64,000 nt of DNA from NCBI RefSeq assembly GCF_023078475.1, contig NZ_CP095741.1, positions 3,534,001 through 3,598,000 of the forward strand, given 5' to 3'. Under the pieces are notes generated by a model, which was not told where the DNA came from, did no database searches, and worked only from the letters and a program-made list of their open reading frames with translations. The stretch's first letter is position 1, and every line of letters begins with the position of its first letter. Origin of the DNA: Luteibacter aegosomaticola. GTDB lineage: Bacteria; Pseudomonadota; Gammaproteobacteria; Xanthomonadales; Rhodanobacteraceae. Positions 1 through 64,000 of the stretch are shown piece by piece. A program made the position numbers and the translations under genes.

Positions 1-1906
1 GGGACTCCAGGGAAGCCTGTGCGCTACGGGTCGAGCTGGCCTGCTGGATGCCACCGGCAGCAATCAGCATCGAGATATCGACCATGCCGGCGCTCGTCGC
101 ACCCGGCGCCAGGATGTTGCTGATTTGCGTCATGGCGCCATCGACACGCTGCGCCGACGAGGTTGCCGCGAGCGATTGCGACATGGTGCTGTTGGCGACG
201 CTGGTGACGCTGAGTGACGTGGTATCGAGAAAGACTTCGGTAGCTGCGTACTGCAACGTCGACGAGAAGAATACGCCAGGGCCTTTCACCGTCTGGGCGA
301 ACTGTCCCTGGACGCTACCAGCGGACAGTACCTGCTGATGCGAGGTCTTCATGTAGTTAGGCACCGCGCCGGTGAACGCGATGGTGCCGCCGAGCGTCGC
401 CGTGCCACCTACGGTGAACGGTGTGCCGATCAGCAGTGAAAGCGTCCCGTCGCTGGCGAGATTCAGGTTGCCATCAATATGCGCACCCTCGAGGCCCACT
501 GGGTCGGATCCACCCACCGTCAACGAACCGTGGTTCGTCACGCTTCCGTGCAGGGTCGCATTCAACTTCGCGCTACCGGCGTGTCCGACAGTCAGGGAGC
601 TCGCAAGATCGTTCATGACCTGAAGCGTCGCATTGCCGTCCACCGTCGTGGGACCGGTATACGAGTTGTTGCCCAGTAGCGAGAGCATGCCCGCGCCGGT
701 GACATTCAGGCCGCCAGTGCCTGCGATATCGTTTGAGAACGTCATGGTGCTGCCGGTGACGTTCGCGTTGAAATTGCCCCAGTCGAAGCGGCCTGGGCCG
801 CGTACCGCGCGGCCGACATTAAGGCGCCCGTAGCCGTAGATGGCATCGGGACCCGGGTCACCCAGGTCATCGGCAGTGCCCAGGATGATCTGGCGCACCG
901 CGTTGTAATCGAGCGAAGGGAACGCGCTGTGTACCACGGCCGCGGCACCTGACACCTGCGGCGCGGCAAGCGATGTGCCCGACCAGATCTGGTAGGTGGT
1001 ATTGGCCGCGGTGGAATCCGCCGAGGCCACGATCACGTCACCCGGCGCGGCCAGGCAATAGTTCTTGGCGATACCGCAGCGGTTGGAGTACGACGCGATC
1101 TGCGAGGTGTTGTTGCTGTCAAGCGCAACGACCGTCAGCCACCCCTGTTCAAGATCGGGCGCTCGCGAGGGCAGCGCCGCCACGTCGGAAGGATTCGGAT
1201 CGCCGTTGTTACCTGCCGCGAACACGAAGAGATGCGCGCCGTTCGCCGTCAGCGACGCGTAGGCGTCGTGGAAGCTCTTCGTCGCCGCCGTGTCCGTGAC
1301 GTCCCAATAAACGCCACCCCACGAATTGTTGATGATGCGCGCGCCGTGGCTGGCGACGTCGCTATTGACCTGGCCGAGCGGGTCAGCGGAAGTGGTCTTG
1401 TTACCCTGCCCCGAGCCATCGTCGGTGGGTGCCTTGTCGTTGATGATGCGCGCCGACACGATCGTGGCCTGCGGGGCCACACCGCCAACGAACAGGCCGA
1501 AGGGCGTGCCAGCCGCGATTTCGGCCACGGCCGTGCCGTGGCCAACCACATCGTCGACGCCGGTGTTGTTCGTGGAGGGATCGACATACGTGAGGTTGCT
1601 CGTGACCCGGCCTGCGAGCGCAGGGTGCGCGCGAGTAACGCCGGTGTCGATGATGCCAATGACCTCACCCTGGCCATTGAAACCGGCGCCCTGGGCGATA
1701 CGCACGTTCGTGGCCGTCAGCTGGACATCGATCGGGGGCTGTGGCGTCGATGGGGTGGTCGGCTGGGTCGGGGTGGTCGGTGGGTTGATGACGGTGCCGC
1801 CGCCCCCACTGCTCTTCCCGCCGCCTCCGCCACCACAGGCGGCCACGCCAAGGCTCACGCAAACGGCCAGCGCAAGTTCGCGCTGGCGAAGGATATTCCT
1901 GCCCAT
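1..1906 (-). CDS. Subtilisin-like (S8) autotransporter serine protease, 5' part only
   Basis: Probable cell-surface subtilase of the autotransporter type; the gene runs off the left edge, so the C-terminal beta-barrel is not visible. Reading from the ATG at 1906, residues 1-24 form a signal with a lipobox-like end (GVAAC, Cys24), followed by a Gly-rich and Pro/Thr-rich linker. The S8 triad is present: Asp87 in IIDTGV, His123 in GHGTAVAE and Ser312 in GTSLAAP. After about residue 365 comes a passenger region with a PATR-like strand repeat (LSLLGNNSYTGPTTV), typical of autotransporter stalks. The start has GGGGA about 9 bases upstream. The lipobox suggests a lipidated surface maturation protease like Bordetella SphB1, but that is inference. 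The protease assignment is firm; the barrel is assumed. Confidence 0.9.
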   Translation of the reverse strand, partial: MGRNILRQRELALAVCVSLGVAACGGGGGGKSSGGGGTVINPPTTPTQPTTPSTPQPPIDVQLTATNVRIAQGAGFNGQGEVIGIIDTGVTRAHPALAGRVTSNLTYVDPSTNNTGVDDVVGHGTAVAEIAAGTPFGLFVGGVAPQATIVSARIINDKAPTDDGSGQGNKTTSADPLGQVNSDVASHGARIINNSWGGVYWDVTDTAATKSFHDAYASLTANGAHLFVFAAGNNGDPNPSDVAALPSRAPDLEQGWLTVVALDSNNTSQIASYSNRCGIAKNYCLAAPGDVIVASADSTAANTTYQIWSGTSLAAPQVSGAAAVVHSAFPSLDYNAVRQIILGTADDLGDPGPDAIYGYGRLNVGRAVRGPGRFDWGNFNANVTGSTMTFSNDIAGTGGLNVTGAGMLSLLGNNSYTGPTTVDGNATLQVMNDLASSLTVGHAGSAKLNATLHGSVTNHGSLTVGGSDPVGLEGAHIDGNLNLASDGTLSLLIGTPFTVGGTATLGGTIAFTGAVPNYMKTSHQQVLSAGSVQGQFAQTVKGPGVFFSSTLQYAATEVFLDTTSLSVTSVANSTMSQSLAATSSAQRVDGAMTQISNILAPGATSAGMVDISMLIAAGGIQQASSTRSAQASLES

Positions 1907-2106
1907 ATTCAGTTTTCCCCAGAGTTCGACATCAATGTCGCGCCACCACATCGTGACATGGCGCCCTGCGGAATCTTTACACAAAATACTGCGGATCGTC
2001 TGTGACGAATGCGGCAGTGCGCATTGCCCCGCCCCGGGCCCCACTGCGATACTCCGCCGGTTTCCTCCCCCCACGGGGCGGCCATCTGCAGTACCACGGA
2101 GTCCCC

Positions 2107-3282
2107 ATGTCCGACATCGTCATCGCGGGTGCCAAGCGCACCGCCATTGGTTCCTTCCTCGGCCAGTTCACCGGCGTGCCCACGCCCGAATTGGGCGCCA
2201 TCGCCATCAAGGCGGCCCTGGAACAGTCGGGCGTGGGCGCGGCCGATGTGACCGAAGTGATCATGGGCTGCGTGCTCCCGGCCAACCTGGGCCAGGCACC
2301 GGCGCGCCAGGCCTCGCTGAAGGCCGGCCTGCCGACCTCGGCGGGCGCCACCACGATCAACAAGGTGTGCGGTTCCGGCATGAAAGCCATCATGCTCGCG
2401 CACGATCTGATCAAGGCGGGCTCCGCGTCGGTCGTTGTCGCCGGCGGCATGGAATCGATGACGAACGCACCGCACATGGTGAATGCGCGCACCGGCATCC
2501 GTTACGGCGACGGCCAGCTCGTCGACCACATGGCATGGGATGGCCTCACCAACCCCTACGACGGCCAGTCCATGGGTGTCTTCGGTGAGAAGTGCGCCGA
2601 CAAGTACCATTTCACCCGCGAAGCCCAGGATGCCTACGCCATCGCGTCGGTGGAGCGCGCAAAAGCCGCGCAGGCAGCCGCCGCGTTCGCCAACGAGATC
2701 GTTCCGGTGACGGTGCAGGGTCGCAAGGGCCCGCAAGACTTCGTGGAAGACGAGCAGCCGGGCCGTTCCGATACCGCGAAGATCCCGACGCTGCGCGCCG
2801 CTTTCCGCAAGGAAAATGGCACGATCACCGCCGCCAGCTCGTCGAGCATTTCCGATGGCGCTGCCGCGCTCGTCCTGATGTCAGCCGACGATGCGAAGGC
2901 CAAGGGCGCGAAGCCGCTGGCCCGCATCGTGGCGCACGCCACCCATTCGCAGGAACCGGAATGGTTCACCACGGCGCCTGTTGGCGCGATCCAGAAGGTG
3001 CTCGACAAGGCCGGCTGGAAGGTGGGCGAAGTCGATCTGTTCGAAGTGAACGAAGCCTTCGCCGTGGTGCCGATGGCGGTGATGCACGAGCTTGGCGTCG
3101 GCCACGACAAGCTCAATGTAAACGGCGGCGCGTGCGCGCTGGGCCATCCGATTGGCGCGAGCGGCGCTCGCATCGTGGTCACTCTTCTCAATGCGTTGAC
3201 GGTACGTGGGGCAAAAAGGGGCGTCGCCTCGCTTTGCATTGGTGGCGGCGAAGCAACGGCTATCGCCATCGAACTGGTGTGA
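2107..3282 (+). CDS. Acetyl-CoA C-acetyltransferase (thiolase)
   Basis: A 391-residue thiolase that condenses two acetyl-CoA to acetoacetyl-CoA or runs the reverse cleavage; cytoplasmic. The nucleophile Cys88 lies in NKVCGSGMKA, His347 in ALGHPIGASG and the acid/base Cys377 in SLCIGGGEA. Length and motifs fit the biosynthetic/degradative acetyl-CoA acetyltransferase class rather than FadA. The frame is open further upstream, but the ATG at 2107 (MSDIVIAGAKRT) matches the family N terminus and has GGAG just upstream. It is divergent from the autotransporter. The carboxyltransferase gene follows after a small lipoprotein, so a role in branched-chain or ketone-body carbon flow is possible but unproven. 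Confidence 0.95.
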   Translation: MSDIVIAGAKRTAIGSFLGQFTGVPTPELGAIAIKAALEQSGVGAADVTEVIMGCVLPANLGQAPARQASLKAGLPTSAGATTINKVCGSGMKAIMLAHDLIKAGSASVVVAGGMESMTNAPHMVNARTGIRYGDGQLVDHMAWDGLTNPYDGQSMGVFGEKCADKYHFTREAQDAYAIASVERAKAAQAAAAFANEIVPVTVQGRKGPQDFVEDEQPGRSDTAKIPTLRAAFRKENGTITAASSSSISDGAAALVLMSADDAKAKGAKPLARIVAHATHSQEPEWFTTAPVGAIQKVLDKAGWKVGEVDLFEVNEAFAVVPMAVMHELGVGHDKLNVNGGACALGHPIGASGARIVVTLLNALTVRGAKRGVASLCIGGGEATAIAIELV

Positions 3283-3442
3283 AGCCTACGTCGAAAGAAC
3301 GGGTTTGTTAGCGCCAGCATCACGCGGTTTCCATGGGGTTTAATGCCCCCTGAAGCGGTTCCGTGCGATCGCTGGCGATGCCCAGACAACTGAGCTATTA
3401 ATGTGCCCGCCTCACGGCATTCCACGGCTAAGGAGAACCACA

Positions 3443-3829
3443 ATGAACTTCACGCGTACCCTTCTCGCCTCCGGGCTCGTCGCGCTTCTGGCAGCTTGCA
3501 GCAACGGCGCGCAGGATTCCGCGCAGGATGCCCAGAAGTCGGCTTCCGACGCCCAGCAGCAGGCCGACAAGGCGCAGCAGGCTGCCGACCAGTCGCAGAA
3601 CGCTGCGACGAACCAGGCCGCCGACCAGGCGCAGCAGTCCGCTGACCAGGCCAAGGATGCCGCTGCCCAGGCCCAGAATGCCGCTTCGGCCTCCACCGCG
3701 GGTGGCACGCCTGAAGCTGCCAAGGATGCCGCTTCCAACGCCGCGGACCAGGCCGACAAGTCGGCCGACCAGGCCAAGGATGCTGCCTCCAACGCCGATA
3801 GCGCGAAGGACGACAGCACCAAGAAGTAA
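3443..3829 (+). CDS. Small alanine-rich coiled-coil lipoprotein
   Basis: A 128-residue protein with a lipoprotein signal (LLASGLVALLAAC, lipidated Cys19). The mature part is almost entirely Ala, Gln, Asp, Lys and Ser in recurring units such as DQAKDAA and DQAQQSA, which should form one long amphipathic helix or coiled coil. Composition recalls Lpp-type and other alanine-rich envelope lipoproteins, but no specific family is recognised. AAGGAG precedes the ATG at 3443. An intrinsic terminator follows at 3857-3884, so it is probably a single-gene unit, and likely well expressed given the strong ribosome binding site. Role unknown; an envelope spacer or periplasmic helper is a guess. Confidence 0.8.
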   Translation: MNFTRTLLASGLVALLAACSNGAQDSAQDAQKSASDAQQQADKAQQAADQSQNAATNQAADQAQQSADQAKDAAAQAQNAASASTAGGTPEAAKDAASNAADQADKSADQAKDAASNADSAKDDSTKK

Positions 3830-3856
3830 TCCCGCAAGGGTTACCTCGGTTGACGA

Positions 3857-3884
3857 ACGGCCACCCTTAGCGGTGGCCGTTTTT
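3857..3884 (+). terminator. Rho-independent terminator after the Ala-rich lipoprotein
   Basis: Nine-base-pair stem ACGGCCACC / GGTGGCCGT with a CTTAGC loop, followed by five T. It lies 28 bases after the lipoprotein stop. Confidence 0.85.
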
Positions 3885-3970
3885 CATGGGGCCTGCCGCA
3901 GCGCAGCGTTTGCGGCACGGGCGTGGCGGCTATGATGGCGGTTTGATCCGCTTGCCGCTGGCCTCTCCCC

Positions 3971-5578
3971 ATGCCCATCCTCACGTCGCAGATCGATCCC
4001 CGCTCCCCGGAATTCCAGGCCGCCAGCCTGCGCCTTCGCGCGCTGACGGACGACCTGCGCGATACCCTGAAACGCACGGCGGAAGGCGGTGGCGCCAAAG
4101 CCCGCGAGAAGCATGTCGCACGCGGCAAGCTGTTGCCGCGTGAACGCATTCGCGCACTGCTCGATCCCGGTTCACCGTTCCTTGAAATCGCGCCGTTGGC
4201 GGCGCACGGTATGTACGACGATGCCGCACCGGCTGCGGGCGTCATCGCCGGCATTGGCCGTGTGATGGGCCAGGAAGTGGTGGTGCTGGCGAACGACGCC
4301 ACCGTAAAAGGCGGCACCTATTTCCCGATGACGGTGAAAAAGCACCTGCGGGCGCAGGAAGTGGCGATGGAAAACCGCCTTCCGTGCATTTACCTCGTGG
4401 ATTCCGGCGGCGCTTTCCTGCCGCTCCAGGATGAAGTGTTTCCCGACCGTGAACACTTCGGCCGCATTTTCTACAACCAGGCGCGCATGAGCGCCCAGGG
4501 CATACCGCAGATTGCCGTGGTGATGGGCTCGTGCACGGCCGGTGGCGCGTACGTTCCCGCCATGAGCGATGAGACCATCATCGTGCGCGAGCAGGGCACC
4601 ATCTTCCTGGGCGGCCCGCCACTGGTGAAGGCGGCGACGGGCGAAGTGGTCGACGCGGAGGCACTGGGCGGTGCCGATGTGCACACCTCTGTCTCTGGTG
4701 TGGCGGACCATTTCGCCGAGAACGACGCGCATGCCCTCTCCATCGCGCGCGATATCGTGGGCTCTCTCAACCGGCTGAAGAAGATGCCGCTCGCGGTGCG
4801 TCCGCCGCTCGAGCCACGCTTCAGCGCCGAAGAGCTCTACGGTGTCATCCCCGAGGATACCCGGCGCCCGTTCGATATCCGCGAGGTCATCGCGCGCATT
4901 GTCGATGACTCGGAGTTCCACGAATTCAAGGCGCGCTACGGCAAGACGCTGGTTACCGGCTTTGCGCACATCCATGGCTACCCCGTGGGTATCGTGGCCA
5001 ACAACGGCATCCTGTTTGGCGAAAGCGCCCAGAAGGGCGCGCATTTCATCGAGCTCTGCAACCAGCGCAACGTCCCCCTCGTGTTCCTGCAGAACATCAC
5101 CGGCTTCATGGTGGGCCGGAAGTACGAGAACGCGGGTATCGCGAAGGACGGCGCCAAGATGGTGACCGCTGTCGCATGCTCGCACGTACCTAAGTTCACC
5201 GTGGTGATCGGCGGTTCGTTTGGTGCGGGTAACTACGCGATGTGTGGCCGCGCCTACGGCGCGCGGTTCCTGTGGATGTGGCCGAATGCACGCATTAGCG
5301 TCATGGGTGGCGAGCAGGCAGCCTCGGTGCTGGCCACCGTGCGCCGCGACGGCATCGAAGCCGGCGGCGGCACCTGGAGCCCGGAGGAAGAGGAGGCGTT
5401 CAAGGCACCCGTCCGCGACCAGTACGAGCGCCAGGGCCACCCCTACTACGCCAGCGCTCGCCTGTGGGACGACGGCATCATCGACCCCGCGGATACGCGC
5501 CGCGTCCTGGGCCTGGCGATTTCGGCTTCGATGAACGCACCGATCGAACAAGGCCGCTTCGGGGTCTTCCGCATGTAA
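3971..5578 (+). CDS. Acyl-CoA carboxylase carboxyltransferase (beta) subunit, methylcrotonyl-CoA carboxylase-like
   Basis: A 535-residue biotin-dependent carboxyltransferase that would transfer CO2 from carboxybiotin to an acyl-CoA. Length and sequence ([67 protein letters not shown]) match the beta subunit of methylcrotonyl-CoA carboxylase in leucine degradation better than propionyl-CoA carboxylase. No biotin carboxylase/biotin carrier (alpha) gene, isovaleryl-CoA dehydrogenase or enoyl hydratase lies beside it, so the partner must be encoded elsewhere. The nearest functional relative is the thiolase upstream. Substrate assignment is by similarity only. Confidence 0.88.
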
Positions 5579-5669
5579 GCGCTCCTGCAAGTTCAGCTGC
5601 GAGTTACAAAGTAGCCGTAAGTCCCTGCCCCATCGACATTCCCGGTGAGCGTGATAACCTCGCCGGTCC

Positions 5670-7016
5670 ATGTCCGACACTTCCGACCGCGCGGCACCCG
5701 AGATCTTCACGCCCTCTGGCCTGAACCGGCTGGTGCGCGATCTGCTGGAAGACGCGCTGCCCGTCGGTGTGTGGATCGAAGGCGAGTTGTCAAACGTGGC
5801 GCGTCCCACGTCCGGGCATATCTACTTCACCCTGAAGGACGCTAACGCCCAGGTGCGCTGCGCCATGTTCCGCATGGCGGCGTCGCGCCTGCGTTTTCGC
5901 CCGACTGACGGCATGCATGTGCTGATGCGGGCGAAGGTGGGCCTGTACGAAGCGCGCGGTGAGTTCCAACTGGTCGCGGACCACATGGAACCCGCCGGCG
6001 AGGGTGCTCTCCAGCGCGAATTCGAACAGCTCAAGGCCCGGCTTGGCGCCGAAGGCCTCTTCGATGCCGAGCGCAAACGCCCCCTGCCCGCCTTCCCCCG
6101 GCGCATCGGCGTGATCACCTCGCCCAGCGGCGCGGCGATTCGCGATGTCCTGAGCGTGCTCGGCCGCCGCCTCGGCCTGGCCGAGGTGGAGGTGCTGCCT
6201 GTCCCCGTTCAGGGTCGGGAAGCGCCTCCCGCCATCGCCGCCATGGTGAGGCGCGCGGCCGCCAGCGGCCGCTACGATGTGTTGCTCGTGACCCGTGGTG
6301 GCGGTTCGCTGGAAGACCTCTGGGCATTCAACGACGAACAGGTGGCGCGTGCCATCCACGCCAGCGCCGTACCCGTGGTCTCGGCCGTGGGCCACGAGGT
6401 CGATTTCACCATTGCCGATTTCGTGGCCGACCTGCGCGCAGCGACGCCTTCAGCTGCCGCCGAATTGCTGGTGCCCGATGGGGCTGACCTGGCACGTAAC
6501 CTCGACCGCCTGCGCCAGCGCATGGCCACCCTGGTGACCCGGCGCATCCAGGCCGCCGCCCAGCGCACCGACCACCTCCACGCACGGCTGAATTCGCAAC
6601 GCCCGCAGGCACGCCTTGCACGCGATGCACAGCGCCTTGAAGCCGTGCATCGCCGCCTGCGCACGGCGATCAACCAATCGAATGCGCTGCGCCGCGCCCG
6701 CCTGGATCGCTTGCAGGCTCGCCTCGCCGCGCAGCATCCCCGCCTGCGGCTGACGCCGGTGGAGCAACGCATCGCGGCCCTGCGCCAGCGGCTCGTGAAT
6801 AGCATGGCGCGACGGCTTGAACGCGACCAGTTGCGCGTGCACCAGCAGGGTCGCACCCTGCATGCCGTCAGTCCCCTGGCCACACTGGAACGTGGCTACG
6901 CCATCGTGTTCGACCAGCGTGACGCCGTTGTCCGCCGCGCTAACGACATCCGTGTGGGTGAACGCGTGCGGGTGATGCTTGCCGAGGGCGAGATGCGCCT
7001 CCTCCGGGAAGATTGA
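5670..7016 (+). CDS. xseA: Exodeoxyribonuclease VII large subunit
   Basis: A 448-residue protein with the full XseA layout. It has an N-terminal OB fold (PVGVWIEGELSNVARPTSGHIYFTLKD, about residues 28-60), a catalytic core (IGVITSPSGAAIRDVL, TRGGGSLEDLWAFNDE, SAVGHEVDFTIADFVADLRAATPSAAAE) and a long Arg/Gln-rich helical C terminus. With XseB it degrades single-stranded DNA from both ends in repair. The small subunit is not nearby, which is common. The ATG at 5670 matches family starts although the ribosome binding site is weak. Confidence 0.96.
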   Translation: MSDTSDRAAPEIFTPSGLNRLVRDLLEDALPVGVWIEGELSNVARPTSGHIYFTLKDANAQVRCAMFRMAASRLRFRPTDGMHVLMRAKVGLYEARGEFQLVADHMEPAGEGALQREFEQLKARLGAEGLFDAERKRPLPAFPRRIGVITSPSGAAIRDVLSVLGRRLGLAEVEVLPVPVQGREAPPAIAAMVRRAAASGRYDVLLVTRGGGSLEDLWAFNDEQVARAIHASAVPVVSAVGHEVDFTIADFVADLRAATPSAAAELLVPDGADLARNLDRLRQRMATLVTRRIQAAAQRTDHLHARLNSQRPQARLARDAQRLEAVHRRLRTAINQSNALRRARLDRLQARLAAQHPRLRLTPVEQRIAALRQRLVNSMARRLERDQLRVHQQGRTLHAVSPLATLERGYAIVFDQRDAVVRRANDIRVGERVRVMLAEGEMRLLRED

Positions 7017-7101
7017 GCCGCGGCGCGGCAAACCGCCTCACGACAACTGAACACGCGCGGTCGGATCATGGGCGGCATTGCTGCCAACGAGGGCGCCGCC
7101 C

Positions 7102-8532
7102 ATGCTCGAGAAGAGCTACCCCTATTACCTCGCCAACAAGGCCGTGAAGGCCCGGGCGAAGCTGGATGTCGTCGACAAGTACACCGGCAAGGTCGCCACG
7201 CGCGTCGCGCTACCGGACGCCGCGGCGCTCGAGCAGGCGATCGCAGCCGCGACCGCCGCCACCGCTCCCATGAAAGCCTTCCGCCCCTGGCAGCGCCAGG
7301 CGGTGCTGGAACATTGCGTGGCGCGCTTCCGCGAGCGCAAGGATGAACTCGCTTATGCGCTCTGCGTGGAAGCCGGCAAGCCCATCAATGACGCGCACGG
7401 CGAAGTCACCCGCCTGATCGAAACGTTCAAGATCGCCGCGGAAGAAGCTGTCCGCATCAATGGCGAAACCCTGAATCTCGAGATCTCGGCGCGTGCCAAC
7501 GGCTACCAGGGATTCACACGCAAGGTGCCGCTGGGGCCGGTCGCTTTCATCACCCCCTTCAACTTCCCGTTGAACCTGGTGGCACACAAGGTCGCCCCTG
7601 CCATCGCCGCAGGCTGCCCCTTCGTGCTGAAGCCATCGGAGCGCACACCGCTCGGTGCGCTGATCATCGGCGAGATCCTGGCCGAGACGGATTTGCCAAA
7701 GGGTGCGTTCTCGATCCTTCCGCTGGACGGAAAGGCTGCTGCACCCCTCGTCACCGATCCTCGGCTGAAACTGCTCTCGTTTACAGGTGGCCTTATCGGC
7801 TGGGATCTGAAAGCCCAGGCCGGGCACAAGAAGGTCACCCTCGAGCTGGGTGGTAATGCTGCCTGCATCATCGATGCCGACCAGGGCGACCGCCTCGATG
7901 CCGTCGTCGATCGCCTGGTGTTCGGCGCGTTCTACCAATCCGGCCAAAGCTGCATCAGCGTGCAGCGGATCCTGGTCCACGATGACGTATACGACGCCCT
8001 GAAGCGCAAGCTCGTGGCAAAGGTGAAGACGCTCAAGGCTGGCGACCCGAAGAAAAAGAGCACCTTCCTGGGACCCATGATCGATGTGGCGGCCGCCCAG
8101 CGCCTGGAAGGCTGGATCGCCGAGGCGAAGGGGCGTGGTGCACGCGTTCTCTGTGGCGGCGGCCGCAAGGGCGCCATGCTCGAAGCAACCCTGCTCGAAA
8201 AGGTGCCGCGCGATGCGACCTTGCAGCGCATGGAAGCGTTTGGCCCCGTCGCGCTCCTGGAGCGCTTCATGACCTTCGACGAGGCGGTCGGCGTCGTCAA
8301 CGATTCGGACTTCGGCCTGCAGGCTGGCGTCTTCACGAATGACCTGCGCCATGCCATGCATGCATGGGATGCGCTGGAACAGGGTGGCGTTATCGTCAAC
8401 GACGTGCCCAGCTTCCGCGTGGACAACATGCCCTACGGCGGCCTCAAATCGTCAGGGATCGGCCGCGAGGGAGTGCGCTACGCCATCGACGACATGAGCG
8501 AGATCCGGCTGATGGTGATGCGCGACCTCTAG
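7102..8532 (+). CDS. NAD(P)-dependent aldehyde dehydrogenase family protein
   Basis: A 476-residue aldehyde dehydrogenase oxidising an unknown aldehyde. It has the fold motif ITPFNFPLNLVAHKVAPAIA, general base Glu248 (TLELGGNAA) and nucleophile Cys284 (SGQSCISVQR). Sequence near the cofactor site (SFTGGLIGWDLKAQAGHKK) places it with the short lactaldehyde/phosphonoacetaldehyde-type branch, but the substrate cannot be read from sequence. The ATG at 7102 is preferred over an in-frame TTG at 7078 because a GAGGG stands upstream and MLEKSYPYYLAN is a plausible N terminus. Its stop overlaps the convergent flavin reductase gene by four bases. Confidence 0.92.
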   Translation: MLEKSYPYYLANKAVKARAKLDVVDKYTGKVATRVALPDAAALEQAIAAATAATAPMKAFRPWQRQAVLEHCVARFRERKDELAYALCVEAGKPINDAHGEVTRLIETFKIAAEEAVRINGETLNLEISARANGYQGFTRKVPLGPVAFITPFNFPLNLVAHKVAPAIAAGCPFVLKPSERTPLGALIIGEILAETDLPKGAFSILPLDGKAAAPLVTDPRLKLLSFTGGLIGWDLKAQAGHKKVTLELGGNAACIIDADQGDRLDAVVDRLVFGAFYQSGQSCISVQRILVHDDVYDALKRKLVAKVKTLKAGDPKKKSTFLGPMIDVAAAQRLEGWIAEAKGRGARVLCGGGRKGAMLEATLLEKVPRDATLQRMEAFGPVALLERFMTFDEAVGVVNDSDFGLQAGVFTNDLRHAMHAWDALEQGGVIVNDVPSFRVDNMPYGGLKSSGIGREGVRYAIDDMSEIRLMVMRDL

Positions 8533-9926
8533 CCCACTGGCTGGGTGGGCGCCAGGCTTCCGATCAGCGTGGGAATCAGTTCCGATACCGTCGGGTGGAT
8601 GGGCACGGCCCACTGGTAAGTATCGATCGTCGCACCGGCGTTCATCATGTCGAGGACCCCATGGATGACTTCGTCGCCGCCTGTGCCCAGCACGGCGGCG
8701 CCGAGGATCTTGCGGGTTTCCGCATCGGCAATCATCGACATGAAGCCCCACGTTTCGCCCTTCTCGACGGCACGGCCGACGCGTTTCATCGGTCGCTTCG
8801 CCGTGAGCAGCGGCCTGCCGGTCGCGCGCGCCTGGGTTTCGGTCATGCCGACGCGGCCGAGGGGCGGGTCAACGTACAGCGCATAACCGAGTATGCGATC
8901 GCTCACCTTGCGGTCGCCGCCATCGAGCAGGTTGGCGGCGACAATCTCGTAATCGTTCCAGGCGGTGTGGGTAAAGGCACCCTTGCCGTTGCAATCACCC
9001 ATCGCCCAAACACCTTCGGCCGTGGTCTGCAAATGATCATTCACCTTGATGTAACCACGGTCATCCGTCGTGATGCCTGCTTTGTCGAGGCCCAGATCAT
9101 CGGTATTCGGGCGGCGGCCAACGGCGAGCAAGACGTGCGAACCTTCCACGACCGGCGCCCCGTCCGTGCAATCGACACCAACGGTCACCTTCGACCCACG
9201 CTTGCCTAGGGTGATGCAGCATGCGTTCGTGCGCACTTCAATGCCTTCGGCCTCGAGGAACGCGCGAACTTCCTCCGACACATCTTCGTCCTCTTTACCG
9301 ACCAGGCGGGAGCCCATCTCCACAACGGTCACGCGCGAGCCAAAGCGCCGATACATTTGCGCGAACTCAAGGCCGATATAGCTGCCGCCGACGACCACAA
9401 GGTGCTCCGGCAAGACCTCTAACGGAATGATGGTGCTGTTGGTGAGGTAATCGACGTCATGGATGCCCGGGAAATCCGGCACATTGGCGCGGCCGCCCAC
9501 GTTGAGAAAAACCTGTGGCGCCTCGAGTGTTTCGCCGTTTACTTCAAGCTGCCGGGGGCCAGTGAACCGCGCGTGGCCGCGGATAAGCGTAAGGCCCGGC
9601 ATCGATGCGAGCCAGTCTTCGTTGCCCTTGCGCGAATCCATGATCACCTGGCGGGCCCGTGCGGCAGCGGTTGGCAGGTCGAACTGTATCGGGCCGGGAT
9701 CCACGGCGTAACGCACACCGTATTCCGCGCCGCGCCGCGCGACGTGCGCGGCATACGCGCTGGCCACCAGCGTCTTGGTGGGTTTGCATCCCGTGTTGAC
9801 GCATGTCCCGCCCACCAGATGACGTTCAATGATGGCGACCTTTTTACCCGCTGCCGTCAGCCGGCTCGCCAGCGCAGGACCCGCCTGGCCCGCACCTACG
9901 ATGATCGCGTCAAAGCTACGGGACAT
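8529..9926 (-). CDS. FAD-dependent pyridine nucleotide-disulfide oxidoreductase (MerA/lipoamide dehydrogenase-like)
   Basis: A 465-residue class I disulfide reductase: FAD-binding GAGQAGPALASRL near the N terminus, redox pair Cys42/Cys47 in GGTCVNTGCKPTKT, a second NAD(P)-binding region (VVGGSYIGLEFAQMYRRFG), the FAD motif VWAMGDCNGKGAFTHTAWND, and a C-terminal HPTVSEL with the active-site His and Glu. It lacks the C-terminal Cys pair and the N-terminal heavy-metal domain of true mercuric reductases, so Hg(II) is not the likely substrate. A RclA-like or soluble reductase role is possible. Start at 9926 has GGAGCGA upstream; an upstream extension in frame is rejected for lack of a family match. 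No pyruvate or 2-oxoglutarate dehydrogenase genes adjoin it. Confidence 0.9.
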   Translation of the reverse strand: MSRSFDAIIVGAGQAGPALASRLTAAGKKVAIIERHLVGGTCVNTGCKPTKTLVASAYAAHVARRGAEYGVRYAVDPGPIQFDLPTAAARARQVIMDSRKGNEDWLASMPGLTLIRGHARFTGPRQLEVNGETLEAPQVFLNVGGRANVPDFPGIHDVDYLTNSTIIPLEVLPEHLVVVGGSYIGLEFAQMYRRFGSRVTVVEMGSRLVGKEDEDVSEEVRAFLEAEGIEVRTNACCITLGKRGSKVTVGVDCTDGAPVVEGSHVLLAVGRRPNTDDLGLDKAGITTDDRGYIKVNDHLQTTAEGVWAMGDCNGKGAFTHTAWNDYEIVAANLLDGGDRKVSDRILGYALYVDPPLGRVGMTETQARATGRPLLTAKRPMKRVGRAVEKGETWGFMSMIADAETRKILGAAVLGTGGDEVIHGVLDMMNAGATIDTYQWAVPIHPTVSELIPTLIGSLAPTQPVG

Positions 9927-10295
9927 CGGCTCGCTCCTGCTGCTGCTGAAAACCGGACCATGGATCCGTGTGGTGTCGCACATGGCAGGCGTATTGGATT
10001 GCAAACGCCTGCTTCGACGAAAAGCTTCTGCCAGCAAGACTACACCGTGTAGGGATTCGATTAGGCAACAGCGGGACTCGCGCTGATACCGGATTCGCCT
10101 TAAGAAGCCTAACGTTCAACAACGCCCACGACACCCACCCGATGACGCAGCCTCCGGATCTTCTTATGCGTCTACGGCCCCAGCCGAACGAAGAAAAGAC
10201 CGATGGATTCATGCATGTCCCTGCACGACAGTCATTTCCGAACAGGCCCGTGGTGCCAGCTTGACCCTGCCGCAACCCAGGACGACGATCCGCCC
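9927..10295. other. Intergenic region with two dyads between flavin reductase and coiled-coil gene
   Basis: Divergent spacer. It holds an inverted repeat GCAGGCGT/ACGCCTGC (9985-9992 and 10005-10012) and a short palindrome CTACACCGTGTAG at 10040-10052. Either could be an operator for the reductase. The coiled-coil frame is open back to an ATG at 10203, so the right part may be coding. Confidence 0.4.
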
Positions 10296-10745
10296 ATGCA
10301 AGAACGAATCAAACGCCTTGAAGATCACGCTGTCGAGACCCGCGAACGCCTCATTCGCATAGAGACGACGCTGGAGCACGTCGCCACCACGTCTGCACTC
10401 GCGGCACAGAGTGCAAGGATGGAAGGTATGGGATGCGAGCTTCGCCAGGAAATGGCCGGGATCAAATCCGAGCTTCGCCAGGAAATGGCCGGGATGAAGT
10501 CCGAGCTTCGCCAGGAAATGGCTGAGATGAAATCCGAGCTTCGCCAGGAAATGGCTGAGATGAAATCCGACCTTCGCCAGGAAATGGGCGGCATGAAGTC
10601 CGATCTGGTGACCGCCATGGGCGAAATGCAGGTCGGGCTCATCAAGCACATGGAAGGCATCCGATCCGACCTGATGCGATGGTTCATCACCGTCGCCCTG
10701 GCGCTGGCGGCCCTCGCGTTCACGGCAGCCCGGTTCATTCACTGA
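10296..10745 (+). CDS. Coiled-coil protein of 11-residue repeats with C-terminal membrane anchor (DUF1640-like)
   Basis: A 149-residue protein. The N-terminal RIKRLEDHAVETRERLIRIETTLEHV is a heptad coiled coil. Five near-identical 11-residue units of the pattern xLRQEMAxMKS follow (hendecad coiled coil), encoded by 33-bp tandem repeats at 10437-10601. One transmembrane helix (WFITVALALAALAFTAARFI) ends the protein. The layout resembles DUF1640/CCDC90 membrane coiled-coil proteins, whose bacterial role is not settled. Start is uncertain: ATG 10296 fits relatives that begin just before RIKRLED, but ATG 10203 is also in frame and has a purine-rich upstream stretch. Confidence 0.75.
   Translation: MQERIKRLEDHAVETRERLIRIETTLEHVATTSALAAQSARMEGMGCELRQEMAGIKSELRQEMAGMKSELRQEMAEMKSELRQEMAEMKSDLRQEMGGMKSDLVTAMGEMQVGLIKHMEGIRSDLMRWFITVALALAALAFTAARFIH
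10437..10601 (+). repeat. Five tandem 33-bp coding repeats
   Basis: Five head-to-tail 33-bp units starting GAGCTTCGCCAGGAAATG (last one GACCTTCGCC), each coding 11 residues. Copies differ at only a few positions, suggesting recent expansion and possible copy-number variation. A decayed sixth unit follows. Confidence 0.9.
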
Positions 10746-10771
10746 GGTGCAGCCTTGCGCTGGCACATGGA

Positions 10772-10849
10772 ATGGTGACCCCGGCCCGATTCGAACGGGC
10801 GACCTTCCCCTTAGGAGGGGGACGCTCTATCCAGCTGAGCTACGGGGCC
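10772..10849 (-). tRNA. tRNA-Arg (anticodon CCT)
   Basis: Minus-strand cloverleaf: acceptor GGCCCCG pairs with CGGGGTC (one G-U), anticodon loop CTCCTAA, T arm GCCCG-TTCGAAT-CGGGC, and an encoded CCA end. It reads AGG codons. Confidence 0.95.
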
Positions 10850-10898
10850 AACGGGGGCTAAGGATAGCGTCTGGCCGCTCGCACGGCCAGATCGGCCG

Positions 10899-11909
10899 TC
10901 AGACCCGGTAGTACGCGCGGTACCACGCCACGAAATTCGCAACGCCTTCGGACACCGGCACCTTCGGCCGGTAACCGAGCTGCTCGCGCAGGTCGGTCAC
11001 GTCCGCCTCGGTGTCAGGGACGTCCCCGGCCTGCAGCGGTAGCAGGTTCATGACCGCATCGCGCCCCAGGCACTTTTCGAGCGTTTTGATGTAGGTGAGC
11101 AGTTCGACCGGGTGCTCGTTGCCGATGTTGAAGATCCGATAAGGCCCTACCCCACTCGTCGCCGGATCCGGCGCCATGGCATCCCAGGCCTCATCGCGCT
11201 TCGCCGGGGTGTCGAGCGCCAGCACCACGCCTTCGACGATGTCATCGATGTACGTAAAGCTTCGCTTGTGGTGGCCATGATTGAACACATCGATGGGCTT
11301 ACCTTCGATGATGTTCTTCGTGAATAGGAACAACGCCATGTCCGGTCGGCCCCACGGGCCATAGACGGTAAAGAAGCGCAGGCCGGTGCAGGGAATACCG
11401 TAGAGATGCGCATAACTGTGCGCCATCTGCTCGTTGGCTTTCTTCGTCGCCGCGTACAACGTGAGCGGATGCTCGGTCGACTTATGCTCGGAGAACGGCA
11501 TGTCCCGGTTGGCACCGTACACCGAGCTGGTGGAAGCGAACACGAGGTGCTGCACGCCGTGGTGGCGGCAGCCTTCAAGTATGTGCAGGAAGCCCGTGAC
11601 GTTGCTCGACACGTATACGTGCGGGTTCTGCGCGGCATAGCGAACACCCGCCTGGGCCGCCAGGTGCACGACCCGATCGGGCTTGTGCCCGGAGAACACA
11701 TTCTCTACGAGCTCACGATCGGCCAGGTCGCCCTGTACATGGGTGTAGTTGGGATGATCGCGAAACCGATCCAGGCGCGCCTGTTTGAGCGTGACATCGT
11801 AATAATCGCTCATGCTGTCCAAGCCGATGACATGGTCACCGCGCTCGAGCAGCTTCATCGCGACATGGGAGCCGATAAAACCGGCGGTTCCCGTGACGAG
11901 TACTTTCAT
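10899..11909 (-). CDS. NAD-dependent nucleotide-sugar epimerase (UDP-glucuronate/UDP-GlcNAcA 4-epimerase type)
   Basis: A 336-residue extended short-chain dehydrogenase: NAD motif GTAGFIG (residues 7-13), [14 protein letters not shown], catalytic Tyr152-x3-Lys156 (YAATK) and [17 protein letters not shown]. It matches the CapI/TviC-like UDP-uronate 4-epimerases. It sits 36 bases downstream of a TviB-type dehydrogenase, so the pair probably makes a UDP-galacturonate or UDP-GalNAc-uronate precursor for a surface polysaccharide. Which UDP-sugar is used cannot be decided from sequence alone. Confidence 0.9.
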
Positions 11910-11945
11910 AAGTCGACGCCTTGGAATCAGGTGCTTACCTTAACA

Positions 11946-13217
11946 TCACAGCCGTCCGTCGACGGCTTCCTTAGGTAATATGCCTTTGATGTCATAGACC
12001 ACCGCGCGACCGTTGGCGAGGGCCCGGATGCCCTCCCCGCCCATCTGGCGGAACTGGTCATGGGCGACGGCCACGACGATCGCGTCGTACTGCCCCGCAG
12101 CCGGTGCGTCAGAGAGGATTGGCAAACCGTATTCGGCTATGCACTCCCCGGCATTTGCCCACGGGTCGTACACATCAACGCTTGCGCTGTAGCCCTCGAA
12201 CTCGCGGACGAGATCGACCACGCGGGTGTTGCGCAGGTCGGGGCAGTTTTCCTTGAAGGTGAGACCCATGACCAGGATGCGGCTGCCGCGGATGGCATGG
12301 CCTTTCCCGATCATCAGCTTGATCACCTCGCTGGCCACATGGCTGCCCATGGCATCGTTGATACGGCGGCACGCCAGGAGGATGTCGGGGAAGTAGCCGA
12401 CCGATTGCGCCTTCTGGATGAGGTAGTACGGATCCACCCCGATGCAATGACCGCCCACCAGGCCAGGCTTGAACGGCAGGAAGTTCCACTTGGTGCCCGC
12501 TGCGGCGAGCACGTCGGTGGTGTCGATGCCCAGGCGGTGGAAAATCAGGGCAAATTCATTGATCAGTGCGATGTTCGCATCGCGCTGCGTGTTCTCGATG
12601 ACCTTGGCAGCTTCCGCGACCTTCAGCGACGGCGCCTTGTGCGTACCCGCGCGGATAATCCGCTGGTACAACGCATCTACGAAATCCGCGGTCTCGGGCG
12701 TTGAACCCGAGGTGATCTTCGGGATCGTCGTAAGACGGCGCTCGCGGTCACCGGGGTTAATGCGTTCCGGGCTGTAGCCCACGTGGAAGTCCACGTTGAA
12801 AGCGAACCCCGACGTGCGTTCGAGCGCTGGGACACAGATTTCTTCGGTCGCGCCCGGGTAGACCGTCGACTCGTAGATAACGACATCGCCGCGCTTCAGG
12901 ACCGAGCCGATGGCTTCGCTCGCCCGCACCAGCGGGCCGAAATCGGGCCGTTTGTGTTCATCGACCGGCGTAGGCACCGTCACGATATAGACGGTCGCCG
13001 AAGCGATCGCGGCCAGGTCGGACGTCACCTGAAGCTGGATGGCAGCGCGGATCTCGTCTGCGGAGGTCTCCTGGGTATGGTCGTGGCCTTCGCGCAGGGC
13101 GGCAATCCTGCCGGCGTCGATGTCGTAGCCCAGTGTGGGCAGGATCTTCCCGAACTCCACCGCGAGGGGCAGGCCCACATAGCCCAACCCGACGACGGCG
13201 ATCCTTACATTGTTCAT
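11946..13217 (-). CDS. Nucleotide-sugar 6-dehydrogenase, TviB/WbpO family (UDP-GlcNAc/UDP-GalNAc dehydrogenase)
   Basis: A 423-residue four-electron dehydrogenase that oxidises the C6 alcohol of a UDP-sugar to the acid using NAD. Visible: NAD motif VGLGYVGLPLAVEFGK at the N terminus, YESTVYPGATEE, EAAKVIENTQRDANIALINE, catalytic Cys258 in GGHCIGVDPYY, and LVMGLTFKENCPDLRNTRV. These match TviB/WbpO (N-acetylhexosamine substrates) more closely than UDP-glucose dehydrogenase. ATG 13217 (MNNVRIAVVGLG) is chosen over an upstream in-frame start because it meets the Rossmann motif directly. First gene of a two-gene unit; no glycosyltransferases or export genes are in view. Confidence 0.92.
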   Translation of the reverse strand: MNNVRIAVVGLGYVGLPLAVEFGKILPTLGYDIDAGRIAALREGHDHTQETSADEIRAAIQLQVTSDLAAIASATVYIVTVPTPVDEHKRPDFGPLVRASEAIGSVLKRGDVVIYESTVYPGATEEICVPALERTSGFAFNVDFHVGYSPERINPGDRERRLTTIPKITSGSTPETADFVDALYQRIIRAGTHKAPSLKVAEAAKVIENTQRDANIALINEFALIFHRLGIDTTDVLAAAGTKWNFLPFKPGLVGGHCIGVDPYYLIQKAQSVGYFPDILLACRRINDAMGSHVASEVIKLMIGKGHAIRGSRILVMGLTFKENCPDLRNTRVVDLVREFEGYSASVDVYDPWANAGECIAEYGLPILSDAPAAGQYDAIVVAVAHDQFRQMGGEGIRALANGRAVVYDIKGILPKEAVDGRL

Positions 13218-13333
13218 TGGCACGCCCGGCCCCGCAGCTTGGGTCAAAGGGCGCCAGATTACCCGCTCATCCCGCGCTTTACGACCGTGTCAGTTGCCGC
13301 AGGACATGGCCCGCGCACCACTGTGCCGTCCCT

Positions 13334-13594
13334 CTAGCCGGCAACGGAGAGGCGCCGTGCGGGCAAGGTCGGCACCCGGGCCGGCCGCTTCGCATCGCTG
13401 CCAAACGGGCGCCACACCCCATCCGCGCCCTCGATCCCGATCGTGGCGTTACCACCCTCGGCGGCCGCCCTGTTCAGGGCGGCCGCAAGGGCGGCGACAC
13501 GCGAGTCGCAGCGGGCGACGATCCGCCCATCCACCCGCACGGGCCAGCCCAGGTCGTCCTCAGGGGCATAGGGCACCTCATAAACACGCGTCAT
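13334..13594 (-). CDS. Small hypothetical protein
   Basis: Eighty-six residues, no family recognised with confidence. The arrangement (GWPVRVDGRIVARCDSRVAALAAALNRAA, then a strand ending DGVWRPF) resembles small DUF2188-type proteins that pair a short beta hairpin with a helix. The basic C-terminal tail (KRPARVPTLPARR) could contact nucleic acid or membrane. ATG 13594 has GGAG upstream; the frame continues further up without a convincing start. It sits between the nucleotide-sugar unit and the divergent ALDH operon. Confidence 0.6.
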   Translation of the reverse strand: MTRVYEVPYAPEDDLGWPVRVDGRIVARCDSRVAALAAALNRAAAEGGNATIGIEGADGVWRPFGSDAKRPARVPTLPARRLSVAG

Positions 13595-13734
13595 GGCAGG
13601 ACTCCGGCCGATTGATAAACACAGCCAAAGCATGACGTTGCGAGCGTCATCGCACGGTAGGCGCAGGTTCGTGCGGCCTCCACGCTCCGCCCACATCCGT
13701 CCCGCGCCGCACAACAGGGTGTGAAGGGGTCGTT

Positions 13735-13743
13735 TGCTAGAAT
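13735..13743 (+). promoter_or_regulatory. Candidate extended -10 promoter of the ALDH-pyrD-murB operon
   Basis: TGCTAGAAT is an extended -10 element (TGn plus TAGAAT); a clear -35 is not visible. It lies about 57 bases before the ATG at 13800 and is the likely promoter for the four-gene unit. Confidence 0.4.
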
Positions 13744-13799
13744 CCCGGTTTTCACATGGGGCGCGGACGCCGTGTCCGCACCTCGTCAAAGGAGCCATC

Positions 13800-15335
13800 A
13801 TGTCCGCCAAGATCCTCCAAGCGCTCGGCCTGAACGCCACCGAGTCCGGTACCTACCTCGGCCGCGGCGAATGGGCCGCCACGACGGATGCCGGCACGCT
13901 GTCGCCGACCAACCCCGCCACGGGCGAGGTCATCGCCACGGTGAACGCCACGAGCGCGGCGGACTACGAGACGATCGTTAAGCGCGCCCAGGAAGCCTTT
14001 GCCATCTGGCGCACCACCCCGGCCCCCCGCCGCGGTGAAGCCGTGCGCCTCTGCGGCGAAGCCCTGCGCAAGCACAAGGACGCCCTTGGCTCCCTGGTCG
14101 CCCTGGAAATGGGCAAGATCAAGCCGGAGGGTGATGGCGAAGTGCAGGAGATGATCGATATCGCCGACTTCGCGGTGGGCCAGAGCCGCATGCTCTACGG
14201 CTACACCATGCACTCCGAGCGCCCGGGCCACCGCATGTACGAGCAGTGGCACCCGGTTGGCCTGGTCGGCATCGTCAGCGCCTTCAACTTCCCGGTGGCC
14301 GTGTGGGCCTGGAACGCCTTCCTGGCGGCCATCTGCGGCGATATCTGCCTGTGGAAGCCCTCGCCGAAGACCCCGCTCTCAGCCATCGCCACCATGAAGA
14401 TCTGTAACGAAGCCCTCAAGGAAGGCGGCTTCCCGGATATCTTCTTCCTGTTCAACGATGCCGGCACCGCGCTGGCTGAAACCTTCGTGGACGACAAGCG
14501 CATCCCGCTGATCAGCTTCACCGGCTCGACCAAGGTGGGCCGTATGGTGGGCGAGCGCGTGTCGCGCCGCATGGGTCGCAGCCTGCTGGAGCTAGGCGGC
14601 AATAACGCCATCATCCTCGACAAGTCCGCCGACCTGAAGCTCGCCATCCCGGCCATCGTCTTCGGCGCCGTCGGTACCGCCGGCCAGCGCTGCACCACCA
14701 CCCGTCGCCTTATCGTCCACGCCTCCATCCACGACGCCGTGGTCGAGACGCTGGTGAAGGCCTACGGCCAGGTGGAGCAGAAGATCGGCGACCCGACCCT
14801 GGCGACCACCCTCATGGGCCCGCTGAACAGCCCCGAAGCCGTGAAGGCCTTCGAGGCGGCCGTCGATAAGGCGAAGGCCACGGGCGGCACCGTCCGCACC
14901 GGTGGCAAGGCGCTTGCCGACCGCAAGGGCAACTTCGTCCAGCCGACCATCGTCACCGGGCTCAAGAACACCGACGAGGTCGTCCAGACCGAGACCTTCG
15001 CCCCGATCCTCTACGTGATGTCCTTCGATACCCTCGACGAGGCCATCGCCATGCAGAATGCTGTGCCCCAGGGCCTGTCCTCGGCTATCTTCACGCAGGA
15101 TTTGAAGGCTGCGGAACAGTATCTCTCGGCGGCTGGCTCGGATTGCGGCATCGCCAACGTGAACATCGGCACCTCGGGCGCTGAAATCGGTGGCGCGTTC
15201 GGCGGTGAGAAGGAAACCGGCGGCGGTCGCGAATCGGGCTCGGATGCCTGGAAGGTGTACATGCGCCGGCAGACCAACACGATCAACTACTCCGACGCGC
15301 TGCCGCTGGCCCAGGGCATCAAGTTCGAGTTCTAA
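13800..15335 (+). CDS. ALDH7-type aldehyde dehydrogenase (alpha-aminoadipic semialdehyde dehydrogenase-like)
   Basis: A 511-residue aldehyde dehydrogenase of the antiquitin (ALDH7) group: [24 protein letters not shown], general base Glu264 in [11 protein letters not shown], nucleophile Cys298 in [11 protein letters not shown], and the C-terminal [24 protein letters not shown] segment typical of this branch. Family members oxidise alpha-aminoadipic semialdehyde in lysine degradation. An AAAGGAG ribosome binding site sits before ATG 13800. It heads a tight operon with a methyltransferase, pyrD and murB. Note glutaryl-CoA dehydrogenase at 25859-27028, another lysine-degradation candidate, in a different unit. 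Confidence 0.92.
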
Positions 15336-15352
15336 GCCCAGAAGGAAACGCC

Positions 15353-16120
15353 ATGGCCGACCTGCGCTCCACGGAACGCTTCTCCGACCGCGTCGAGGAC
15401 TATGTCCGATACCGGCCGGATTATCCGCAGGCGCTGGTCGACTGGCTACACGGCCTGGGCGTGAAACACGACTGGGCCGTGGCGGATATCGGCGCGGGCA
15501 CCGGCATTTCGAGCAAGCTCTTTCTCGATGCCGGGCACCGCGTCACCGCCGTGGAACCCAATGCCGCCATGCGCGAGGCGGCCACCCGATGGCTCGGCGG
15601 CGAAGAACGCTTCCGTGCTATCGATGGCACCGCCGAGGCCACCGGCCTCGTCGACGCTTCGGTCGATCTGGTCACGTCTGGCCAGGCGTTCCATTGGTTC
15701 GACAAAGATCGGGTGCGCGCCGAGTTCGGCCGCATTGTTTCGCCGCGTGGCCTGGTCGCCATCTTCTGGAATACGCGGCGGCTCATCGGAACGCCCTTCC
15801 TCGAGGGGTTCGAACGGCTCATGCACGAGTACGGCGTGGACTACGTCAGCGTCACCGAACGCTATGCCGATGACGACGCCATGGCGCGCTGGTTCGGCCA
15901 TGGCTACCGCGGCATGGCATCCTTCCCGCATGGCCAGAAGCTTGATTTCGACGCGCTGAAGGGACGGCTCATGTCGTCCTCGTACGCGCCCAAGCCAGGG
16001 CACCCCAACCACGAGCCGTTGTTGGCCGCCCTTCGCTCGCTGTTCGACGCGACGCAGGACGGCGGCACGGTCGATTACGACTTCGATACCCGCGTGTTCG
16101 CGGGCCGCCCGGACGCCTGA
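15353..16120 (+). CDS. Class I SAM-dependent methyltransferase
   Basis: A 255-residue Rossmann-fold methyltransferase of the UbiE/type 11 group. The SAM-binding motif is [16 protein letters not shown] (about residues 43-58), followed by [14 protein letters not shown] and a motif IV region with GQAFHWFD, a signature of the small 'trans-aconitate methyltransferase-like' subgroup. Acceptor unknown. It starts 17 bases after the ALDH gene and its TGA overlaps the ATG of pyrD by one base, so it is cotranscribed. That position is positional evidence only and does not tie it to pyrimidine synthesis. Confidence 0.87.
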
Positions 16121-17148
16121 TGTACGACCTGATCCGACCGTTGCTCTTCATGCTGGACGCCGAGACGGCGCACGGCCTCACCTTGTATGCCGCCGATGTC
16201 GCGCAGCGCAGCGGCTTGTCCGGCTTCGTAAACAAGCCGCCCGCTGACTTGCCGGTCAATGTCTTCGGCATCACTTTCCCCAACCCGGTGGGTCTTGCAG
16301 CGGGCCTCGACAAGAACGGCGAGCACCTCGATGGCCTCGCTGCGCTCGGATTCGGTTTCGTTGAAATCGGTACGGTCACGCCCCGGCCGCAGCCTGGCAA
16401 CGATAAGCCGCGCATGTTCCGCCTGCCCGAGCACGAGGCAGTCATCAACCGCCTGGGCTTCAACAACGGCGGCATCGATGCCCTGGTCCGCAATGTCGAA
16501 AAGGCCAGCTTCCGCGGCGTGCTGGGCATCAACATCGGCAAGAACAAGGACACGCCGAACGACCGCGCGATCGACGATTACCTCTTGTGCCTGGAACGTG
16601 CGTACCCGCTCGCCAGCTACATCACTGTGAACATTTCCTCGCCCAATACACAGGGCCTGCGCGACCTGCAGGAAGAAGAAACCCTGCGCCGTTTCATTGG
16701 CACCCTGCGCGACGCGCAGGAACGTCTGGCCGGCCAGCACGGCCAGCGCAAGCCCATGCTGCTGAAGATCGCGCCGGACCTTACCGAAACGGAACTCGAT
16801 GCCATCGCCGAGGTGCTGTTGGCCTCTGGTATTGATGGCGTCATCTGCACCAACACTACGATCGACCGCGACCTCGTGGCGGGCCACCGCTTCGCCAACG
16901 AAACCGGTGGTCTGTCAGGCAGGCCCGTGTTCGAGAAGTCCACGGCGGTCCTGCGTGGCATGGCCAGGCGCGTCGGCAAGCGCCTGCCGATCATCGGCGT
17001 CGGCGGTATCCTGGAAGGCGACGATGCCGCCACCAAGATGGAAGCCGGTGCGTCGCTCGTGCAGGTCTATTCCGGCCTCGTCTATCGCGGCCCCCAACTG
17101 ATCAACGAAGCGGTCGCGGAAATCCGCCGCCGTGGGATCCTCGCATGA
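16120..17148 (+). CDS. pyrD: Dihydroorotate dehydrogenase (quinone), class 2
   Basis: A 342-residue membrane-associated flavoenzyme oxidising dihydroorotate to orotate with quinone as acceptor, step four of UMP synthesis. Class 2 features are the N-terminal amphipathic helix ([22 protein letters not shown]), [36 protein letters not shown] with the catalytic Ser, [15 protein letters not shown] and the FMN-phosphate loops IGVGGI and YSGLVYRGP. Translationally coupled on both sides (one-base overlap upstream, four-base ATGA overlap with murB). Confidence 0.97.
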
Positions 17149-18191
17149 CCCTGAACAACGCGCCCGTCGACATGGGCGGCTTTACCCTCACGTCGCACGC
17201 CCCGCTCGGCAACCGCAACACCTTGCGCGTGGATGCGCGTGCAGCGCTGCTCGTCGAAATCCGCGACCCGCTGAAGATCCCGGAAATCCTCGCCTTCCCG
17301 GCCGTGAAGAGCGGCAAGGTGCTCGTCCTCGGCGAGGGCAGTAACATGCTGATCAAAGGCGATGTTGAAGGCACCGTGCTGGCCATGGCCAATGCGGGCG
17401 TGGAAACCTTCCAGCGCGATGACCGGGTGCTGATCCGTGTCGCCGCGGGCGAGCGCTGGGATGATTTCGTCCGCTGGTCGCTGGGCCAGGGCTATGCCGG
17501 CCTGGAAAATCTCATCCTGATCCCGGGCACCGTAGGCGCTGCGCCCATCCAGAACATCGGCGCGTACGGCGTCGAAGTGGCCGAATTCATCGATACCGTG
17601 GAAGCGTACGACACGCATGCGGGCGAATTCGTCGTGCTCGACAAGGCTGCCTGCGCGTTCTCGTATCGTGACTCCAGCTTCAAGCAACAGGCGGGCCGCT
17701 GGATCGTCGTGGCGGTGACGTTCGCCCTGCCACGCGAGCGACCGCTGTCGCTCGACTACGCCGGCATCCGCGAGGAAGTGGAAAAGATGGGCATCACGCG
17801 GCCCACCCCGTACCACGTCGCGGAAGCCGTCGTGCGCCTGCGCTCGCGCAAGCTGCCCGACCCAGCCGTCATCGGCAACGCAGGCAGCTTCTTCAAGAAT
17901 CCCGTCGTCGGGCAGGGCCAGGCCGATGCGCTTGCCCTCGCCCATCCCGGGCTCCCGGTATGGCCCCACGCCGGTGGCACGGCGAAGATCTCGGCCGGCT
18001 GGCTCATCGAAGCCGCGGGCTTCAAGGGCGAGCGAGAGGGCGATGCAGGCATGTCCAACCGACACGCCCTGGTCCTTGTGAACCATGGCAAGGCCACGGG
18101 GCCGCAACTCTGGGCCTTCGCCCAGAAGGTCATCGCCGGGGTCCACGCAAAATTCGGGATCACCCTCGAACCCGAGCCGCTCATCGTCTGA
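17145..18191 (+). CDS. murB: UDP-N-acetylenolpyruvoylglucosamine reductase
   Basis: A 348-residue type I MurB, the flavoprotein that reduces UDP-GlcNAc-enolpyruvate with NADPH to UDP-MurNAc for peptidoglycan. Visible: FAD-binding [10 protein letters not shown] and [22 protein letters not shown], the YRDSSFK loop of type I enzymes, catalytic Ser248 in [10 protein letters not shown], and the terminal Glu in LEPEPLIV. Last gene of the operon starting at 13800; a REP palindrome follows immediately after the stop. Confidence 0.97.
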
Positions 18192-18217
18192 CCCTGTAGG
18201 AGCGCGCTCCTACAGGG
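18192..18217. repeat. REP-like palindrome after murB
   Basis: Perfect 26-base palindrome built on GTAGGAGCGC/GCGCTCCTAC flanked by CCCT/AGGG. It begins directly after the murB stop and could also end transcription or protect the 3' end. Confidence 0.85.
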
Positions 18218-18229
18218 GCTCCGGCCACG

Positions 18230-18263
18230 GTGTCATGACTATGTCAAAGCACGGTCATAACCT
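18230..18263 (+). promoter_or_regulatory. Candidate PhoB box (three half-sites) upstream of ppk
   Basis: Three direct repeats at exact 11-base spacing: TGTCATGACTA (18231), TGTCAAAGCAC (18242) and GGTCATAACCT (18253). The PhoB box consensus is TGTCA-type half-sites repeated every 11 bases. The position, 53 bases before the start of polyphosphate kinase, suits phosphate-starvation activation. Confidence 0.6.
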
Positions 18264-18315
18264 CCCCGGGCGGCGTACCATCGGGGACGTCGCGAGCCGC
18301 GACGAGGACTGACGT

Positions 18316-20493
18316 TTGGACACGATGACGACCGCCACCGATGCCACTGCCCCTGTGAAAGCCACGGGCACGAAAGCCCCCGCCCCGCAGGCCGAAGCGC
18401 CGGCCATCGACCTGAACGATCCGTCGCTGTATATCCACCGCGAGCTTTCGCAGCTGCAGTTCAACATCCGCGTGCTCGACCAGGCACTGGATGAAACCAA
18501 GCCCCTGATCGAGCGGCTGAAATTCCTGCTCATCTTCTCGTCCAACATGGATGAGTTCTTCGAGATCCGCGTCGCTGGGCTCAAGCAGCAGATCGCGTTC
18601 GATCACGAAGTCATCGGCGCCGACGGCATTCCGCCGCGTCGCGTACTTGCCGAAATTTCTGAGATCGCGCACCGCCAGATTGAGCGGCAGTACGCGATCC
18701 TCAATGAGAAAATTCTCCCCGCGCTCGACGAGCAGGGCATCCGCATCGTGCGCCGAAACCAGTGGTCGGCGAAGCAGAAGCTGTGGGTGCGCCGCTACTT
18801 CAGGCATGAAGTGGCTCCGCTGATCACGCCGATCGGTCTGGACCCAACGCACCCGTTCCCTCGTCTGGTGAACAAGAGCCTCAACTTCATCGTGCAGCTG
18901 GAAGGCACCGATGCGTTCGGCCGCGATTCGGGCCTCGCCATCGTGCCGGCGCCGCGTATCCTGCCGCGCATCATCCGGCTGCCGCCCGATGTCTGCGAAG
19001 ACGGCGATAACTACGTCCTGCTCTCGTCCATCATCCATGCGCACGCGGACGACCTGTTCCCCGGCATGCGCGTGCTTGGCTCGTATCAGTTCCGCCTGAC
19101 CCGTAACGCCGATCTCTCGATCGATCCCGAAGACGTGGAAGACCTTGCGCGCACACTGCGCGGTGAGCTGTTCTCCCGTCGTTACGGCGATGCGGTGCGC
19201 CTCGAGGTGGCCGACAATTGCCCGAAGCCGCTGGTCGACTACCTGCTGAAGCAATACTCGCTGGATGCCGATTCACTGTACGAAGTGAACGGCCCGGTGA
19301 ACCTGGCCCGCCTGTTCGAGATGACCCTGAAGCCGGAGTACGCGCGGCTGCAGTACCCGCCGTTCGTGCCGGCACTGCCCAAGGCGCTGGCTGATGCCGA
19401 AGACATGTTCTCGGTGATCGGCAAACAGGACATCCTTCTGTACCACCCGTTCGAATCGTTCTCGCCGGTGGTCGATTTCCTGCGCCAGGCCGCGAAGGAT
19501 CCGCAGGTCCTCACGATCAAGCAAACCCTCTATCGCAGCGGCGCCAACTCCGAAATCGTGGACGCGCTGGTGGAAGCCGCCCGCGCCGGCAAGGAAGTCA
19601 CGGCCGTGGTCGAGCTTCGTGCACGGTTCGATGAGGAATCGAACCTCAGCCTTGCCTCGCGCCTGCAACAGGCGGGTGCGGTGGTTACGTATGGCGTCGT
19701 CGGCGTGAAGACCCACGCCAAGCTCGCCTATGTGCAGCGCCGCGAGAACGGCAAGCTGGTGAGCTATGCGCATCTGGGCACGGGTAACTACCACTCGGGC
19801 AATGCACGCCTGTACACCGATTACAGCCTGCTCACCTCCGATGAAGCCCTGTGCGACGACGTGCACAAGCTGTTCCGCCTGCTGACAGGCATGGGCAAGG
19901 CGCTGAAGATGAAGCGCATGCTGTATGCGCCGTTCACGCTGAAGAAGACCCTGATCGAGCTGATCGGCCGCGAGGCCGCGCATGCGGCGGCGGGCAAGAA
20001 AGCCGAGATTGTCTGCAAGCTCAACGCCGTCACCGATCCGAAGATGATCCGGGCGCTCTACCGCGCCAGCCAGGCCGGCGTGAAGATCGACCTGATCGTG
20101 CGCGGCATGTGCTGCCTGCGTGGCGGCGTCCCGGGCGTTTCCGACAATATCCGCGTGCGCTCGGTGGTGGGGCGGTTCCTGGAGCACAGCCGCGTCTACT
20201 GGTTCCACAACGATGGCGACCCCGACCTCTACCTCGCCAGCGCCGACATGATGGAACGCAACCTCGACCGCCGCGTCGAGACCTGCTTCCCGATCGAAGG
20301 CAAGAAATTGACCCAGCGGGTCCGCAAGGAACTGGACCTGTACCTGGCCGACAACCATTCGGCCTGGCTGCAGCAGGCGGACGGCACCTATGCCTTGGTA
20401 CAGCCGGCGGCAGGAGCGCCCGTGCGTGATGTCCAGGCCCAGTTGCTGGAGCGTTATGCCGGCCTGGCCGCCGCGCCGAAGGCCCGGCCCTAG
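18316..20493 (+). CDS. ppk: Polyphosphate kinase 1
   Basis: A 725-residue PPK1 that polymerises the gamma-phosphate of ATP into polyphosphate, reversibly. The N-terminal domain ([34 protein letters not shown]) and the two PLD-like domains are complete: autophosphorylated His467 in [31 protein letters not shown] and second His624 in [11 protein letters not shown]. The start is ambiguous: TTG at 18316 has GAGGA seven bases upstream, while ATG 18325 is 16 bases from it, so TTG is favoured (His numbers fall by three if ATG is used). A PhoB-like box precedes it. Confidence 0.95.
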
Positions 20494-20646
20494 GGGTTTC
20501 ACCTAGCACAAACGGCAGAGAAGACACCCTTTCGGCAGCAGTGCACAATAAAGGCGCTGTTGAGGGGAGACGGCGCTTTCTTCTGATCGCATCGGATCCG
20601 GGCCGCGCGCCACAGGCGCGCAGCGGTGTCTTTGCAGGATTCGGAC

Positions 20647-22368
20647 ATGGTCGAGCAGGCGCAGCGCGCATGGATCGTCCGCCTGTTCCAGGCGGTGGCT
20701 TGCTGTGTCTTCTTCGCGTGTACCAGCCTTGCCCACGCGGATACTGCGCTGACGGGCAACTATCGCGAGGCACACCCCTCGGACGACCCCGCCAAGGTGT
20801 TGGACGAGGCCTGGACTGCGGCCCTGCCCGCCTTCGAACCGTCGCGCATGCGGATATTCCGGACGGGCGAAGCCGGAACCTGGGTGATTCTCCGCCCGCT
20901 GCCTCCGTGGAGCGGCGGCGAACGGGTCCTCAGCATCCACACGCCGGGTGCGGGCAAGGTCACGCTCTACTACGGCCAGGGCATGAAGGCGACCACATCG
21001 CTCGATGATTTCGGTCCGCCCCTGCACGGCCACGGGCGGCTGATGTTCGCCATACCGGCGACCGTCCCGGCATCCCATCCCTTGCTGCTTAAGTTCGAAC
21101 CCACGGTCCAACCGCCGGGGGCCGTCACGTTCAGCGTGGACAGTTGGTCCGATTACCTCCGTGACGACGCGACCTGGCTGGTTTTCGCTACTGCCTGCTT
21201 CGCGATCATGCTCACGATGGCGCTCATGGCCTTGTGTTTCACGCTCATCCTGCGTGATATGACCTTCGGTTGGTATGCCGCGTACCTGGTCTGCTATGCC
21301 CTTATCCAGGGTGTGCGGACGGGTTTCATTTTCCATCCCCTCGAACTTCAGGCGCTGGCGGGCGCGGGGGATTCGCTGGGTACCACGGCGACGGCCCTTT
21401 CCGTGTCGTTCGCGGCGCTCTTCATGCTGCGCTTCTGCAAGGTGAACGATTACGTACCGCTCCTGCGTGTGCCGGTGCTGGCGTTCGCCGTCGGTATGCC
21501 GATGATCGCCGTCTGCCAGATGACGGGCCTCGCACTCCTGGCCAACACCGCGCAGCTTTTGCTGCAGCCGCTACTGCTGCTGGGGGCCCTGCTCCTCCTC
21601 GTCGCGGGCGCCATCGCGGCCGCCCGCGGCTCGCGCCACGCCTGGTTCTTCCTGGTCGGCTGGACGCCCCTCCTACTGCTTACCGCCGCCTGCGGCGCGC
21701 AGCTGCAGGGAATGTTCACCAGTGCGCCGTGGTTGCCCGATGCCGCGATCGCCCTGGGCGCGTTCGAGGCGATCGTGCTTTCCATCGGCCTCTCCGATCG
21801 CGCACTGACGATCCGTCATGATCGCGACAAGGCACGCCAGCTGGCCGACGCCGACCCGCTCACTGGCGTGCTGAACCGGCGAGCATGGACCGAGGCCAGC
21901 CTTGCGGCGCTCGAAGAAGGCATGGGGCGTCCGGTGGCGTTGCTGTTCCTCGACCTCGACCACTTCAAGGCGTTGAACGACCGTCATGGCCACGCGGCCG
22001 GTGACCGCGCATTGGTCGCGGTGGCCGGCGCCCTCCGCCACGAACTCCGCCCAAACGATCTGCTCGGGCGCTATGGCGGCGAAGAGTTCGTAGCCCTGCT
22101 GCGCGGTGCGGAGCGCGAAAACGCCGTGCAGATCGCGACGCGCCTGTGCCGCCGCGTCAGCCGGCTGGACGTGCACGTGGGCAACCACGAGCCGCTGACG
22201 GTGTCCATCGGGATCGCCATGCGCACCCCGGCGGATACAGTGCAGTCGCTTATCGAGCGCGCCGACCAGGCGATGTATGCCGCGAAACTCGGTGGCCGTA
22301 ACCGGGTCGTGTGCTCAGGACCGACGGGCCCGGTCCTGGTGCGCACCAAAGTCTCGACCACCCCGTAG
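20647..22368 (+). CDS. Membrane diguanylate cyclase (7TMR-DISM sensor plus GGDEF)
   Basis: A 573-residue inner-membrane protein likely making cyclic di-GMP. Signal peptide residues 1-31 end in SLAHA; a periplasmic beta-sandwich (7TMR-DISM extracellular type) spans about 32-175; about seven membrane helices follow to roughly residue 390. The GGDEF domain begins at ADPLTGVLNRRAW, with the active-site GGEEF at 477-481 and terminal ADQAMYAAKLGGRN. No EAL domain. The GGEEF signature is competent for catalysis; the ligand sensed is unknown. ATG 20647 has AGGA upstream and beats an in-frame GTG at 20626. Its TAG stop is supplied by a REP palindrome. Confidence 0.92.
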   Translation: MVEQAQRAWIVRLFQAVACCVFFACTSLAHADTALTGNYREAHPSDDPAKVLDEAWTAALPAFEPSRMRIFRTGEAGTWVILRPLPPWSGGERVLSIHTPGAGKVTLYYGQGMKATTSLDDFGPPLHGHGRLMFAIPATVPASHPLLLKFEPTVQPPGAVTFSVDSWSDYLRDDATWLVFATACFAIMLTMALMALCFTLILRDMTFGWYAAYLVCYALIQGVRTGFIFHPLELQALAGAGDSLGTTATALSVSFAALFMLRFCKVNDYVPLLRVPVLAFAVGMPMIAVCQMTGLALLANTAQLLLQPLLLLGALLLLVAGAIAAARGSRHAWFFLVGWTPLLLLTAACGAQLQGMFTSAPWLPDAAIALGAFEAIVLSIGLSDRALTIRHDRDKARQLADADPLTGVLNRRAWTEASLAALEEGMGRPVALLFLDLDHFKALNDRHGHAAGDRALVAVAGALRHELRPNDLLGRYGGEEFVALLRGAERENAVQIATRLCRRVSRLDVHVGNHEPLTVSIGIAMRTPADTVQSLIERADQAMYAAKLGGRNRVVCSGPTGPVLVRTKVSTTP

Positions 22369-22382
22369 GAGCGCGCTCCTAC
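22365..22382. repeat. REP palindrome carrying the stop codons of two convergent genes
   Basis: Perfect 18-base palindrome GTAGGAGCGCGCTCCTAC. TAG at 22366-22368 ends the diguanylate cyclase; the mirror-image TAG on the minus strand (22381-22379) ends the E1 dehydrogenase. Confidence 0.9.
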
Positions 22383-24640
22383 AGGTGGGCCGCTGCGGCG
22401 ACGATGTCGTCATCGCCGGGGAGCACCAGGAACGCAGCACCCGCGAGCGGCGTGAACGTATCCGCGCCGACGACGCGATGAAGCGGCGTGGCGCCGAGTC
22501 CGGCCTCCACGATGGCCGTGATGACGCCCTCGCCTACGCCGGCGCTCTTGCGGCCTTCATCGACCACGATGATGCGCTTCGCGCCTTTCGCCTGCTCAGC
22601 GATAAACGCATCGTTGAGCGGCACCAGCCAGCGCAGATCCACCACGCGCACCTTCCACCCACGCTCGGCTTCAATGCGACGGGCGGCGCGCAGGCTCATG
22701 GGCACACCGTTGCCGAAGCTGAAGATCACCAGGTCATCGGCGTCTTCGTTGTATACGCGACCCTCGCCCAGCGCCATCGCCTCGCTGGGTGCCGGATAGG
22801 CAAATTGCCACTGGCCGTCACCGGCCTCGTAAAGATCCTTGGTCATGTACAAAGCGATCGGCTCGAGGAAGGCCGTGACGCGCCCATCCACCTTCGCCAG
22901 CGCCGCGAGCGTGCGCAACATGGTCGCCGCGTCATCGCCACGGCTGGGGCAGCCCACCACAAGGCCCGGGATATCGCGAAGCGCGGTGATCGAATTGTCG
23001 TTGTGGAAATGGCCGCCGAAACCACGCTGGTAACCGAGCGATGCCACGCGCATCAGCATCGGGTTGCGATACTGATCGTTCGAGAAGAACTGCAGGGATG
23101 CAGCTTCACCGCGGATCTGGTCGCAAGCATTGTGGAAATACGCGAGGTACTGGATCTCGGGCAGCGGCAACATGCCCATGTTGGCGTAGCCCTGGGCAAG
23201 GCCCAGGATCATCGTTTCATCCAGCAGCGTATTGAACACGCGCGTATTGCGGAAGGCTTTGTGCAGGCCCTTCGTCACCGTGTACACGCCGCCCTTCTGC
23301 GCCACGTCCTCACCGAACAGCAAGCTCTCCGGATACTTCGCCATCAGGTCGTGCAGCGCCTGGCCGATCTGGATGGCCAGGTGGCGCGGGGGCTGCTTCT
23401 CGGGCAGCTTTTCGGCACCGCCAAACACGCGATCACGCTCCGCCGCATCGGCCACGCGCGACGCTTCCGCGCGCACCGCATCCGGGGTGTACGGCGCCAG
23501 CGGTTTCATGACGTGCTCGAGGCTGGTGATCTTGGGGCGCCGATCGGCTTCTTCCGCCGCCTCGAAACAACGGGCACGAATGCGATCGTACAAACCGAGC
23601 AAGCTTTCGCGATCGTACAGCCCCGAGGCCAGCGCGATCGTGGCGCTCCGAAGCAACGGGTCCGTCGCTTCGAGCGCGACCAGTTCTTCCACCGAACGCC
23701 ATTCGATCTCGAAATCGGTACCTGCATGGCCCATCACACGCGTCGTGTTCAGGTGCAGGAACGTCGGGCGGCGCGTGGTACGGCAATGCTCCACCGCGCG
23801 CTGCACGCCCGCATAGCCGCCCGCGAGGTCGAGGCCATCGGCGTAGAAGTAATCGAGGTTGGAGCGTCGTTCGAAATTGCTGGCGACCCACCCGCTTGGC
23901 GTCTTCACCGAGATGCCGATACCGTTGTCTTCGCAGATGAAGAGCACCGGCGCGGGAAGCTTCTGGTAGGCCGTCCACGCCGCCGCGTTGAATGCGGTCT
24001 GCGCCGTGGCGTGGTTCGAAGAGGCATCGCCAAACGAGCACAGCGTGATCGAATCATCGGGAATGGGCAGGGTGTGGCGGATGCGCTTGCCCTGTTCGAT
24101 CGCGATGGCGGTGCCGAGCGCCTTCGGCAGGTGCGAGGCGATGGTCGAGGTCTGCGGCAGCACCCACAACGGCTTGCTGCCCCATACCTTATGGCGACCA
24201 CCCGATGCGGGGTCTTCGCTGCTCGCGGCGAACGACAGCGCGGAATCCATCACCGGGTCCATGCCGGGCAGCTTACGGAAGCGCTCGGCCATGAAACCAC
24301 CGCTGCGGTAGTGCAGGAAAGCGGGGTCGGTATGCCGCGTCGCGCGGGCCACCATCGCGTTACCTTCGTGACCGGAGGAGCCGATGGTGTAGAAGACTTT
24401 ATTCTGCACGCGAAGCACGCGCGCCATCAGGTCGAGGTGGCGGCTGATCAGCTGCGATTCGAGCAGCTCACGAAAGCCCTTCGCATCGAGTGCGCTGCCG
24501 GGCAGCACGGGCTCGTCATCACGCGGCGGGCGGGCGACGTCACCCCGCCAGAACTGCACGAACTCAACGAAGTTCTGGTCGACGATCTCGGCGCGGTTGA
24601 AGCCCTTGTGGCGGGCAGCGATGGTATGCGGGACGGACAT
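22379..24640 (-). CDS. Fused alpha/beta E1 component of a 2-oxoacid dehydrogenase (thiamine diphosphate enzyme)
   Basis: A 753-residue protein joining E1-alpha and E1-beta. The alpha half contains GSSGHEGNAMVARATR and the ThDP/Mg motif starting at FGDASSNHATAQ and ending at FICEDNGIGIS. The beta half, from about residue 410, holds QIGQALHDLMAKYPESLLFGEDVAQKGGVYTVTKGL, LDETMILGLAQGYA and LRWLVPLNDAFIAEQA. It should decarboxylate a 2-oxo acid (branched-chain type by similarity) and pass the acyl group to an E2 lipoyl enzyme. No E2 or E3 gene is adjacent. It is last of a four-gene minus operon (gcdH, GNAT, GST, E1). Confidence 0.9.
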   Translation of the reverse strand: MSVPHTIAARHKGFNRAEIVDQNFVEFVQFWRGDVARPPRDDEPVLPGSALDAKGFRELLESQLISRHLDLMARVLRVQNKVFYTIGSSGHEGNAMVARATRHTDPAFLHYRSGGFMAERFRKLPGMDPVMDSALSFAASSEDPASGGRHKVWGSKPLWVLPQTSTIASHLPKALGTAIAIEQGKRIRHTLPIPDDSITLCSFGDASSNHATAQTAFNAAAWTAYQKLPAPVLFICEDNGIGISVKTPSGWVASNFERRSNLDYFYADGLDLAGGYAGVQRAVEHCRTTRRPTFLHLNTTRVMGHAGTDFEIEWRSVEELVALEATDPLLRSATIALASGLYDRESLLGLYDRIRARCFEAAEEADRRPKITSLEHVMKPLAPYTPDAVRAEASRVADAAERDRVFGGAEKLPEKQPPRHLAIQIGQALHDLMAKYPESLLFGEDVAQKGGVYTVTKGLHKAFRNTRVFNTLLDETMILGLAQGYANMGMLPLPEIQYLAYFHNACDQIRGEAASLQFFSNDQYRNPMLMRVASLGYQRGFGGHFHNDNSITALRDIPGLVVGCPSRGDDAATMLRTLAALAKVDGRVTAFLEPIALYMTKDLYEAGDGQWQFAYPAPSEAMALGEGRVYNEDADDLVIFSFGNGVPMSLRAARRIEAERGWKVRVVDLRWLVPLNDAFIAEQAKGAKRIIVVDEGRKSAGVGEGVITAIVEAGLGATPLHRVVGADTFTPLAGAAFLVLPGDDDIVAAAAHL

Positions 24641-24661
24641 GGCGAGCTCTGCTAAGGGGGA

Positions 24662-25285
24662 TCAGGCGGCCATCGGTGAGAAACCGGCCTGGGCGCGCAC
24701 GCGCTCCAGCCAGGCACCGATCTGCGGCCAGCGGGAAAGATCGAAGCCGCCATCGGCGGCGCAATGCGTATAGGCGAACAGCGCGATGTCGGCGATGCCG
24801 AACACGCCACCGCTGAAGAACAGTTCGCGGGCGAGATGGTCTTCCATCACATCGAGCGCTCGCGCGCCCCGCTCGAGCAGCGCCGGCACTTCGGCCTGGC
24901 GCGCATCGGTGGGCGACAGCCAGCGGCGAACGAAACGGGCCACGGCGATGCAGGGCTCGTGGCTGTACTGTTCGAAGAACAGCCACTGCAGCGTGCGTGC
25001 ACGCTCCCAGGGATCGGCCGGTACGTACGGAGATCCTTCGGCGAGGTAGCAAAGGATGGCGTTGGATTCAGCGAGGCGGCGGCCATCCTCCAGTACCAGC
25101 AGCGGCACCTTGCCGTTGGGGTTCAGCGCCAGGAAGGCGGGCGTGCGGGTCGCTCCCGCAGCGCTGTCAGTATCGACCCAGCGGTAAGGCCGCCCCAGCA
25201 GGTCGAGGAGCAGCTGGACCTTGTAGCAATTGCCCGACGTACGCAGGCCGTAAACGGTGGGCATGACGGCGGTGCTTTGGGTCAC
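24662..25285 (-). CDS. Glutathione S-transferase family protein
   Basis: A 207-residue cytosolic GST: thioredoxin-like N domain (VYGLRTSGNCYKVQLLLDLLG, NPNGKVPLLVLEDGRRLAESNAILCYLAE with the cis-Pro and Glu-Ser glutathione contacts) and an all-helical C domain (FFSGGVFGIADIALFAYTH). Substrate unknown. GTG at 25285 is preferred because it has GGAG upstream; the downstream ATG 25264 has none. It lies between the GNAT (26-base gap) and the E1 gene (21-base gap), so it is in the same transcript. Confidence 0.9.
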   Translation of the reverse strand: MTQSTAVMPTVYGLRTSGNCYKVQLLLDLLGRPYRWVDTDSAAGATRTPAFLALNPNGKVPLLVLEDGRRLAESNAILCYLAEGSPYVPADPWERARTLQWLFFEQYSHEPCIAVARFVRRWLSPTDARQAEVPALLERGARALDVMEDHLARELFFSGGVFGIADIALFAYTHCAADGGFDLSRWPQIGAWLERVRAQAGFSPMAA

Positions 25286-25311
25286 GGGCGGCTCCGTATC
25301 GGGTGATTGAA

Positions 25312-25848
25312 TCAGCGGCGCCGGGCGAGCCACTGCTCGCGCGACTGGCCCCACAGGTCGACGACATCGCCTTCGAATGGCGCAGGCAGTATTCCAGGGC
25401 CCAGCAGGCGGGAACCCAGTTTTTTCGCCACGCCGATCGACGCGAGATTATCGGCATTGATGGAGTGAACGACTTCAGTCCAGCCCAGATGCTCGAACGC
25501 CCAGTCCATGGAAGCGGCCGCGCCCTCGGTGGCGTAGCCCTTGCCCCAGGTATCGCGGACCAGGCCCCAGCCAATCTCGTGTCCAGGCCAGCCCTCGGGC
25601 TCCCACGGCCCGAGCCGCCCCACCCAGCGCCCGGTGGCGCGTTCGATCACCGAAAACATGCCGAAGCCGAGGATGCTCCAGGACCCGGCCATGGTCATGA
25701 AGTTGCGCCAGGCGATGGCGCGCGGCTGCGCGCCGCCGATGAAGCGGTTCACTTCCGGGTCGGCCATGCACGCAGCCCACGCGTCGAAATCTTCCGCCGC
25801 GGTGGGCCTCAGGATCAGCCGGTCGGTTTCAATGCGCGGACCCTGCAT
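25312..25848 (-). CDS. GNAT acetyltransferase, RimJ/RimL type
   Basis: A 178-residue acetyl-CoA-dependent N-acetyltransferase of the ribosomal-protein-serine type: N-terminal ETDRLILRPTAAEDFDAW, acetyl-CoA loop WGKGYATEGAAASMDWAFEHLG, and the NxxSIGVAKKLG helix. Likely modifies a protein N terminus or small molecule; target not predictable. Ten bases separate its start from the gcdH stop, indicating cotranscription. Confidence 0.88.
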   Translation of the reverse strand: MQGPRIETDRLILRPTAAEDFDAWAACMADPEVNRFIGGAQPRAIAWRNFMTMAGSWSILGFGMFSVIERATGRWVGRLGPWEPEGWPGHEIGWGLVRDTWGKGYATEGAAASMDWAFEHLGWTEVVHSINADNLASIGVAKKLGSRLLGPGILPAPFEGDVVDLWGQSREQWLARRR

Positions 25849-25858
25849 GGCGCCGGGA

Positions 25859-27028
25859 TCAGAACGCGTTGATGCCGGTGAGCTCGCGGCCGACCACCAG
25901 CTGGTGCACGGTCTCCGTGCCTTCGTAGGTGATGACCGATTCCAGGTTCAGCGCGTGGCGGATCGCCGAATGTTCGGTGGTGATACCCGCACCGCCGAGG
26001 ATGTCGCGGCATTCGCGGGCGATATCCAGCGCCATGCGCACGTTGTTCCACTTGGCCAGCGAGACCTGGGTGGGCTGCATGCGGCCAGCGTCCTTCAGGC
26101 GGCCCAGTTGCAGCGAGAGCAACTGCGCCGAGGTGATACGGCGGGCCATATCGGCCATCTTCAGCTGCACGGCCTGGTTCGCGGCGAGCGGGCGGCCGAA
26201 CAGGATGCGCTGTGCCGAGTAGTCCAGCACTTCCTTCAGGCAAGCCTGCGCGGCACCGATCGGGCCCCAGGTGATGCCGTAGCGGGCTTGGGTAAGGCAG
26301 CCCAGCGGGCCCTTCAGGCCCTTCACGTTCGGCAGGCGGGCGCTATCGGGCACGCGGACATCGTCGAAGAACAGCGCGGAGGTTACCGAGGCGCGCAGGC
26401 TCATCTTCTTGTGCACTTCCTGTGCCGCGAAGCCCTTGGTATCGGTCGGCACGATAAAGCCCTGGATCCCGTCTTCAGTCTGCGCCCACACGATGGCGAT
26501 ATGCGCGAGGTTGCCGTTGGTGATCCACATCTTGGCGCCGTTGATCACCCAGTCGCCGCCGTCCTTGCGGGCCACGGTCTTCATATTGGCCGGGTCCGAG
26601 CCGCCGTGCGGCTCGGTAAGGCCGAAGCAGCCAATGACCTCGCCCGCGGCCATGCGCGGCAGGTATTCGCGCTTCTGCTCTTCCGAGCCGTAGGCGTAGA
26701 TCGGGTACATGCACAGCGAGCTCTGCACCGAGGCGAAGCTGCGCAGGCCCGAATCGCCGCGCTCGAGCTCCTGGCAGATCAGGCCGTAGCTCACGCCGTT
26801 CATGCCGGCGCAGCCGTATTCCTCAGGCAGCGTGGCGCCCAAGAGGCCCAGCGACGCGATTTCCGGCACCAGCTCGGCCGGGAAGCGGGCCTGGTCGAAG
26901 GCATCGCCGATGATCGGCAGCACCTTTTCATCGACAAAACGGCCAACGGCATCCTGGACCATGCGCTCCTCTTCGGTGAGCAGCGAGCGGACGTCGTACA
27001 GATCAAGCGGGTCGAGACGATGGGCCAT
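25859..27028 (-). CDS. gcdH: Glutaryl-CoA dehydrogenase
   Basis: A 389-residue acyl-CoA dehydrogenase catalysing FAD-linked oxidation and decarboxylation of glutaryl-CoA to crotonyl-CoA in lysine/tryptophan breakdown. Diagnostic are TEPHGGSDPANMKT, WITNGNLAHIAIVWAQ, GPLGCLTQARYGITWG, GRPLAANQAVQLKMADM and the C-terminal ITYEGTETVHQLVVGRELTG with catalytic base Glu369. First gene of the minus operon. Confidence 0.95.
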   Translation of the reverse strand: MAHRLDPLDLYDVRSLLTEEERMVQDAVGRFVDEKVLPIIGDAFDQARFPAELVPEIASLGLLGATLPEEYGCAGMNGVSYGLICQELERGDSGLRSFASVQSSLCMYPIYAYGSEEQKREYLPRMAAGEVIGCFGLTEPHGGSDPANMKTVARKDGGDWVINGAKMWITNGNLAHIAIVWAQTEDGIQGFIVPTDTKGFAAQEVHKKMSLRASVTSALFFDDVRVPDSARLPNVKGLKGPLGCLTQARYGITWGPIGAAQACLKEVLDYSAQRILFGRPLAANQAVQLKMADMARRITSAQLLSLQLGRLKDAGRMQPTQVSLAKWNNVRMALDIARECRDILGGAGITTEHSAIRHALNLESVITYEGTETVHQLVVGRELTGINAF

Positions 27029-27153
27029 GCGGGGACTCGTAAGCGGCTGCCGGAAAGCCCCTGATTGTAGACCTGCGTGAAGACCGGGTCATGGCGGCCC
27101 GCAACAAACCCCGCAGCCCCCGCACCATGCGCCCGCGAAGGGTGTACCCGGAG

Positions 27154-27165
27154 GTAATCGATTAC
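27154..27165. promoter_or_regulatory. Palindrome, possible operator between gcdH and the EamA gene
   Basis: Perfect 12-base palindrome GTAATCGATTAC in the divergent spacer, 36 bases before the EamA start. AT-rich in a GC-rich context, as regulator sites often are. No regulator identified. Confidence 0.35.
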
Positions 27166-27200
27166 ATAATGACCCCGCTCCCCGCCACAGGCCCTCCCCC

Positions 27201-28076
27201 ATGTTCAAGGGTGTCATCCTCGGTTTCGCCTGCTACGCCGCCTACGCGTGGAGCGATGCCTTCGTGAAGTCGCTGGAAGGCAGCCTGCCTCCGTACGAGG
27301 CGGTGTTCTTTGGCGCCGTGCTGGCCCTGGCCGCCCTGCCCTTTCTCAAGAAGCCCGGGGACCGCTGGAGCGAGGTGGTGGTCTCGAAGCTGCCGGGCCT
27401 TTGGCTGCTGCGCGCCATGGCCGGCGCCATCGGCAACGTCACCGCGGTGATGGCCTTCACCGCCCTGCCCATGGCCGAAGCGTTCTGCCTGATCTTCCTG
27501 CTGCCGATCTTCGTCACCATCCTGTCGGTGATCTTCCTGCGCGAGCACGTGGGCTGGCGGCGCTGGTCAGCGGTGGTCGTGGGCTTCCTCGGCGTGCTGG
27601 TCGTGCTGCGGCCTGGCTTCCGCCAGCTGGGCACGGGCCATGTCGCGGCCATCATCTGTGGCATCACAGGTGCGCTGTCCATCATCGCGCTGCGCATGGC
27701 CGGCGCCAGCGAAAAGCGCATCACGCTCTATGGGGCCGGCGTCGTCGGCCCGATGATCGCTGGCTTCATCATGATGCTGCCGCATTTCGTCTGGCCTGAC
27801 CTGCACCAGTGGTTCCTGGTGCTGGGCTATGGTCTGTTCGCTGCGGCGGGCGCGGTGCTGTTGATGCTGGCAACGCAGAACGCGCCCGCGAATCGCGTGG
27901 CGCCCACGCAGTACAGCCAGATGCTATGGGCCATCCTCTTCGGCTACCTGATCTTCCACGATCATCTGGATTGGCCGATGCTGATCGGTATCGTGATGAT
28001 CCTGGGCGCAGGCCTCTTCACCTTCGTGCGCGAAGAGAAAAAGACCGATTGGTGGCGGTGGACGAACATCGTCTGA
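27201..28076 (+). CDS. EamA/DMT-family transporter
   Basis: A 291-residue inner-membrane protein with about ten hydrophobic helices arranged as two EamA repeats (residues about 5-135 and 145-280). The segment LPMAEAFCLIFLLPIFVTILSVIFLREHVGWRRW is typical of the first repeat end, and APTQYSQMLWAILFGYLIFHDHLDW of the second. Members export amino acids, nucleosides or other metabolites; the substrate is not inferable. ATG 27201, divergent from gcdH. A minus-oriented terminator hairpin lies just after its stop. Confidence 0.9.
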   Translation: MFKGVILGFACYAAYAWSDAFVKSLEGSLPPYEAVFFGAVLALAALPFLKKPGDRWSEVVVSKLPGLWLLRAMAGAIGNVTAVMAFTALPMAEAFCLIFLLPIFVTILSVIFLREHVGWRRWSAVVVGFLGVLVVLRPGFRQLGTGHVAAIICGITGALSIIALRMAGASEKRITLYGAGVVGPMIAGFIMMLPHFVWPDLHQWFLVLGYGLFAAAGAVLLMLATQNAPANRVAPTQYSQMLWAILFGYLIFHDHLDWPMLIGIVMILGAGLFTFVREEKKTDWWRWTNIV

Positions 28077-28081
28077 GCGCC

Positions 28082-28200
28082 TGAAAAGCGAAAGCCCCGC
28101 ATAGCGGGGCTCCGTAGTCCGAAAACCTCTTACGTCCGCACCGGGCAGAGCCACATCGTGGCAGGCGACGCTGGTTGAACCATTCGGCTTTGGCGTCTGG
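28082..28200 (-). ncRNA. Candidate small RNA
   Basis: About 118 non-coding bases on the minus strand preceded by a promoter-like pair (28206-28235) and ended by a GC-rich hairpin with T-rich tail (28084-28111). The body can fold (CACC..CAGA..GCC against GGC..TCTG..GGTG) and contains several GGA motifs. I could not match it to 6S, SRP RNA or a known riboswitch. Alternatively it is the 3' untranslated end of the 5'-nucleotidase transcript. Confidence 0.35.
28084..28111 (-). terminator. Intrinsic terminator, minus strand
   Basis: Stem AGCCCCGC/GCGGGGCT with a three-base loop; on the minus strand it is followed by TTCGCTTTT. It serves the candidate sRNA or the 5'-nucleotidase/NAD kinase transcript. 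Confidence 0.65.
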
Positions 28201-28205
28201 GGTGA

Positions 28206-28235
28206 ATCCTAGCAAAGCCTACCGGGAGCGGTAAA
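28206..28235 (-). promoter_or_regulatory. Candidate sigma-70 promoter for the sRNA
   Basis: On the minus strand: TTTACC (28235-28230), 18-base spacer, TAGGAT (28211-28206) preceded by TGC as an extended -10. It lies just downstream of the 5'-nucleotidase stop. Confidence 0.4.
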
Positions 28236-28252
28236 TCCGGAGATTCTCAACC

Positions 28253-29194
28253 TCAGGCATTACTAACGCCGTGCGGGACGTGGCCGGTGGCGACCACGCG
28301 GCGGGCGGACTCGACGTTGGCGGGGCTGTCGTCGAAGAAGATGTCGGCGCCGAAGGCGTCGAGGAACGGACCTTTGTCGCGGCCGCCGAGGAAGAGCGCC
28401 TCATCGATGCGGACACCCCAGCGGCGCAGGGTCAGGATGACGCGCTTGTGCGCCGGAGCGGAGCGCGCGGTGACCAGCGCCGTACGGATGGGCGAGGTCT
28501 CGGCGGGGAACGCGGCCTGAAGACGGTGCAGTGCCGATAGGAAGCCTCGGAACGGGCCGCCGGAAAGCGGTTCGGCCCACATCTCGGTCTCGTTCTGGTG
28601 GAACGCTTCCAGACCCTGCTCGCGGGAGACGCGCTCGCCTTCGTCACCAAAGATCACCGCATCACCGTCGAAGGCCACGCGGAGCTGCTCGGTGGAACGC
28701 GGCGGGGCGACGGAGGGCAGGATCGTGGCGGCGGCGACGCCGGCACGCAGGGCCCGACCCACATCTTCCGCGTTGGCGGAGAGGAACAGATCGGCCTTGA
28801 ACGGGGCAATGTAGTCCGACGTGGGCGCGCCGCTGGTGAAGGCGGCGCGCGAAATGCCCAGACCGTAATGCTGGATGGCGTTAAAGATGCGCAGGCCGGT
28901 ATCACCCGAGTTGCGCGATAGAAGGATGACCTCGACCGCCGGGACATCGCCGGATAGCTTGTTCAGGTCGAGCAGCTTCTGCACGAGCGGGAACGCCACG
29001 CCAGGCTTGAGCAGTTCGTTTTCGTGCTCGATCTGGAACGCGCGGTAGGCGTCGAGGCCCTCGCGTTCGAACAGCTCGTGGCTGTTGCCCATGTCGAACA
29101 GCGCGCGCGAAGAGATGGCCACCACCAGGCGGTTGTCGCGCACGGATGATTCGTCGTGGGCGTTGGTGGGCGGGAGGTCCTCGGGGGCGTTCAT
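28253..29194 (-). CDS. 5'-nucleotidase (PF06189 family)
   Basis: A 313-residue cytosolic nucleotidase dephosphorylating nucleoside monophosphates. It matches the compact bacterial 5'-nucleotidase family by the N-terminal LVVAISSRALFDMGNSHELFEREG, LLSRNSGDTGLRIFNAIQHYGL, the acidic FDGDAVIFGDEGER metal-site segment and the terminal GRDKGPFLDAFGADIFFDDSPANVESA. It lies 95 bases downstream of nadK with a REP element between, possibly in the same transcript, linking nucleotide salvage with NADP supply. Confidence 0.9.
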   Translation of the reverse strand: MNAPEDLPPTNAHDESSVRDNRLVVAISSRALFDMGNSHELFEREGLDAYRAFQIEHENELLKPGVAFPLVQKLLDLNKLSGDVPAVEVILLSRNSGDTGLRIFNAIQHYGLGISRAAFTSGAPTSDYIAPFKADLFLSANAEDVGRALRAGVAAATILPSVAPPRSTEQLRVAFDGDAVIFGDEGERVSREQGLEAFHQNETEMWAEPLSGGPFRGFLSALHRLQAAFPAETSPIRTALVTARSAPAHKRVILTLRRWGVRIDEALFLGGRDKGPFLDAFGADIFFDDSPANVESARRVVATGHVPHGVSNA

Positions 29195-29235
29195 CGGGCG
29201 GTCCAGGCGGTGGGTGTGCTTATCCTAGAACAGTC

Positions 29236-29282
29236 TGTGGGGGCGCGCTTGCGCGGGATCGCGCGCAAGCGCGCTCCTACAA
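29236..29282. repeat. REP inverted pair between nadK and the 5'-nucleotidase gene
   Basis: Imperfect long inverted repeat: one arm TGTGGGGGCGCGCTTGCGCG, the other CGCGCAAGCGCGCTCCTACA, separated by a few bases. Two head-to-head REP units. Confidence 0.85.
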
Positions 29283-29289
29283 GGGCAGG

Positions 29290-30048
29290 TCAGCCGGCGA
29301 ATTGTTCGTCGAGGATGCGTTGCTGGAGATTGTGTTCCGGGTCGAACAGGAGGCGCACGGCGTGGCGGCGGGATTGGCGGATGTCTACCGTGCGGACGTC
29401 ACGCACTTCGTGGAAATCTGCCGTGGCGCTGATCGGGCGCTTGTTCGGGTCTTTCGTGTCGAAACCGACCTTGGTGGCATGCGGCAGGATGGCGCCACGC
29501 CAGCGGCGCGGGCGGAACGGGCTGATCGGCGTGAGCGCCAGCACGTTGGCATCCAGTGGCAGGATCGGGCCATGCGCGGAGAGGTTGTAGGCCGTCGAGC
29601 CTGCCGGCGTGGCGACAAGGATGCCGTCGCATACCAGTTCGTCCAGCTTCACTTCACCGTTCAGGCGGACCTGGAGGTGCGCGGCCTGGTTGCTCTGGCG
29701 CAGCAGCGCGCATTCATTGAACGCCAGCGCACGGTGCTCGACACCATCGCAGCAGATGCTGTGCATTTCCAACGGATGCAGGACGGCCGGGTGCGCACGC
29801 TCGATGCGCTCCTCGAGGCTATCCATCTCGTGTTTGTTCATGAGGAAGCCCAGCCGACCGAGCTTCATCCCGTAGAAGGGAATGCCGAGGGTACGGTGGG
29901 CATGCAAGGTGCGAAGCATGAAGCCATCGCCACCAAGGGAAACGATGATTTCGGCATCGCCGGGTTCCACGCCGCCGTAACGCTTGGTAAGCGCCGTGCG
30001 GGCGCGCTGGGCGACTTCGGTCTCACTGGCAACGAAGGCTAGGCGCAT
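29290..30048 (-). CDS. nadK: NAD kinase
   Basis: A 252-residue kinase converting NAD to NADP. Signature residues: IIVSLGGDGFMLRTLH with the GGDG loop (Asp41), FNECALLR for NAD binding, and the TPAGSTAYNLSAHGP motif. The N-terminal domain is short, as in other Xanthomonadales. REP elements flank the gene on both sides. Confidence 0.96.
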   Translation of the reverse strand: MRLAFVASETEVAQRARTALTKRYGGVEPGDAEIIVSLGGDGFMLRTLHAHRTLGIPFYGMKLGRLGFLMNKHEMDSLEERIERAHPAVLHPLEMHSICCDGVEHRALAFNECALLRQSNQAAHLQVRLNGEVKLDELVCDGILVATPAGSTAYNLSAHGPILPLDANVLALTPISPFRPRRWRGAILPHATKVGFDTKDPNKRPISATADFHEVRDVRTVDIRQSRRHAVRLLFDPEHNLQQRILDEQFAG

Positions 30049-30100
30049 GAGTGGGGGCTATGGGATCCAGCCCCGAGCTTAGCCCACGCCCCCAAAAAAC

Positions 30101-30198
30101 TGTAGGAGCCCACCCTGTGGGCGACATCTTGTCGCGATCACGCCACAGGGCCTGTGGTGGTGTCGCGAAAGGCGTCGCCCACAGGGTGGGCTCCTACG
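30101..30198. repeat. Composite REP-like cruciform (second REP family)
   Basis: Perfect 24-base arms at 30102-30125 and 30174-30197, starting GTAGGAGCCCACCCTGTG and its complement. The inner part (about 30130-30168) is itself an imperfect inverted repeat (TCGCGATCACGCCACAGG against TCGCGACACCACCACAGG). It lies between the stop of gdhB and the nadK start. Confidence 0.85.
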
Positions 30199-30240
30199 TG
30201 ACGGCTCGCCTAGGCGGCGGGCCGGTGTTTCATCGCAAGG

Positions 30241-30268
30241 GTTGGGCAGGCCACATGACCTGCCCAAC
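30241..30268 (-). terminator. Hairpin after the NAD-glutamate dehydrogenase gene
   Basis: Ten-base stem GTTGGGCAGG/CCTGCCCAAC with an eight-base loop, three bases past the stop. No T tract, so it may be a stabilising hairpin rather than a strict intrinsic terminator. Confidence 0.5.
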
Positions 30269-30271
30269 CTG

Positions 30272-33200
30272 TCACACCGGGATCTGGGCCAGCTGGGCCA
30301 GGCGGCGGACGGCGACCGAGGCGATCGGGTAGTCCGCGTTCTGGGTAAGGATCTCGGCGAGCATGCTGCGGGTGTACTTCAGCGTCGCGTCGTCGCGTTC
30401 CAGCCAGGCCTGCACCGGGCTCACGTCGGTGCGGTCGCCCGCGATCGACAGGACCTGGACCGCCAGGGCGCGATGCTGGGCATTGAGCTCGTCCAGCAGC
30501 GAACCGCGGGCCTGGGCATGCCATGCACCTTCCACCGGCAGGGCTTCGATCTGGCCGCGCAGCCACTCGAGGTCGAGCGCTTCGCCCAGTTCGTAGAACA
30601 CCTTGGCGACGGTGGCGATATCCTTGCCGCTGGCCTTCGACACTTCGACCATGTCGAGCGCCGAACGGAGCACCGAGACACGCGCCAGGCGTACGGCCAG
30701 GTCGGTCGGGATACCGAAGCCTTCCCACTTCTCCTGGCTGGCGGCGAAGTCGCCGCGGCCCGTGTCGGTGAGCGCATCCGGCAGGGCCTTGCGCAGGGTC
30801 GTCACCTCGGCCGCGTAGCGGTCGACGTTGGCGGCGATATCCAGCGAGCCGCCCGGACGGTTGAGCAGCCAGCGCGTAAGGTGGCGCAGCAGCGACCAGA
30901 TCTGCAGGATCGCATCGATCTGCGTGTCCTCGGCCACCTGCGGATCGCTATCCAGGGCTTCCAGCTCGGCCCACAGGTCGCGTGCATCCAGGATTTCACG
31001 CGCAGCGGTGTATGCCTTGGCGATGGCCGCCGGACCGTGGCCCGTATCTTCCTGCATGCGCATCATGAAGGTGGCGCCCATGCGGTTGATCGTCGAGTTG
31101 GTCACCGCGGTGGCGATGATCTCGCGCTTCAGGCGATGGCGCTGCATGTGCTCGGCGTACTTGTCGTGCAGCGGCACCGGGAAATAGCGCACCAGCTCGC
31201 GAGACAGGTACGGATCTTCCGGCACGTCCGATTCCAGCAGCTGCTGGAACAGGCGGATCTTGTCGTAGGACAGCAGTACCGACAGTTCCGGACGGGTGAG
31301 GCCTTGCCCCTTCGCCTTGCGCTCGCTGAGCTCGGCCTGGGTCGGCAGCGACTCGACGGCACGATCAAGCAGGCCTTCGGCTTCAAGCGTGGTGATGAAG
31401 TGCGCCATGGAACCGAGACGGCGGACCGACTGGTGCTCCATCAGCGTGATGGCCTGGTTCTGGCGGTAGTTATCCCACAGCACCAGGCGGCCGACTTCGT
31501 CGGTCATCTCGGCCAGCTGCTTGTTGCGGCCTTCAAACGTCAGCTCACCGCGCTGGACGGCATCGTTCAGCAGGATTTTGATGTTCACCTCGTGATCGGA
31601 GGTGTCCACGCCCGCGGAGTTATCGATGAAGTCGGTGTTCATCAGCACGCCGGCCTGCGATGCCTCGATGCGGCCCTTCTGGGTCATGCCCAGGTTGCCG
31701 CCTTCGCCGATGACCTTGCAGCGCAGTTCATTGCCGTTGACGCGCAGGCCGTTGTTGGCGCGATCGCCCACGTCGGCATGCGTTTCGCTGGTCGCCTTCA
31801 CATAGGTGCCGATACCGCCGTTCCACAGCAGGTCGACCGGCGCCTTGAGGATGGCCGAGAGCAGGTCGTTCGGCGCCATGTGCGTGGCTTCCGAGCGAAT
31901 GCCCAGCACGGCCTTCGCTTCAGCCGACACCGGAATCGACTTGGCGCTGCGCGGGTACACGCCACCACCCGCCGAAATCAGCGACTTGTCGTAGTCATCC
32001 CACGAGGAACGCGGCAGGGCGAACATGCGCTGGCGCTCGACAAAGCTCTTCGCCGCATCCGGGTTCGGATCGAGGAAGATGTGGCGGTGGTCGAACGCAG
32101 CCAGCAGGCGGATGTGCTCGGAGAGCAGCATGCCGTTGCCGAACACGTCGCCCGACATATCGCCCACGCCCACGGTGGTGAAATCCTGGGTCTGGCTATC
32201 GCGGCCCATGGCGCGGAAGTGGCGCTTGACCGACTCCCAGGCACCCTTGGCCGTGATACCCATGCCCTTGTGGTCGTAACCGTTCGAGCCGCCCGACGCG
32301 AATGCGTCGTCCAGCCAGAAGCCGTGCTCGGTCGAAATGGCGTTGGCGATATCCGAGAACGTCGCCGTGCCCTTGTCGGCCGCGACCACCAGGTACGGGT
32401 CGTCGTTATCGTGGCGAACCACGTCGTGCGGCGGCACCACCTTGCCTTCGACGAGGTTATCGGTGATATCGAGCAGGCCGTTGATGAACATGCGGTAGCA
32501 CGCGATGCCCTCGGCCAGCTGCGCGTCGCGATCGCCACCCACCGGCGGGCGCTTCACGAAGAAACCGCCCTTCGACCCGACCGGCACGATGACGGTGTTC
32601 TTCACCATCTGCGCCTTCACCAGGCCAAGGACTTCCGTGCGGAAATCCTCGCGGCGATCGGACCAGCGCAGGCCGCCGCGTGCCACCGAACCGAAGCGCA
32701 GGTGGATACCTTCGACGCGCGGGGCGTAGACGAAGATTTCGCGGAACGGAACCGGCTTGGCCAGGTCGGGCACCTTGTGCGAATCGAACTTGAAGGCCAC
32801 GTAGGCGCGGAACGCACCGTCCCATGCCTGGAAGAAGCTCGTGCGCAGGGTAGCGTGCACCAGCGCGATGAAGCTGCGCAGGATGCGGTCTTCGTCGAGG
32901 CTGGAGACATTGTCGAGCAGCGCGTTGATCGCCTCTTCCACCGCGGTGAACTGCTCATCGCGGGGACGCGAAAGCGCGGCGACCAGGTTGCCGATCAGCG
33001 CCGGATGCGCAGCCAGGGTTTCCTGATCGATCAGGGCGTGCATCTCGTGCGAGAGCATGCCTTCGGCATACGCGCGCTCCTTCTCATCCATGCTTTCGCG
33101 GCGTGGATCGAAGCGGACGTTGAACAGCTCGATGATCAGGCCAGCGATGGCCGGGTAACGGTTGAGCGCGTCTTCCATGTACGCCTGGGAGAACGCCACG

Positions 33201-35197
33201 CCCGTCTGCAGCAGGTATTTGCAGTAGCCGCGTAGCACGGCGACCTGGCGCCAGTTGAGCTTGGCACCGAGCACAAGGCGGTTGAAGCCGTCGTTTTCGG
33301 CGTTGCCGCGCCAGATCTGCTCGAACGCGTCCTCGAAGATGCTGCCGACCTGCGACACATCGAACGCGAGGCGGCCGACCGGCTGCACTTCGAAATCCTG
33401 GATGTACAACGAGGCATCGCCCTGCTTCACCTCGTACATGTGCTCGGTAAGCACGCGCAGGCCCAGGTTCTCGAGCTGCGGCAGCACTTCGGAAAGCGCG
33501 ATATCCGAGCCCGAACGATAGACCTTGAAGCGCAGCTCTTCCGGACGATGCGGCGGGTGGTAGAACGACATGCTGATAGCATCCGGGCCATCCAGGCCGG
33601 CGAGCGCACGCACGTCGGCCGCGGCAATGGCGGGGGACACTTCATCGACATAGCCGGCGGGCAGCGCCTTGCCATAGCGGTTCGCCAGGATGATCCCCTG
33701 CTGCTCACCAGCGGTGGCGATCAGCTGGTCGCGAAGCTCGTCGTACCAGTTGCGGGCGATCGAGGTGATCTTGGCCTCGACCTCGGCAGCGTCGTACACC
33801 GGGTGGTCACCGATGCGCGGACGCACGACCACATGCAGGCGGACCAGCGCGGCCTCGCCCATGAGCACGGCCGAGTCCACGTGCTCGCCATGGAAGGCCT
33901 CGCGCAACACGCCCTCGACGCGCTCGCGCACGCTGGTATTGAAGCGGTCGCGCGGGATGTAGACCAGGCAGGAGAAGAACCGGCCGTAGCTGTCGCGACG
34001 GATGAACAGGCGGGTGCGGGTACGCTGGGCCAGTTCGAGCAGGCCGGTGGCCAGGGCGAACAGCTCGTCAGTGCTGCACTGGAACAGCTCTTCACGCGGC
34101 AACGTGTCGAGAATGTGGCGCAAGGCCTTGCCCGAGTGCGAATCGCGCTTCAGGCCCGAGCGGGCCATCACGGCCTCGCACTTCTCGCGCACCAGCGGCA
34201 CCTGCTGCGGGTGCGCCATGTAGGCGTTCGAGGAGAACAGGCCCAGGAAGCGTTGTTCGGCCACCGGGCGGCCGTTGGCGTCGAATTTGAGGACGCCGAT
34301 GTAATCCATGTAGCCCGCGCGGTGGATCGGCGAACGGGCATTCGTCTTGGTCAGGATGATCGCATCGGTGGAACCCGAGCGCGGCAGCTCACTGGCCACC
34401 AGGGTACGCAGCGAGCGTGGCGCCAGCGAGCGCTCGGCGCCACGCAGGATGCCAAGGCCCGAACCCTCGACGGTACGAAGGACTTCGTCGCCGGCATCGG
34501 CGGCCACTTCGTACTCGCGGTAGCCCATGAAGGTGAAGTGGTTATCGGCCACCCAGCGCAGGAACTCGGAGGCCTCGCGCACTTCTTCAGCCGTGTACGG
34601 GAGCGAACGCTTGCCGAGGTCCTCGGCAACGTCCTGCATCTTGGCGCGCATGGCCTTCCAGTCGGTCACGGCTTCGCGGACATCCGCCAGAGCCGTCTCG
34701 AGGTTGGCCTTGACCGTGTCGAGCTCCGTATCGTCGATGCGATCGATCTCGAAACGCATGATGGATTCGGTGTGCTCGCCCGCGCCCATGGCTTCGAGCT
34801 GACCCGAGGCCGAGCGCGTGACCGGTACCACCGGGTGGATGATCGCGTGGATATCGGCATGGGCCGCGGCCACCATCGAGACCGTATCCACGAGGAACGG
34901 CATGTCGTCGGTGACCACCTCGATCACGGCACGGGTGCCCGAAACGCCCGGGTTGTACACCCGTACCTTGGCCTTGCCGGGCGCGCGCTCACGGGCGAAC
35001 CCGAGCAGGTCGGCGATCAGTGCGGCCCAGCGCGCTTCGGTATGCAGGGCATGGTCGGCCTGGGCCATGCGCTCAAAGAAGGCTTCAATAAAGAAGCGCG
35101 CCTCGTTAAGGCGCTCAGCGGGAAAGTCGAGTTTCTTCAGTTCATCGAAAACGAGCGTCTGGAAAGGGCCGTTCTCGGCCGCGCGAATCGCATTCAT
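30272..35197 (-). CDS. gdhB: NAD-specific glutamate dehydrogenase, large (180-kDa class)
   Basis: A 1641-residue enzyme deaminating glutamate to 2-oxoglutarate with NAD, mainly catabolic. The long N-terminal regulatory part (ACT-like region around RAVIEVVTDDMPFLVDTVSMVAAAH) precedes the catalytic core, which shows RFGSVARGGLRWSDRREDFRTEVLGLVKAQMVKNTVIVPVGSKGGF and the NAD-domain SGDVFGNGMLLSEHIRLLAAFDHRHIFLDPNPD. Length fits the family (about 1600). ATG 35197 (MNAIRAAENGPFQTLVF) is chosen over an upstream in-frame start whose extra residues look non-coding. Monocistronic; divergent from the tetR-RND unit. Confidence 0.95.
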   Translation of the reverse strand: MNAIRAAENGPFQTLVFDELKKLDFPAERLNEARFFIEAFFERMAQADHALHTEARWAALIADLLGFARERAPGKAKVRVYNPGVSGTRAVIEVVTDDMPFLVDTVSMVAAAHADIHAIIHPVVPVTRSASGQLEAMGAGEHTESIMRFEIDRIDDTELDTVKANLETALADVREAVTDWKAMRAKMQDVAEDLGKRSLPYTAEEVREASEFLRWVADNHFTFMGYREYEVAADAGDEVLRTVEGSGLGILRGAERSLAPRSLRTLVASELPRSGSTDAIILTKTNARSPIHRAGYMDYIGVLKFDANGRPVAEQRFLGLFSSNAYMAHPQQVPLVREKCEAVMARSGLKRDSHSGKALRHILDTLPREELFQCSTDELFALATGLLELAQRTRTRLFIRRDSYGRFFSCLVYIPRDRFNTSVRERVEGVLREAFHGEHVDSAVLMGEAALVRLHVVVRPRIGDHPVYDAAEVEAKITSIARNWYDELRDQLIATAGEQQGIILANRYGKALPAGYVDEVSPAIAAADVRALAGLDGPDAISMSFYHPPHRPEELRFKVYRSGSDIALSEVLPQLENLGLRVLTEHMYEVKQGDASLYIQDFEVQPVGRLAFDVSQVGSIFEDAFEQIWRGNAENDGFNRLVLGAKLNWRQVAVLRGYCKYLLQTGVAFSQAYMEDALNRYPAIAGLIIELFNVRFDPRRESMDEKERAYAEGMLSHEMHALIDQETLAAHPALIGNLVAALSRPRDEQFTAVEEAINALLDNVSSLDEDRILRSFIALVHATLRTSFFQAWDGAFRAYVAFKFDSHKVPDLAKPVPFREIFVYAPRVEGIHLRFGSVARGGLRWSDRREDFRTEVLGLVKAQMVKNTVIVPVGSKGGFFVKRPPVGGDRDAQLAEGIACYRMFINGLLDITDNLVEGKVVPPHDVVRHDNDDPYLVVAADKGTATFSDIANAISTEHGFWLDDAFASGGSNGYDHKGMGITAKGAWESVKRHFRAMGRDSQTQDFTTVGVGDMSGDVFGNGMLLSEHIRLLAAFDHRHIFLDPNPDAAKSFVERQRMFALPRSSWDDYDKSLISAGGGVYPRSAKSIPVSAEAKAVLGIRSEATHMAPNDLLSAILKAPVDLLWNGGIGTYVKATSETHADVGDRANNGLRVNGNELRCKVIGEGGNLGMTQKGRIEASQAGVLMNTDFIDNSAGVDTSDHEVNIKILLNDAVQRGELTFEGRNKQLAEMTDEVGRLVLWDNYRQNQAITLMEHQSVRRLGSMAHFITTLEAEGLLDRAVESLPTQAELSERKAKGQGLTRPELSVLLSYDKIRLFQQLLESDVPEDPYLSRELVRYFPVPLHDKYAEHMQRHRLKREIIATAVTNSTINRMGATFMMRMQEDTGHGPAAIAKAYTAAREILDARDLWAELEALDSDPQVAEDTQIDAILQIWSLLRHLTRWLLNRPGGSLDIAANVDRYAAEVTTLRKALPDALTDTGRGDFAASQEKWEGFGIPTDLAVRLARVSVLRSALDMVEVSKASGKDIATVAKVFYELGEALDLEWLRGQIEALPVEGAWHAQARGSLLDELNAQHRALAVQVLSIAGDRTDVSPVQAWLERDDATLKYTRSMLAEILTQNADYPIASVAVRRLAQLAQIPV

Positions 35198-35407
35198 GGG
35201 CGGATATCGATGTGGGGAAGTTGGGAAAACCGTAAGAGGATAGCTCTCGTACGTGTCATAGAGCCACACCATTCCACGCTTGCGATTCAAGTGATTTTCA
35301 CCGCAGCGCGGCAATTAATCGGTAACCGGAGACACAGTTGGTACACAGGTCCGATTGGCACGACATGTGCGTCGCAACAATTCGCGTGCGAATGGGCGTC
35401 ATGACCG

Positions 35408-35453
35408 TTGACGCTGGCGCGGGGGAGATTCTAAACTGGACGGTATAGTCCAG
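35408..35453 (+). promoter_or_regulatory. Candidate promoter and TetR operator of the efflux operon
   Basis: TTGACG (35408-35413), 16-base spacer and TCTAAA (35430-35435) form a plausible promoter. An inverted repeat CTGGAC-N6-GTCCAG (35436-35453) covers the predicted transcription start, 12 bases before the regulator ATG, a typical autoregulatory position. Confidence 0.5.
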
Positions 35454-35464
35454 CAGGTATAGGT

Positions 35465-36121
35465 ATGTCGCACCTGGATCACCGCCCCGCCTCTGACCGG
35501 CAGCAGCGGGTGCTCCAGGCCGCCTGTGCGCTGTTCCTGCGCGACGGTTACCGCGTCAGCATGGGTGCCGTGGCCCGCGAGGCCGGGGTCTCCAAGCAGA
35601 CGGTGTACGCGCATTTCGAAAACAAGGACAACCTTTTCCACGCGGCGGTCGAACAACTGGTTCTCCCCCTGCACGCGAGCCTCGGCCCGGAACGCCGCGG
35701 ATTATCCGCCACGCTGCTGGCCCTGGCGCAAGCGCACCAGACCCACGTGATGGACCAGGAGAATGTAGCGCTCGGACGCATGCTTATCGCCGAGGCGCCT
35801 CGTTTCCCTGCGGCGGCGCGGACTTTCTTCCGCACCGCCATCGAAACGGTGGCTGCCAGGCTTTCAAGCTGCATGGCCGAGGCAATGGATAACGGCGAGA
35901 TGCGCCGGGAGGACCCGGACACGGCTGCGGAACTGTTCCTGTCCATGTTGCATGGACTGGAAGGGGATCGCCGCCTGTTCGGTTTGCGTGCAAGAGGCCC
36001 AAAGGCACAGGACGACTGGGCCCGGCACGCGGTAACAGTATTTATGCATGCGTACGACATCCTCCCGGATGGCCGGACACGAACGAACAAGAAACCTGGA
36101 AAAGGAACGGAGTTCTCATGA
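35465..36121 (+). CDS. TetR/AcrR-family repressor of the adjacent RND pump
   Basis: A 218-residue regulator: N-terminal TetR helix-turn-helix (VLQAACALFLRDGYRVSMGAVAREAGVSKQTVYAHFENKDNLF, about residues 15-57) followed by an all-helical ligand-binding domain with the C-terminal AefR/TetR_C type pattern. Its stop overlaps the ATG of the efflux adaptor gene by four bases, so it is cotranscribed with, and presumably represses, the pump operon. Inducer unknown. Confidence 0.9.
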   Translation: MSHLDHRPASDRQQRVLQAACALFLRDGYRVSMGAVAREAGVSKQTVYAHFENKDNLFHAAVEQLVLPLHASLGPERRGLSATLLALAQAHQTHVMDQENVALGRMLIAEAPRFPAAARTFFRTAIETVAARLSSCMAEAMDNGEMRREDPDTAAELFLSMLHGLEGDRRLFGLRARGPKAQDDWARHAVTVFMHAYDILPDGRTRTNKKPGKGTEFS

Positions 36122-37353
36122 AACCCCTGCCCCTGCGCACCACCCTGCTGGCCGCTGGCCTCGTCGCCGCGCTTGCTGCCTGCCACAAGCAGGAAGCTCC
36201 GCCGGCCCCGCCCCCGCCGCAGGTGGGTGTCATCACCGTCCAGCCGCAGGACGTGCCCCTGGTCCAGGACCAGGTCGGCCGTGTCTCGGCGTTCCGCACG
36301 GCCGATGTGCGCGCCCGCGTGCCCGGCATCCTGCTGAAGCGCCTGTACAACGAAGGCACGGACGTCAAGGAAGGCCAGTCGCTCTTCAAGATTGACCCGG
36401 CGCCGCTGCAGGCTGAGCTTGATGCCCAGGTCGCGAACCTGGCTTCGGCCAAGGCTACGGCCGTCAACAACAAGGCGCAGGCCGATCGTGCCCGCGGCCT
36501 GATTGGCAAGAACTACGTTTCCCGTGCCGACCTGGACACGGCCGAAGCCAGCGAGCGCACCGCCAACGCGGCCGTGAAGCAGGCCGAAGCCGCCGTGCAG
36601 TCTGCCCGCATCAACCTGGGCTTCACCGACGTGCGCTCGCCGATCAGCGGCCGCGCCGGCAAGCAGCAGGTCACTGAAGGCGCCCTGGTCGGCCAGAGCG
36701 ATACCACCCTGCTTACCCAGGTGGATGAGCTGGACAAGGTCTACATCAACTTCAGCATGTCGGTGTCCGACCTGGATACCCTGCGTAACGCCGCGGCCAA
36801 GGGCGCTGCCACGCTGTCGGCCACGGATGAATCCAAGGTCCGCATCCAGCTGCCGGACGGCACCGACTTCGGCGAATCCGGCCAGCTCGACTTCTCGTCG
36901 GCCACGGTGAACCCGCAGACCGGCACCACCGACCTGCGCGCGCTGCTGCCGAACGACAACCAGCGCCTGCTGCCGGGCCAGTACGTGACCGTGAAGGCCA
37001 CCCTGGGCAACTTGCACAACGTGTTCCTGGTGCCCCAGACCGCCGTGCTGCGCGATGCCAACTCGGCCTACGTCCTGGCTGTCGGCACCGCCAAGGTCAA
37101 GGACCCGCAGTCGGGCGAAGAGAAGACGGTGGAATCCGCCGCCATCCGCCGCCCCGTCCAGACCGACCGCATCAGCGGTTCGAACTGGGTGGTGACGGGT
37201 GGCCTGCAGCCAGGCGACAAGATCATTGTCGAAGGCGTGCCCAAGGCCAAGGAAAACTCGCCGGTCAACGCGCAGCCTGCCCAACCGCAGCCCGCCGCTG
37301 GCACGGCACCGGCACAGGCGGGCGCTTCGGCCGCCCCTGCCGGCAAGCAGTAA
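36118..37353 (+). CDS. RND efflux periplasmic adaptor (AcrA/MexA family lipoprotein)
   Basis: A 411-residue membrane fusion protein linking an RND pump to an outer-membrane channel. Signal with lipobox AALAAC (Cys about 22), lipoyl/beta-barrel halves (ADVRARVPGILLKRLYNEGTDVKEGQSLFKIDP and INLGFTDVRSPISGRAG), a central alpha hairpin rich in Ala, and the beta-barrel segment LLPNDNQRLLPGQYVTV. A Pro/Ala/Gln tail ends the protein. Four-base overlap with tetR and 12 bases before the pump gene. Confidence 0.95.
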   Translation: MKPLPLRTTLLAAGLVAALAACHKQEAPPAPPPPQVGVITVQPQDVPLVQDQVGRVSAFRTADVRARVPGILLKRLYNEGTDVKEGQSLFKIDPAPLQAELDAQVANLASAKATAVNNKAQADRARGLIGKNYVSRADLDTAEASERTANAAVKQAEAAVQSARINLGFTDVRSPISGRAGKQQVTEGALVGQSDTTLLTQVDELDKVYINFSMSVSDLDTLRNAAAKGAATLSATDESKVRIQLPDGTDFGESGQLDFSSATVNPQTGTTDLRALLPNDNQRLLPGQYVTVKATLGNLHNVFLVPQTAVLRDANSAYVLAVGTAKVKDPQSGEEKTVESAAIRRPVQTDRISGSNWVVTGGLQPGDKIIVEGVPKAKENSPVNAQPAQPQPAAGTAPAQAGASAAPAGKQ

Positions 37354-37365
37354 GGGAGTTCCGTC

Positions 37366-40300
37366 ATGCCGAGTTTCTTTATCGACCGCCCCATCTTCGC
37401 GTGGGTCGTGGCGATCCTGATCAGCCTTACCGGCACGATCTCGCTGCTCAACATGGGCATCGAGTCGTATCCGAATATCGCGCCCCCGCAGGTCGTCGTC
37501 ACGGCGAACTACCCGGGTGCGAGCGCGGATACCACCGAGTCCACCGTGACCCAGGTGATCGAGCAGCAGCTGACGGGTATCGACCACCTGTTGTACTTCA
37601 GCTCGCAGTCGAGCTCTTCGGGCCAGGCCACGATCACGCTGACCTTCGAAACCGGTACCGATCCTGACATTGCCCAGGTGCAGGTGCAGAACAAGGTTTC
37701 GCTGGCCACGCCGCGCCTGCCGTCGGAAGTGACCCAGCAGGGCGTCGTGGTGGCCAAGTCCAACCCCGACTTCCTGATGTTCATCGCCCTCACCTCGTCG
37801 AACCCGGCGATCGATAGCCATCGCTTGATGGACATCGTGTCGTCGCAGGTGCTTGATCAGGTCGCCCGTATCCCGGGCGTCGGTAGCACCCGCCAGCTCG
37901 GTGCCGAATACGGCATGCGCGTGTGGCTGAACCCGGACAAGCTGCGCGGTTACGGCCTCTCGGCCACCGACCTGCAGCAGGCCCTGGCTACGCAGAACGT
38001 GCAGTTCGCCGCCGGTTCGATCGGTTCGGATCCGGCCACCGACGGCACGGGCTTCAGCGCCACGGTATCCGCGGAAGGCCGCTTCACCACGCCGGAAGAG
38101 TTCTCCAACATCATTCTCCGCGCCAATAACGATGGCACGGTGGTGAAGCTGAAGGACGTCGCCCGCGTGGAGCTCGGCCCGCAGAACTACGGTTTTGCGA
38201 CCGAGTGGAACGGTATCCCGACGGGTGCATTCGGTGTGCAGCTGCTCCCGGGCGCGAACGCCCTGGACGTGGCCAACGCCGTGCGCGCCAAGATGGCTGA
38301 CCTCGCCAAGAGCTTCCCGGATGGCGTGACCTGGTTCGCGCCGTATGAATCCACGAAGTTCGTGGTGATCTCGATCGAGGAAGTGGTGCACACCCTCGTC
38401 GAGGCGATCATCCTCGTGTTCCTCGTGATGCTGCTGTTCCTGCAGAACTTCCGCGCCACTATCATCCCCACCCTGGTCATCCCGGTGGCCCTGCTCGGCA
38501 CCTTCCTGGGTCTGTCGCCGCTGGGCTTCACCATCAACCAGCTGACCTTGTTCGGCATGGTGCTGGCCATCGGTATCGTGGTGGATGACGCGATCGTCGT
38601 GATCGAGAACGTCGAACGCATCATGTCGGAGGAGAACCTTCCGCCGAAGGAAGCGACGCGCAAGGCGATGGGTCAGATCACCGGCGCCGTCGTGGCCATT
38701 ACCGTGGTGCTGGCGGCGGTGTTCATCCCGTCCGCCCTGCAGCCGGGCGCCTCGGGCATCATCTACAAGCAGTTCGCGCTGACCATCGCCGTCTCGATGG
38801 GCTTCTCGGCCTTCCTCGCCCTGTCGTTCACCCCGGCCCTCTGCGCCACGATCCTCAAGGCCGACCACGGCACCCAGAAGAAGAACGTCCTCTACCGCAA
38901 GTTCAACGAGGTGTTCGACTGGACCACGCACACGTACGCCGGCCACATCACCTCGGCCGTGCGTCACGCGCCGCGCTGGATGTTCGTCTTCGTGCTGATC
39001 TCGATCCTCTGCGGCTTCCTGTTCACCAGGTTGCCCACCAGCTTCGTCCCCGACGAAGACCAGGGCTACGCACTGGCGATCGTGCAGCTGCCGCCGGGCG
39101 CCAGCCTGGCGCGTACGCAGGCCGTGCAGAAGGACATGCGCGACGTCCTGCTGAAGGATCCGTCGGTCGATGGCGTGTTCCAGATCTCTGGCTTCAGCTT
39201 CCTGGGCCAGGGCGAAAACGTGGGTATGAACTTCATCCGCCTGAAGGACTGGTCGGATCGTAGCCAGACCGCGGCCGAGTTCATCCAGCAGATGAACGGC
39301 AAGATGCAGGCGGTGCGCAATGCCACGATCTTCGTGGTGAACCTGCCCACCATCCGCGGCCTGTCGCAGTTCGGCGGTATCGATATGTACCTGCAGGCCC
39401 GTGCCGGCCAGTCCCGCACGGAACTGACCCAGGCCCGCAACATGCTGCTCGGCGCTGCCGCGCAGGATAAGCGCCTGGTGGGTATCCGCCCGAACACCCT
39501 GGAAGACTCGCCGACGCTGCAGGTCAGTGTCGACCGTACGCAGGCGCAGACCCTCGGCCTGTCGGTCAGCGATATCTACACCGCGATCCAGCTCACCCTG
39601 GCCCCGGTGTACATCAACGACTTCCAGTACGGCGGCCGCGTGAAGCGCGTGATGCTGCAGGCCGATGCACCCTATCGCATGGGCACCGACGCCTTCAATC
39701 ACATCTTCACGCCGAGCACGCTCGCATCGTCTTCGACCTCGACCACCTCTGGCGTCTCCAGCGCCTCGACCAGCACCGACAGCAGCATGATCCCGCTGTC
39801 GAGCGTGGTGACCTCGAAGTGGACGAACCTCTCGCCCAGCCTTACCCGCTACAACGGCTACTCGGCCGTGGAAATCGTGGGTAACCAAGCACCCGGTTAC
39901 TCGACCGGCCAGGCGATGGGTATTGTCGAAGGCATCGTGAACGACAAGCTGCCGAAGGGCTTTGGCTACGACTGGACCGGTCAGTCCTACCAGGAAATCC
40001 TGGCGGGTAACTCGGCCACCATGCTCATGGTCCTGTCCATCGTCATCGTGTTCCTCTGCCTTGCCGCGCTGTACGAAAGCTGGTCCATCCCGGTGGCGGT
40101 GCTGCTGGTGGTCCCGCTCGGCATGCTCGGTACGGTGGTGTTCTCGCAGCTGCGTGGCCTGCCTAACGACATCTTCTTCAAGATCGGCCTGATCACCGTG
40201 ATCGGCCTGGCCGCGAAGAACGCGATCCTGATCGTGGAATTCGCGGTGGAGCAGCAGGGCCACGGCAAGACGCTTAAGGAATCGGTGGTGGAAGCGGCTC

Positions 40301-40704
40301 GCCTGCGACTGCGCCCCATCCTGATGACCTCGCTGGCCTTCATCCTCGGCGTGCTACCGCTGGCTATCTCGACGGGTGCGGGCGCCAACTCCCGCCACGC
40401 GATCGGTACCGGCGTGATCGGCGGCATGCTGTTCGCGACGATCCTGGGCCTGTTGCTGATCCCGGTGTTCTACGTGATCGTCCGCCGCATGCTGGGTGAC
40501 AAGCTGGAAGAGGTCTCGCACACCATCCGTCACCATGGTGACGACGGTGATGGCGGCCACGATGGCCACGACGGCCCCCACGGTGGTGGTAGCGGCCCGC
40601 AGGGCGGCGGCACCCCGCCGGTGAACGCGGCGCCCCACGCCCCGAACGTCGGTGATGTCAGGGCCTTCGATTCGGATCCGCGACGCGGAACGGATCGCCC
40701 GTAA
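37366..40704 (+). CDS. RND multidrug efflux permease (AcrB/MexB, HAE1) with extended C terminus
   Basis: A 1112-residue proton-driven exporter, longer than the usual ~1045. Twelve membrane helices; proton relay residues are intact (GIVVDDAIVVIENVER in TM4, AAKNAILIVEFAVEQ in TM10). Two oddities: a Ser/Thr-rich insertion around residues 785-808 in the second periplasmic loop, and a roughly 58-residue Gly/His/Asp-rich cytoplasmic tail after LEEVSHTIRHHG. No outer-membrane factor follows; a terminator does, so it likely borrows a TolC-like channel from elsewhere. Confidence 0.95.
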   Translation: MPSFFIDRPIFAWVVAILISLTGTISLLNMGIESYPNIAPPQVVVTANYPGASADTTESTVTQVIEQQLTGIDHLLYFSSQSSSSGQATITLTFETGTDPDIAQVQVQNKVSLATPRLPSEVTQQGVVVAKSNPDFLMFIALTSSNPAIDSHRLMDIVSSQVLDQVARIPGVGSTRQLGAEYGMRVWLNPDKLRGYGLSATDLQQALATQNVQFAAGSIGSDPATDGTGFSATVSAEGRFTTPEEFSNIILRANNDGTVVKLKDVARVELGPQNYGFATEWNGIPTGAFGVQLLPGANALDVANAVRAKMADLAKSFPDGVTWFAPYESTKFVVISIEEVVHTLVEAIILVFLVMLLFLQNFRATIIPTLVIPVALLGTFLGLSPLGFTINQLTLFGMVLAIGIVVDDAIVVIENVERIMSEENLPPKEATRKAMGQITGAVVAITVVLAAVFIPSALQPGASGIIYKQFALTIAVSMGFSAFLALSFTPALCATILKADHGTQKKNVLYRKFNEVFDWTTHTYAGHITSAVRHAPRWMFVFVLISILCGFLFTRLPTSFVPDEDQGYALAIVQLPPGASLARTQAVQKDMRDVLLKDPSVDGVFQISGFSFLGQGENVGMNFIRLKDWSDRSQTAAEFIQQMNGKMQAVRNATIFVVNLPTIRGLSQFGGIDMYLQARAGQSRTELTQARNMLLGAAAQDKRLVGIRPNTLEDSPTLQVSVDRTQAQTLGLSVSDIYTAIQLTLAPVYINDFQYGGRVKRVMLQADAPYRMGTDAFNHIFTPSTLASSSTSTTSGVSSASTSTDSSMIPLSSVVTSKWTNLSPSLTRYNGYSAVEIVGNQAPGYSTGQAMGIVEGIVNDKLPKGFGYDWTGQSYQEILAGNSATMLMVLSIVIVFLCLAALYESWSIPVAVLLVVPLGMLGTVVFSQLRGLPNDIFFKIGLITVIGLAAKNAILIVEFAVEQQGHGKTLKESVVEAARLRLRPILMTSLAFILGVLPLAISTGAGANSRHAIGTGVIGGMLFATILGLLLIPVFYVIVRRMLGDKLEEVSHTIRHHGDDGDGGHDGHDGPHGGGSGPQGGGTPPVNAAPHAPNVGDVRAFDSDPRRGTDRP

Positions 40705-40713
40705 GGCAAAACG

Positions 40714-40742
40714 AAAAGCCCGGCGAAAGCCGGGCTTTTTCT
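40714..40742 (+). terminator. Rho-independent terminator of the efflux operon
   Basis: Stem AAAGCCCGGC/GCCGGGCTTT with a GAAA tetraloop and a T tail, 10 bases after the pump stop. Confidence 0.92.
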
Positions 40743-40877
40743 TTGGGCGAGGCCTACACACTCTCGCGCAGTGATCCGACAGCGGCGCCGAGGGCACCTC
40801 GGGAATGCTCTCCATCCCCTGATGGAGACGCCATGATGCCAACGACTGACTTGCTACGCCGTGTCATTTGTAGTTAC

Positions 40878-40893
40878 ATTCGTGGCTACGAAT
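40878..40893. promoter_or_regulatory. Candidate BrnTA operator
   Basis: Inverted repeat ATTCGT-GGCT-ACGAAT ending four bases before the brnT ATG. Type II antitoxins of this class bind such dyads to autorepress. Confidence 0.55.
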
Positions 40894-40897
40894 AACG

Positions 40898-41185
40898 ATG
40901 AACATCTCGTTCGAATGGGATGAAGCGAAAGCGGCTGCCAACCTGCGAAAGCACGGCTTGGGATTTTCCACCGCATCAGAGGCCCTCCACGATCGCTGGC
41001 GCTTCGAGCGACTTGATCACCGGGACCACGAAGAGGATCGCTTCACCACCATCGCCGCTCTCAACGGCAACGCGCTCTTCATCGTCTACACGGTTCGCGG
41101 CGACACGATCCGTCTCATATCAGCCCGGGAAGCCACACGCCATGAAGCCCTCCTCTACTGGAAAAACCGTTCGCTACACGTTTGA
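40898..41185 (+). CDS. brnT: BrnT-family type II toxin
   Basis: A 95-residue ribonuclease toxin. The start FEWDEAKAAANLRKHGLGFSTASEALHD and the later EDRFTTIAALNGNALFIVYTVRGDTIRLISAREATRHEALLY are the BrnT signature, including the conserved RLISAR strand and its Arg/His residues. It should cut mRNA and arrest growth when free of BrnA. The antitoxin gene overlaps its 3' end by 44 bases. Confidence 0.92.
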   Translation: MNISFEWDEAKAAANLRKHGLGFSTASEALHDRWRFERLDHRDHEEDRFTTIAALNGNALFIVYTVRGDTIRLISAREATRHEALLYWKNRSLHV

Positions 41186-41468
41186 TCCCGACAAGCCGCG
41201 CGAGCTCACGGCGGAAGAAGTCGCGCAGCTCGAGGCATTGAAGCGTCGGCCCATCGATTTCAGCGACATCCCGCAGCAGCGTATCGATGACACGTGGTAC
41301 ATGCCCGGCCCACTTCGTTCCCTTGAGAACAAGCAGCAGGTCACGCTTCGGATCGACAAAGACGTGCTCGAGTTTTTTCGCGGCACCGGCAAGCGGTACC
41401 AGACGCGGATCAACGAGGTCCTGCGTGAGTACATGAACGCCCACGCCGCACCGGGTCACAAGCGCTAA
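41142..41468 (+). CDS. brnA: BrnA-family antitoxin
   Basis: A 108-residue antitoxin. The N-terminal half (FDPDKPRELTAEEVAQLEAL, FSDIPQQRIDDTWY) should wrap the toxin; the C-terminal QVTLRIDKDVLEFFRGTGKRYQTRINEVLREYM is the ribbon-helix-helix DNA-binding part. ATG 41142, inside the end of brnT, is chosen because it begins the family-like sequence and has a GGGA upstream. Forms a complete type II toxin-antitoxin pair with the dyad at 40878-40893. Confidence 0.9.
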   Translation: MKPSSTGKTVRYTFDPDKPRELTAEEVAQLEALKRRPIDFSDIPQQRIDDTWYMPGPLRSLENKQQVTLRIDKDVLEFFRGTGKRYQTRINEVLREYMNAHAAPGHKR

Positions 41469-41495
41469 GCCGCCATCCCATCCGGGCCTGTGCGG

Positions 41496-41524
41496 TTGAC
41501 ATCGCTCCCGCCATGCCACAGCAT
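41496..41524 (+). promoter_or_regulatory. Candidate sigma-70 promoter for the leader/TonB receptor transcript
   Basis: Perfect -35 TTGACA (41496-41501), 17-base spacer, weak -10 CAGCAT (41519-41524). It would start a transcript near 41531, giving a leader of about 310 bases. Confidence 0.45.
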
Positions 41525-41579
41525 GAAAAAACGATCTGGCCGTCCAGACGTCTCACCGGGCCACCCATACGAGGCTTAC

Positions 41580-41669
41580 GTGACCCCGACCAAGCAGCAC
41601 ACCTACAACACGCCCTCCCTGCCGACCACCCTGCTGGTCGCGGCGTGTTGTTGCTGCTGTCGGGCCTAA
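41580..41669 (+). CDS. Poly-cysteine leader peptide (candidate cysteine-responsive attenuator)
   Basis: A 29-codon frame starting GTG at 41580 with GAGG five bases upstream, ending LLVAACCCCCRA then TAA. Residues 23-27 are five consecutive Cys (TGT TGT TGC TGC TGT). The frame continues upstream to an ATG at 41523, but that overlaps the -10 element, so the GTG is preferred. Poly-Cys upstream frames are known attenuators of sulfur genes in mycobacteria; the same logic here would link receptor expression to Cys-tRNA supply. A ribosomally made peptide product is the alternative. Real by layout, function inferred. Confidence 0.6.
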   Translation: MTPTKQHTYNTPSLPTTLLVAACCCCCRA

Positions 41670-41678
41670 GCCGCCCTC

Positions 41679-41702
41679 TGTAGGAGCGCGCTTGCGCGCG
41701 AT
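41679..41702 (+). repeat. REP element in the TonB receptor leader
   Basis: TGTAGGAGCGCGCTTGCGCG followed by CGAT; the core GCGCGC-TT-GCGCGC forms a hairpin ten bases after the stop of the poly-Cys peptide. Confidence 0.85.
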
Positions 41703-41843
41703 CGGCGTCACCTGACCGCCGGTTCTCCTCGCATCCCCCCTCTGTTTCTACAAGCTATCGCCTCCGCGGCGAGCTAGCGTCGTTCGCGTGTGTTTTCGCG
41801 AATGGCGCCGCTTACCCATCGCTCGATCACCAGGATTGCCCCC

Positions 41844-44237
41844 ATGCCGTACGCCCCTCGTCGCCTCGCCCTCCCCCTTCTGATCGCCGCAGCCATCGCT
41901 ACGCCGGTCGCAAGCGCGCAGGAGACGCCCCAGGATCCACAGGCGAAATCGCCCACCCAGCTCGATTCCGTGGTCGTCACTGGCACCCGTTCGGTGAACC
42001 GCAGCCAGGAAAGCTCACTGTCACCCATCGACATCGTGACGGCGAAGGATCTGCAATCCGCAGGCGATACCCAACTGGCCGCCGTCCTGTCCCGCCTGGT
42101 CCCCTCACTGAACTTCCCACGCGCGCCCGGCAACGATGGCTCGGGCATCGTGCGCCCGGCCGCCCTGCGTGGTCTCTCACCCGACCAGACCCTGGTGCTC
42201 GTCAACGGAAAGCGCTGGCACACCACGGCGCTGCTCAACCTGCAGGGCGCGCTGGGTCGCGGCTCCGCGCCGGCTGACCTGAACTCGATTCCCATCTCCG
42301 CCATCGACCATATCGAAGTGCTGCGCGATGGCGCTTCCGCGCAATACGGCTCGGATGCCATCGCTGGCGTCATCAACATCGTGCTCAAGGGTGCGGCGAA
42401 GCCCGGCAGCAATGAAGCCAGCATCACCGCCGGGCGCTACAGCGCGGGCGACGGCAAGCAATGGCAGGGCGAGGCCAGCATTGGCGTGCCGCTCGGCGGC
42501 GATAAAGGCTGGGCGCGGCTGAGCGTCGTCGATGGCCATGCCGATGCCACCAACCGCGGGGGTCGTGATTTCCGCGACCCCACCTCTCCGGTCTACGGCG
42601 AGAAAACCCAGCGCATCGGCGAGCCCGACATCACCAACCACCAGGCGCTGCTGAACGTGCAGTACGCACTGACACCGCATGCCGACTTCTACTCATTCGC
42701 CAGCACCAGTAGCCGCGAGGGCACCTCGCCCGCCCTGTACCGCGCGTATAACAGCACGCGCAACGTCCCTTCGATTTATCCGAATGGGTTCCTCCCGTTG
42801 AACGATGTGCGCTCGATCGACAGTGCGCTCGTGGCCGGTGTCCGCGGCACGACGGAGAGCGGCTGGCGCTGGGATATCAGCGGGAACTATGGGCGGGACC
42901 ACGTCAGTATCGATCCGATCCACACCTTGAACGTCGACCTCGGCGCTGCCAGCCCGACGAGCTTCAACGCCGGCCGGCTCGTTTCCACGCAGAAGGCCTT
43001 CGACATCGACATCGCCAAGGATGTTTCGGTCGGCTGGTTGCAGAATCCGGTCACGGTGGCGTTCGGTGTGGAATATCTCTACCAGCGCTACGGCATCGAG
43101 GCGGGCGACCCGGCGTCGTACTACGGCACGGGTTCACAGGGCTTCCCCGGCTTTACGCCAGGCGATTCCGGCTACCACTCGCGACACGATGTCGCCGAGT
43201 ACGTCAGCCTGGAGAACCAGATCACCGACAAGCTCAGCGGTTCGCTTGCCATCCGCCACGAGGACTACACCGACTTCGGTAATACGACGTCGGGCACGCT
43301 CTCGGCCCGCTACGACTTCACCGATACCTTCGCCCTGCGCGGCACCGCCGGCACGGGCTTCCGCGCCCCATCGCTCGCGCAGCAGTTCTACACGACGACG
43401 TCAACGAACGTGATTGGCGGCGTACCCACGCAGATCCGCAACTTCGCGGTAAGCGACCCGGTGGCGCAGGCGCTCGGCGCGGAATCGCTGAAGGCGGAGA
43501 AATCGCACAATTACACGCTAGGCGCGACGTACCTGCCTGGCGCCTGGACGTTCTCCCTTGATGTCTACCAGATCACGATCGGTGACCGTGTCGTGCCGTC
43601 GGAGAATCTGGTTGGTGACGACGTACAGGCGTACCTCACCAGCCAGGGCTACGCGAACATCCAGGGCGGCAGCTACTTCACCAATGCATTGAAGACACGC
43701 ACGCGCGGCGTCGACTTCAGCAGCGGCTACCGGCTTGATCTCGGTGCGTCGGGCGTCTGGCAGTTCACGGCGGCATACAACCGCAACCACACCACGATCC
43801 TCTCAGTGGCACCGAACCCGCCGCAGCTCGCGCAGAACGGACTCGAGCTCGTCCGCGTCGGCCATATCGCGCAGGGCTACATCACCGATGGCGCGCCGCG
43901 TGACAAGATCGCGCTAGGTAGCGACTACACCCTCGGCGACTGGGCGTTCCACGGCACCCTCACCCGCTACGGCCAGTTCCGGCAGAATCAGGATCCCGTG
44001 AGCAATCCCGGCTATGACCAGACCTTCCCAGCGCGTTGGCTGCTCGATCTTTCCGCGAACTACAACGTCGATGGCTGGACGTTCACCGCGGGCGTCGACA
44101 ATCTCACGAACGTCTATCCGCAGAGGTACAAAGCGGGGAGCGATGGTGCGGTGGGCGGTACGTGGCCGTACCCGGACTACTCGCCGTTTGGTTATAGCGG
44201 GCGTTATCTGTACACGCGCGTGGCGTATCGTTGGTAG
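41844..44237 (+). CDS. TonB-dependent outer-membrane receptor
   Basis: A 797-residue 22-strand barrel importer energised by TonB. Signal peptide 1-25 (LPLLIAAAIATPVASA), TonB-box-like DSVVVTGTRSV, plug domain to about residue 180 (VRPAALRGLSPDQTLVLVNGKRWHTTALLN, GRGSAPADLNSIPISAIDHIEVLRDGASAQYGSDAIAGVINIV), barrel ending in the aromatic RVAYRW. Ligand unknown; the poly-Cys leader suggests a sulfur-containing substrate. ATG 41844 has AGGA upstream and gives a clean signal peptide, preferred to in-frame starts at 41790 and 41802. Confidence 0.94.
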   Translation: MPYAPRRLALPLLIAAAIATPVASAQETPQDPQAKSPTQLDSVVVTGTRSVNRSQESSLSPIDIVTAKDLQSAGDTQLAAVLSRLVPSLNFPRAPGNDGSGIVRPAALRGLSPDQTLVLVNGKRWHTTALLNLQGALGRGSAPADLNSIPISAIDHIEVLRDGASAQYGSDAIAGVINIVLKGAAKPGSNEASITAGRYSAGDGKQWQGEASIGVPLGGDKGWARLSVVDGHADATNRGGRDFRDPTSPVYGEKTQRIGEPDITNHQALLNVQYALTPHADFYSFASTSSREGTSPALYRAYNSTRNVPSIYPNGFLPLNDVRSIDSALVAGVRGTTESGWRWDISGNYGRDHVSIDPIHTLNVDLGAASPTSFNAGRLVSTQKAFDIDIAKDVSVGWLQNPVTVAFGVEYLYQRYGIEAGDPASYYGTGSQGFPGFTPGDSGYHSRHDVAEYVSLENQITDKLSGSLAIRHEDYTDFGNTTSGTLSARYDFTDTFALRGTAGTGFRAPSLAQQFYTTTSTNVIGGVPTQIRNFAVSDPVAQALGAESLKAEKSHNYTLGATYLPGAWTFSLDVYQITIGDRVVPSENLVGDDVQAYLTSQGYANIQGGSYFTNALKTRTRGVDFSSGYRLDLGASGVWQFTAAYNRNHTTILSVAPNPPQLAQNGLELVRVGHIAQGYITDGAPRDKIALGSDYTLGDWAFHGTLTRYGQFRQNQDPVSNPGYDQTFPARWLLDLSANYNVDGWTFTAGVDNLTNVYPQRYKAGSDGAVGGTWPYPDYSPFGYSGRYLYTRVAYRW

Positions 44238-44245
44238 GCAGCCAG

Positions 44246-44280
44246 AAAAAGAAAAGGCCCCAGCACGCATGCCAGGGCCT
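44246..44280 (-). terminator. Intrinsic terminator of the acyl-CoA dehydrogenase gene (minus)
   Basis: Stem AGGCCC/GGGCCT around a loop containing GCATGC; on the minus strand followed by TTTTCTTTTT. It also lies just after the TonB receptor stop and may work for both. Confidence 0.7.
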
Positions 44281-44303
44281 CTCTCGTCGACGTTCGGCAG
44301 CGC

Positions 44304-45464
44304 TTAGCGCAACCCCGTCTCCGCACGCGCAATGACGAGACGCTGGATCTCGCTCGTGCCCTCATAGATCTCGGTGATCTTGGCATCGCGGAAGTAACGC
44401 TCGAGCGGCATTTCCTTCGAGTAACCCATGCCACCGTGGATCTGCACCGCCTGGTGGGTGATCCACATGGCGGCTTCGGACGCGACGAGCTTGGCCATCG
44501 ACGCCTCGGTGCCGAAACGGCCGCCGGTTTTCTCGACCTGGCCCTTCGTCCACGCGGCACGCAGGGTCAGCAGAAGCGCCGAATCCAGCTTGCACTTCAT
44601 GTCGGCGATCTTGGCCTGGGTCATCTGGAACGTGCCGATCGGGGTCCCGAAGGCCTTGCGGTCACGCGACCACTGCAGCGTGGCTTCATAAGCCGCACGG
44701 GCGATGCCGATGGCCTGCGAAGCAATGCCGATGCGGCCAGCATCCAGCACGCCCATGGCGATGCCGAAACCCTTGCCCTCGGCACCCAGCAGGTCTTCCT
44801 TCGGGCACACGTAGTCGTGGAATTCGATTTCGCAGGTGGCCGACGCACGGATACCCAACTTCGGCTCGGTCTTGCCGGCCAGGAACCCCGGGCGCTGCGT
44901 GTCGATAATGAAGGCGGACACGCCCTTGGCGCCGATCCCCGGCGTGGTCACGGCGAACAGCACGATGTAACGCGCCACGGGGCCGGAGGTAATCCAGCTC
45001 TTCTTGCCATTGATGACCCAGTCACCCTCGGCGTTCTTCACCGCGCGAGTGTGCATGTTCGACGCATCGGAGCCCGACTGCGGCTCGGTAAGCGCGTAGG
45101 CACCAATAGCCTCGCCCGAGGCGATAGCGCGGACGTACTTCTGCTTCTGCTCTTCGGTACCGTTCTTCAGGATGCCGTTGCAGAACAGCGAGTTGTTCAC
45201 CGACATGATGGTCGAAGTGGCGGCATCGGCCGCGGCGATCTCGACCATGGCCAGCACGTAGGCGACCGGATCCATGCCCGCGCCGCCGTATTCTTCCGGC
45301 ACCTCGATACCCATGAGGCCGAGCTGGCCCATTTCCTGGATGTTCTCGAGCGGGAATTCACCCTTGGCGTCGAGCTCGGCGGCCACCGGCACGATGCGCT
45401 TCTGGGCGAAATCGCGGGCGATGGACTGGATCGACAACTGGTCGTCGGTAAAGCGGAAATCCAT
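44304..45464 (-). CDS. Acyl-CoA dehydrogenase (short/branched-chain type)
   Basis: A 386-residue FAD enzyme introducing the 2,3 double bond in acyl-CoA. Motifs: GIEVPEEYGGAGMDPVAYVLAMVEIA, YALTEPQSGSDASNMHT, WITSGPVARYIVLFAVT, QAVQIHGGMGYSKEMPLERYFRDAKI and IYEGTSEIQRLVIAR with catalytic Glu368. The position of the base and the sequence fit butyryl-CoA or 2-methylbutyryl-CoA dehydrogenases. Single-gene unit, divergent from the sahR-metH genes. Confidence 0.92.
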   Translation of the reverse strand: MDFRFTDDQLSIQSIARDFAQKRIVPVAAELDAKGEFPLENIQEMGQLGLMGIEVPEEYGGAGMDPVAYVLAMVEIAAADAATSTIMSVNNSLFCNGILKNGTEEQKQKYVRAIASGEAIGAYALTEPQSGSDASNMHTRAVKNAEGDWVINGKKSWITSGPVARYIVLFAVTTPGIGAKGVSAFIIDTQRPGFLAGKTEPKLGIRASATCEIEFHDYVCPKEDLLGAEGKGFGIAMGVLDAGRIGIASQAIGIARAAYEATLQWSRDRKAFGTPIGTFQMTQAKIADMKCKLDSALLLTLRAAWTKGQVEKTGGRFGTEASMAKLVASEAAMWITHQAVQIHGGMGYSKEMPLERYFRDAKITEIYEGTSEIQRLVIARAETGLR

Positions 45465-45579
45465 GGGTCATACCTCGGGCCGGCAAGCGGCTCGGCTAGT
45501 CTTTGGGGGGAAGCGATCCGCCCATTCTAACGGTCGTTCGAGGTTTAGCCGCCCTGCACCGCAACATGCGAACTTGACG

Positions 45580-45631
45580 TTGGCGGGCTTCGGCCCCATC
45601 CTTAGTATCTCTGTATCGCGATGAAAGGATG
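45580..45631 (+). promoter_or_regulatory. Candidate promoter and SahR operator before the regulator-metH genes
   Basis: TTGGCG (45580), 17-base spacer, TAGTAT (45603-45608). Overlapping it are an inverted repeat CATCCTT (45597-45603)/AAGGATG (45625-45631) and the palindrome ATCGCGAT (45615-45622). This fits autorepression by the first gene. Confidence 0.45.
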
Positions 45632-45635
45632 TGGG

Positions 45636-46562
45636 ATGGATCTGTCGACGGCCTCGACGGTGTTGCGGCTGCTCGCCGACCCCACGCGTGTGCGGCTTCT
45701 AGCCCTGCTCGATCGCGAGGAACTGACCGTGGCCGAGCTGGCCGCGGTGCTCCACCTGGCCCAGCCGCGCGTCTCAACGCACCTTGCGAAACTCAAGGAA
45801 GCCGAGCTCGTCCGCGACCGCCGCGCTGGCGTGTCGGCCTATTATCGCGCGAACACCGAAGCCGACCCTACGCTGATCGCGCTGGTCGGGTCGCTGCGCG
45901 ACACCCTGAGCGATGCCCTGCTCCGGGAAGACGCCGAGCGCCTTCCCGCCGTGCTGGCCCAGCGTGCCAGTACCGAGGGTTGGGCTGACACCGTGGCGGG
46001 CGACATGGAACGCCACTACTCCCCGGGCCGTACCTGGGAAACCCTGGCGCGCTCCCTGCTCCAGCTGCTTGAGACCGGCGACGTACTGGATATCGCGTCG
46101 GGCGATGGCGTCACTGCCGAGCTCCTGGCGCCTCACGCCCACGCCATCCTGTGCATCGACAGTTCGGAGCGCGTCGTCGACGCAGCCCGACAGCGCCTGG
46201 CGCAGTTCACCAACGTCGAAGTGCGCCAGGGCGACATGCACCAGCTCGACCTCGGCGAACGTCGCTTCGATCTTGTGCTGATGATGCACGCCCTCACCTA
46301 CGCCGAGCGTCCGGCCGATGTGTTCCGCCAGGTCGCCAGCGTACTCAAGTCGGGCGGCCGTGTGCTCGCCGTGACCCTTGGCGAACACGATCACCGCGCC
46401 GTCGTTGAACCCTTCGACCACCGCAACCTCGGCTTCAGCCGCGACGGCCTGATCGGCATGGCGCGCGACGCCGGCCTGGATGTCGTCAGTTGCGACCGCC
46501 TGAGCCGCGAACGCCGCGCTCCCCATTTCGAAGTCATCAGCCTGCTTGCGCGCAAGCCCTGA
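45636..46562 (+). CDS. ArsR-type regulator fused to a SAM-methyltransferase-like domain (SahR-like)
   Basis: A 308-residue protein: an N-terminal winged helix ([51 protein letters not shown], about residues 8-60) and a class I methyltransferase fold ([19 protein letters not shown], then [27 protein letters not shown]). SahR repressors of the SAM cycle have this layout and sense S-adenosylhomocysteine in the methylase-like domain. Direct linkage to metH 11 bases downstream supports that role; binding specificity is inferred. ATG 45636 with AAAGGA upstream. Confidence 0.88.
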
Positions 46563-46573
46563 CAGGAGGCCCC

Positions 46574-47652
46574 ATGAGCACCCTTCCCTGGCTCCACCCC
46601 GAGCGCGTCGCCCTGATCCAGAAGGGCCTCGCCGAACGCATCATGATCCTCGACGGCGGCATGGGCACCATGCTGCAGAACCATAAACTCGACGAGGGCG
46701 GCTACCGTGGCGAACGCTTCGCCGGCGGCCACGACAGTACGCATGACCATGGCCACGACCACCCGGGCGAGTGCGATCTGAAGGGCAACAACGACCTGCT
46801 GCTGCTAACGCAGCCGGCGATCATCCAGGGCGTGCACAAGGCCTACCTGGACGCAGGCGCGGATTTCATCGAGACCAACACGTTCAATGCCACGCGCGTG
46901 AGCCAGGCGGATTACCACCTGGAACACCTCGTGCCCGAGCTGAACCGCGAGGGCGCGCGGCTGGCCCGTGAGGTGTGTGATGCCATGACCCTGAAGACGC
47001 CGGAAAAGCCGCGCTTCGTCATCGGTGTGATCGGCCCCACCAGCCGCACCGCCTCAATCTCGCCCGACGTGAACGACCCCGGCTTCCGCAACGTCAGTTT
47101 CGAAGAGCTCAAGACCAACTACATCGAAGCGGCTCGTGCCCTGATCGAAGGCGGTGCCGATACGATCATGGTGGAAACCATCTTCGACACGCTCAATGCG
47201 AAGGCCGCGCTATTCGCCCTCGCCGAGCTGTTTGAACAGATGGGCGCCCGCGTCCCGGTGATGATCTCAGGCACGATCACCGACCGCTCCGGCCGCACGC
47301 TCTCGGGCCAGACGGCCGAAGCGTTCTTCTACTCGGTCGAACACATCCAGCCGCTCTCCGTGGGCCTGAACTGCGCGCTCGGCGCCGAGGACCTGCGCCC
47401 GCACGTCAGCATGCTCGCGCGCATCGCCAATGCTGCCGTCAGCACGCACCCGAACGCAGGCCTGCCCAACGCGTTCGGCGAGTACGACGAATCGCCCGAG
47501 AGCATGGCGGCGACGATCCGCAGCTTTGCCGCGGATGGCCTGATCAACATCGTGGGTGGCTGTTGTGGCACCACGCCCGCCCATATCGCGGCGATCGCCG
47601 CTGCCGTGGCGCCGTACGCGCCCCGCGCACCCAAGAGCACAGCTGAAGCCGC

Positions 47653-47656
<4 letters not shown>
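46574..47656 (+). CDS. metH: Methionine synthase, homocysteine-binding half (split MetH)
   Basis: A 360-residue zinc-dependent homocysteine S-methyltransferase domain corresponding to the first module of MetH. Visible: [48 protein letters not shown] and the zinc thiols in [10 protein letters not shown] and GGCCGTTP. A His-rich loop (residues 51-66, [16 protein letters not shown]) is inserted where E. coli MetH has a short turn. AGGAGG precedes ATG 46574. Its TGA overlaps the start of the second half by four bases, so the two parts are made together and must associate. Confidence 0.95.
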
Positions 47657-50348
<2,692 letters not shown>

Positions 50349-50352
<4 letters not shown>

Positions 50353-50681
50353 TTATCTTCGGGGCCGCCGGGCTTCACGGTTTCCTTCGTGTCCTTATTC
50401 TTCAGGTGCGCGAACACGTTGTAGAACGAGACCAGCATCGGAAAGGCCGTCTGGATAATCCCGACCGAATCGTTCTTGCCCCAGATGAAGTAAGCCAGGG
50501 TCAGGATGCTGCCGCTGACCGACAGGTACCAGAAGGACATCGGCACGGTGACCTTCTTGTTTTTCTTCGTGGCGTAGAACTGGACGAACCAGCGTGCCGT
50601 GAAGAGCAAGGTGCCGAGCAGGCCGATGATCTTCCAGGGCGTGATCGTGATCAGGTGCAGTTCGGTAAGGGCTTCGTGCAT
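50349..50681 (-). CDS. LAB_N (lipid A biosynthesis N-terminal domain) membrane protein
   Basis: A 110-residue inner-membrane protein with three to four hydrophobic helices: [62 protein letters not shown] is the LAB_N signature, related in fold to SemiSWEET/PQ-loop proteins. In some bacteria the domain is fused to lipid-A or glycosyl transferases; here it stands alone with an acidic tail. Function not established. Single gene, terminator and tRNA-Val downstream of its promoter side. Confidence 0.85.
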
Positions 50682-50761
50682 GGCGATGTCCGGGGCGGGC
50701 GTCCGGCGATTCTAAGGCGTGACGCCTTGCCGGGGGCTTAGGTGGTCGGAACCGGGCAAAA

Positions 50762-50786
50762 AAAACCCGGCGCGAGGCCGGGTTTT
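50762..50786. terminator. Bidirectional terminator between LAB_N gene and tRNA-Val
   Basis: Ten-base stem AAAACCCGGC/GCCGGGTTTT with a GCGAG loop, A-rich on the left, T then A-rich on the right. It lies 11 bases past the tRNA-Val 3' end, so it ends that minus-strand transcript. Confidence 0.85.
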
Positions 50787-50796
50787 AAAAATTCGA

Positions 50797-50871
50797 TGGT
50801 GGGCGGTACAAGGATCGAACTTGTGACACCTGCCGTGTGAAGGCAGTGCTCTACCGCTGAGCTAACCGCCC
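50797..50871 (-). tRNA. tRNA-Val (anticodon CAC)
   Basis: Minus-strand cloverleaf: acceptor GGGCGGT/ACCGCCC, anticodon loop TTCACAC in stem CTGCC/GGCAG, T loop TTCGATC, encoded CCA. Reads GTG codons. Confidence 0.95.
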
Positions 50872-50908
50872 ATCGAGCCGCGAATCATACGGGTTCAGTC
50901 AACCCCAG

Positions 50909-51511
50909 TCAACCAGTCCCCGGGCTGCAGGAGCCCGACGCGGCGTCGCCGGCTTGCGCCGGCAGCTCGACCACGCCAGCGCGGCCGGAGGCCTGGACAT
51001 CGAAGCGGCGCCCGGTGGCCCGGCCCGTACTTTCACCCACCGTCTCGTTGCCGTGGCGGGCACACAGGAACGCGCTAAACGTACCGATCGTGGATGCCCC
51101 GCGGGGGTTGAACGTGATGATTTTCGCCGCGTCGGTGACCATGATAGACACCTTCTGGGCACCCTCATTGATGCGTACGAGCTCGTTCCCTTCCTCGTAC
51201 GCCTTGCCGGCTGCGGACGCGACGTAAACCAGGTAGCCCGCACTGTAATCCTTCGAATCGGAGCAGCTGGGCTTATCCGCAGTCGCGTTCGTCGACGGGC
51301 AGACCGACACGAAGATATTACGGGTGATGGCCGTCGAGCGCGCCATGCGCAGGGTCGTGAGGAACTCGTTGGTGTTGCTGCTGACGTCGTTCCGGCGGAC
51401 GAAATCGACGAAAGATGGCGCAGCGATGGCCAACAGGATCGCCAGCACCGTGATGGTCACCATCAGCTCGACCAACGTAAAGCCCTGCGCACCGCGACGG
51501 CCGCCACTCAC
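50909..51511 (-). CDS. GspH/FimT-type minor pseudopilin
   Basis: A 200-residue type IV pilin-like protein. Prepilin leader GGRRGAQG|FTLVELMVTITVLAILLAIAAPSF with the Phe+1 and Glu+5 expected of PilD substrates, then a GspH/FimT beta domain with two Cys pairs. Likely one subunit of the tip complex with PilV, PilW, PilX and PilE. GTG 51511 has GGAGG six bases upstream and overlaps the stop of the preceding gene (GTGA), so it is the last gene of the pilus operon. Confidence 0.9.
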   Translation of the reverse strand: MSGGRRGAQGFTLVELMVTITVLAILLAIAAPSFVDFVRRNDVSSNTNEFLTTLRMARSTAITRNIFVSVCPSTNATADKPSCSDSKDYSAGYLVYVASAAGKAYEEGNELVRINEGAQKVSIMVTDAAKIITFNPRGASTIGTFSAFLCARHGNETVGESTGRATGRRFDVQASGRAGVVELPAQAGDAASGSCSPGTG

Positions 51512-51942
51512 TTGGCACCTCCATCGCACCACGCTGCCACGTCACGCTTCGCATTATTGCGCGCGGCCTCCAGTTCGTCCTGGTCCATGCGCCGGGCCGA
51601 GGTCGGGTCGCTGCTGTTCACCACCATCGCACTGCCGGCCACCGTAGAGGCATTCGCCTTCGCGTTTTCGCAGTTCCGCGTGCGTGCGGCCGTTTCGGCC
51701 GAAGCCAATTTCGCATCGGAACCCGCTGCCGGCTGCGGCTGCCCCGGGGTTGCCGCCTGCGACGAAGGCACGGCCGCTTTCGCGTTGAGCCGCATATGGC
51801 TGGCGTTTTCGTTCGGCGGCGGCTGGTCGGCGTAATGGACGACGCCCGAGCTATCGGTCCACTTGTAGACGTTGGTGCTCTGTGCCGATACGGCCGAAGA
51901 CACGACCGCGCTCAGGAGGACGATAGCGGCTAAGTGCTTCAT
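51508..51942 (-). CDS. DUF4124-containing secreted protein in the pilus operon
   Basis: A 144-residue exported protein: signal peptide MKHLAAIVLLSAVVSSAVSA, then the DUF4124 core VYKWTDSSGVVHYADQPPP, a Pro/Ala linker and a charged helical C terminus with Cys residues. DUF4124 proteins are common near envelope genes in Xanthomonadales; function unknown. ATGA overlap with pilE upstream and GTGA overlap with the GspH gene downstream show cotranslation with pilus subunits. Confidence 0.85.
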   Translation of the reverse strand: MKHLAAIVLLSAVVSSAVSAQSTNVYKWTDSSGVVHYADQPPPNENASHMRLNAKAAVPSSQAATPGQPQPAAGSDAKLASAETAARTRNCENAKANASTVAGSAMVVNSSDPTSARRMDQDELEAARNNAKRDVAAWCDGGAK

Positions 51943-52370
51943 GAGCGGTTCCAGCAGGCGGGATCGTTGGCGGTGGAGCCGGTGGAACCGCGTACGCCCA
52001 GGTTGGTAAGCGTCAGCGTCTGGCACGCGGTGTCGTCCTTTTGCTGAGCACCCTCTGCGGTCGCCCTCACGGTATATCCCGTCGACGACGCCGACGGGAT
52101 ATCGATGCTGTACAACTCACCGGCCATGGTGCTTTGCGCGTTCAGCTTGGTGAGATCGTTCGTGTACGCATTGTTCGAGTAGTAGAAACGCTCCTGTCGG
52201 GCGCCAAGATCGGACAATACCGACTGCGCGTCCACGCGATGCGAGCGCACCACGTAGCGGCGGTATTGCGGAATAGCCACGGCCGCCAGGATCGAGATGA
52301 TCAGCACCACGATCACCAGCTCCAGCAAGGTGAAGCCGCGCGCTTTCAGGCTACGAAGGTTGCGTTCCAT
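51939..52370 (-). CDS. pilE: PilE-type minor pilin
   Basis: A 143-residue type IV pilin: leader SLKARG|FTLLELVIVVLIISILAAVAIPQYRRYVVRSHRVDAQ, short globular domain ending in a disulfide-type Cys pair (DTACQTL...DPACWNRS), as in PilE of Xanthomonadales and Pseudomonas. ATG 52370 overlaps the pilY1 TGA (TGATG); GGGGAA lies upstream. Confidence 0.92.
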   Translation of the reverse strand: MERNLRSLKARGFTLLELVIVVLIISILAAVAIPQYRRYVVRSHRVDAQSVLSDLGARQERFYYSNNAYTNDLTKLNAQSTMAGELYSIDIPSASSTGYTVRATAEGAQQKDDTACQTLTLTNLGVRGSTGSTANDPACWNRS

Positions 52371-55300
52371 CACTTGTTCCCCAGGGGTTCGCGCCAGGAC
52401 GTCTCGCCGCTAGTCACCGGATTAAGCGTCGCCACGTCCTTACAGACGATGGCACCCGTCGACGTCTGCGTGCAGGCCGTCACCGTCTTTGAGCCATTGC
52501 GGTCCGACGTGTTGTCACCCGCATGCAGGGACGGCGGCGCCGGCATGCCCTGGCCAAGCGACATCGAGTCGGAAATGCGCCCGTTGGAGCCCGTGCCGAA
52601 GATCGGCGCCGTCGGCGAGGCCGTGCCCGTCTTGTAGTTGCTACCGATCAGGTACGACGCGCCAAGGCCCGTGCAGATCGACGTACCCGGGATATAGGTC
52701 GCGGTCAGCAGGATGTCGCCCAGCAGGGTCTGGGCACTCACCACGCGCTCGGACGGGTTGGTGCTGTTGACCTGGAGATTCCGGTACCAGCCGGCGACGC
52801 CCGACGAATCGAAGATCGCCTGCAGCGCATCAAAGGTAGCGGTGCCCTTCGGGATGAGTGGGTTGTCGTCGGTGCCGGTGATGGACTGGTTCGCGAAGAT
52901 GTTCAATCCCGTCACGTTGACGAGGTTAGACAGCGTCACCTTGGTACTCGCCTGCGGATCGCCACTCGTCAGCAACGACGTATCGATCAAGCCAAAGATG
53001 CGCTGCTGCCCTGCGGTAGCCTTGTCGGTAGAGCTGAACAGTCGGCCGGTACCGAAGAACGCCATCGGCGCGCCGCGGTCGTTGCGGGCCAGCGTCGGGC
53101 GAACAGTCACCGGCATGCCAGCTGGCGCGAGCGTCGCATCCGACATGTTCAACATCAGCGAAGCGGTCCAGTTCGCCGGCGCAGGATCACCATTGATGGC
53201 GATCTTCCAGAAATGCCCGCCAAACTCGCTGTTGTTCGAGCCGCGATCGAAGACGCTGCCGAAGTAGAACGCCTCGGCCTTGTCGTCGAGATTGAAGTCC
53301 GAAGCGATCAGATCGCCTGCGAAGCTGGTCTTGCCGACTTCGTTCACCGTACCGAGATCAAACACCTTCGGGTTGATGGCCGGCGTGGCGGCGGTAAGGT
53401 CCGCCATGTCATAGACATTCACCTTCAGGTTCTGGGTCGAACCGACGCGAGTGATGTCCGTCGGGCCAGAACCAAGAGCGAGGAAGAACTTGTTCGGCGC
53501 ATCCTTCGCATCCGACGGGTCGCGAACCACGGCCATCGCGGGTGCGGACGTCGTCCATGTACCCGGGAAGCTGAGCTCCGCCAACACGCGAGGCTGGGCC
53601 TCCGGATTGGTCACATCGAGCACGACGTAAGACGACTGCGCCGTGAACGGCTTCGGGTCCTTCGTATCGGTCGACGTCGGTACCGTGATCGAACCACCAC
53701 CCAGGCGGAACGGCACCACCAGCACCGTGCCCCAACCATTGATGTGCACCGTGTCATCGGGCGTGAAGGTCTTCACGTCGAAGGCGACCGGGCTGCCGTC
53801 CACGTAGTACGTGTGCGAGTAGTTCGGATCCGTCAGCCAGCGCAGGTGCGGTAGTTCATTGCCCGGTACATACGCCCACACCTCGGCACCGAGCGGGTGC
53901 GCGGTCATTGCCTTGACCACCGTGTCGGCAACGTTGTGGTTGGTCGCGGTGCACACCGCGCCAGAGGGCTGGGTCGTGAAGCGCTGGCAGCTCGTGTTGT
54001 AGAAGCCGCCATTGAAGGCATGGATCATGCCGTCGTTCGCGCCCACGTAAACCATCTGGCGACGGTAGCGGTAGTAATCGCGGAAGGCGGCGTACGAACT
54101 GTCGTTGTACAGGAGGTCATACGATTCGGAGGGCGCCCCGACAGCCAGCGGCGTCGAGTTAACAATATCGCCAAGGCGCGCGACACGACCCAGCTGCGCC
54201 GTCGCCGTGCCGAAATCGACCGTGCGGTTGCGCATGCCCGAGACTTCTACACCACGGATCCAGCTGATGATGTTTTGCGCTTCTGCGGCCGTATTGGTGT
54301 TGAGGTAGCGGAAGTTGTTCGAGTTAAAGGACGTCTTGCCCGCGGAATCCCAGGCAAACGGCACGACTTCACCGGCATCCACCTTGCCGTTGAGGTTTGA
54401 GTCGATCCACGTGAAGACATACCGACCGTTTGCCGGGGTCTCGGCGGTGGTATACGTGCGCTGGGTACCCGCGACCATGGCGGGGTCGAACAACTGGGTG
54501 CGCACGTTCCACAGCGTATTGAGATCACTGAGTTCCACGATCGTGGAGCCCGATGGAATGAACGTGTCATTGCTCGACGACGAGAAGCGGTTAGCCACCG
54601 TCTTACCGCCACCGGTCTGGTAGGTATACGTGATGACCGGGTCGGTGTTGTAGTCGTCGAGCTGCCCGTTGTGGTTGCCATCTTCGCGCAGCAGGCCGTG
54701 CTGGTCGGTCCACAGGCCGGTCAGCGAGCCAATCCAGGTCGCGCGACGGCCCGACGTATCGGTACGCTCACCTTCGTAGAGGGCCTGGTACGTCACGCCA
54801 GTGCCGTTGGCACTTGTCGCTACCGTGGCAGCCGCCGTACCCGATGCCACCTTCGCGAGGATCTTGCGGAAGAGCGCATCCAGCGAGGTCTGCAGCTTGC
54901 CCGGATCGGTGACGAGGAAGTAGTTATCCGGTACGCCGCCGTTGCCTGCGCTGCTCCACTTGGTGATGTCATTCGGATCCGCGTCGTTCGCCGGGGTATC
55001 CGTGCCGTCCGGCTTGGTGGGATCCGCGCGGAAGCCACCCCACTTCGCGGCGTAAAGCAGCGGATCGCTCAACGCAGACGCATTGGTGCTGCCCACCTTG
55101 TAGACACCCACCGTCGCAGGGTCGGTGACCTGGCAGTTATTGCAACCACCGCCGTTATCGATGACGCCATTGCCCAGCAACGAATTGCCGCTCGTGTCCT
55201 GGACCTTGATGCTCGTGGGATCCTTGTACTGGAAGTTATAGATCCCCGAATGGAAGTGCGGACCATCCTGGGTCGTGCCCGAAATGACGTAGCCGAAGCC

Positions 55301-57910
55301 CTGCCCGTTGGTCGTCGAGGCAGCCACCGGCTTGGTCGTGATCTTCACCGTGTCCTTGGTGATCTCATAGGTGATGGTGCCCCACATGTCCTGGTCGTAA
55401 TCACCACCGGCGAAGCTGTCTTCCCAAACCGCGTAGAACTTGCCGCTGTTGGTTGTCGCCGTCGTGGTCTGGCTCAGGATCTTGAAATCAACCAGCTGAC
55501 CCCCGCCGATACCATTTCCCACCTTCAAGCGGTAAGCGGGAATGATGGTGATGAACTGGCTCTTCGAGCCAGGGACCGCGATGCGGATCGTCGGCGTATT
55601 CGTCGCCAGCTGCACGCCGAAGGTGTTCACCTTGAGCGATGTGCGGTCGTCGGCCGGCACGATGTCCTCGTTCGTCGACGGATCCTTGCCGAGGTCCATG
55701 ATCCGGTTGATGTGCGCGCCGTATGCCGCGCCCGCCATCAGGTACCCGCCTTGCAACGCCGGCGACTCGGGGCAGATGCCGTAAGCCGCGCTCAGGCCGG
55801 AAATGGTCTTCGCCGAGCACAGCGAATCCTGCGTACCGTTGGTCACGTTACCCACGAACCAGGAATTGCCGTTGATGCCCTCTCCCGTGCCGACCAGGTC
55901 GGTCCAGGCTGAGACGCTCCGCCCGGTATTCAGGTCATCGAAGCCCGTTGTCTGGTCGGTATCGTAGCTCAGCGAGCTCGCGTTGAAGTTAATGACGTTC
56001 AGCGCAGCACAGAAGTTGGCCTGGGTGACGGGCTTGTTCCACGTCGCGACGGTCAGGCCGATCGTGGCGTCTTCGGTACCGGATTTGAACGCATCGTTCG
56101 GCGCTGCCTTGCCGGCCAGGTAACGCAAGGTTTCAATATAGCTTTCCGCCATCGGGTTACCCCACGACGAGCAGTTACCTTCTTTAACGTAGCCTGACGG
56201 AGGACTGGCGGCCGAGGAAATGCCGATCTGCTGGTACGTACAACCGTTGGCGCCGGTCGCGCCGTAGTTGTTGCCGTTGTTATAAAGGTACCCGTAGATG
56301 CGAAGCGCGTTGACGTTCTTGATGATGCCCTTGATACCGCTATCGGTACGAATGACGCCCGTGGCCGGGTCGATTTCGTTGGAGATAAAGTCGCCCGTGT
56401 TCGTACCCGCATCGGGAAGCGCCGCACGCAGCACGCCGCCCGATGCATTCTTGTCGAAGCTCGGCGTCACCAGGCCAAACTTGATCGTGCCCGCCTCACC
56501 GTACTTTTGCAGGAGGCCCACCGGTTTGAGTGTCGGCGTCGCGGCCTTGTCGTCCGGATACTTCTTGCAGTTCTCGGCACCAAGGAGGTTGGCGACGCAG
56601 ACACGCACGCGAGCGTTGAGCTGCGCCCAATCCGTACCGTTAACACCGGTGTTTGCAGGATTTTCGGCCGCCGAACTCAAGCCGGAAAAAGCATAACGGT
56701 TGCCGTTACTAAAGAGGCCGTCAGCGAAGCCACCCTGCGCCACTGAAGCCTCGCTACGCCACTGGCATTGCTTGCTTTCGTTCGACGCCCAAAGCGCCAT
56801 GTCACCCACGGCGACACGAATCAACGGGGCGGACGTATCGCCCTGCGACGTGGTCGGGCTGTTGGTTCCCACGGGAGTCGTGTTGCAGAAGCTGATACCA
56901 CCCTGGCGCGTCAGGTTGGTTACCTTCCACGACGACATGCCGCCCAGGATTTTCAGGCAGCTATCGACCGTACCGCACGAGGCAGCCAGGCTGCCGCTGA
57001 ACATCCCTGCCTGAACGCGAAATTCGGCGCGGTCCTTGTTGGCATTGGTGACGTAGGACGAATCGGCGCCAGCAAGCCACTTGCCGTTACCATCCTGCCA
57101 CGAGTAGTTGAGGTACCGAAGCGGCGCATCAAGCGTCAACGTGCCCGCCGTGCTCGTACCTTCGAAACGGAACTGATCACCGGGCTGCCCCGCAAGGGCT
57201 CCGGGAAATTTCTTCGTGCGAAGGAGCCAGTAATTATTACTATTTTCGCTGTAGGTGCCGTTACCGGAGTAGAAGATATCGCCCACTTTTGAGGTCGAAT
57301 ACGCGGCGACCGCCGTAGGGCTGAACGTCGTGAGCTGATTGATGTCCGAGCCGTTGTAGTACTTCGCGAACGAGTGCGCATCCATCGGAAGGTGCGCGCG
57401 TTCGAGGATCGTCTTGCCGGTTGACGAAGCATCATCGGTGGAACGATAGCCGCCGTAAAGAATCTGGCGAACTTCGTCCATACGGGTCATCGACACCCAG
57501 TTCAGGAAGTTGCCCGACCACGCAGATGTGCAGTAATGACCCGTGGCCAACGCCGAAGGCGAGAAATAGCCATCGGTAGCGCTGTACGTATAGCACTTGG
57601 TGTTATCGAAGTAGCCCGCGTAATTGACGGAATTCTTGTAAGTCGTGTCGATCACCTGATCGTTGTCAAGATCGGTGAAGTCGTTATACGCCTTGTAAAA
57701 CAACTGGTGGTCACGCGAGAGGTTCAGCATGACGAGCGGCGCGGCACCCGCGACGCCCAGCGGCGGATCCACCGCGTAGGCACCTGCCTGCTGGTTGGTC
57801 GGCGAGATCGAGGTGGCGTGGGCTTCGGGCACGCCGGCGAACAGCGTGCCGACGATCGCGGCAAACGCGCCAGCGAACAATCCGGATCGGGTGAGGCGAA
57901 AAAGATTCAT
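52370..57910 (-). CDS. pilY1: PilY1-type pilus tip adhesin
   Basis: An 1846-residue secreted protein: signal peptide ending EAHA, a long variable N-terminal region (about residues 30-950) and a C-terminal PilY1 beta-propeller (MVYVGANDGMIHAFNGG, EVWAYVPGNELPHLRWL). Two calcium loops are visible, at residues from 1077 (DGNHNGQLDDYN) and from 1170 (DSNLNGKVDAGE), the latter the classical regulatory site. Family members sit at the pilus tip, prime assembly and mediate adhesion and surface sensing. Longer than P. aeruginosa PilY1 (about 1160). ATG 57910 with AGGA is preferred to GTG 57913. Confidence 0.94.
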   Translation of the reverse strand: MNLFRLTRSGLFAGAFAAIVGTLFAGVPEAHATSISPTNQQAGAYAVDPPLGVAGAAPLVMLNLSRDHQLFYKAYNDFTDLDNDQVIDTTYKNSVNYAGYFDNTKCYTYSATDGYFSPSALATGHYCTSAWSGNFLNWVSMTRMDEVRQILYGGYRSTDDASSTGKTILERAHLPMDAHSFAKYYNGSDINQLTTFSPTAVAAYSTSKVGDIFYSGNGTYSENSNNYWLLRTKKFPGALAGQPGDQFRFEGTSTAGTLTLDAPLRYLNYSWQDGNGKWLAGADSSYVTNANKDRAEFRVQAGMFSGSLAASCGTVDSCLKILGGMSSWKVTNLTRQGGISFCNTTPVGTNSPTTSQGDTSAPLIRVAVGDMALWASNESKQCQWRSEASVAQGGFADGLFSNGNRYAFSGLSSAAENPANTGVNGTDWAQLNARVRVCVANLLGAENCKKYPDDKAATPTLKPVGLLQKYGEAGTIKFGLVTPSFDKNASGGVLRAALPDAGTNTGDFISNEIDPATGVIRTDSGIKGIIKNVNALRIYGYLYNNGNNYGATGANGCTYQQIGISSAASPPSGYVKEGNCSSWGNPMAESYIETLRYLAGKAAPNDAFKSGTEDATIGLTVATWNKPVTQANFCAALNVINFNASSLSYDTDQTTGFDDLNTGRSVSAWTDLVGTGEGINGNSWFVGNVTNGTQDSLCSAKTISGLSAAYGICPESPALQGGYLMAGAAYGAHINRIMDLGKDPSTNEDIVPADDRTSLKVNTFGVQLATNTPTIRIAVPGSKSQFITIIPAYRLKVGNGIGGGQLVDFKILSQTTTATTNSGKFYAVWEDSFAGGDYDQDMWGTITYEITKDTVKITTKPVAASTTNGQGFGYVISGTTQDGPHFHSGIYNFQYKDPTSIKVQDTSGNSLLGNGVIDNGGGCNNCQVTDPATVGVYKVGSTNASALSDPLLYAAKWGGFRADPTKPDGTDTPANDADPNDITKWSSAGNGGVPDNYFLVTDPGKLQTSLDALFRKILAKVASGTAAATVATSANGTGVTYQALYEGERTDTSGRRATWIGSLTGLWTDQHGLLREDGNHNGQLDDYNTDPVITYTYQTGGGKTVANRFSSSSNDTFIPSGSTIVELSDLNTLWNVRTQLFDPAMVAGTQRTYTTAETPANGRYVFTWIDSNLNGKVDAGEVVPFAWDSAGKTSFNSNNFRYLNTNTAAEAQNIISWIRGVEVSGMRNRTVDFGTATAQLGRVARLGDIVNSTPLAVGAPSESYDLLYNDSSYAAFRDYYRYRRQMVYVGANDGMIHAFNGGFYNTSCQRFTTQPSGAVCTATNHNVADTVVKAMTAHPLGAEVWAYVPGNELPHLRWLTDPNYSHTYYVDGSPVAFDVKTFTPDDTVHINGWGTVLVVPFRLGGGSITVPTSTDTKDPKPFTAQSSYVVLDVTNPEAQPRVLAELSFPGTWTTSAPAMAVVRDPSDAKDAPNKFFLALGSGPTDITRVGSTQNLKVNVYDMADLTAATPAINPKVFDLGTVNEVGKTSFAGDLIASDFNLDDKAEAFYFGSVFDRGSNNSEFGGHFWKIAINGDPAPANWTASLMLNMSDATLAPAGMPVTVRPTLARNDRGAPMAFFGTGRLFSSTDKATAGQQRIFGLIDTSLLTSGDPQASTKVTLSNLVNVTGLNIFANQSITGTDDNPLIPKGTATFDALQAIFDSSGVAGWYRNLQVNSTNPSERVVSAQTLLGDILLTATYIPGTSICTGLGASYLIGSNYKTGTASPTAPIFGTGSNGRISDSMSLGQGMPAPPSLHAGDNTSDRNGSKTVTACTQTSTGAIVCKDVATLNPVTSGETSWREPLGNK

Positions 57911-57927
57911 CACTAGTCCTTGGGCGA

Positions 57928-58623
57928 TCAGTTACGGATCGTCTGCTCGTATTGCGTATGCGTGATCGCGACACCGTTACCCGGCACCTGCGCGACACTG
58001 CGAATTTCGAAGTACAAGGCTGCCCCACCGCCCGCCGAGCCGATGCCCAGGCCACGGTAACCGGCCGCCTGCGCACCACCCGCACCCGACTTGAGCACGG
58101 AACCATCCGGCACCACGGCGATCTGGGCCGTCATGTTGGCCGAGCACGTGGACGACGACGAATCGCAGACGGCCAGCACTACATCGGGGTGCCAGGTCGT
58201 CGCGTCATACAGGGTTTCCTTCGGCAGCGTGCCGCCAGCGCAGGCCCCCTGCAGGGGGCCGTAGAAGAGGCTTACCTTCCCTTCGCAGTCCTTCTGCAGC
58301 GCCGTCGCCAGCTTGCTGTAGAGCGTCGGGGCCATCTGCGTGCTGAAGGTGAACTCCGAATCGTTCACCGTGCCGCCCATGGCGCTCGGCCAGCCGCGTT
58401 CAAACACGTGCTGGTCAAACAGGGACAGTGGCACGCTGCGCAGGGCTTCCGATGCCTCAAACGCTTCTTCGTGGCGAGCCGTGTTCGAACCCAGGCGCAT
58501 CTCGACCAGGGTGCCGCGCATGGCCATCACGGCCACGATCGAAAGGATCAGCAGGAAAACCATGCCGATGAAAAGCGCGATACCGCGCTGTGCATGCATG
58601 GCGTGGTGGCGTGGCATGGGCAT
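57928..58623 (-). CDS. pilX: PilX minor pilin assembly protein
   Basis: A 231-residue PilX: leader-like HAQRGIALFIGMVFLLILSIVAVMAMRGTLVEMRLGSNTARHEEAFEASEAL, the conserved PilX N-terminal stretch, followed by a beta-rich globular part with several Cys. The ATG at 58623 overlaps the pilW stop (TAATG); a second ATG two codons later is also possible. Part of the tip-priming complex. Confidence 0.92.
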   Translation of the reverse strand: MPMPRHHAMHAQRGIALFIGMVFLLILSIVAVMAMRGTLVEMRLGSNTARHEEAFEASEALRSVPLSLFDQHVFERGWPSAMGGTVNDSEFTFSTQMAPTLYSKLATALQKDCEGKVSLFYGPLQGACAGGTLPKETLYDATTWHPDVVLAVCDSSSSTCSANMTAQIAVVPDGSVLKSGAGGAQAAGYRGLGIGSAGGGAALYFEIRSVAQVPGNGVAITHTQYEQTIRN

Positions 58624-59741
58624 TATCCCCTCACCCGGTTACGGAGGAGCACGACCTGCTGGCTGAGGATGCGTGCGTACTGTTGGGGCTGGTCGCCATA
58701 GGCGCCGGAAAGTGCCTTGCTGCAACCGTTTGTGACGGCTGTATCCGGGTAAGAGACCGCGCCGGTATCGTCGATCTTGTAGGCACAGTGCCCGGTCAGG
58801 TCGAACTCGCCCGAGTGCTTGATCGACATGTCGCGCGATGCGGCGCGTGCCACGAACGTCGTCCGCACCTGGGTCACGTTCTGCCAGTCGGTCGTGGCGG
58901 CGGGCCCGAACGCGGTCTGCCCCGGCGGGTTCGCGCCGTTATCAACCCGCGAGGCGTATTCGAAGGAGAGCTGTTCAATACCATCCACGACCACTTCGGA
59001 AACGAGCTTGCCCGTGGCGTCCATGCGCATCCGTACCAGCGATGGTGAGGGCGCGCCGCCATCCGAGGTAGCGCTGCACTTGTCAGCCCCTCCCAGGTCA
59101 GCGCACGGACGCAGGTAGTACATCTCGAACTGATAGGGGTATACGTAGCGACCAGACGTGACCGAAAGCGGTGCGGCGGGTACGGCGGCATCCTTGCGGA
59201 ACAGCGCCGCCTGCTGGCCAAGGCCTGCCACGAGGAACACGCTCGTGGTGTTGGGCACGGCGCTGGCGTCGCCATTGAAATCCTGCGTATCGGGACCCTT
59301 GTCCGGGTCGTAGCCGATCACATCGGCATAGCGCACCACGAGGACATCGGAGCCCTTGACGTAGTTCGCCGGGTCCACGCAATCCTTGATCGGAAAGTCT
59401 TCACCGCCGTCGTAACCGTAGACACCATTCTGCATGGCGCCGGGGCCAACGCTCATGACGAATGCGCCGTTGCAGTCGCCATCACCGCCAATGCCGGCGG
59501 TATCCGTCAGGGCCGTGATCTTGTCGGGCTTGGTACCACCCCAGAAATCCGCCATGCGCAACGACCACGAAAGCCTTGCCGAAGCGAAGCGGATGTTTTC
59601 CTGGTTGAAATTGTTCGACTGCTGCAAGGTGAAGGCCTGCCGGCTGGCCATAAGCACGCTGACAAGGCCGCCGACCACGATCAGGCCAATGACCAGCGCG
59701 ATCATCAGTTCGACAAGGGAGAAGCCCGACTGTTTACGCAT
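58623..59741 (-). CDS. pilW: PilW minor pilin assembly protein
   Basis: A 372-residue pilin-like protein with leader MRKQSG|FSLVELMIALVIGLIVVGGLVSVLMASRQAF and the PilW middle motif NNFNQENIRFASARLSWSLRMADFWGG. ATG 59741 has GAGG upstream and gives a normal-length leader; ATG 59756, overlapping the pilV stop as ATGA, adds five residues. Forms the minor pilin tip complex with PilV, PilX and PilY1. Confidence 0.93.
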   Translation of the reverse strand: MRKQSGFSLVELMIALVIGLIVVGGLVSVLMASRQAFTLQQSNNFNQENIRFASARLSWSLRMADFWGGTKPDKITALTDTAGIGGDGDCNGAFVMSVGPGAMQNGVYGYDGGEDFPIKDCVDPANYVKGSDVLVVRYADVIGYDPDKGPDTQDFNGDASAVPNTTSVFLVAGLGQQAALFRKDAAVPAAPLSVTSGRYVYPYQFEMYYLRPCADLGGADKCSATSDGGAPSPSLVRMRMDATGKLVSEVVVDGIEQLSFEYASRVDNGANPPGQTAFGPAATTDWQNVTQVRTTFVARAASRDMSIKHSGEFDLTGHCAYKIDDTGAVSYPDTAVTNGCSKALSGAYGDQPQQYARILSQQVVLLRNRVRG

Positions 59742-59752
59742 GGTGTGGGGCC

Positions 59753-60259
59753 TCATTGCAGGTACGTGAAGCTGTAGGACTGGCTGGCGCTGGCATCCGC
59801 GTTATCCGCGACGCCGGTCCATGAGACGCGGATGACCAACGTGCCCAACGAGGCGTCCTTGGTCACCGTGGCGACCTTGCCGCCAGTCGGCGGCGGGGGG
59901 AGGTTGGCGGCCAAGGCGAGTTGCCAGCAGGCCAGGTCGCGCTTGGCGACGTCGGCCGGGGTCGTCAGGTTGGTCGTGGCGCAGTCGTCCTTCGAATAGG
60001 TCTTCGACCCGTCGTACAGGTAGGCGCTAGCGCTGCCATCGGCGGGGATCGCGACCGACGCATTGGCCCGCATGGACTCGGCGAGGCTGCGAGCCAGCAC
60101 GATGGCGGCGGTCCGCGAGCTCGAATCCTTGGTGAACTGCGCGCCGCGCATCTGCAGCATGGCAATACCGAGCAGGCCAACGCTGAAGACCAGCACGGCG
60201 ACCATGACTTCGATAAGCGACACGCCGCGCTCGGCGCGCAGCGTCGTGATATGGGCCAC
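59753..60259 (-). CDS. pilV: PilV minor pilin
   Basis: A 168-residue pilin: leader TTLRAERG|VSLIEVMVAVLVFSVGLLGIAMLQMRGAQFTKDSSSRTAAIVLARSLAE, typical of PilV, with unusual Val at +1 but Glu+5 retained. GTG 60259 has GGGGAG six to nine bases upstream. First gene of the seven-gene unit pilV-W-X-Y1-E-DUF4124-gspH. Confidence 0.92.
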   Translation of the reverse strand: MAHITTLRAERGVSLIEVMVAVLVFSVGLLGIAMLQMRGAQFTKDSSSRTAAIVLARSLAESMRANASVAIPADGSASAYLYDGSKTYSKDDCATTNLTTPADVAKRDLACWQLALAANLPPPPTGGKVATVTKDASLGTLVIRVSWTGVADNADASASQSYSFTYLQ

Positions 60260-60461
60260 GTTGGCTCCCCCCAACCTTTCGGACAGATGCAACGTAGCTC
60301 GTCTGATCGGGAATGCCAGCGCGCGCCGACGTGCGGTCAGAGAATGCCGATAAGCGGTAGGCGGCCGCCCAAGGCCATTGCCATGAGGCCGTAGCCCGGG
60401 AATAACACGACGGTCACGACCCGGCCGCGAAAATACCCCGGTCCCGCAGGAGTGCCCGACC

Positions 60462-60725
60462 GTGCTAGCGCAATACGTCCACACCGCCCATGAAGCGCTC
60501 TACCGCATCGTCAGCCATGGCCGGCGTTGGCGAGCACTGTGCGCCGACCAGGAGTTGGGCCGGTTCGATACGGCCGACGAAGCGGTGCGCAGCCTGCGTG
60601 AAACCCAGCCGGCCGCCCGCCTGCCACGCCGGTTGGCGGATTGGCGCTTCCTGCCCGCCGGCGCGCTTGCCCACCTGCCGCCGCCGACCCCGTCGGCACT
60701 GGCCCGGCTGGCCAGCGCCGCCTAA
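60462..60725 (+). CDS. Small hypothetical protein
   Basis: Eighty-seven residues from GTG 60462 with AGGAG upstream. It has an N-terminal alpha/beta part (YRIVSHGRRWRALCADQELGRFDTADEAVRSL) resembling small strand-helix proteins, then a basic Pro-rich tail. No family recognised. Two bases separate its end from the convergent hypothetical gene. Confidence 0.5.
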   Translation: MLAQYVHTAHEALYRIVSHGRRWRALCADQELGRFDTADEAVRSLRETQPAARLPRRLADWRFLPAGALAHLPPPTPSALARLASAA

Positions 60726-60727
60726 GG

Positions 60728-60925
60728 TCAGCTCTGCTCGATCAGTGCATCAACTGCCTGCTCGGCGTGCCGGAGCAGGTCGTCCACGGAATCACAGTCC
60801 CTCAACGCCGGGGTAGCGTCTTGCGCACCCACGTTAAGGACTTCCGCCCCGCCCTGTATAACGGTGTAGCCCGTCTCGCTACAGAGGATTTCATAGCCCC
60901 GGTAGCGGTGCACTGGATGATCCAT
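60728..60925 (-). CDS. Small hypothetical protein
   Basis: Sixty-five residues (HRYRGYEILCSETGYTVIQGGAEVLNVG, then an acidic helix LLRHAEQAVDALIEQ). The strand-hairpin plus helix layout resembles the small YfaZ/DUF-type beta hairpin proteins, but nothing is certain. ATG 60925 chosen as the first Met before the folded-looking part; the ribosome binding site is weak. Confidence 0.5.
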   Translation of the reverse strand: MDHPVHRYRGYEILCSETGYTVIQGGAEVLNVGAQDATPALRDCDSVDDLLRHAEQAVDALIEQS

Positions 60926-61063
60926 GAGGTTCCACTCGTGGTTAGGCGAGCCGGCGCTGCCCGTCCTGCCGGCTGGCCAGCAGTGTAAGTACCGCAGCGA
61001 TGAACGCCCCGTGTTCCCACGCCCGGGCGGCATGCACGTTTCAGGCAAAACGCAGCGCTCGGT

Positions 61064-61624
61064 TCAGCTGGGGCGTTGCCACTCACGTGCCAGCATGGCG
61101 TAGATCACGTCATCCACCCATTCCCCGCGGAAGAAATAGCTTTCCACGTGATGGGCTTCCTGGCGAAACCCGAGCGAGCGCAGCAGCGCGATGCTCGCGA
61201 CATTCCTTGGGTCGACGGAACCGACGGACCGGCGGTAACCCCATTCCCTGAACGCGAGATCGAGCATGGCGGCCATGGCTTCGCGGGCGTAGCCCCTGCC
61301 CTGCCGATCCGGCCGCAGCGATAGCCCAAACTCGATGGGATCGTTCGTCGACGCCGGGAAGTGCACGCCCAGATCCCCGACCAGTTCACCCGTGATGCGG
61401 TCGCGCACGGCAAGCTGGCACCACGAATCCTTCGTACCGAATGGCAGTTCCAGCTGCCCATCGATGAAGGTTTCGGCCTCGGCGAGGCTGGCCGGTTTCC
61501 AGCCCTGGTAGCGGGCCACGGCATCGTCACCGCGGTACCCAAACAACACGGGTGCATCACCCGGTTCCAGCCGATTCAGGCGCAGGCGCGCCGTGTCGAT
61601 CGCCATATCCTGTGTCGCTTGCAT
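61064..61624 (-). CDS. GNAT acetyltransferase, RimJ/RimL type
   Basis: A 186-residue acetyl-CoA N-acetyltransferase: AIDTARLRLNRLEPGDAPVLFGYRGD, EFGLSLRPDRQGRGYAREAMAAMLDLAF with the acetyl-CoA loop QGRGYA, and VDPRNVASIALLRSLGFRQEAHHVESYFFRGEWVDDVIYAMLAREW. The closing segment is the usual RimJ type. Target unknown. ATG 61624 preferred (GAGGGA upstream); ATG 61639 is also in frame. Confidence 0.88.
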   Translation of the reverse strand: MQATQDMAIDTARLRLNRLEPGDAPVLFGYRGDDAVARYQGWKPASLAEAETFIDGQLELPFGTKDSWCQLAVRDRITGELVGDLGVHFPASTNDPIEFGLSLRPDRQGRGYAREAMAAMLDLAFREWGYRRSVGSVDPRNVASIALLRSLGFRQEAHHVESYFFRGEWVDDVIYAMLAREWQRPS

Positions 61625-61738
61625 GCATCCCTCGCACATGTTTTTACGCAGCTGTTACCCAAAAACCGCCCGTGCCGGGCAGCGTTTTTACGCATCCCAC
61701 CAAGATACTGGCCGCACCTTTCCAAGGGAACACCACCG

Positions 61739-62170
61739 ATGTCGATCCTCGTGATCACAGGCCCGTGCGGCGATGCACAAGGTGCGCCGCTCGCCGATGC
61801 AGCCATGTGCAGGTTGTGGGAGCGCGCGCAGTCGGCCGGCGTGGACCTGTGCTGGCGGCCGTGCAGGGACTTCGCCGAACTGGGCAGCTGCCTGAGCGCC
61901 AGCAATGATGCGGAGCTTGTGTTGCTCGATGTGGATGCCGACATGGTGCCGGCCAGCCAGGTGGCCTGCGTACGCGAGGCACTGTCTGCCCTGCCCGTCC
62001 CATACATCGAGATCCACGATGACAGCCGGGAAACCGATGCCTGCGCGCTCGCGCCGGGGCACCCTTCGCTGGTGAGCGTGGTGGTGCCGGGCGATGCGGC
62101 CGCGGGCTATGACATGGCGCTGTCGATCGGGCTGCGTTACCTGGCCCAGGGAGCACGCGCCGCAGCGTGA
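61739..62170 (+). CDS. Degenerate type II 3-dehydroquinase (AroQ)-like protein
   Basis: A 143-residue protein with the length and strand-helix order of AroQ: ILVITGPCG in place of ILVLNGPNLN, a helix with a following strand ELVLLDVDA in place of the INPGAYTHTS strand, PVPYIEIHDD in place of PVVEVHLSN, and VVVPGDAAAGYDMALSIGLRYLA in place of the terminal GxGxxGYxxAL helix. Glu91 and His93 persist, but the catalytic Tyr, the Asn and second His of NPxAYTHTS and the Arg lid are gone. It probably no longer dehydrates dehydroquinate. AAGGGA precedes ATG 61739. Confidence 0.7.
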   Translation: MSILVITGPCGDAQGAPLADAAMCRLWERAQSAGVDLCWRPCRDFAELGSCLSASNDAELVLLDVDADMVPASQVACVREALSALPVPYIEIHDDSRETDACALAPGHPSLVSVVVPGDAAAGYDMALSIGLRYLAQGARAAA

Positions 62171-62184
62171 TCTGGCAGGACTGG

Positions 62185-62208
62185 ATCGCGCGCAAGCGCG
62201 CTCCTACA
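62185..62208 (-). repeat. REP element
   Basis: Minus-orientation copy of the family: ATCGCGCGCAAGCGCGCTCC then TACA, 14 bases after the AroQ-like gene stop. Confidence 0.85.
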
Positions 62209-62216
62209 GGGCAAAA

Positions 62217-62240
62217 AAAAACCCGCGCTAGCGGGTTTTT
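62217..62240. terminator. Intrinsic terminator between the AroQ-like gene and tRNA-Thr
   Basis: Stem AAAACCCGC/GCGGGTTTT with a GCTA loop, A tract on the left and T tract on the right; works in both directions. Confidence 0.88.
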
Positions 62241-62282
62241 CCATTGCTTCCACGAACGCGCCACGGCAATCGGGGAAGTGTT

Positions 62283-62358
62283 TGGTGCCGGAAATAGGAA
62301 TCGAACCTACGACCTCATCATTACGAATGACGCGCTCTACCAACTGAGCTATTCCGGC
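62283..62358 (-). tRNA. tRNA-Thr (anticodon CGT)
   Basis: Minus-strand cloverleaf: acceptor GCCGGAA/TTCCGGC, anticodon loop TTCGTAA in stem CGTCA/TGATG, T loop TTCGATT, encoded CCA. Reads ACG codons. Confidence 0.95.
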
Positions 62359-62401
62359 GAGACGCGGAATTCTAGGGGACATGAGCCCCCTGTGCAAGGC
62401 C

Positions 62402-63343
62402 TCAGGAGGCCAGGCGCAATTCCTTGGGCAGCGCGAACGTGATGCTCTCGGCCTCGCCATCCAGCTCGCTGACCGAGCCGGCGCCCCACGATTGCAGGCG
62501 GGCGATGACTTCCTTCACCAGCTTCTCGGGTGCGGAGGCACCTGCAGTGACGCCGATACGGGTCCTGCCCTCAATCCAGGCCTTCTCGATGTGTTCCGCG
62601 CCATCGATGAGATAGGACGGAACGCCCTGCTTCTCCGCCAGCTCGCGCAGGCGATTGGAATTGGAGCTGTTCACGGAACCGACGACCAGCACGAGGTCGA
62701 CCGCATCGGCCAGGCGACGCACGGCGTCCTGGCGGTTCTGCGTGGCGTAGCAGATATCGTCCTTGCGCGGACCTTCGATGGAAGCGAACTTGGCGCGCAA
62801 GGCCTTGATGATGGCGATGGTGTCATCGACCGACAGCGTCGTCTGGGTGACGAAGGCGAGCTTTTCCGGCTGGCCGGGCACCAGTTCCGCCACGTCCTCG
62901 ACCGATTCGACCAGATAGATATTGCCCGGGTTGCCCCGGTTCCACTGCCCCATCGTGCCTTCCACCTCGGGGTGGCCGGCGTGGCCGATCAGGACCACGT
63001 CGTGGCCCGCGCGACCCAGGCGGGCGACCTCCATATGCACCTTGGTGACCAGCGGGCACGTGGCGTCGAAGACGCGCAGGCCACGGCGGTCGGCTTCCTC
63101 ACGGACGGCCTTGGGCACGCCGTGGGCGCTGAAGATAACGGTGGAGTTATCCGGCACTTCGTCGAGCTCTTCGACGAACACGGCGCCATCGGCGCGCAGG
63201 CGCTCGACGACGTAGCGGTTGTGCACCACTTCGTGGCGGACGTAGATCGGCGCGCCGTATGACTCGAGCGCACGCTCGACGATGGCGATGGCGCGATCGA
63301 CGCCGGCGCAGAAGCCGCGGGGGTTAGCGAGGAGGATATCCAT
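62402..63343 (-). CDS. ispH: 4-hydroxy-3-methylbut-2-enyl diphosphate reductase
   Basis: A 313-residue iron-sulfur enzyme making IPP and DMAPP in the MEP pathway. The three cluster Cys are visible (Cys12 in [12 protein letters not shown], one in [11 protein letters not shown], one in [11 protein letters not shown]), plus [21 protein letters not shown] and [11 protein letters not shown] for substrate binding. Follows lspA after 48 bases that contain a REP element, the usual ileS-lspA-ispH order. Confidence 0.97.
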
Positions 63344-63372
63344 GCTGGCGATTATCGCATGGGTGCGGGGGG

Positions 63373-63395
63373 ATCGCGCGCAAGCGCGCTCCTAC
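63373..63395 (-). repeat. REP element overlapping the lspA stop codon
   Basis: ATCGCGCGCAAGCGCGCTCC then TAC. The CTA at 63392-63394 within it is the TAG stop of lspA on the minus strand. Confidence 0.85.
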
Positions 63396-63886
63396 CGGGC
63401 TTTGGGCTGGAACAGGCTGAACACGATGAGGCCGGCCGCGCCGACGGAAATGGCGCAATCGGCCACGTTGAACACCGGGAACGGGTAGCTACCGAGATAA
63501 ACCTGGATGAAATCGGTGACCTTGGCGGCGTATACGCGGTCAATGAGATTGCCCAGTGCACCGGAAATGATCATCGCCAACGGGACGGCCGTACGCCAAT
63601 CGCGGCGCGGGGTACGGGAAAGCCACACCGCCAGCACGGCACTGATACCCACGGCCAGCGCAGCGAAGAACCAGCGCTGCCAGCCTGCGCTGTCCGCCAG
63701 GAAACTGAACGCGGCGCCCGTGTTGAACGTGAGCGTCCAGTTCAGGATGCCGGGAATGACCGGGTGCGGCGTCTCGGCCGGCTGCAGCGCGACCAGCGCC
63801 CACCACTTGGTGAGCTGGTCGGCCACGATCAGGCCCAGGGTGAGCCAGAGCCAGCTAAGCGCGTTGGGGCGGGGTCGTTCAGTCAT
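63392..63886 (-). CDS. lspA: Lipoprotein signal peptidase (signal peptidase II)
   Basis: A 164-residue inner-membrane aspartic protease with four helices that cleaves diacylglyceryl-prolipoproteins before the lipid-modified Cys. Conserved LIVADQLTKWW, NTGAAFSFL, the catalytic Asp in GALGNLIDRV and the second Asp in FNVADCAISVG. Lies 35 bases after ileS. Many predicted lipoproteins in this window are its substrates. Confidence 0.97.
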   Translation of the reverse strand: MTERPRPNALSWLWLTLGLIVADQLTKWWALVALQPAETPHPVIPGILNWTLTFNTGAAFSFLADSAGWQRWFFAALAVGISAVLAVWLSRTPRRDWRTAVPLAMIISGALGNLIDRVYAAKVTDFIQVYLGSYPFPVFNVADCAISVGAAGLIVFSLFQPKAR

Positions 63887-63921
63887 TCAGAAAGCCAGTA
63901 GATAAGTTAACCCCCGCTGGT

Positions 63922-64000
63922 TTAGAACCAGCGGCGGTCTTCGCCAGGGCCGGCCACGTTTTCAACGCAACGGCCGCAGATTTCCGGGTGGGCCGGGTCG
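63922..64000 (-). CDS. ileS: Isoleucine-tRNA ligase, C-terminal fragment
   Basis: The last 25 codons of a gene entering from the right edge, ending ICGRCVENVAGPGEDRRWF. This is the zinc-finger end of bacterial IleRS, and its position before lspA-ispH matches the common ileS-lspA-ispH order. Its stop lies inside a CCGCTGGTT/AACCAGCGG hairpin (63914-63934). Confidence 0.85.
   Translation of the reverse strand, partial: DPAHPEICGRCVENVAGPGEDRRWF

Follow-up and report, generated by a model that had tools for sequence, protein, structure and literature searches.

The window (the whole 64,000-nt stretch of DNA analysed, G000:C1:3534001-3598000, from a 5.09-Mb genome in one contig) contains a gene for a TonB-dependent receptor, preceded by a promoter, a pair of MetJ-type boxes and a short open reading frame (ORF) that ends in a run of cysteine codons (Table 1). 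The 3′ codons of this ORF are ...GCG GCG TGT TGT TGC TGC TGT CGG GCC TAA, and its peptide would end in AACCCCCRA. An earlier sequence-only reading had described the 29-codon frame, its ribosome site, its five Cys codons followed by CGG GCC TAA and a TTGACA −35 element just 5′ of the leader; each is there in the sequence, and the −35 element is kept in 15/15 orthologues. The predicted transcription start lies about 50 nt 5′ of the GTG start codon and a Shine-Dalgarno (SD)-like site is present, so the leader ORF would not be leaderless.

Table 1 Features of the leader and receptor locus, in window positions
Feature	Position	Strand	Basis and occurrence
−35 element TTGACA	41496..41501	+	Sequence; TTGACA with CAGCAT/GAGCAT in 15/15 orthologues
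−10-like CAGCAT, 17 nt 3′ of the −35 element	41519..41524	+	Spacing 17 nt in 14/15 orthologues, 18 nt in L023
Two tandem MetJ-type boxes, GGCCGTCC AGACGTCT	41538..41553	+	1 mismatch to the tandem pattern
SD-like GAGG for the leader ORF	41571..41574	+	Sequence; GAGG, GGAG or GGGG within 20 nt 5′ of the start in 13/15 orthologues
Leader ORF, 29 codons, GTG start (VTPTKQHTYNTPSLPTTLLVAACCCCCRA)	41580..41669	+	Sequence; frame and tail kept in 15/15 orthologues
Hairpin over the Cys codons	41594..41657	+	Helices 41594-41599/41652-41657, 41606-41614/41642-41650 and 41625-41628/41635-41638
Five-Cys codon run, TGT TGT TGC TGC TGT	41646..41660	+	Read from the sequence
C-rich spacer, leader stop to receptor; possible Rho entry region	41670..41843	+	C > G in 15/15 spacers; Rho role predicted
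REP-type hairpin	41680..41703	+	Sequence; 4/15 orthologues
TonB-dependent receptor, 797 aa, putative controlled gene	41844..44237	+	Plug and TonB_dep_Rec_b-barrel

The close relatives of the receptor that carry a name come from Luteibacter (8 loci at 82–90% identity), which assigns the window to this genus of the family Rhodanobacteraceae. The neighbours of the receptor in the PDB (PirA, CirA, BtuB, FepA and others) are so remote that they point to no particular substrate. Directly 5′ of the leader promoter lie genes for a BrnT toxin (40898-41185) and a BrnA antitoxin (41205-41468). One orthologue (L011) instead has the end of an RND pump gene at this place, without BrnT/BrnA, and another (L043) seems to hold a BrnA-like frame, both as judged by eye. 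The receptor neighbours vary among Luteibacter genomes (L043-L050) while promoter and leader stay constant, as if the receptor moved as a cassette. Close 3′ of the window receptor (45621-50352) are a SamR-like ArsR-methyltransferase gene and then metH1 and metH2, which encode a split methionine synthase. A gene for an SfnG/SsuD-like luciferase-family monooxygenase is convergent with the receptor in two further genomes of Luteibacter (L049:8369-9397, minus strand, and L046); one of these two loci was scanned, and the likeness to sfnG/ssuD lies below curated cut-offs. An endohyphal Luteibacter strain is reported to be unable to use sulfate; its growth is supported by cysteine, by methionine, by thiosulfate at high levels or by the fungal host (PMC9040847). 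This strain and the sfnG/ssuD-like neighbour fit import of organic sulfur.

A search for the receptor in 61 genomes gave matches in 42, and the 15 loci that form a clade at 83–100% identity, all from Luteibacter, make up our orthologue set; 2 of these 15 receptor genes carry an in-frame stop. Conservation of the frame and the Cys run upstream of orthologous receptors, proposed in the sequence-only reading as a check, is found in 15/15 loci: the last 12 leader residues always include at least three (3–5) Cys, not always consecutive, with Arg and other residues interspersed. The tails are CCCCCRA, CCCRCRS, CCCRCMG, CCCRRTPCCRG, CCRCMA, CCCCCRA, CCCGCRS, CCCCRTA (twice), CCCRRTA, CCCCPA, SCCCRR, CCCCRLA, CRCCRS and SCLCCRR; that of L012 (G013), CCCRRTPCCRG, has two Cys clusters. 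The peptides are 25–33 residues long, and 99–203 nt separate the leader stop from the receptor ATG. The start codon differs among orthologues (GTG, TTG or ATG) and the residues outside the tail drift, the pattern expected if the control codons alone matter. The 29-residue peptide matches no Pfam or NCBIfam family, and the Rfam families found in the window are tRNAs only, with two matches in the leader region, both far below cut-offs. Two features of a ribosome-mediated leader peptide are present: a short ORF with a ribosome site and predicted translation, and conserved control codons, clustered and all specifying the same amino acid. Start codon, ribosome site and conserved frame together suggest that the ORF is translated.

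Between promoter and leader, the locus carries a second candidate control element. A MetJ site consists of tandem AGACGTCT met boxes, as described by Leyn 2014 (PMC4239095), and the best box pair 3′ of the promoter scores 13–16 of 16 in 15/15 orthologues, against 9–11 in spacer stretches of equal length; a score of at least 13 arose in 1 of 300 shuffles. MetJ (PF01340) is encoded in the window's genome and in 12 of 13 Luteibacter genomes (one sample); at family level, 146 of 147 genomes have it. The published account of the MetJ regulon assigns MetJ to six groups of Gammaproteobacteria, whereas the four Xanthomonadales genomes that it covers have SamR, beside metH1/metH2 in Xanthomonas; the word TonB is absent from its main text (PMC4239095). 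The window promoter resembles that regulon in carrying at least two tandem AGACGTCT-type boxes in a genome that encodes MetJ. It is unlike the regulon as described there in that a leader peptide accompanies the boxes and in that the genome has MetJ, although the Xanthomonadales of that study had SamR (PMC4239095). From the boxes and the presence of MetJ, we predict that MetJ binds and represses the window promoter.

Across the window's genome, the tandem-box pattern with up to 2 mismatches occurs 38 times compared with 25 for a reversed-pattern control, an excess so modest that the box pattern by itself is weak. Seven distinct places have one mismatch; five of these precede the window receptor, two Oar-type receptors, a gene for cysteine synthase A and a third paralogue of the receptor, and a two-mismatch pair lies directly 5′ of the likely start of a MetQ lipoprotein gene, the start sites of box-adjacent genes having been judged by eye. 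A further met-box pair (L069, G000:C1:840665), possibly marking another MetJ target, is flanked by an MFS symporter gene and, on the other side, by a divergent gene whose unnamed product looks exported.

The leader is not confined to the clade of the window receptor. We built one covariance model (R1) from the 15 first-set leaders and another (R2) from 13 leaders of a second receptor family, each matching its own members by construction. R1 found two further strong copies, G019:C18:169086 (61.1 bits; tail GAYCCCRRV) and G010:C1:2022798 (52.9 bits; tail GACRCCCRG), which have the same promoter and met-box pair; in both, this module of promoter, boxes and leader precedes an Oar-type receptor (Plug and CarboxypepD_reg). 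Single further cases stand before an Oar-type receptor in G002 (AARCCCRRR) and a Plug-domain receptor in G015 (ASCCRCCR), bringing the Cys leaders before Oar-type receptors to three (G019, G010 and G002). The receptors of the second family are 44–46% identical to the window receptor and have weak R1 matches upstream. A leader frame is present at 14/14 of their loci, with a tail of at least three Cys in 13/14 (for example, PRCFVVRACCCCLG) and just two tail Cys in G005. Since the R1 scores of 24–37 bits mean little alone, these leaders rest on position, tail and R2, which finds the leader in 15/23 Luteibacter genomes; 13 of these supplied the model, and the new ones are G014 and G007, the latter cut by a contig end. 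By eye, the other weak R1 matches (L116, L118-L121, L125, L127-L141 and L143-L150) showed no convincing leader.

A third receptor paralogue (G000:C1:1328274-1330697; L225-L234) has GGACGTCC ATACGNCY in 8 of 10 fetched loci and no conserved Cys leader across the same 10. Only the window's genome and G008 have an ORF there with ACGRCC close to the end, possibly a weak leader. Boxes without a conserved Cys leader at this paralogue indicate that the two control modules are separable.

The clearest pointer to what the leader reads comes from a gene of the other membrane. R2 matched G016:C6:111018-111116 (42.3 bits, E 1.9e-7), 111 nt 5′ of a permease gene whose product shares 72% identity with E. 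coli CyuP over 429 residues, compared with 27% for SdaC and 25% for TdcC, making CyuP the nearest of the three. E. coli CyuP is annotated as an L-cysteine importer, and experiments describe it as cysteine-specific (PMC9040844). Genes for CyuP relatives occur in 3 of the 61 genomes searched (G016, G017 and G028), the window's own genome giving no match. They follow leaders in G016 (PCRLVGRSCCRRHG) and G017 (PCRAGGRSCCRPC; 129-nt spacer, only 23.2 bits), two related species; G028, from another genus, has the CyuP relative without such a leader. In G016 (L261, L262), a cupin-like gene comes next after the CyuP relative, and no cyuA-like desulfidase was noticed by eye in the stretch. Because the function of the CyuP relative is close to known, no other single observation points as well to cysteine as what the leader reads. 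E. coli CyuP is, however, cysteine-induced and has a catabolic role (PMC9040844), and a shortage signal fits it less well. Membership of the cysteine-supply class fits the CyuP relative in two species, and for the receptors, the window's included, it is suggested by the MetJ-type boxes. The earlier prediction that the window receptor imports a sulfur compound gains independent support from these boxes, from MetJ in the genome and from the related leaders before the CyuP relative, although its substrate is a prediction from context.

Several observations bear on whether such tails arise by chance. First, we collected start-bearing ORFs from the 450 nt 5′ of each of the 64 plug-bearing receptors in the window's genome. 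A strict rule (at least 4 Cys in the last 6 residues) gave 2 matches on the coding strand, 0 on the reverse strand and a mean of 0.0 over 5 shuffles; the two, from 2/64 receptors, are the window leader and one second, likewise conserved. Looser rules had controls that were not clean: 3 Cys in 12 gave 4 forward, 5 reverse and 1.0 shuffled, and 4 Cys in 10 gave 2, 1 and 0.0, respectively. A genome-wide search for the Cys-tail pattern was uninformative (404 matches versus 410 for the reversed control), so the window's genome may hold leaders of other sequence elsewhere.

Second, the choice of codons is unusual. TGT is the rare Cys codon, with 25 of 156 in 30 gene-like ORFs of the window (TGC 131), yet it is the majority codon in leader tails: 43 of 58 in the first set (TGC 15), 21 versus 10 TGC with the first two tail codons omitted, and, at the ends of the second-family leaders (n = 13), 40 of 48 (TGC 8). 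The P value for the TGT preference (2e-15) overstates its significance because the orthologue rows are related.

Third, the tail coincides with a hairpin. The sequence-only reading had placed a hairpin before the Cys codons; the hairpin exists, but its 3′ arm (41642-41650) overlaps the codons instead of merely lying 5′ of them, and its outer helix covers further Cys codons. In the first set, 92.2% of cells pair compared with 85.8% in shuffles, cells with changes on both sides number 20 against a shuffled mean of 7.9, and shifting the hairpin partners lowers pairing to 17–60%. Two of five covariation measures were weaker: pairs with two-sided change (5 versus 3.1, reached by 32 of 500 shuffles) and further pair types (16 versus 14.3, reached by 65 of 500). 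The hairpin of the second-family leaders shows no covariation. Because hairpin and Cys codons overlap, either could partly account for the other.

This overlap raises the possibility that the conserved element is RNA alone, a hairpin whose 3′ arm merely reads as Cys codons in an untranslated frame. The covariation in the first family and the two helices over the Cys codons would be expected of such an element, as would the codon positions, which show no third-position excess of changes in either count of differences among aligned leaders (177/181/112 and 667/755/580 for the three positions). The absence of that excess means that no selection is seen on the entire peptide as a protein, the tail alone being conserved. 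The frame nevertheless behaves as if it were read: every alignment gap within it is of 3 bases (15/15 orthologues), an SD-like motif precedes the start in 13/15, and an in-frame stop follows shortly 3′ of the tail in every leader set, with the caveat that the frame was picked for its tail. The second family moreover retains the Cys tail without covariation, L114 keeps RCCCRRR, and L012 has gained its second Cys pair. A hairpin acting without translation appears improbable on these points taken together, and we favour a translated leader that a hairpin covers.

How a ribosome on the leader would affect the receptor is less sharply defined. The sequence-only reading had proposed that stalling alters downstream folding or Rho access. 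For folding at the receptor ribosome site, a modelled ribosome on the Cys codons changed access by at most 0.05 in 11/15 orthologues, by +0.09–0.14 in 3 and by −0.11 in 1, with no consistent direction across the 15; an SD-sequestering switch was rejected on this basis, and the proposed effect on folding is not supported consistently. Nor was a conserved intrinsic terminator found; one weak terminator-like site lies on the coding strand 3′ of the leader in the window and is not conserved, as judged by eye. Neither a conserved pair of mutually exclusive terminator and antiterminator structures nor a consistent SD-sequestering switch was seen. The REP hairpin noted 3′ of the stop is real in the window but conserved in just 4/15 orthologues, which makes it an unlikely part of the device, and we rejected it as a component of a switch.

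The property shared by all 15 spacers is an excess of C over G. Because the CruR system, on which Rho acts, has the same property, Rho would be the favoured second step, and a Rho-dependent variant of leader control is possible; as the output of leader control, we place Rho a little short of an even chance. Rho could also act in the opposite sense. Fluent translation of the Cys codons might be what the receptor needs, so that shortage lowers its expression, or the leader might be a constitutive upstream ORF (uORF) with no response to cysteine. In several rows, C is abundant within the leader too, the best C-over-G window beginning inside it in 6/15, and a ribosome on the 3′ arm would free the 5′ arm and could admit Rho on stalling; the cysteine induction of E. 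coli CyuP (PMC9040844) points the same way. Against this, importers with MetJ-type boxes would be expected to rise on shortage, and the Cys leaders described in Actinobacteria precede cysteine supply genes (PMC1262725). We regard a leader of opposite sign, or one indifferent to cysteine, as very improbable, and retain induction by shortage.

The leader appears to be restricted to Luteibacter. R1 run on 147 genomes of the family and 299 of the order (overlapping, evenly drawn samples, with stricter filters) gave no credible match outside the genus, the best having E 1.3e-5. Five R1 places of family f2 were translated and, by eye, are pieces of membrane-protein genes, L244 with Cys-rich stops in other frames; a sixth (L242) was read as DNA only, a place in G163 was read as well, and none of these places looks like a start-bearing leader before an uptake gene. 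In another genus (G071, L142), a weak R1 match with the tail PPRCCCCPA adjoins a downstream gene unlike an importer. Receptor relatives in Dyella and Fulvimonas (L051-L055) and at L024-L028, two Luteibacter genomes among them, have met-box-like pairs near the ATG and no Cys tail. Box pairs without the tail in these relatives make the leader look like a lineage addition.

In the classical trp, his and ilv attenuators of enterobacteria, control codons for the relevant amino acid lie in a leader that overlaps an RNA hairpin. The Luteibacter leader is alike in its control codons overlapping a hairpin and unlike in having no conserved intrinsic terminator/antiterminator pair. Its closest functional parallel is in Actinobacteria, where Cys-run leaders were predicted before the cys operons of Mycobacterium and P. 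acnes and before cbs of B. longum, with Rho suggested (Seliverstov 2005, PMC1262725), and where cysteine-responsive, leaderless short ORFs were described in mycobacteria (Canestrari 2020). Shared features are a short ORF, Cys codons beside the stop, the absence of a conserved terminator and the suggested role of Rho (PMC1262725). The Actinobacterial leaders belong to another phylum, are reportedly leaderless (Canestrari 2020) and lie 5′ of cysteine supply genes, namely cys operons and cbs (PMC1262725); here, that gene class is represented by the CyuP relative only. The Luteibacter leader has an upstream promoter, an SD-like site, a covarying hairpin over the Cys codons and MetJ-type boxes, and the genes that it precedes encode outer-membrane receptors and a CyuP-type permease.

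In position, the parallel is CruR, a copper-sensing DUF2946 uORF protein encoded before a TonB transporter (PMC9426467, PMC12914433). The system before bfrG/crtA in Bordetella is alike in having a Cys-bearing uORF 5′ of a TonB-dependent transporter, a C>G bubble and Rho-dependent control; it differs in that CruR has about 145 residues, a CXXC motif and a C-terminal RAPP arrest motif and senses copper, whereas the Luteibacter leader has 25–33 residues, lacks those motifs and lies beside sulfur regulation (PMC9426467). Identity with the CruR/DUF2946 copper uORFs was rejected, there being no Pfam or NCBIfam match and no conserved CXXC or RAPP in the aligned peptides. The sequence-only reading knew of no described case for a TonB receptor; a Cys-motif uORF before a TonB transporter is known for copper (CruR-bfrG, PMC9426467), but CruR is not poly-Cys. 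Among the matches listed in a search of the open PMC literature, no TonB receptor was preceded by a poly-Cys leader, and Gammaproteobacteria had no such leader at all. By analogy, the Luteibacter leader would work like the Actinobacterial leaders and sit like CruR, agreeing with neither in details.

The CruR precedent of Rho-dependent control of a TonB transporter with a C>G bubble (PMC9426467) suggests a further reading, in which sensing falls to the nascent peptide: the Cys cluster at its C terminus would bind a metal (copper, zinc or iron) or sense thiol oxidation and alter release of the ribosome. Such a Cys cluster could bind metal. The number and spacing of Cys vary, however (CCCCC, CCCRC, CRCC, SCLCC), a metal site would give no reason to prefer the rare TGT codon, the leader has no family match and no conserved CXXC or RAPP, and it keeps company with MetJ-type boxes and a CyuP relative. 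We consider a peptide sensor unlikely, and prefer a leader read through its codons.

On the evidence above, it is likely that the window receptor is governed by a leader peptide that responds to cysteine, added on top of control by SAM and MetJ. In a first stage, SAM-loaded MetJ on the tandem boxes just 3′ of the promoter would shut the promoter when methionine and SAM are plentiful. In a second stage, the rare Cys codons at the leader end would gauge the supply of charged tRNA-Cys. With ample cysteine, the ribosome would run off the leader and transcription would end, most likely by Rho in the C-rich spacer; alternatively, the receptor would be poorly made. With cysteine short, the ribosome would stall on the Cys codons, open the hairpin that covers them and shield the mRNA, so that the receptor is expressed and could import a sulfur compound across the outer membrane. 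Stalling at low charged tRNA-Cys is suggested by the tail, the TGT preference and the CyuP relative, and relief of Rho-dependent termination would be the least certain step of the mechanism. Induction by shortage, the response to cysteine, tRNA-Cys as the signal and the nature of the substrate are likewise predictions.

Through the Cys leader, the cell can probably adjust its uptake of sulfur to the ease with which ribosomes obtain cysteine. More broadly, the evidence inclines us, by a modest degree, to see an exchangeable Luteibacter cysteine-leader module that forms a small cysteine-limitation regulon across both membranes, comprising several receptor families and, in some species, a CyuP-type importer. 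Stacked on MetJ, as here, it would act as a SAM-and-cysteine gate on one transcript; by our searches, no poly-Cys attenuator would have been known before in Gammaproteobacteria or on uptake at the outer membrane, and the genus in question includes an organic-sulfur-dependent strain. If this is true, Cys-codon leaders are not confined to Actinobacteria, and ribosome-read control governs the import of organic sulfur at the outer membrane. The leader would then serve as a searchable functional tag for TonB receptors that carry sulfur compounds, and would give a handle on how bacteria that do not use sulfate, such as the endohyphal Luteibacter strain (PMC9040847), may obtain sulfur from their host.
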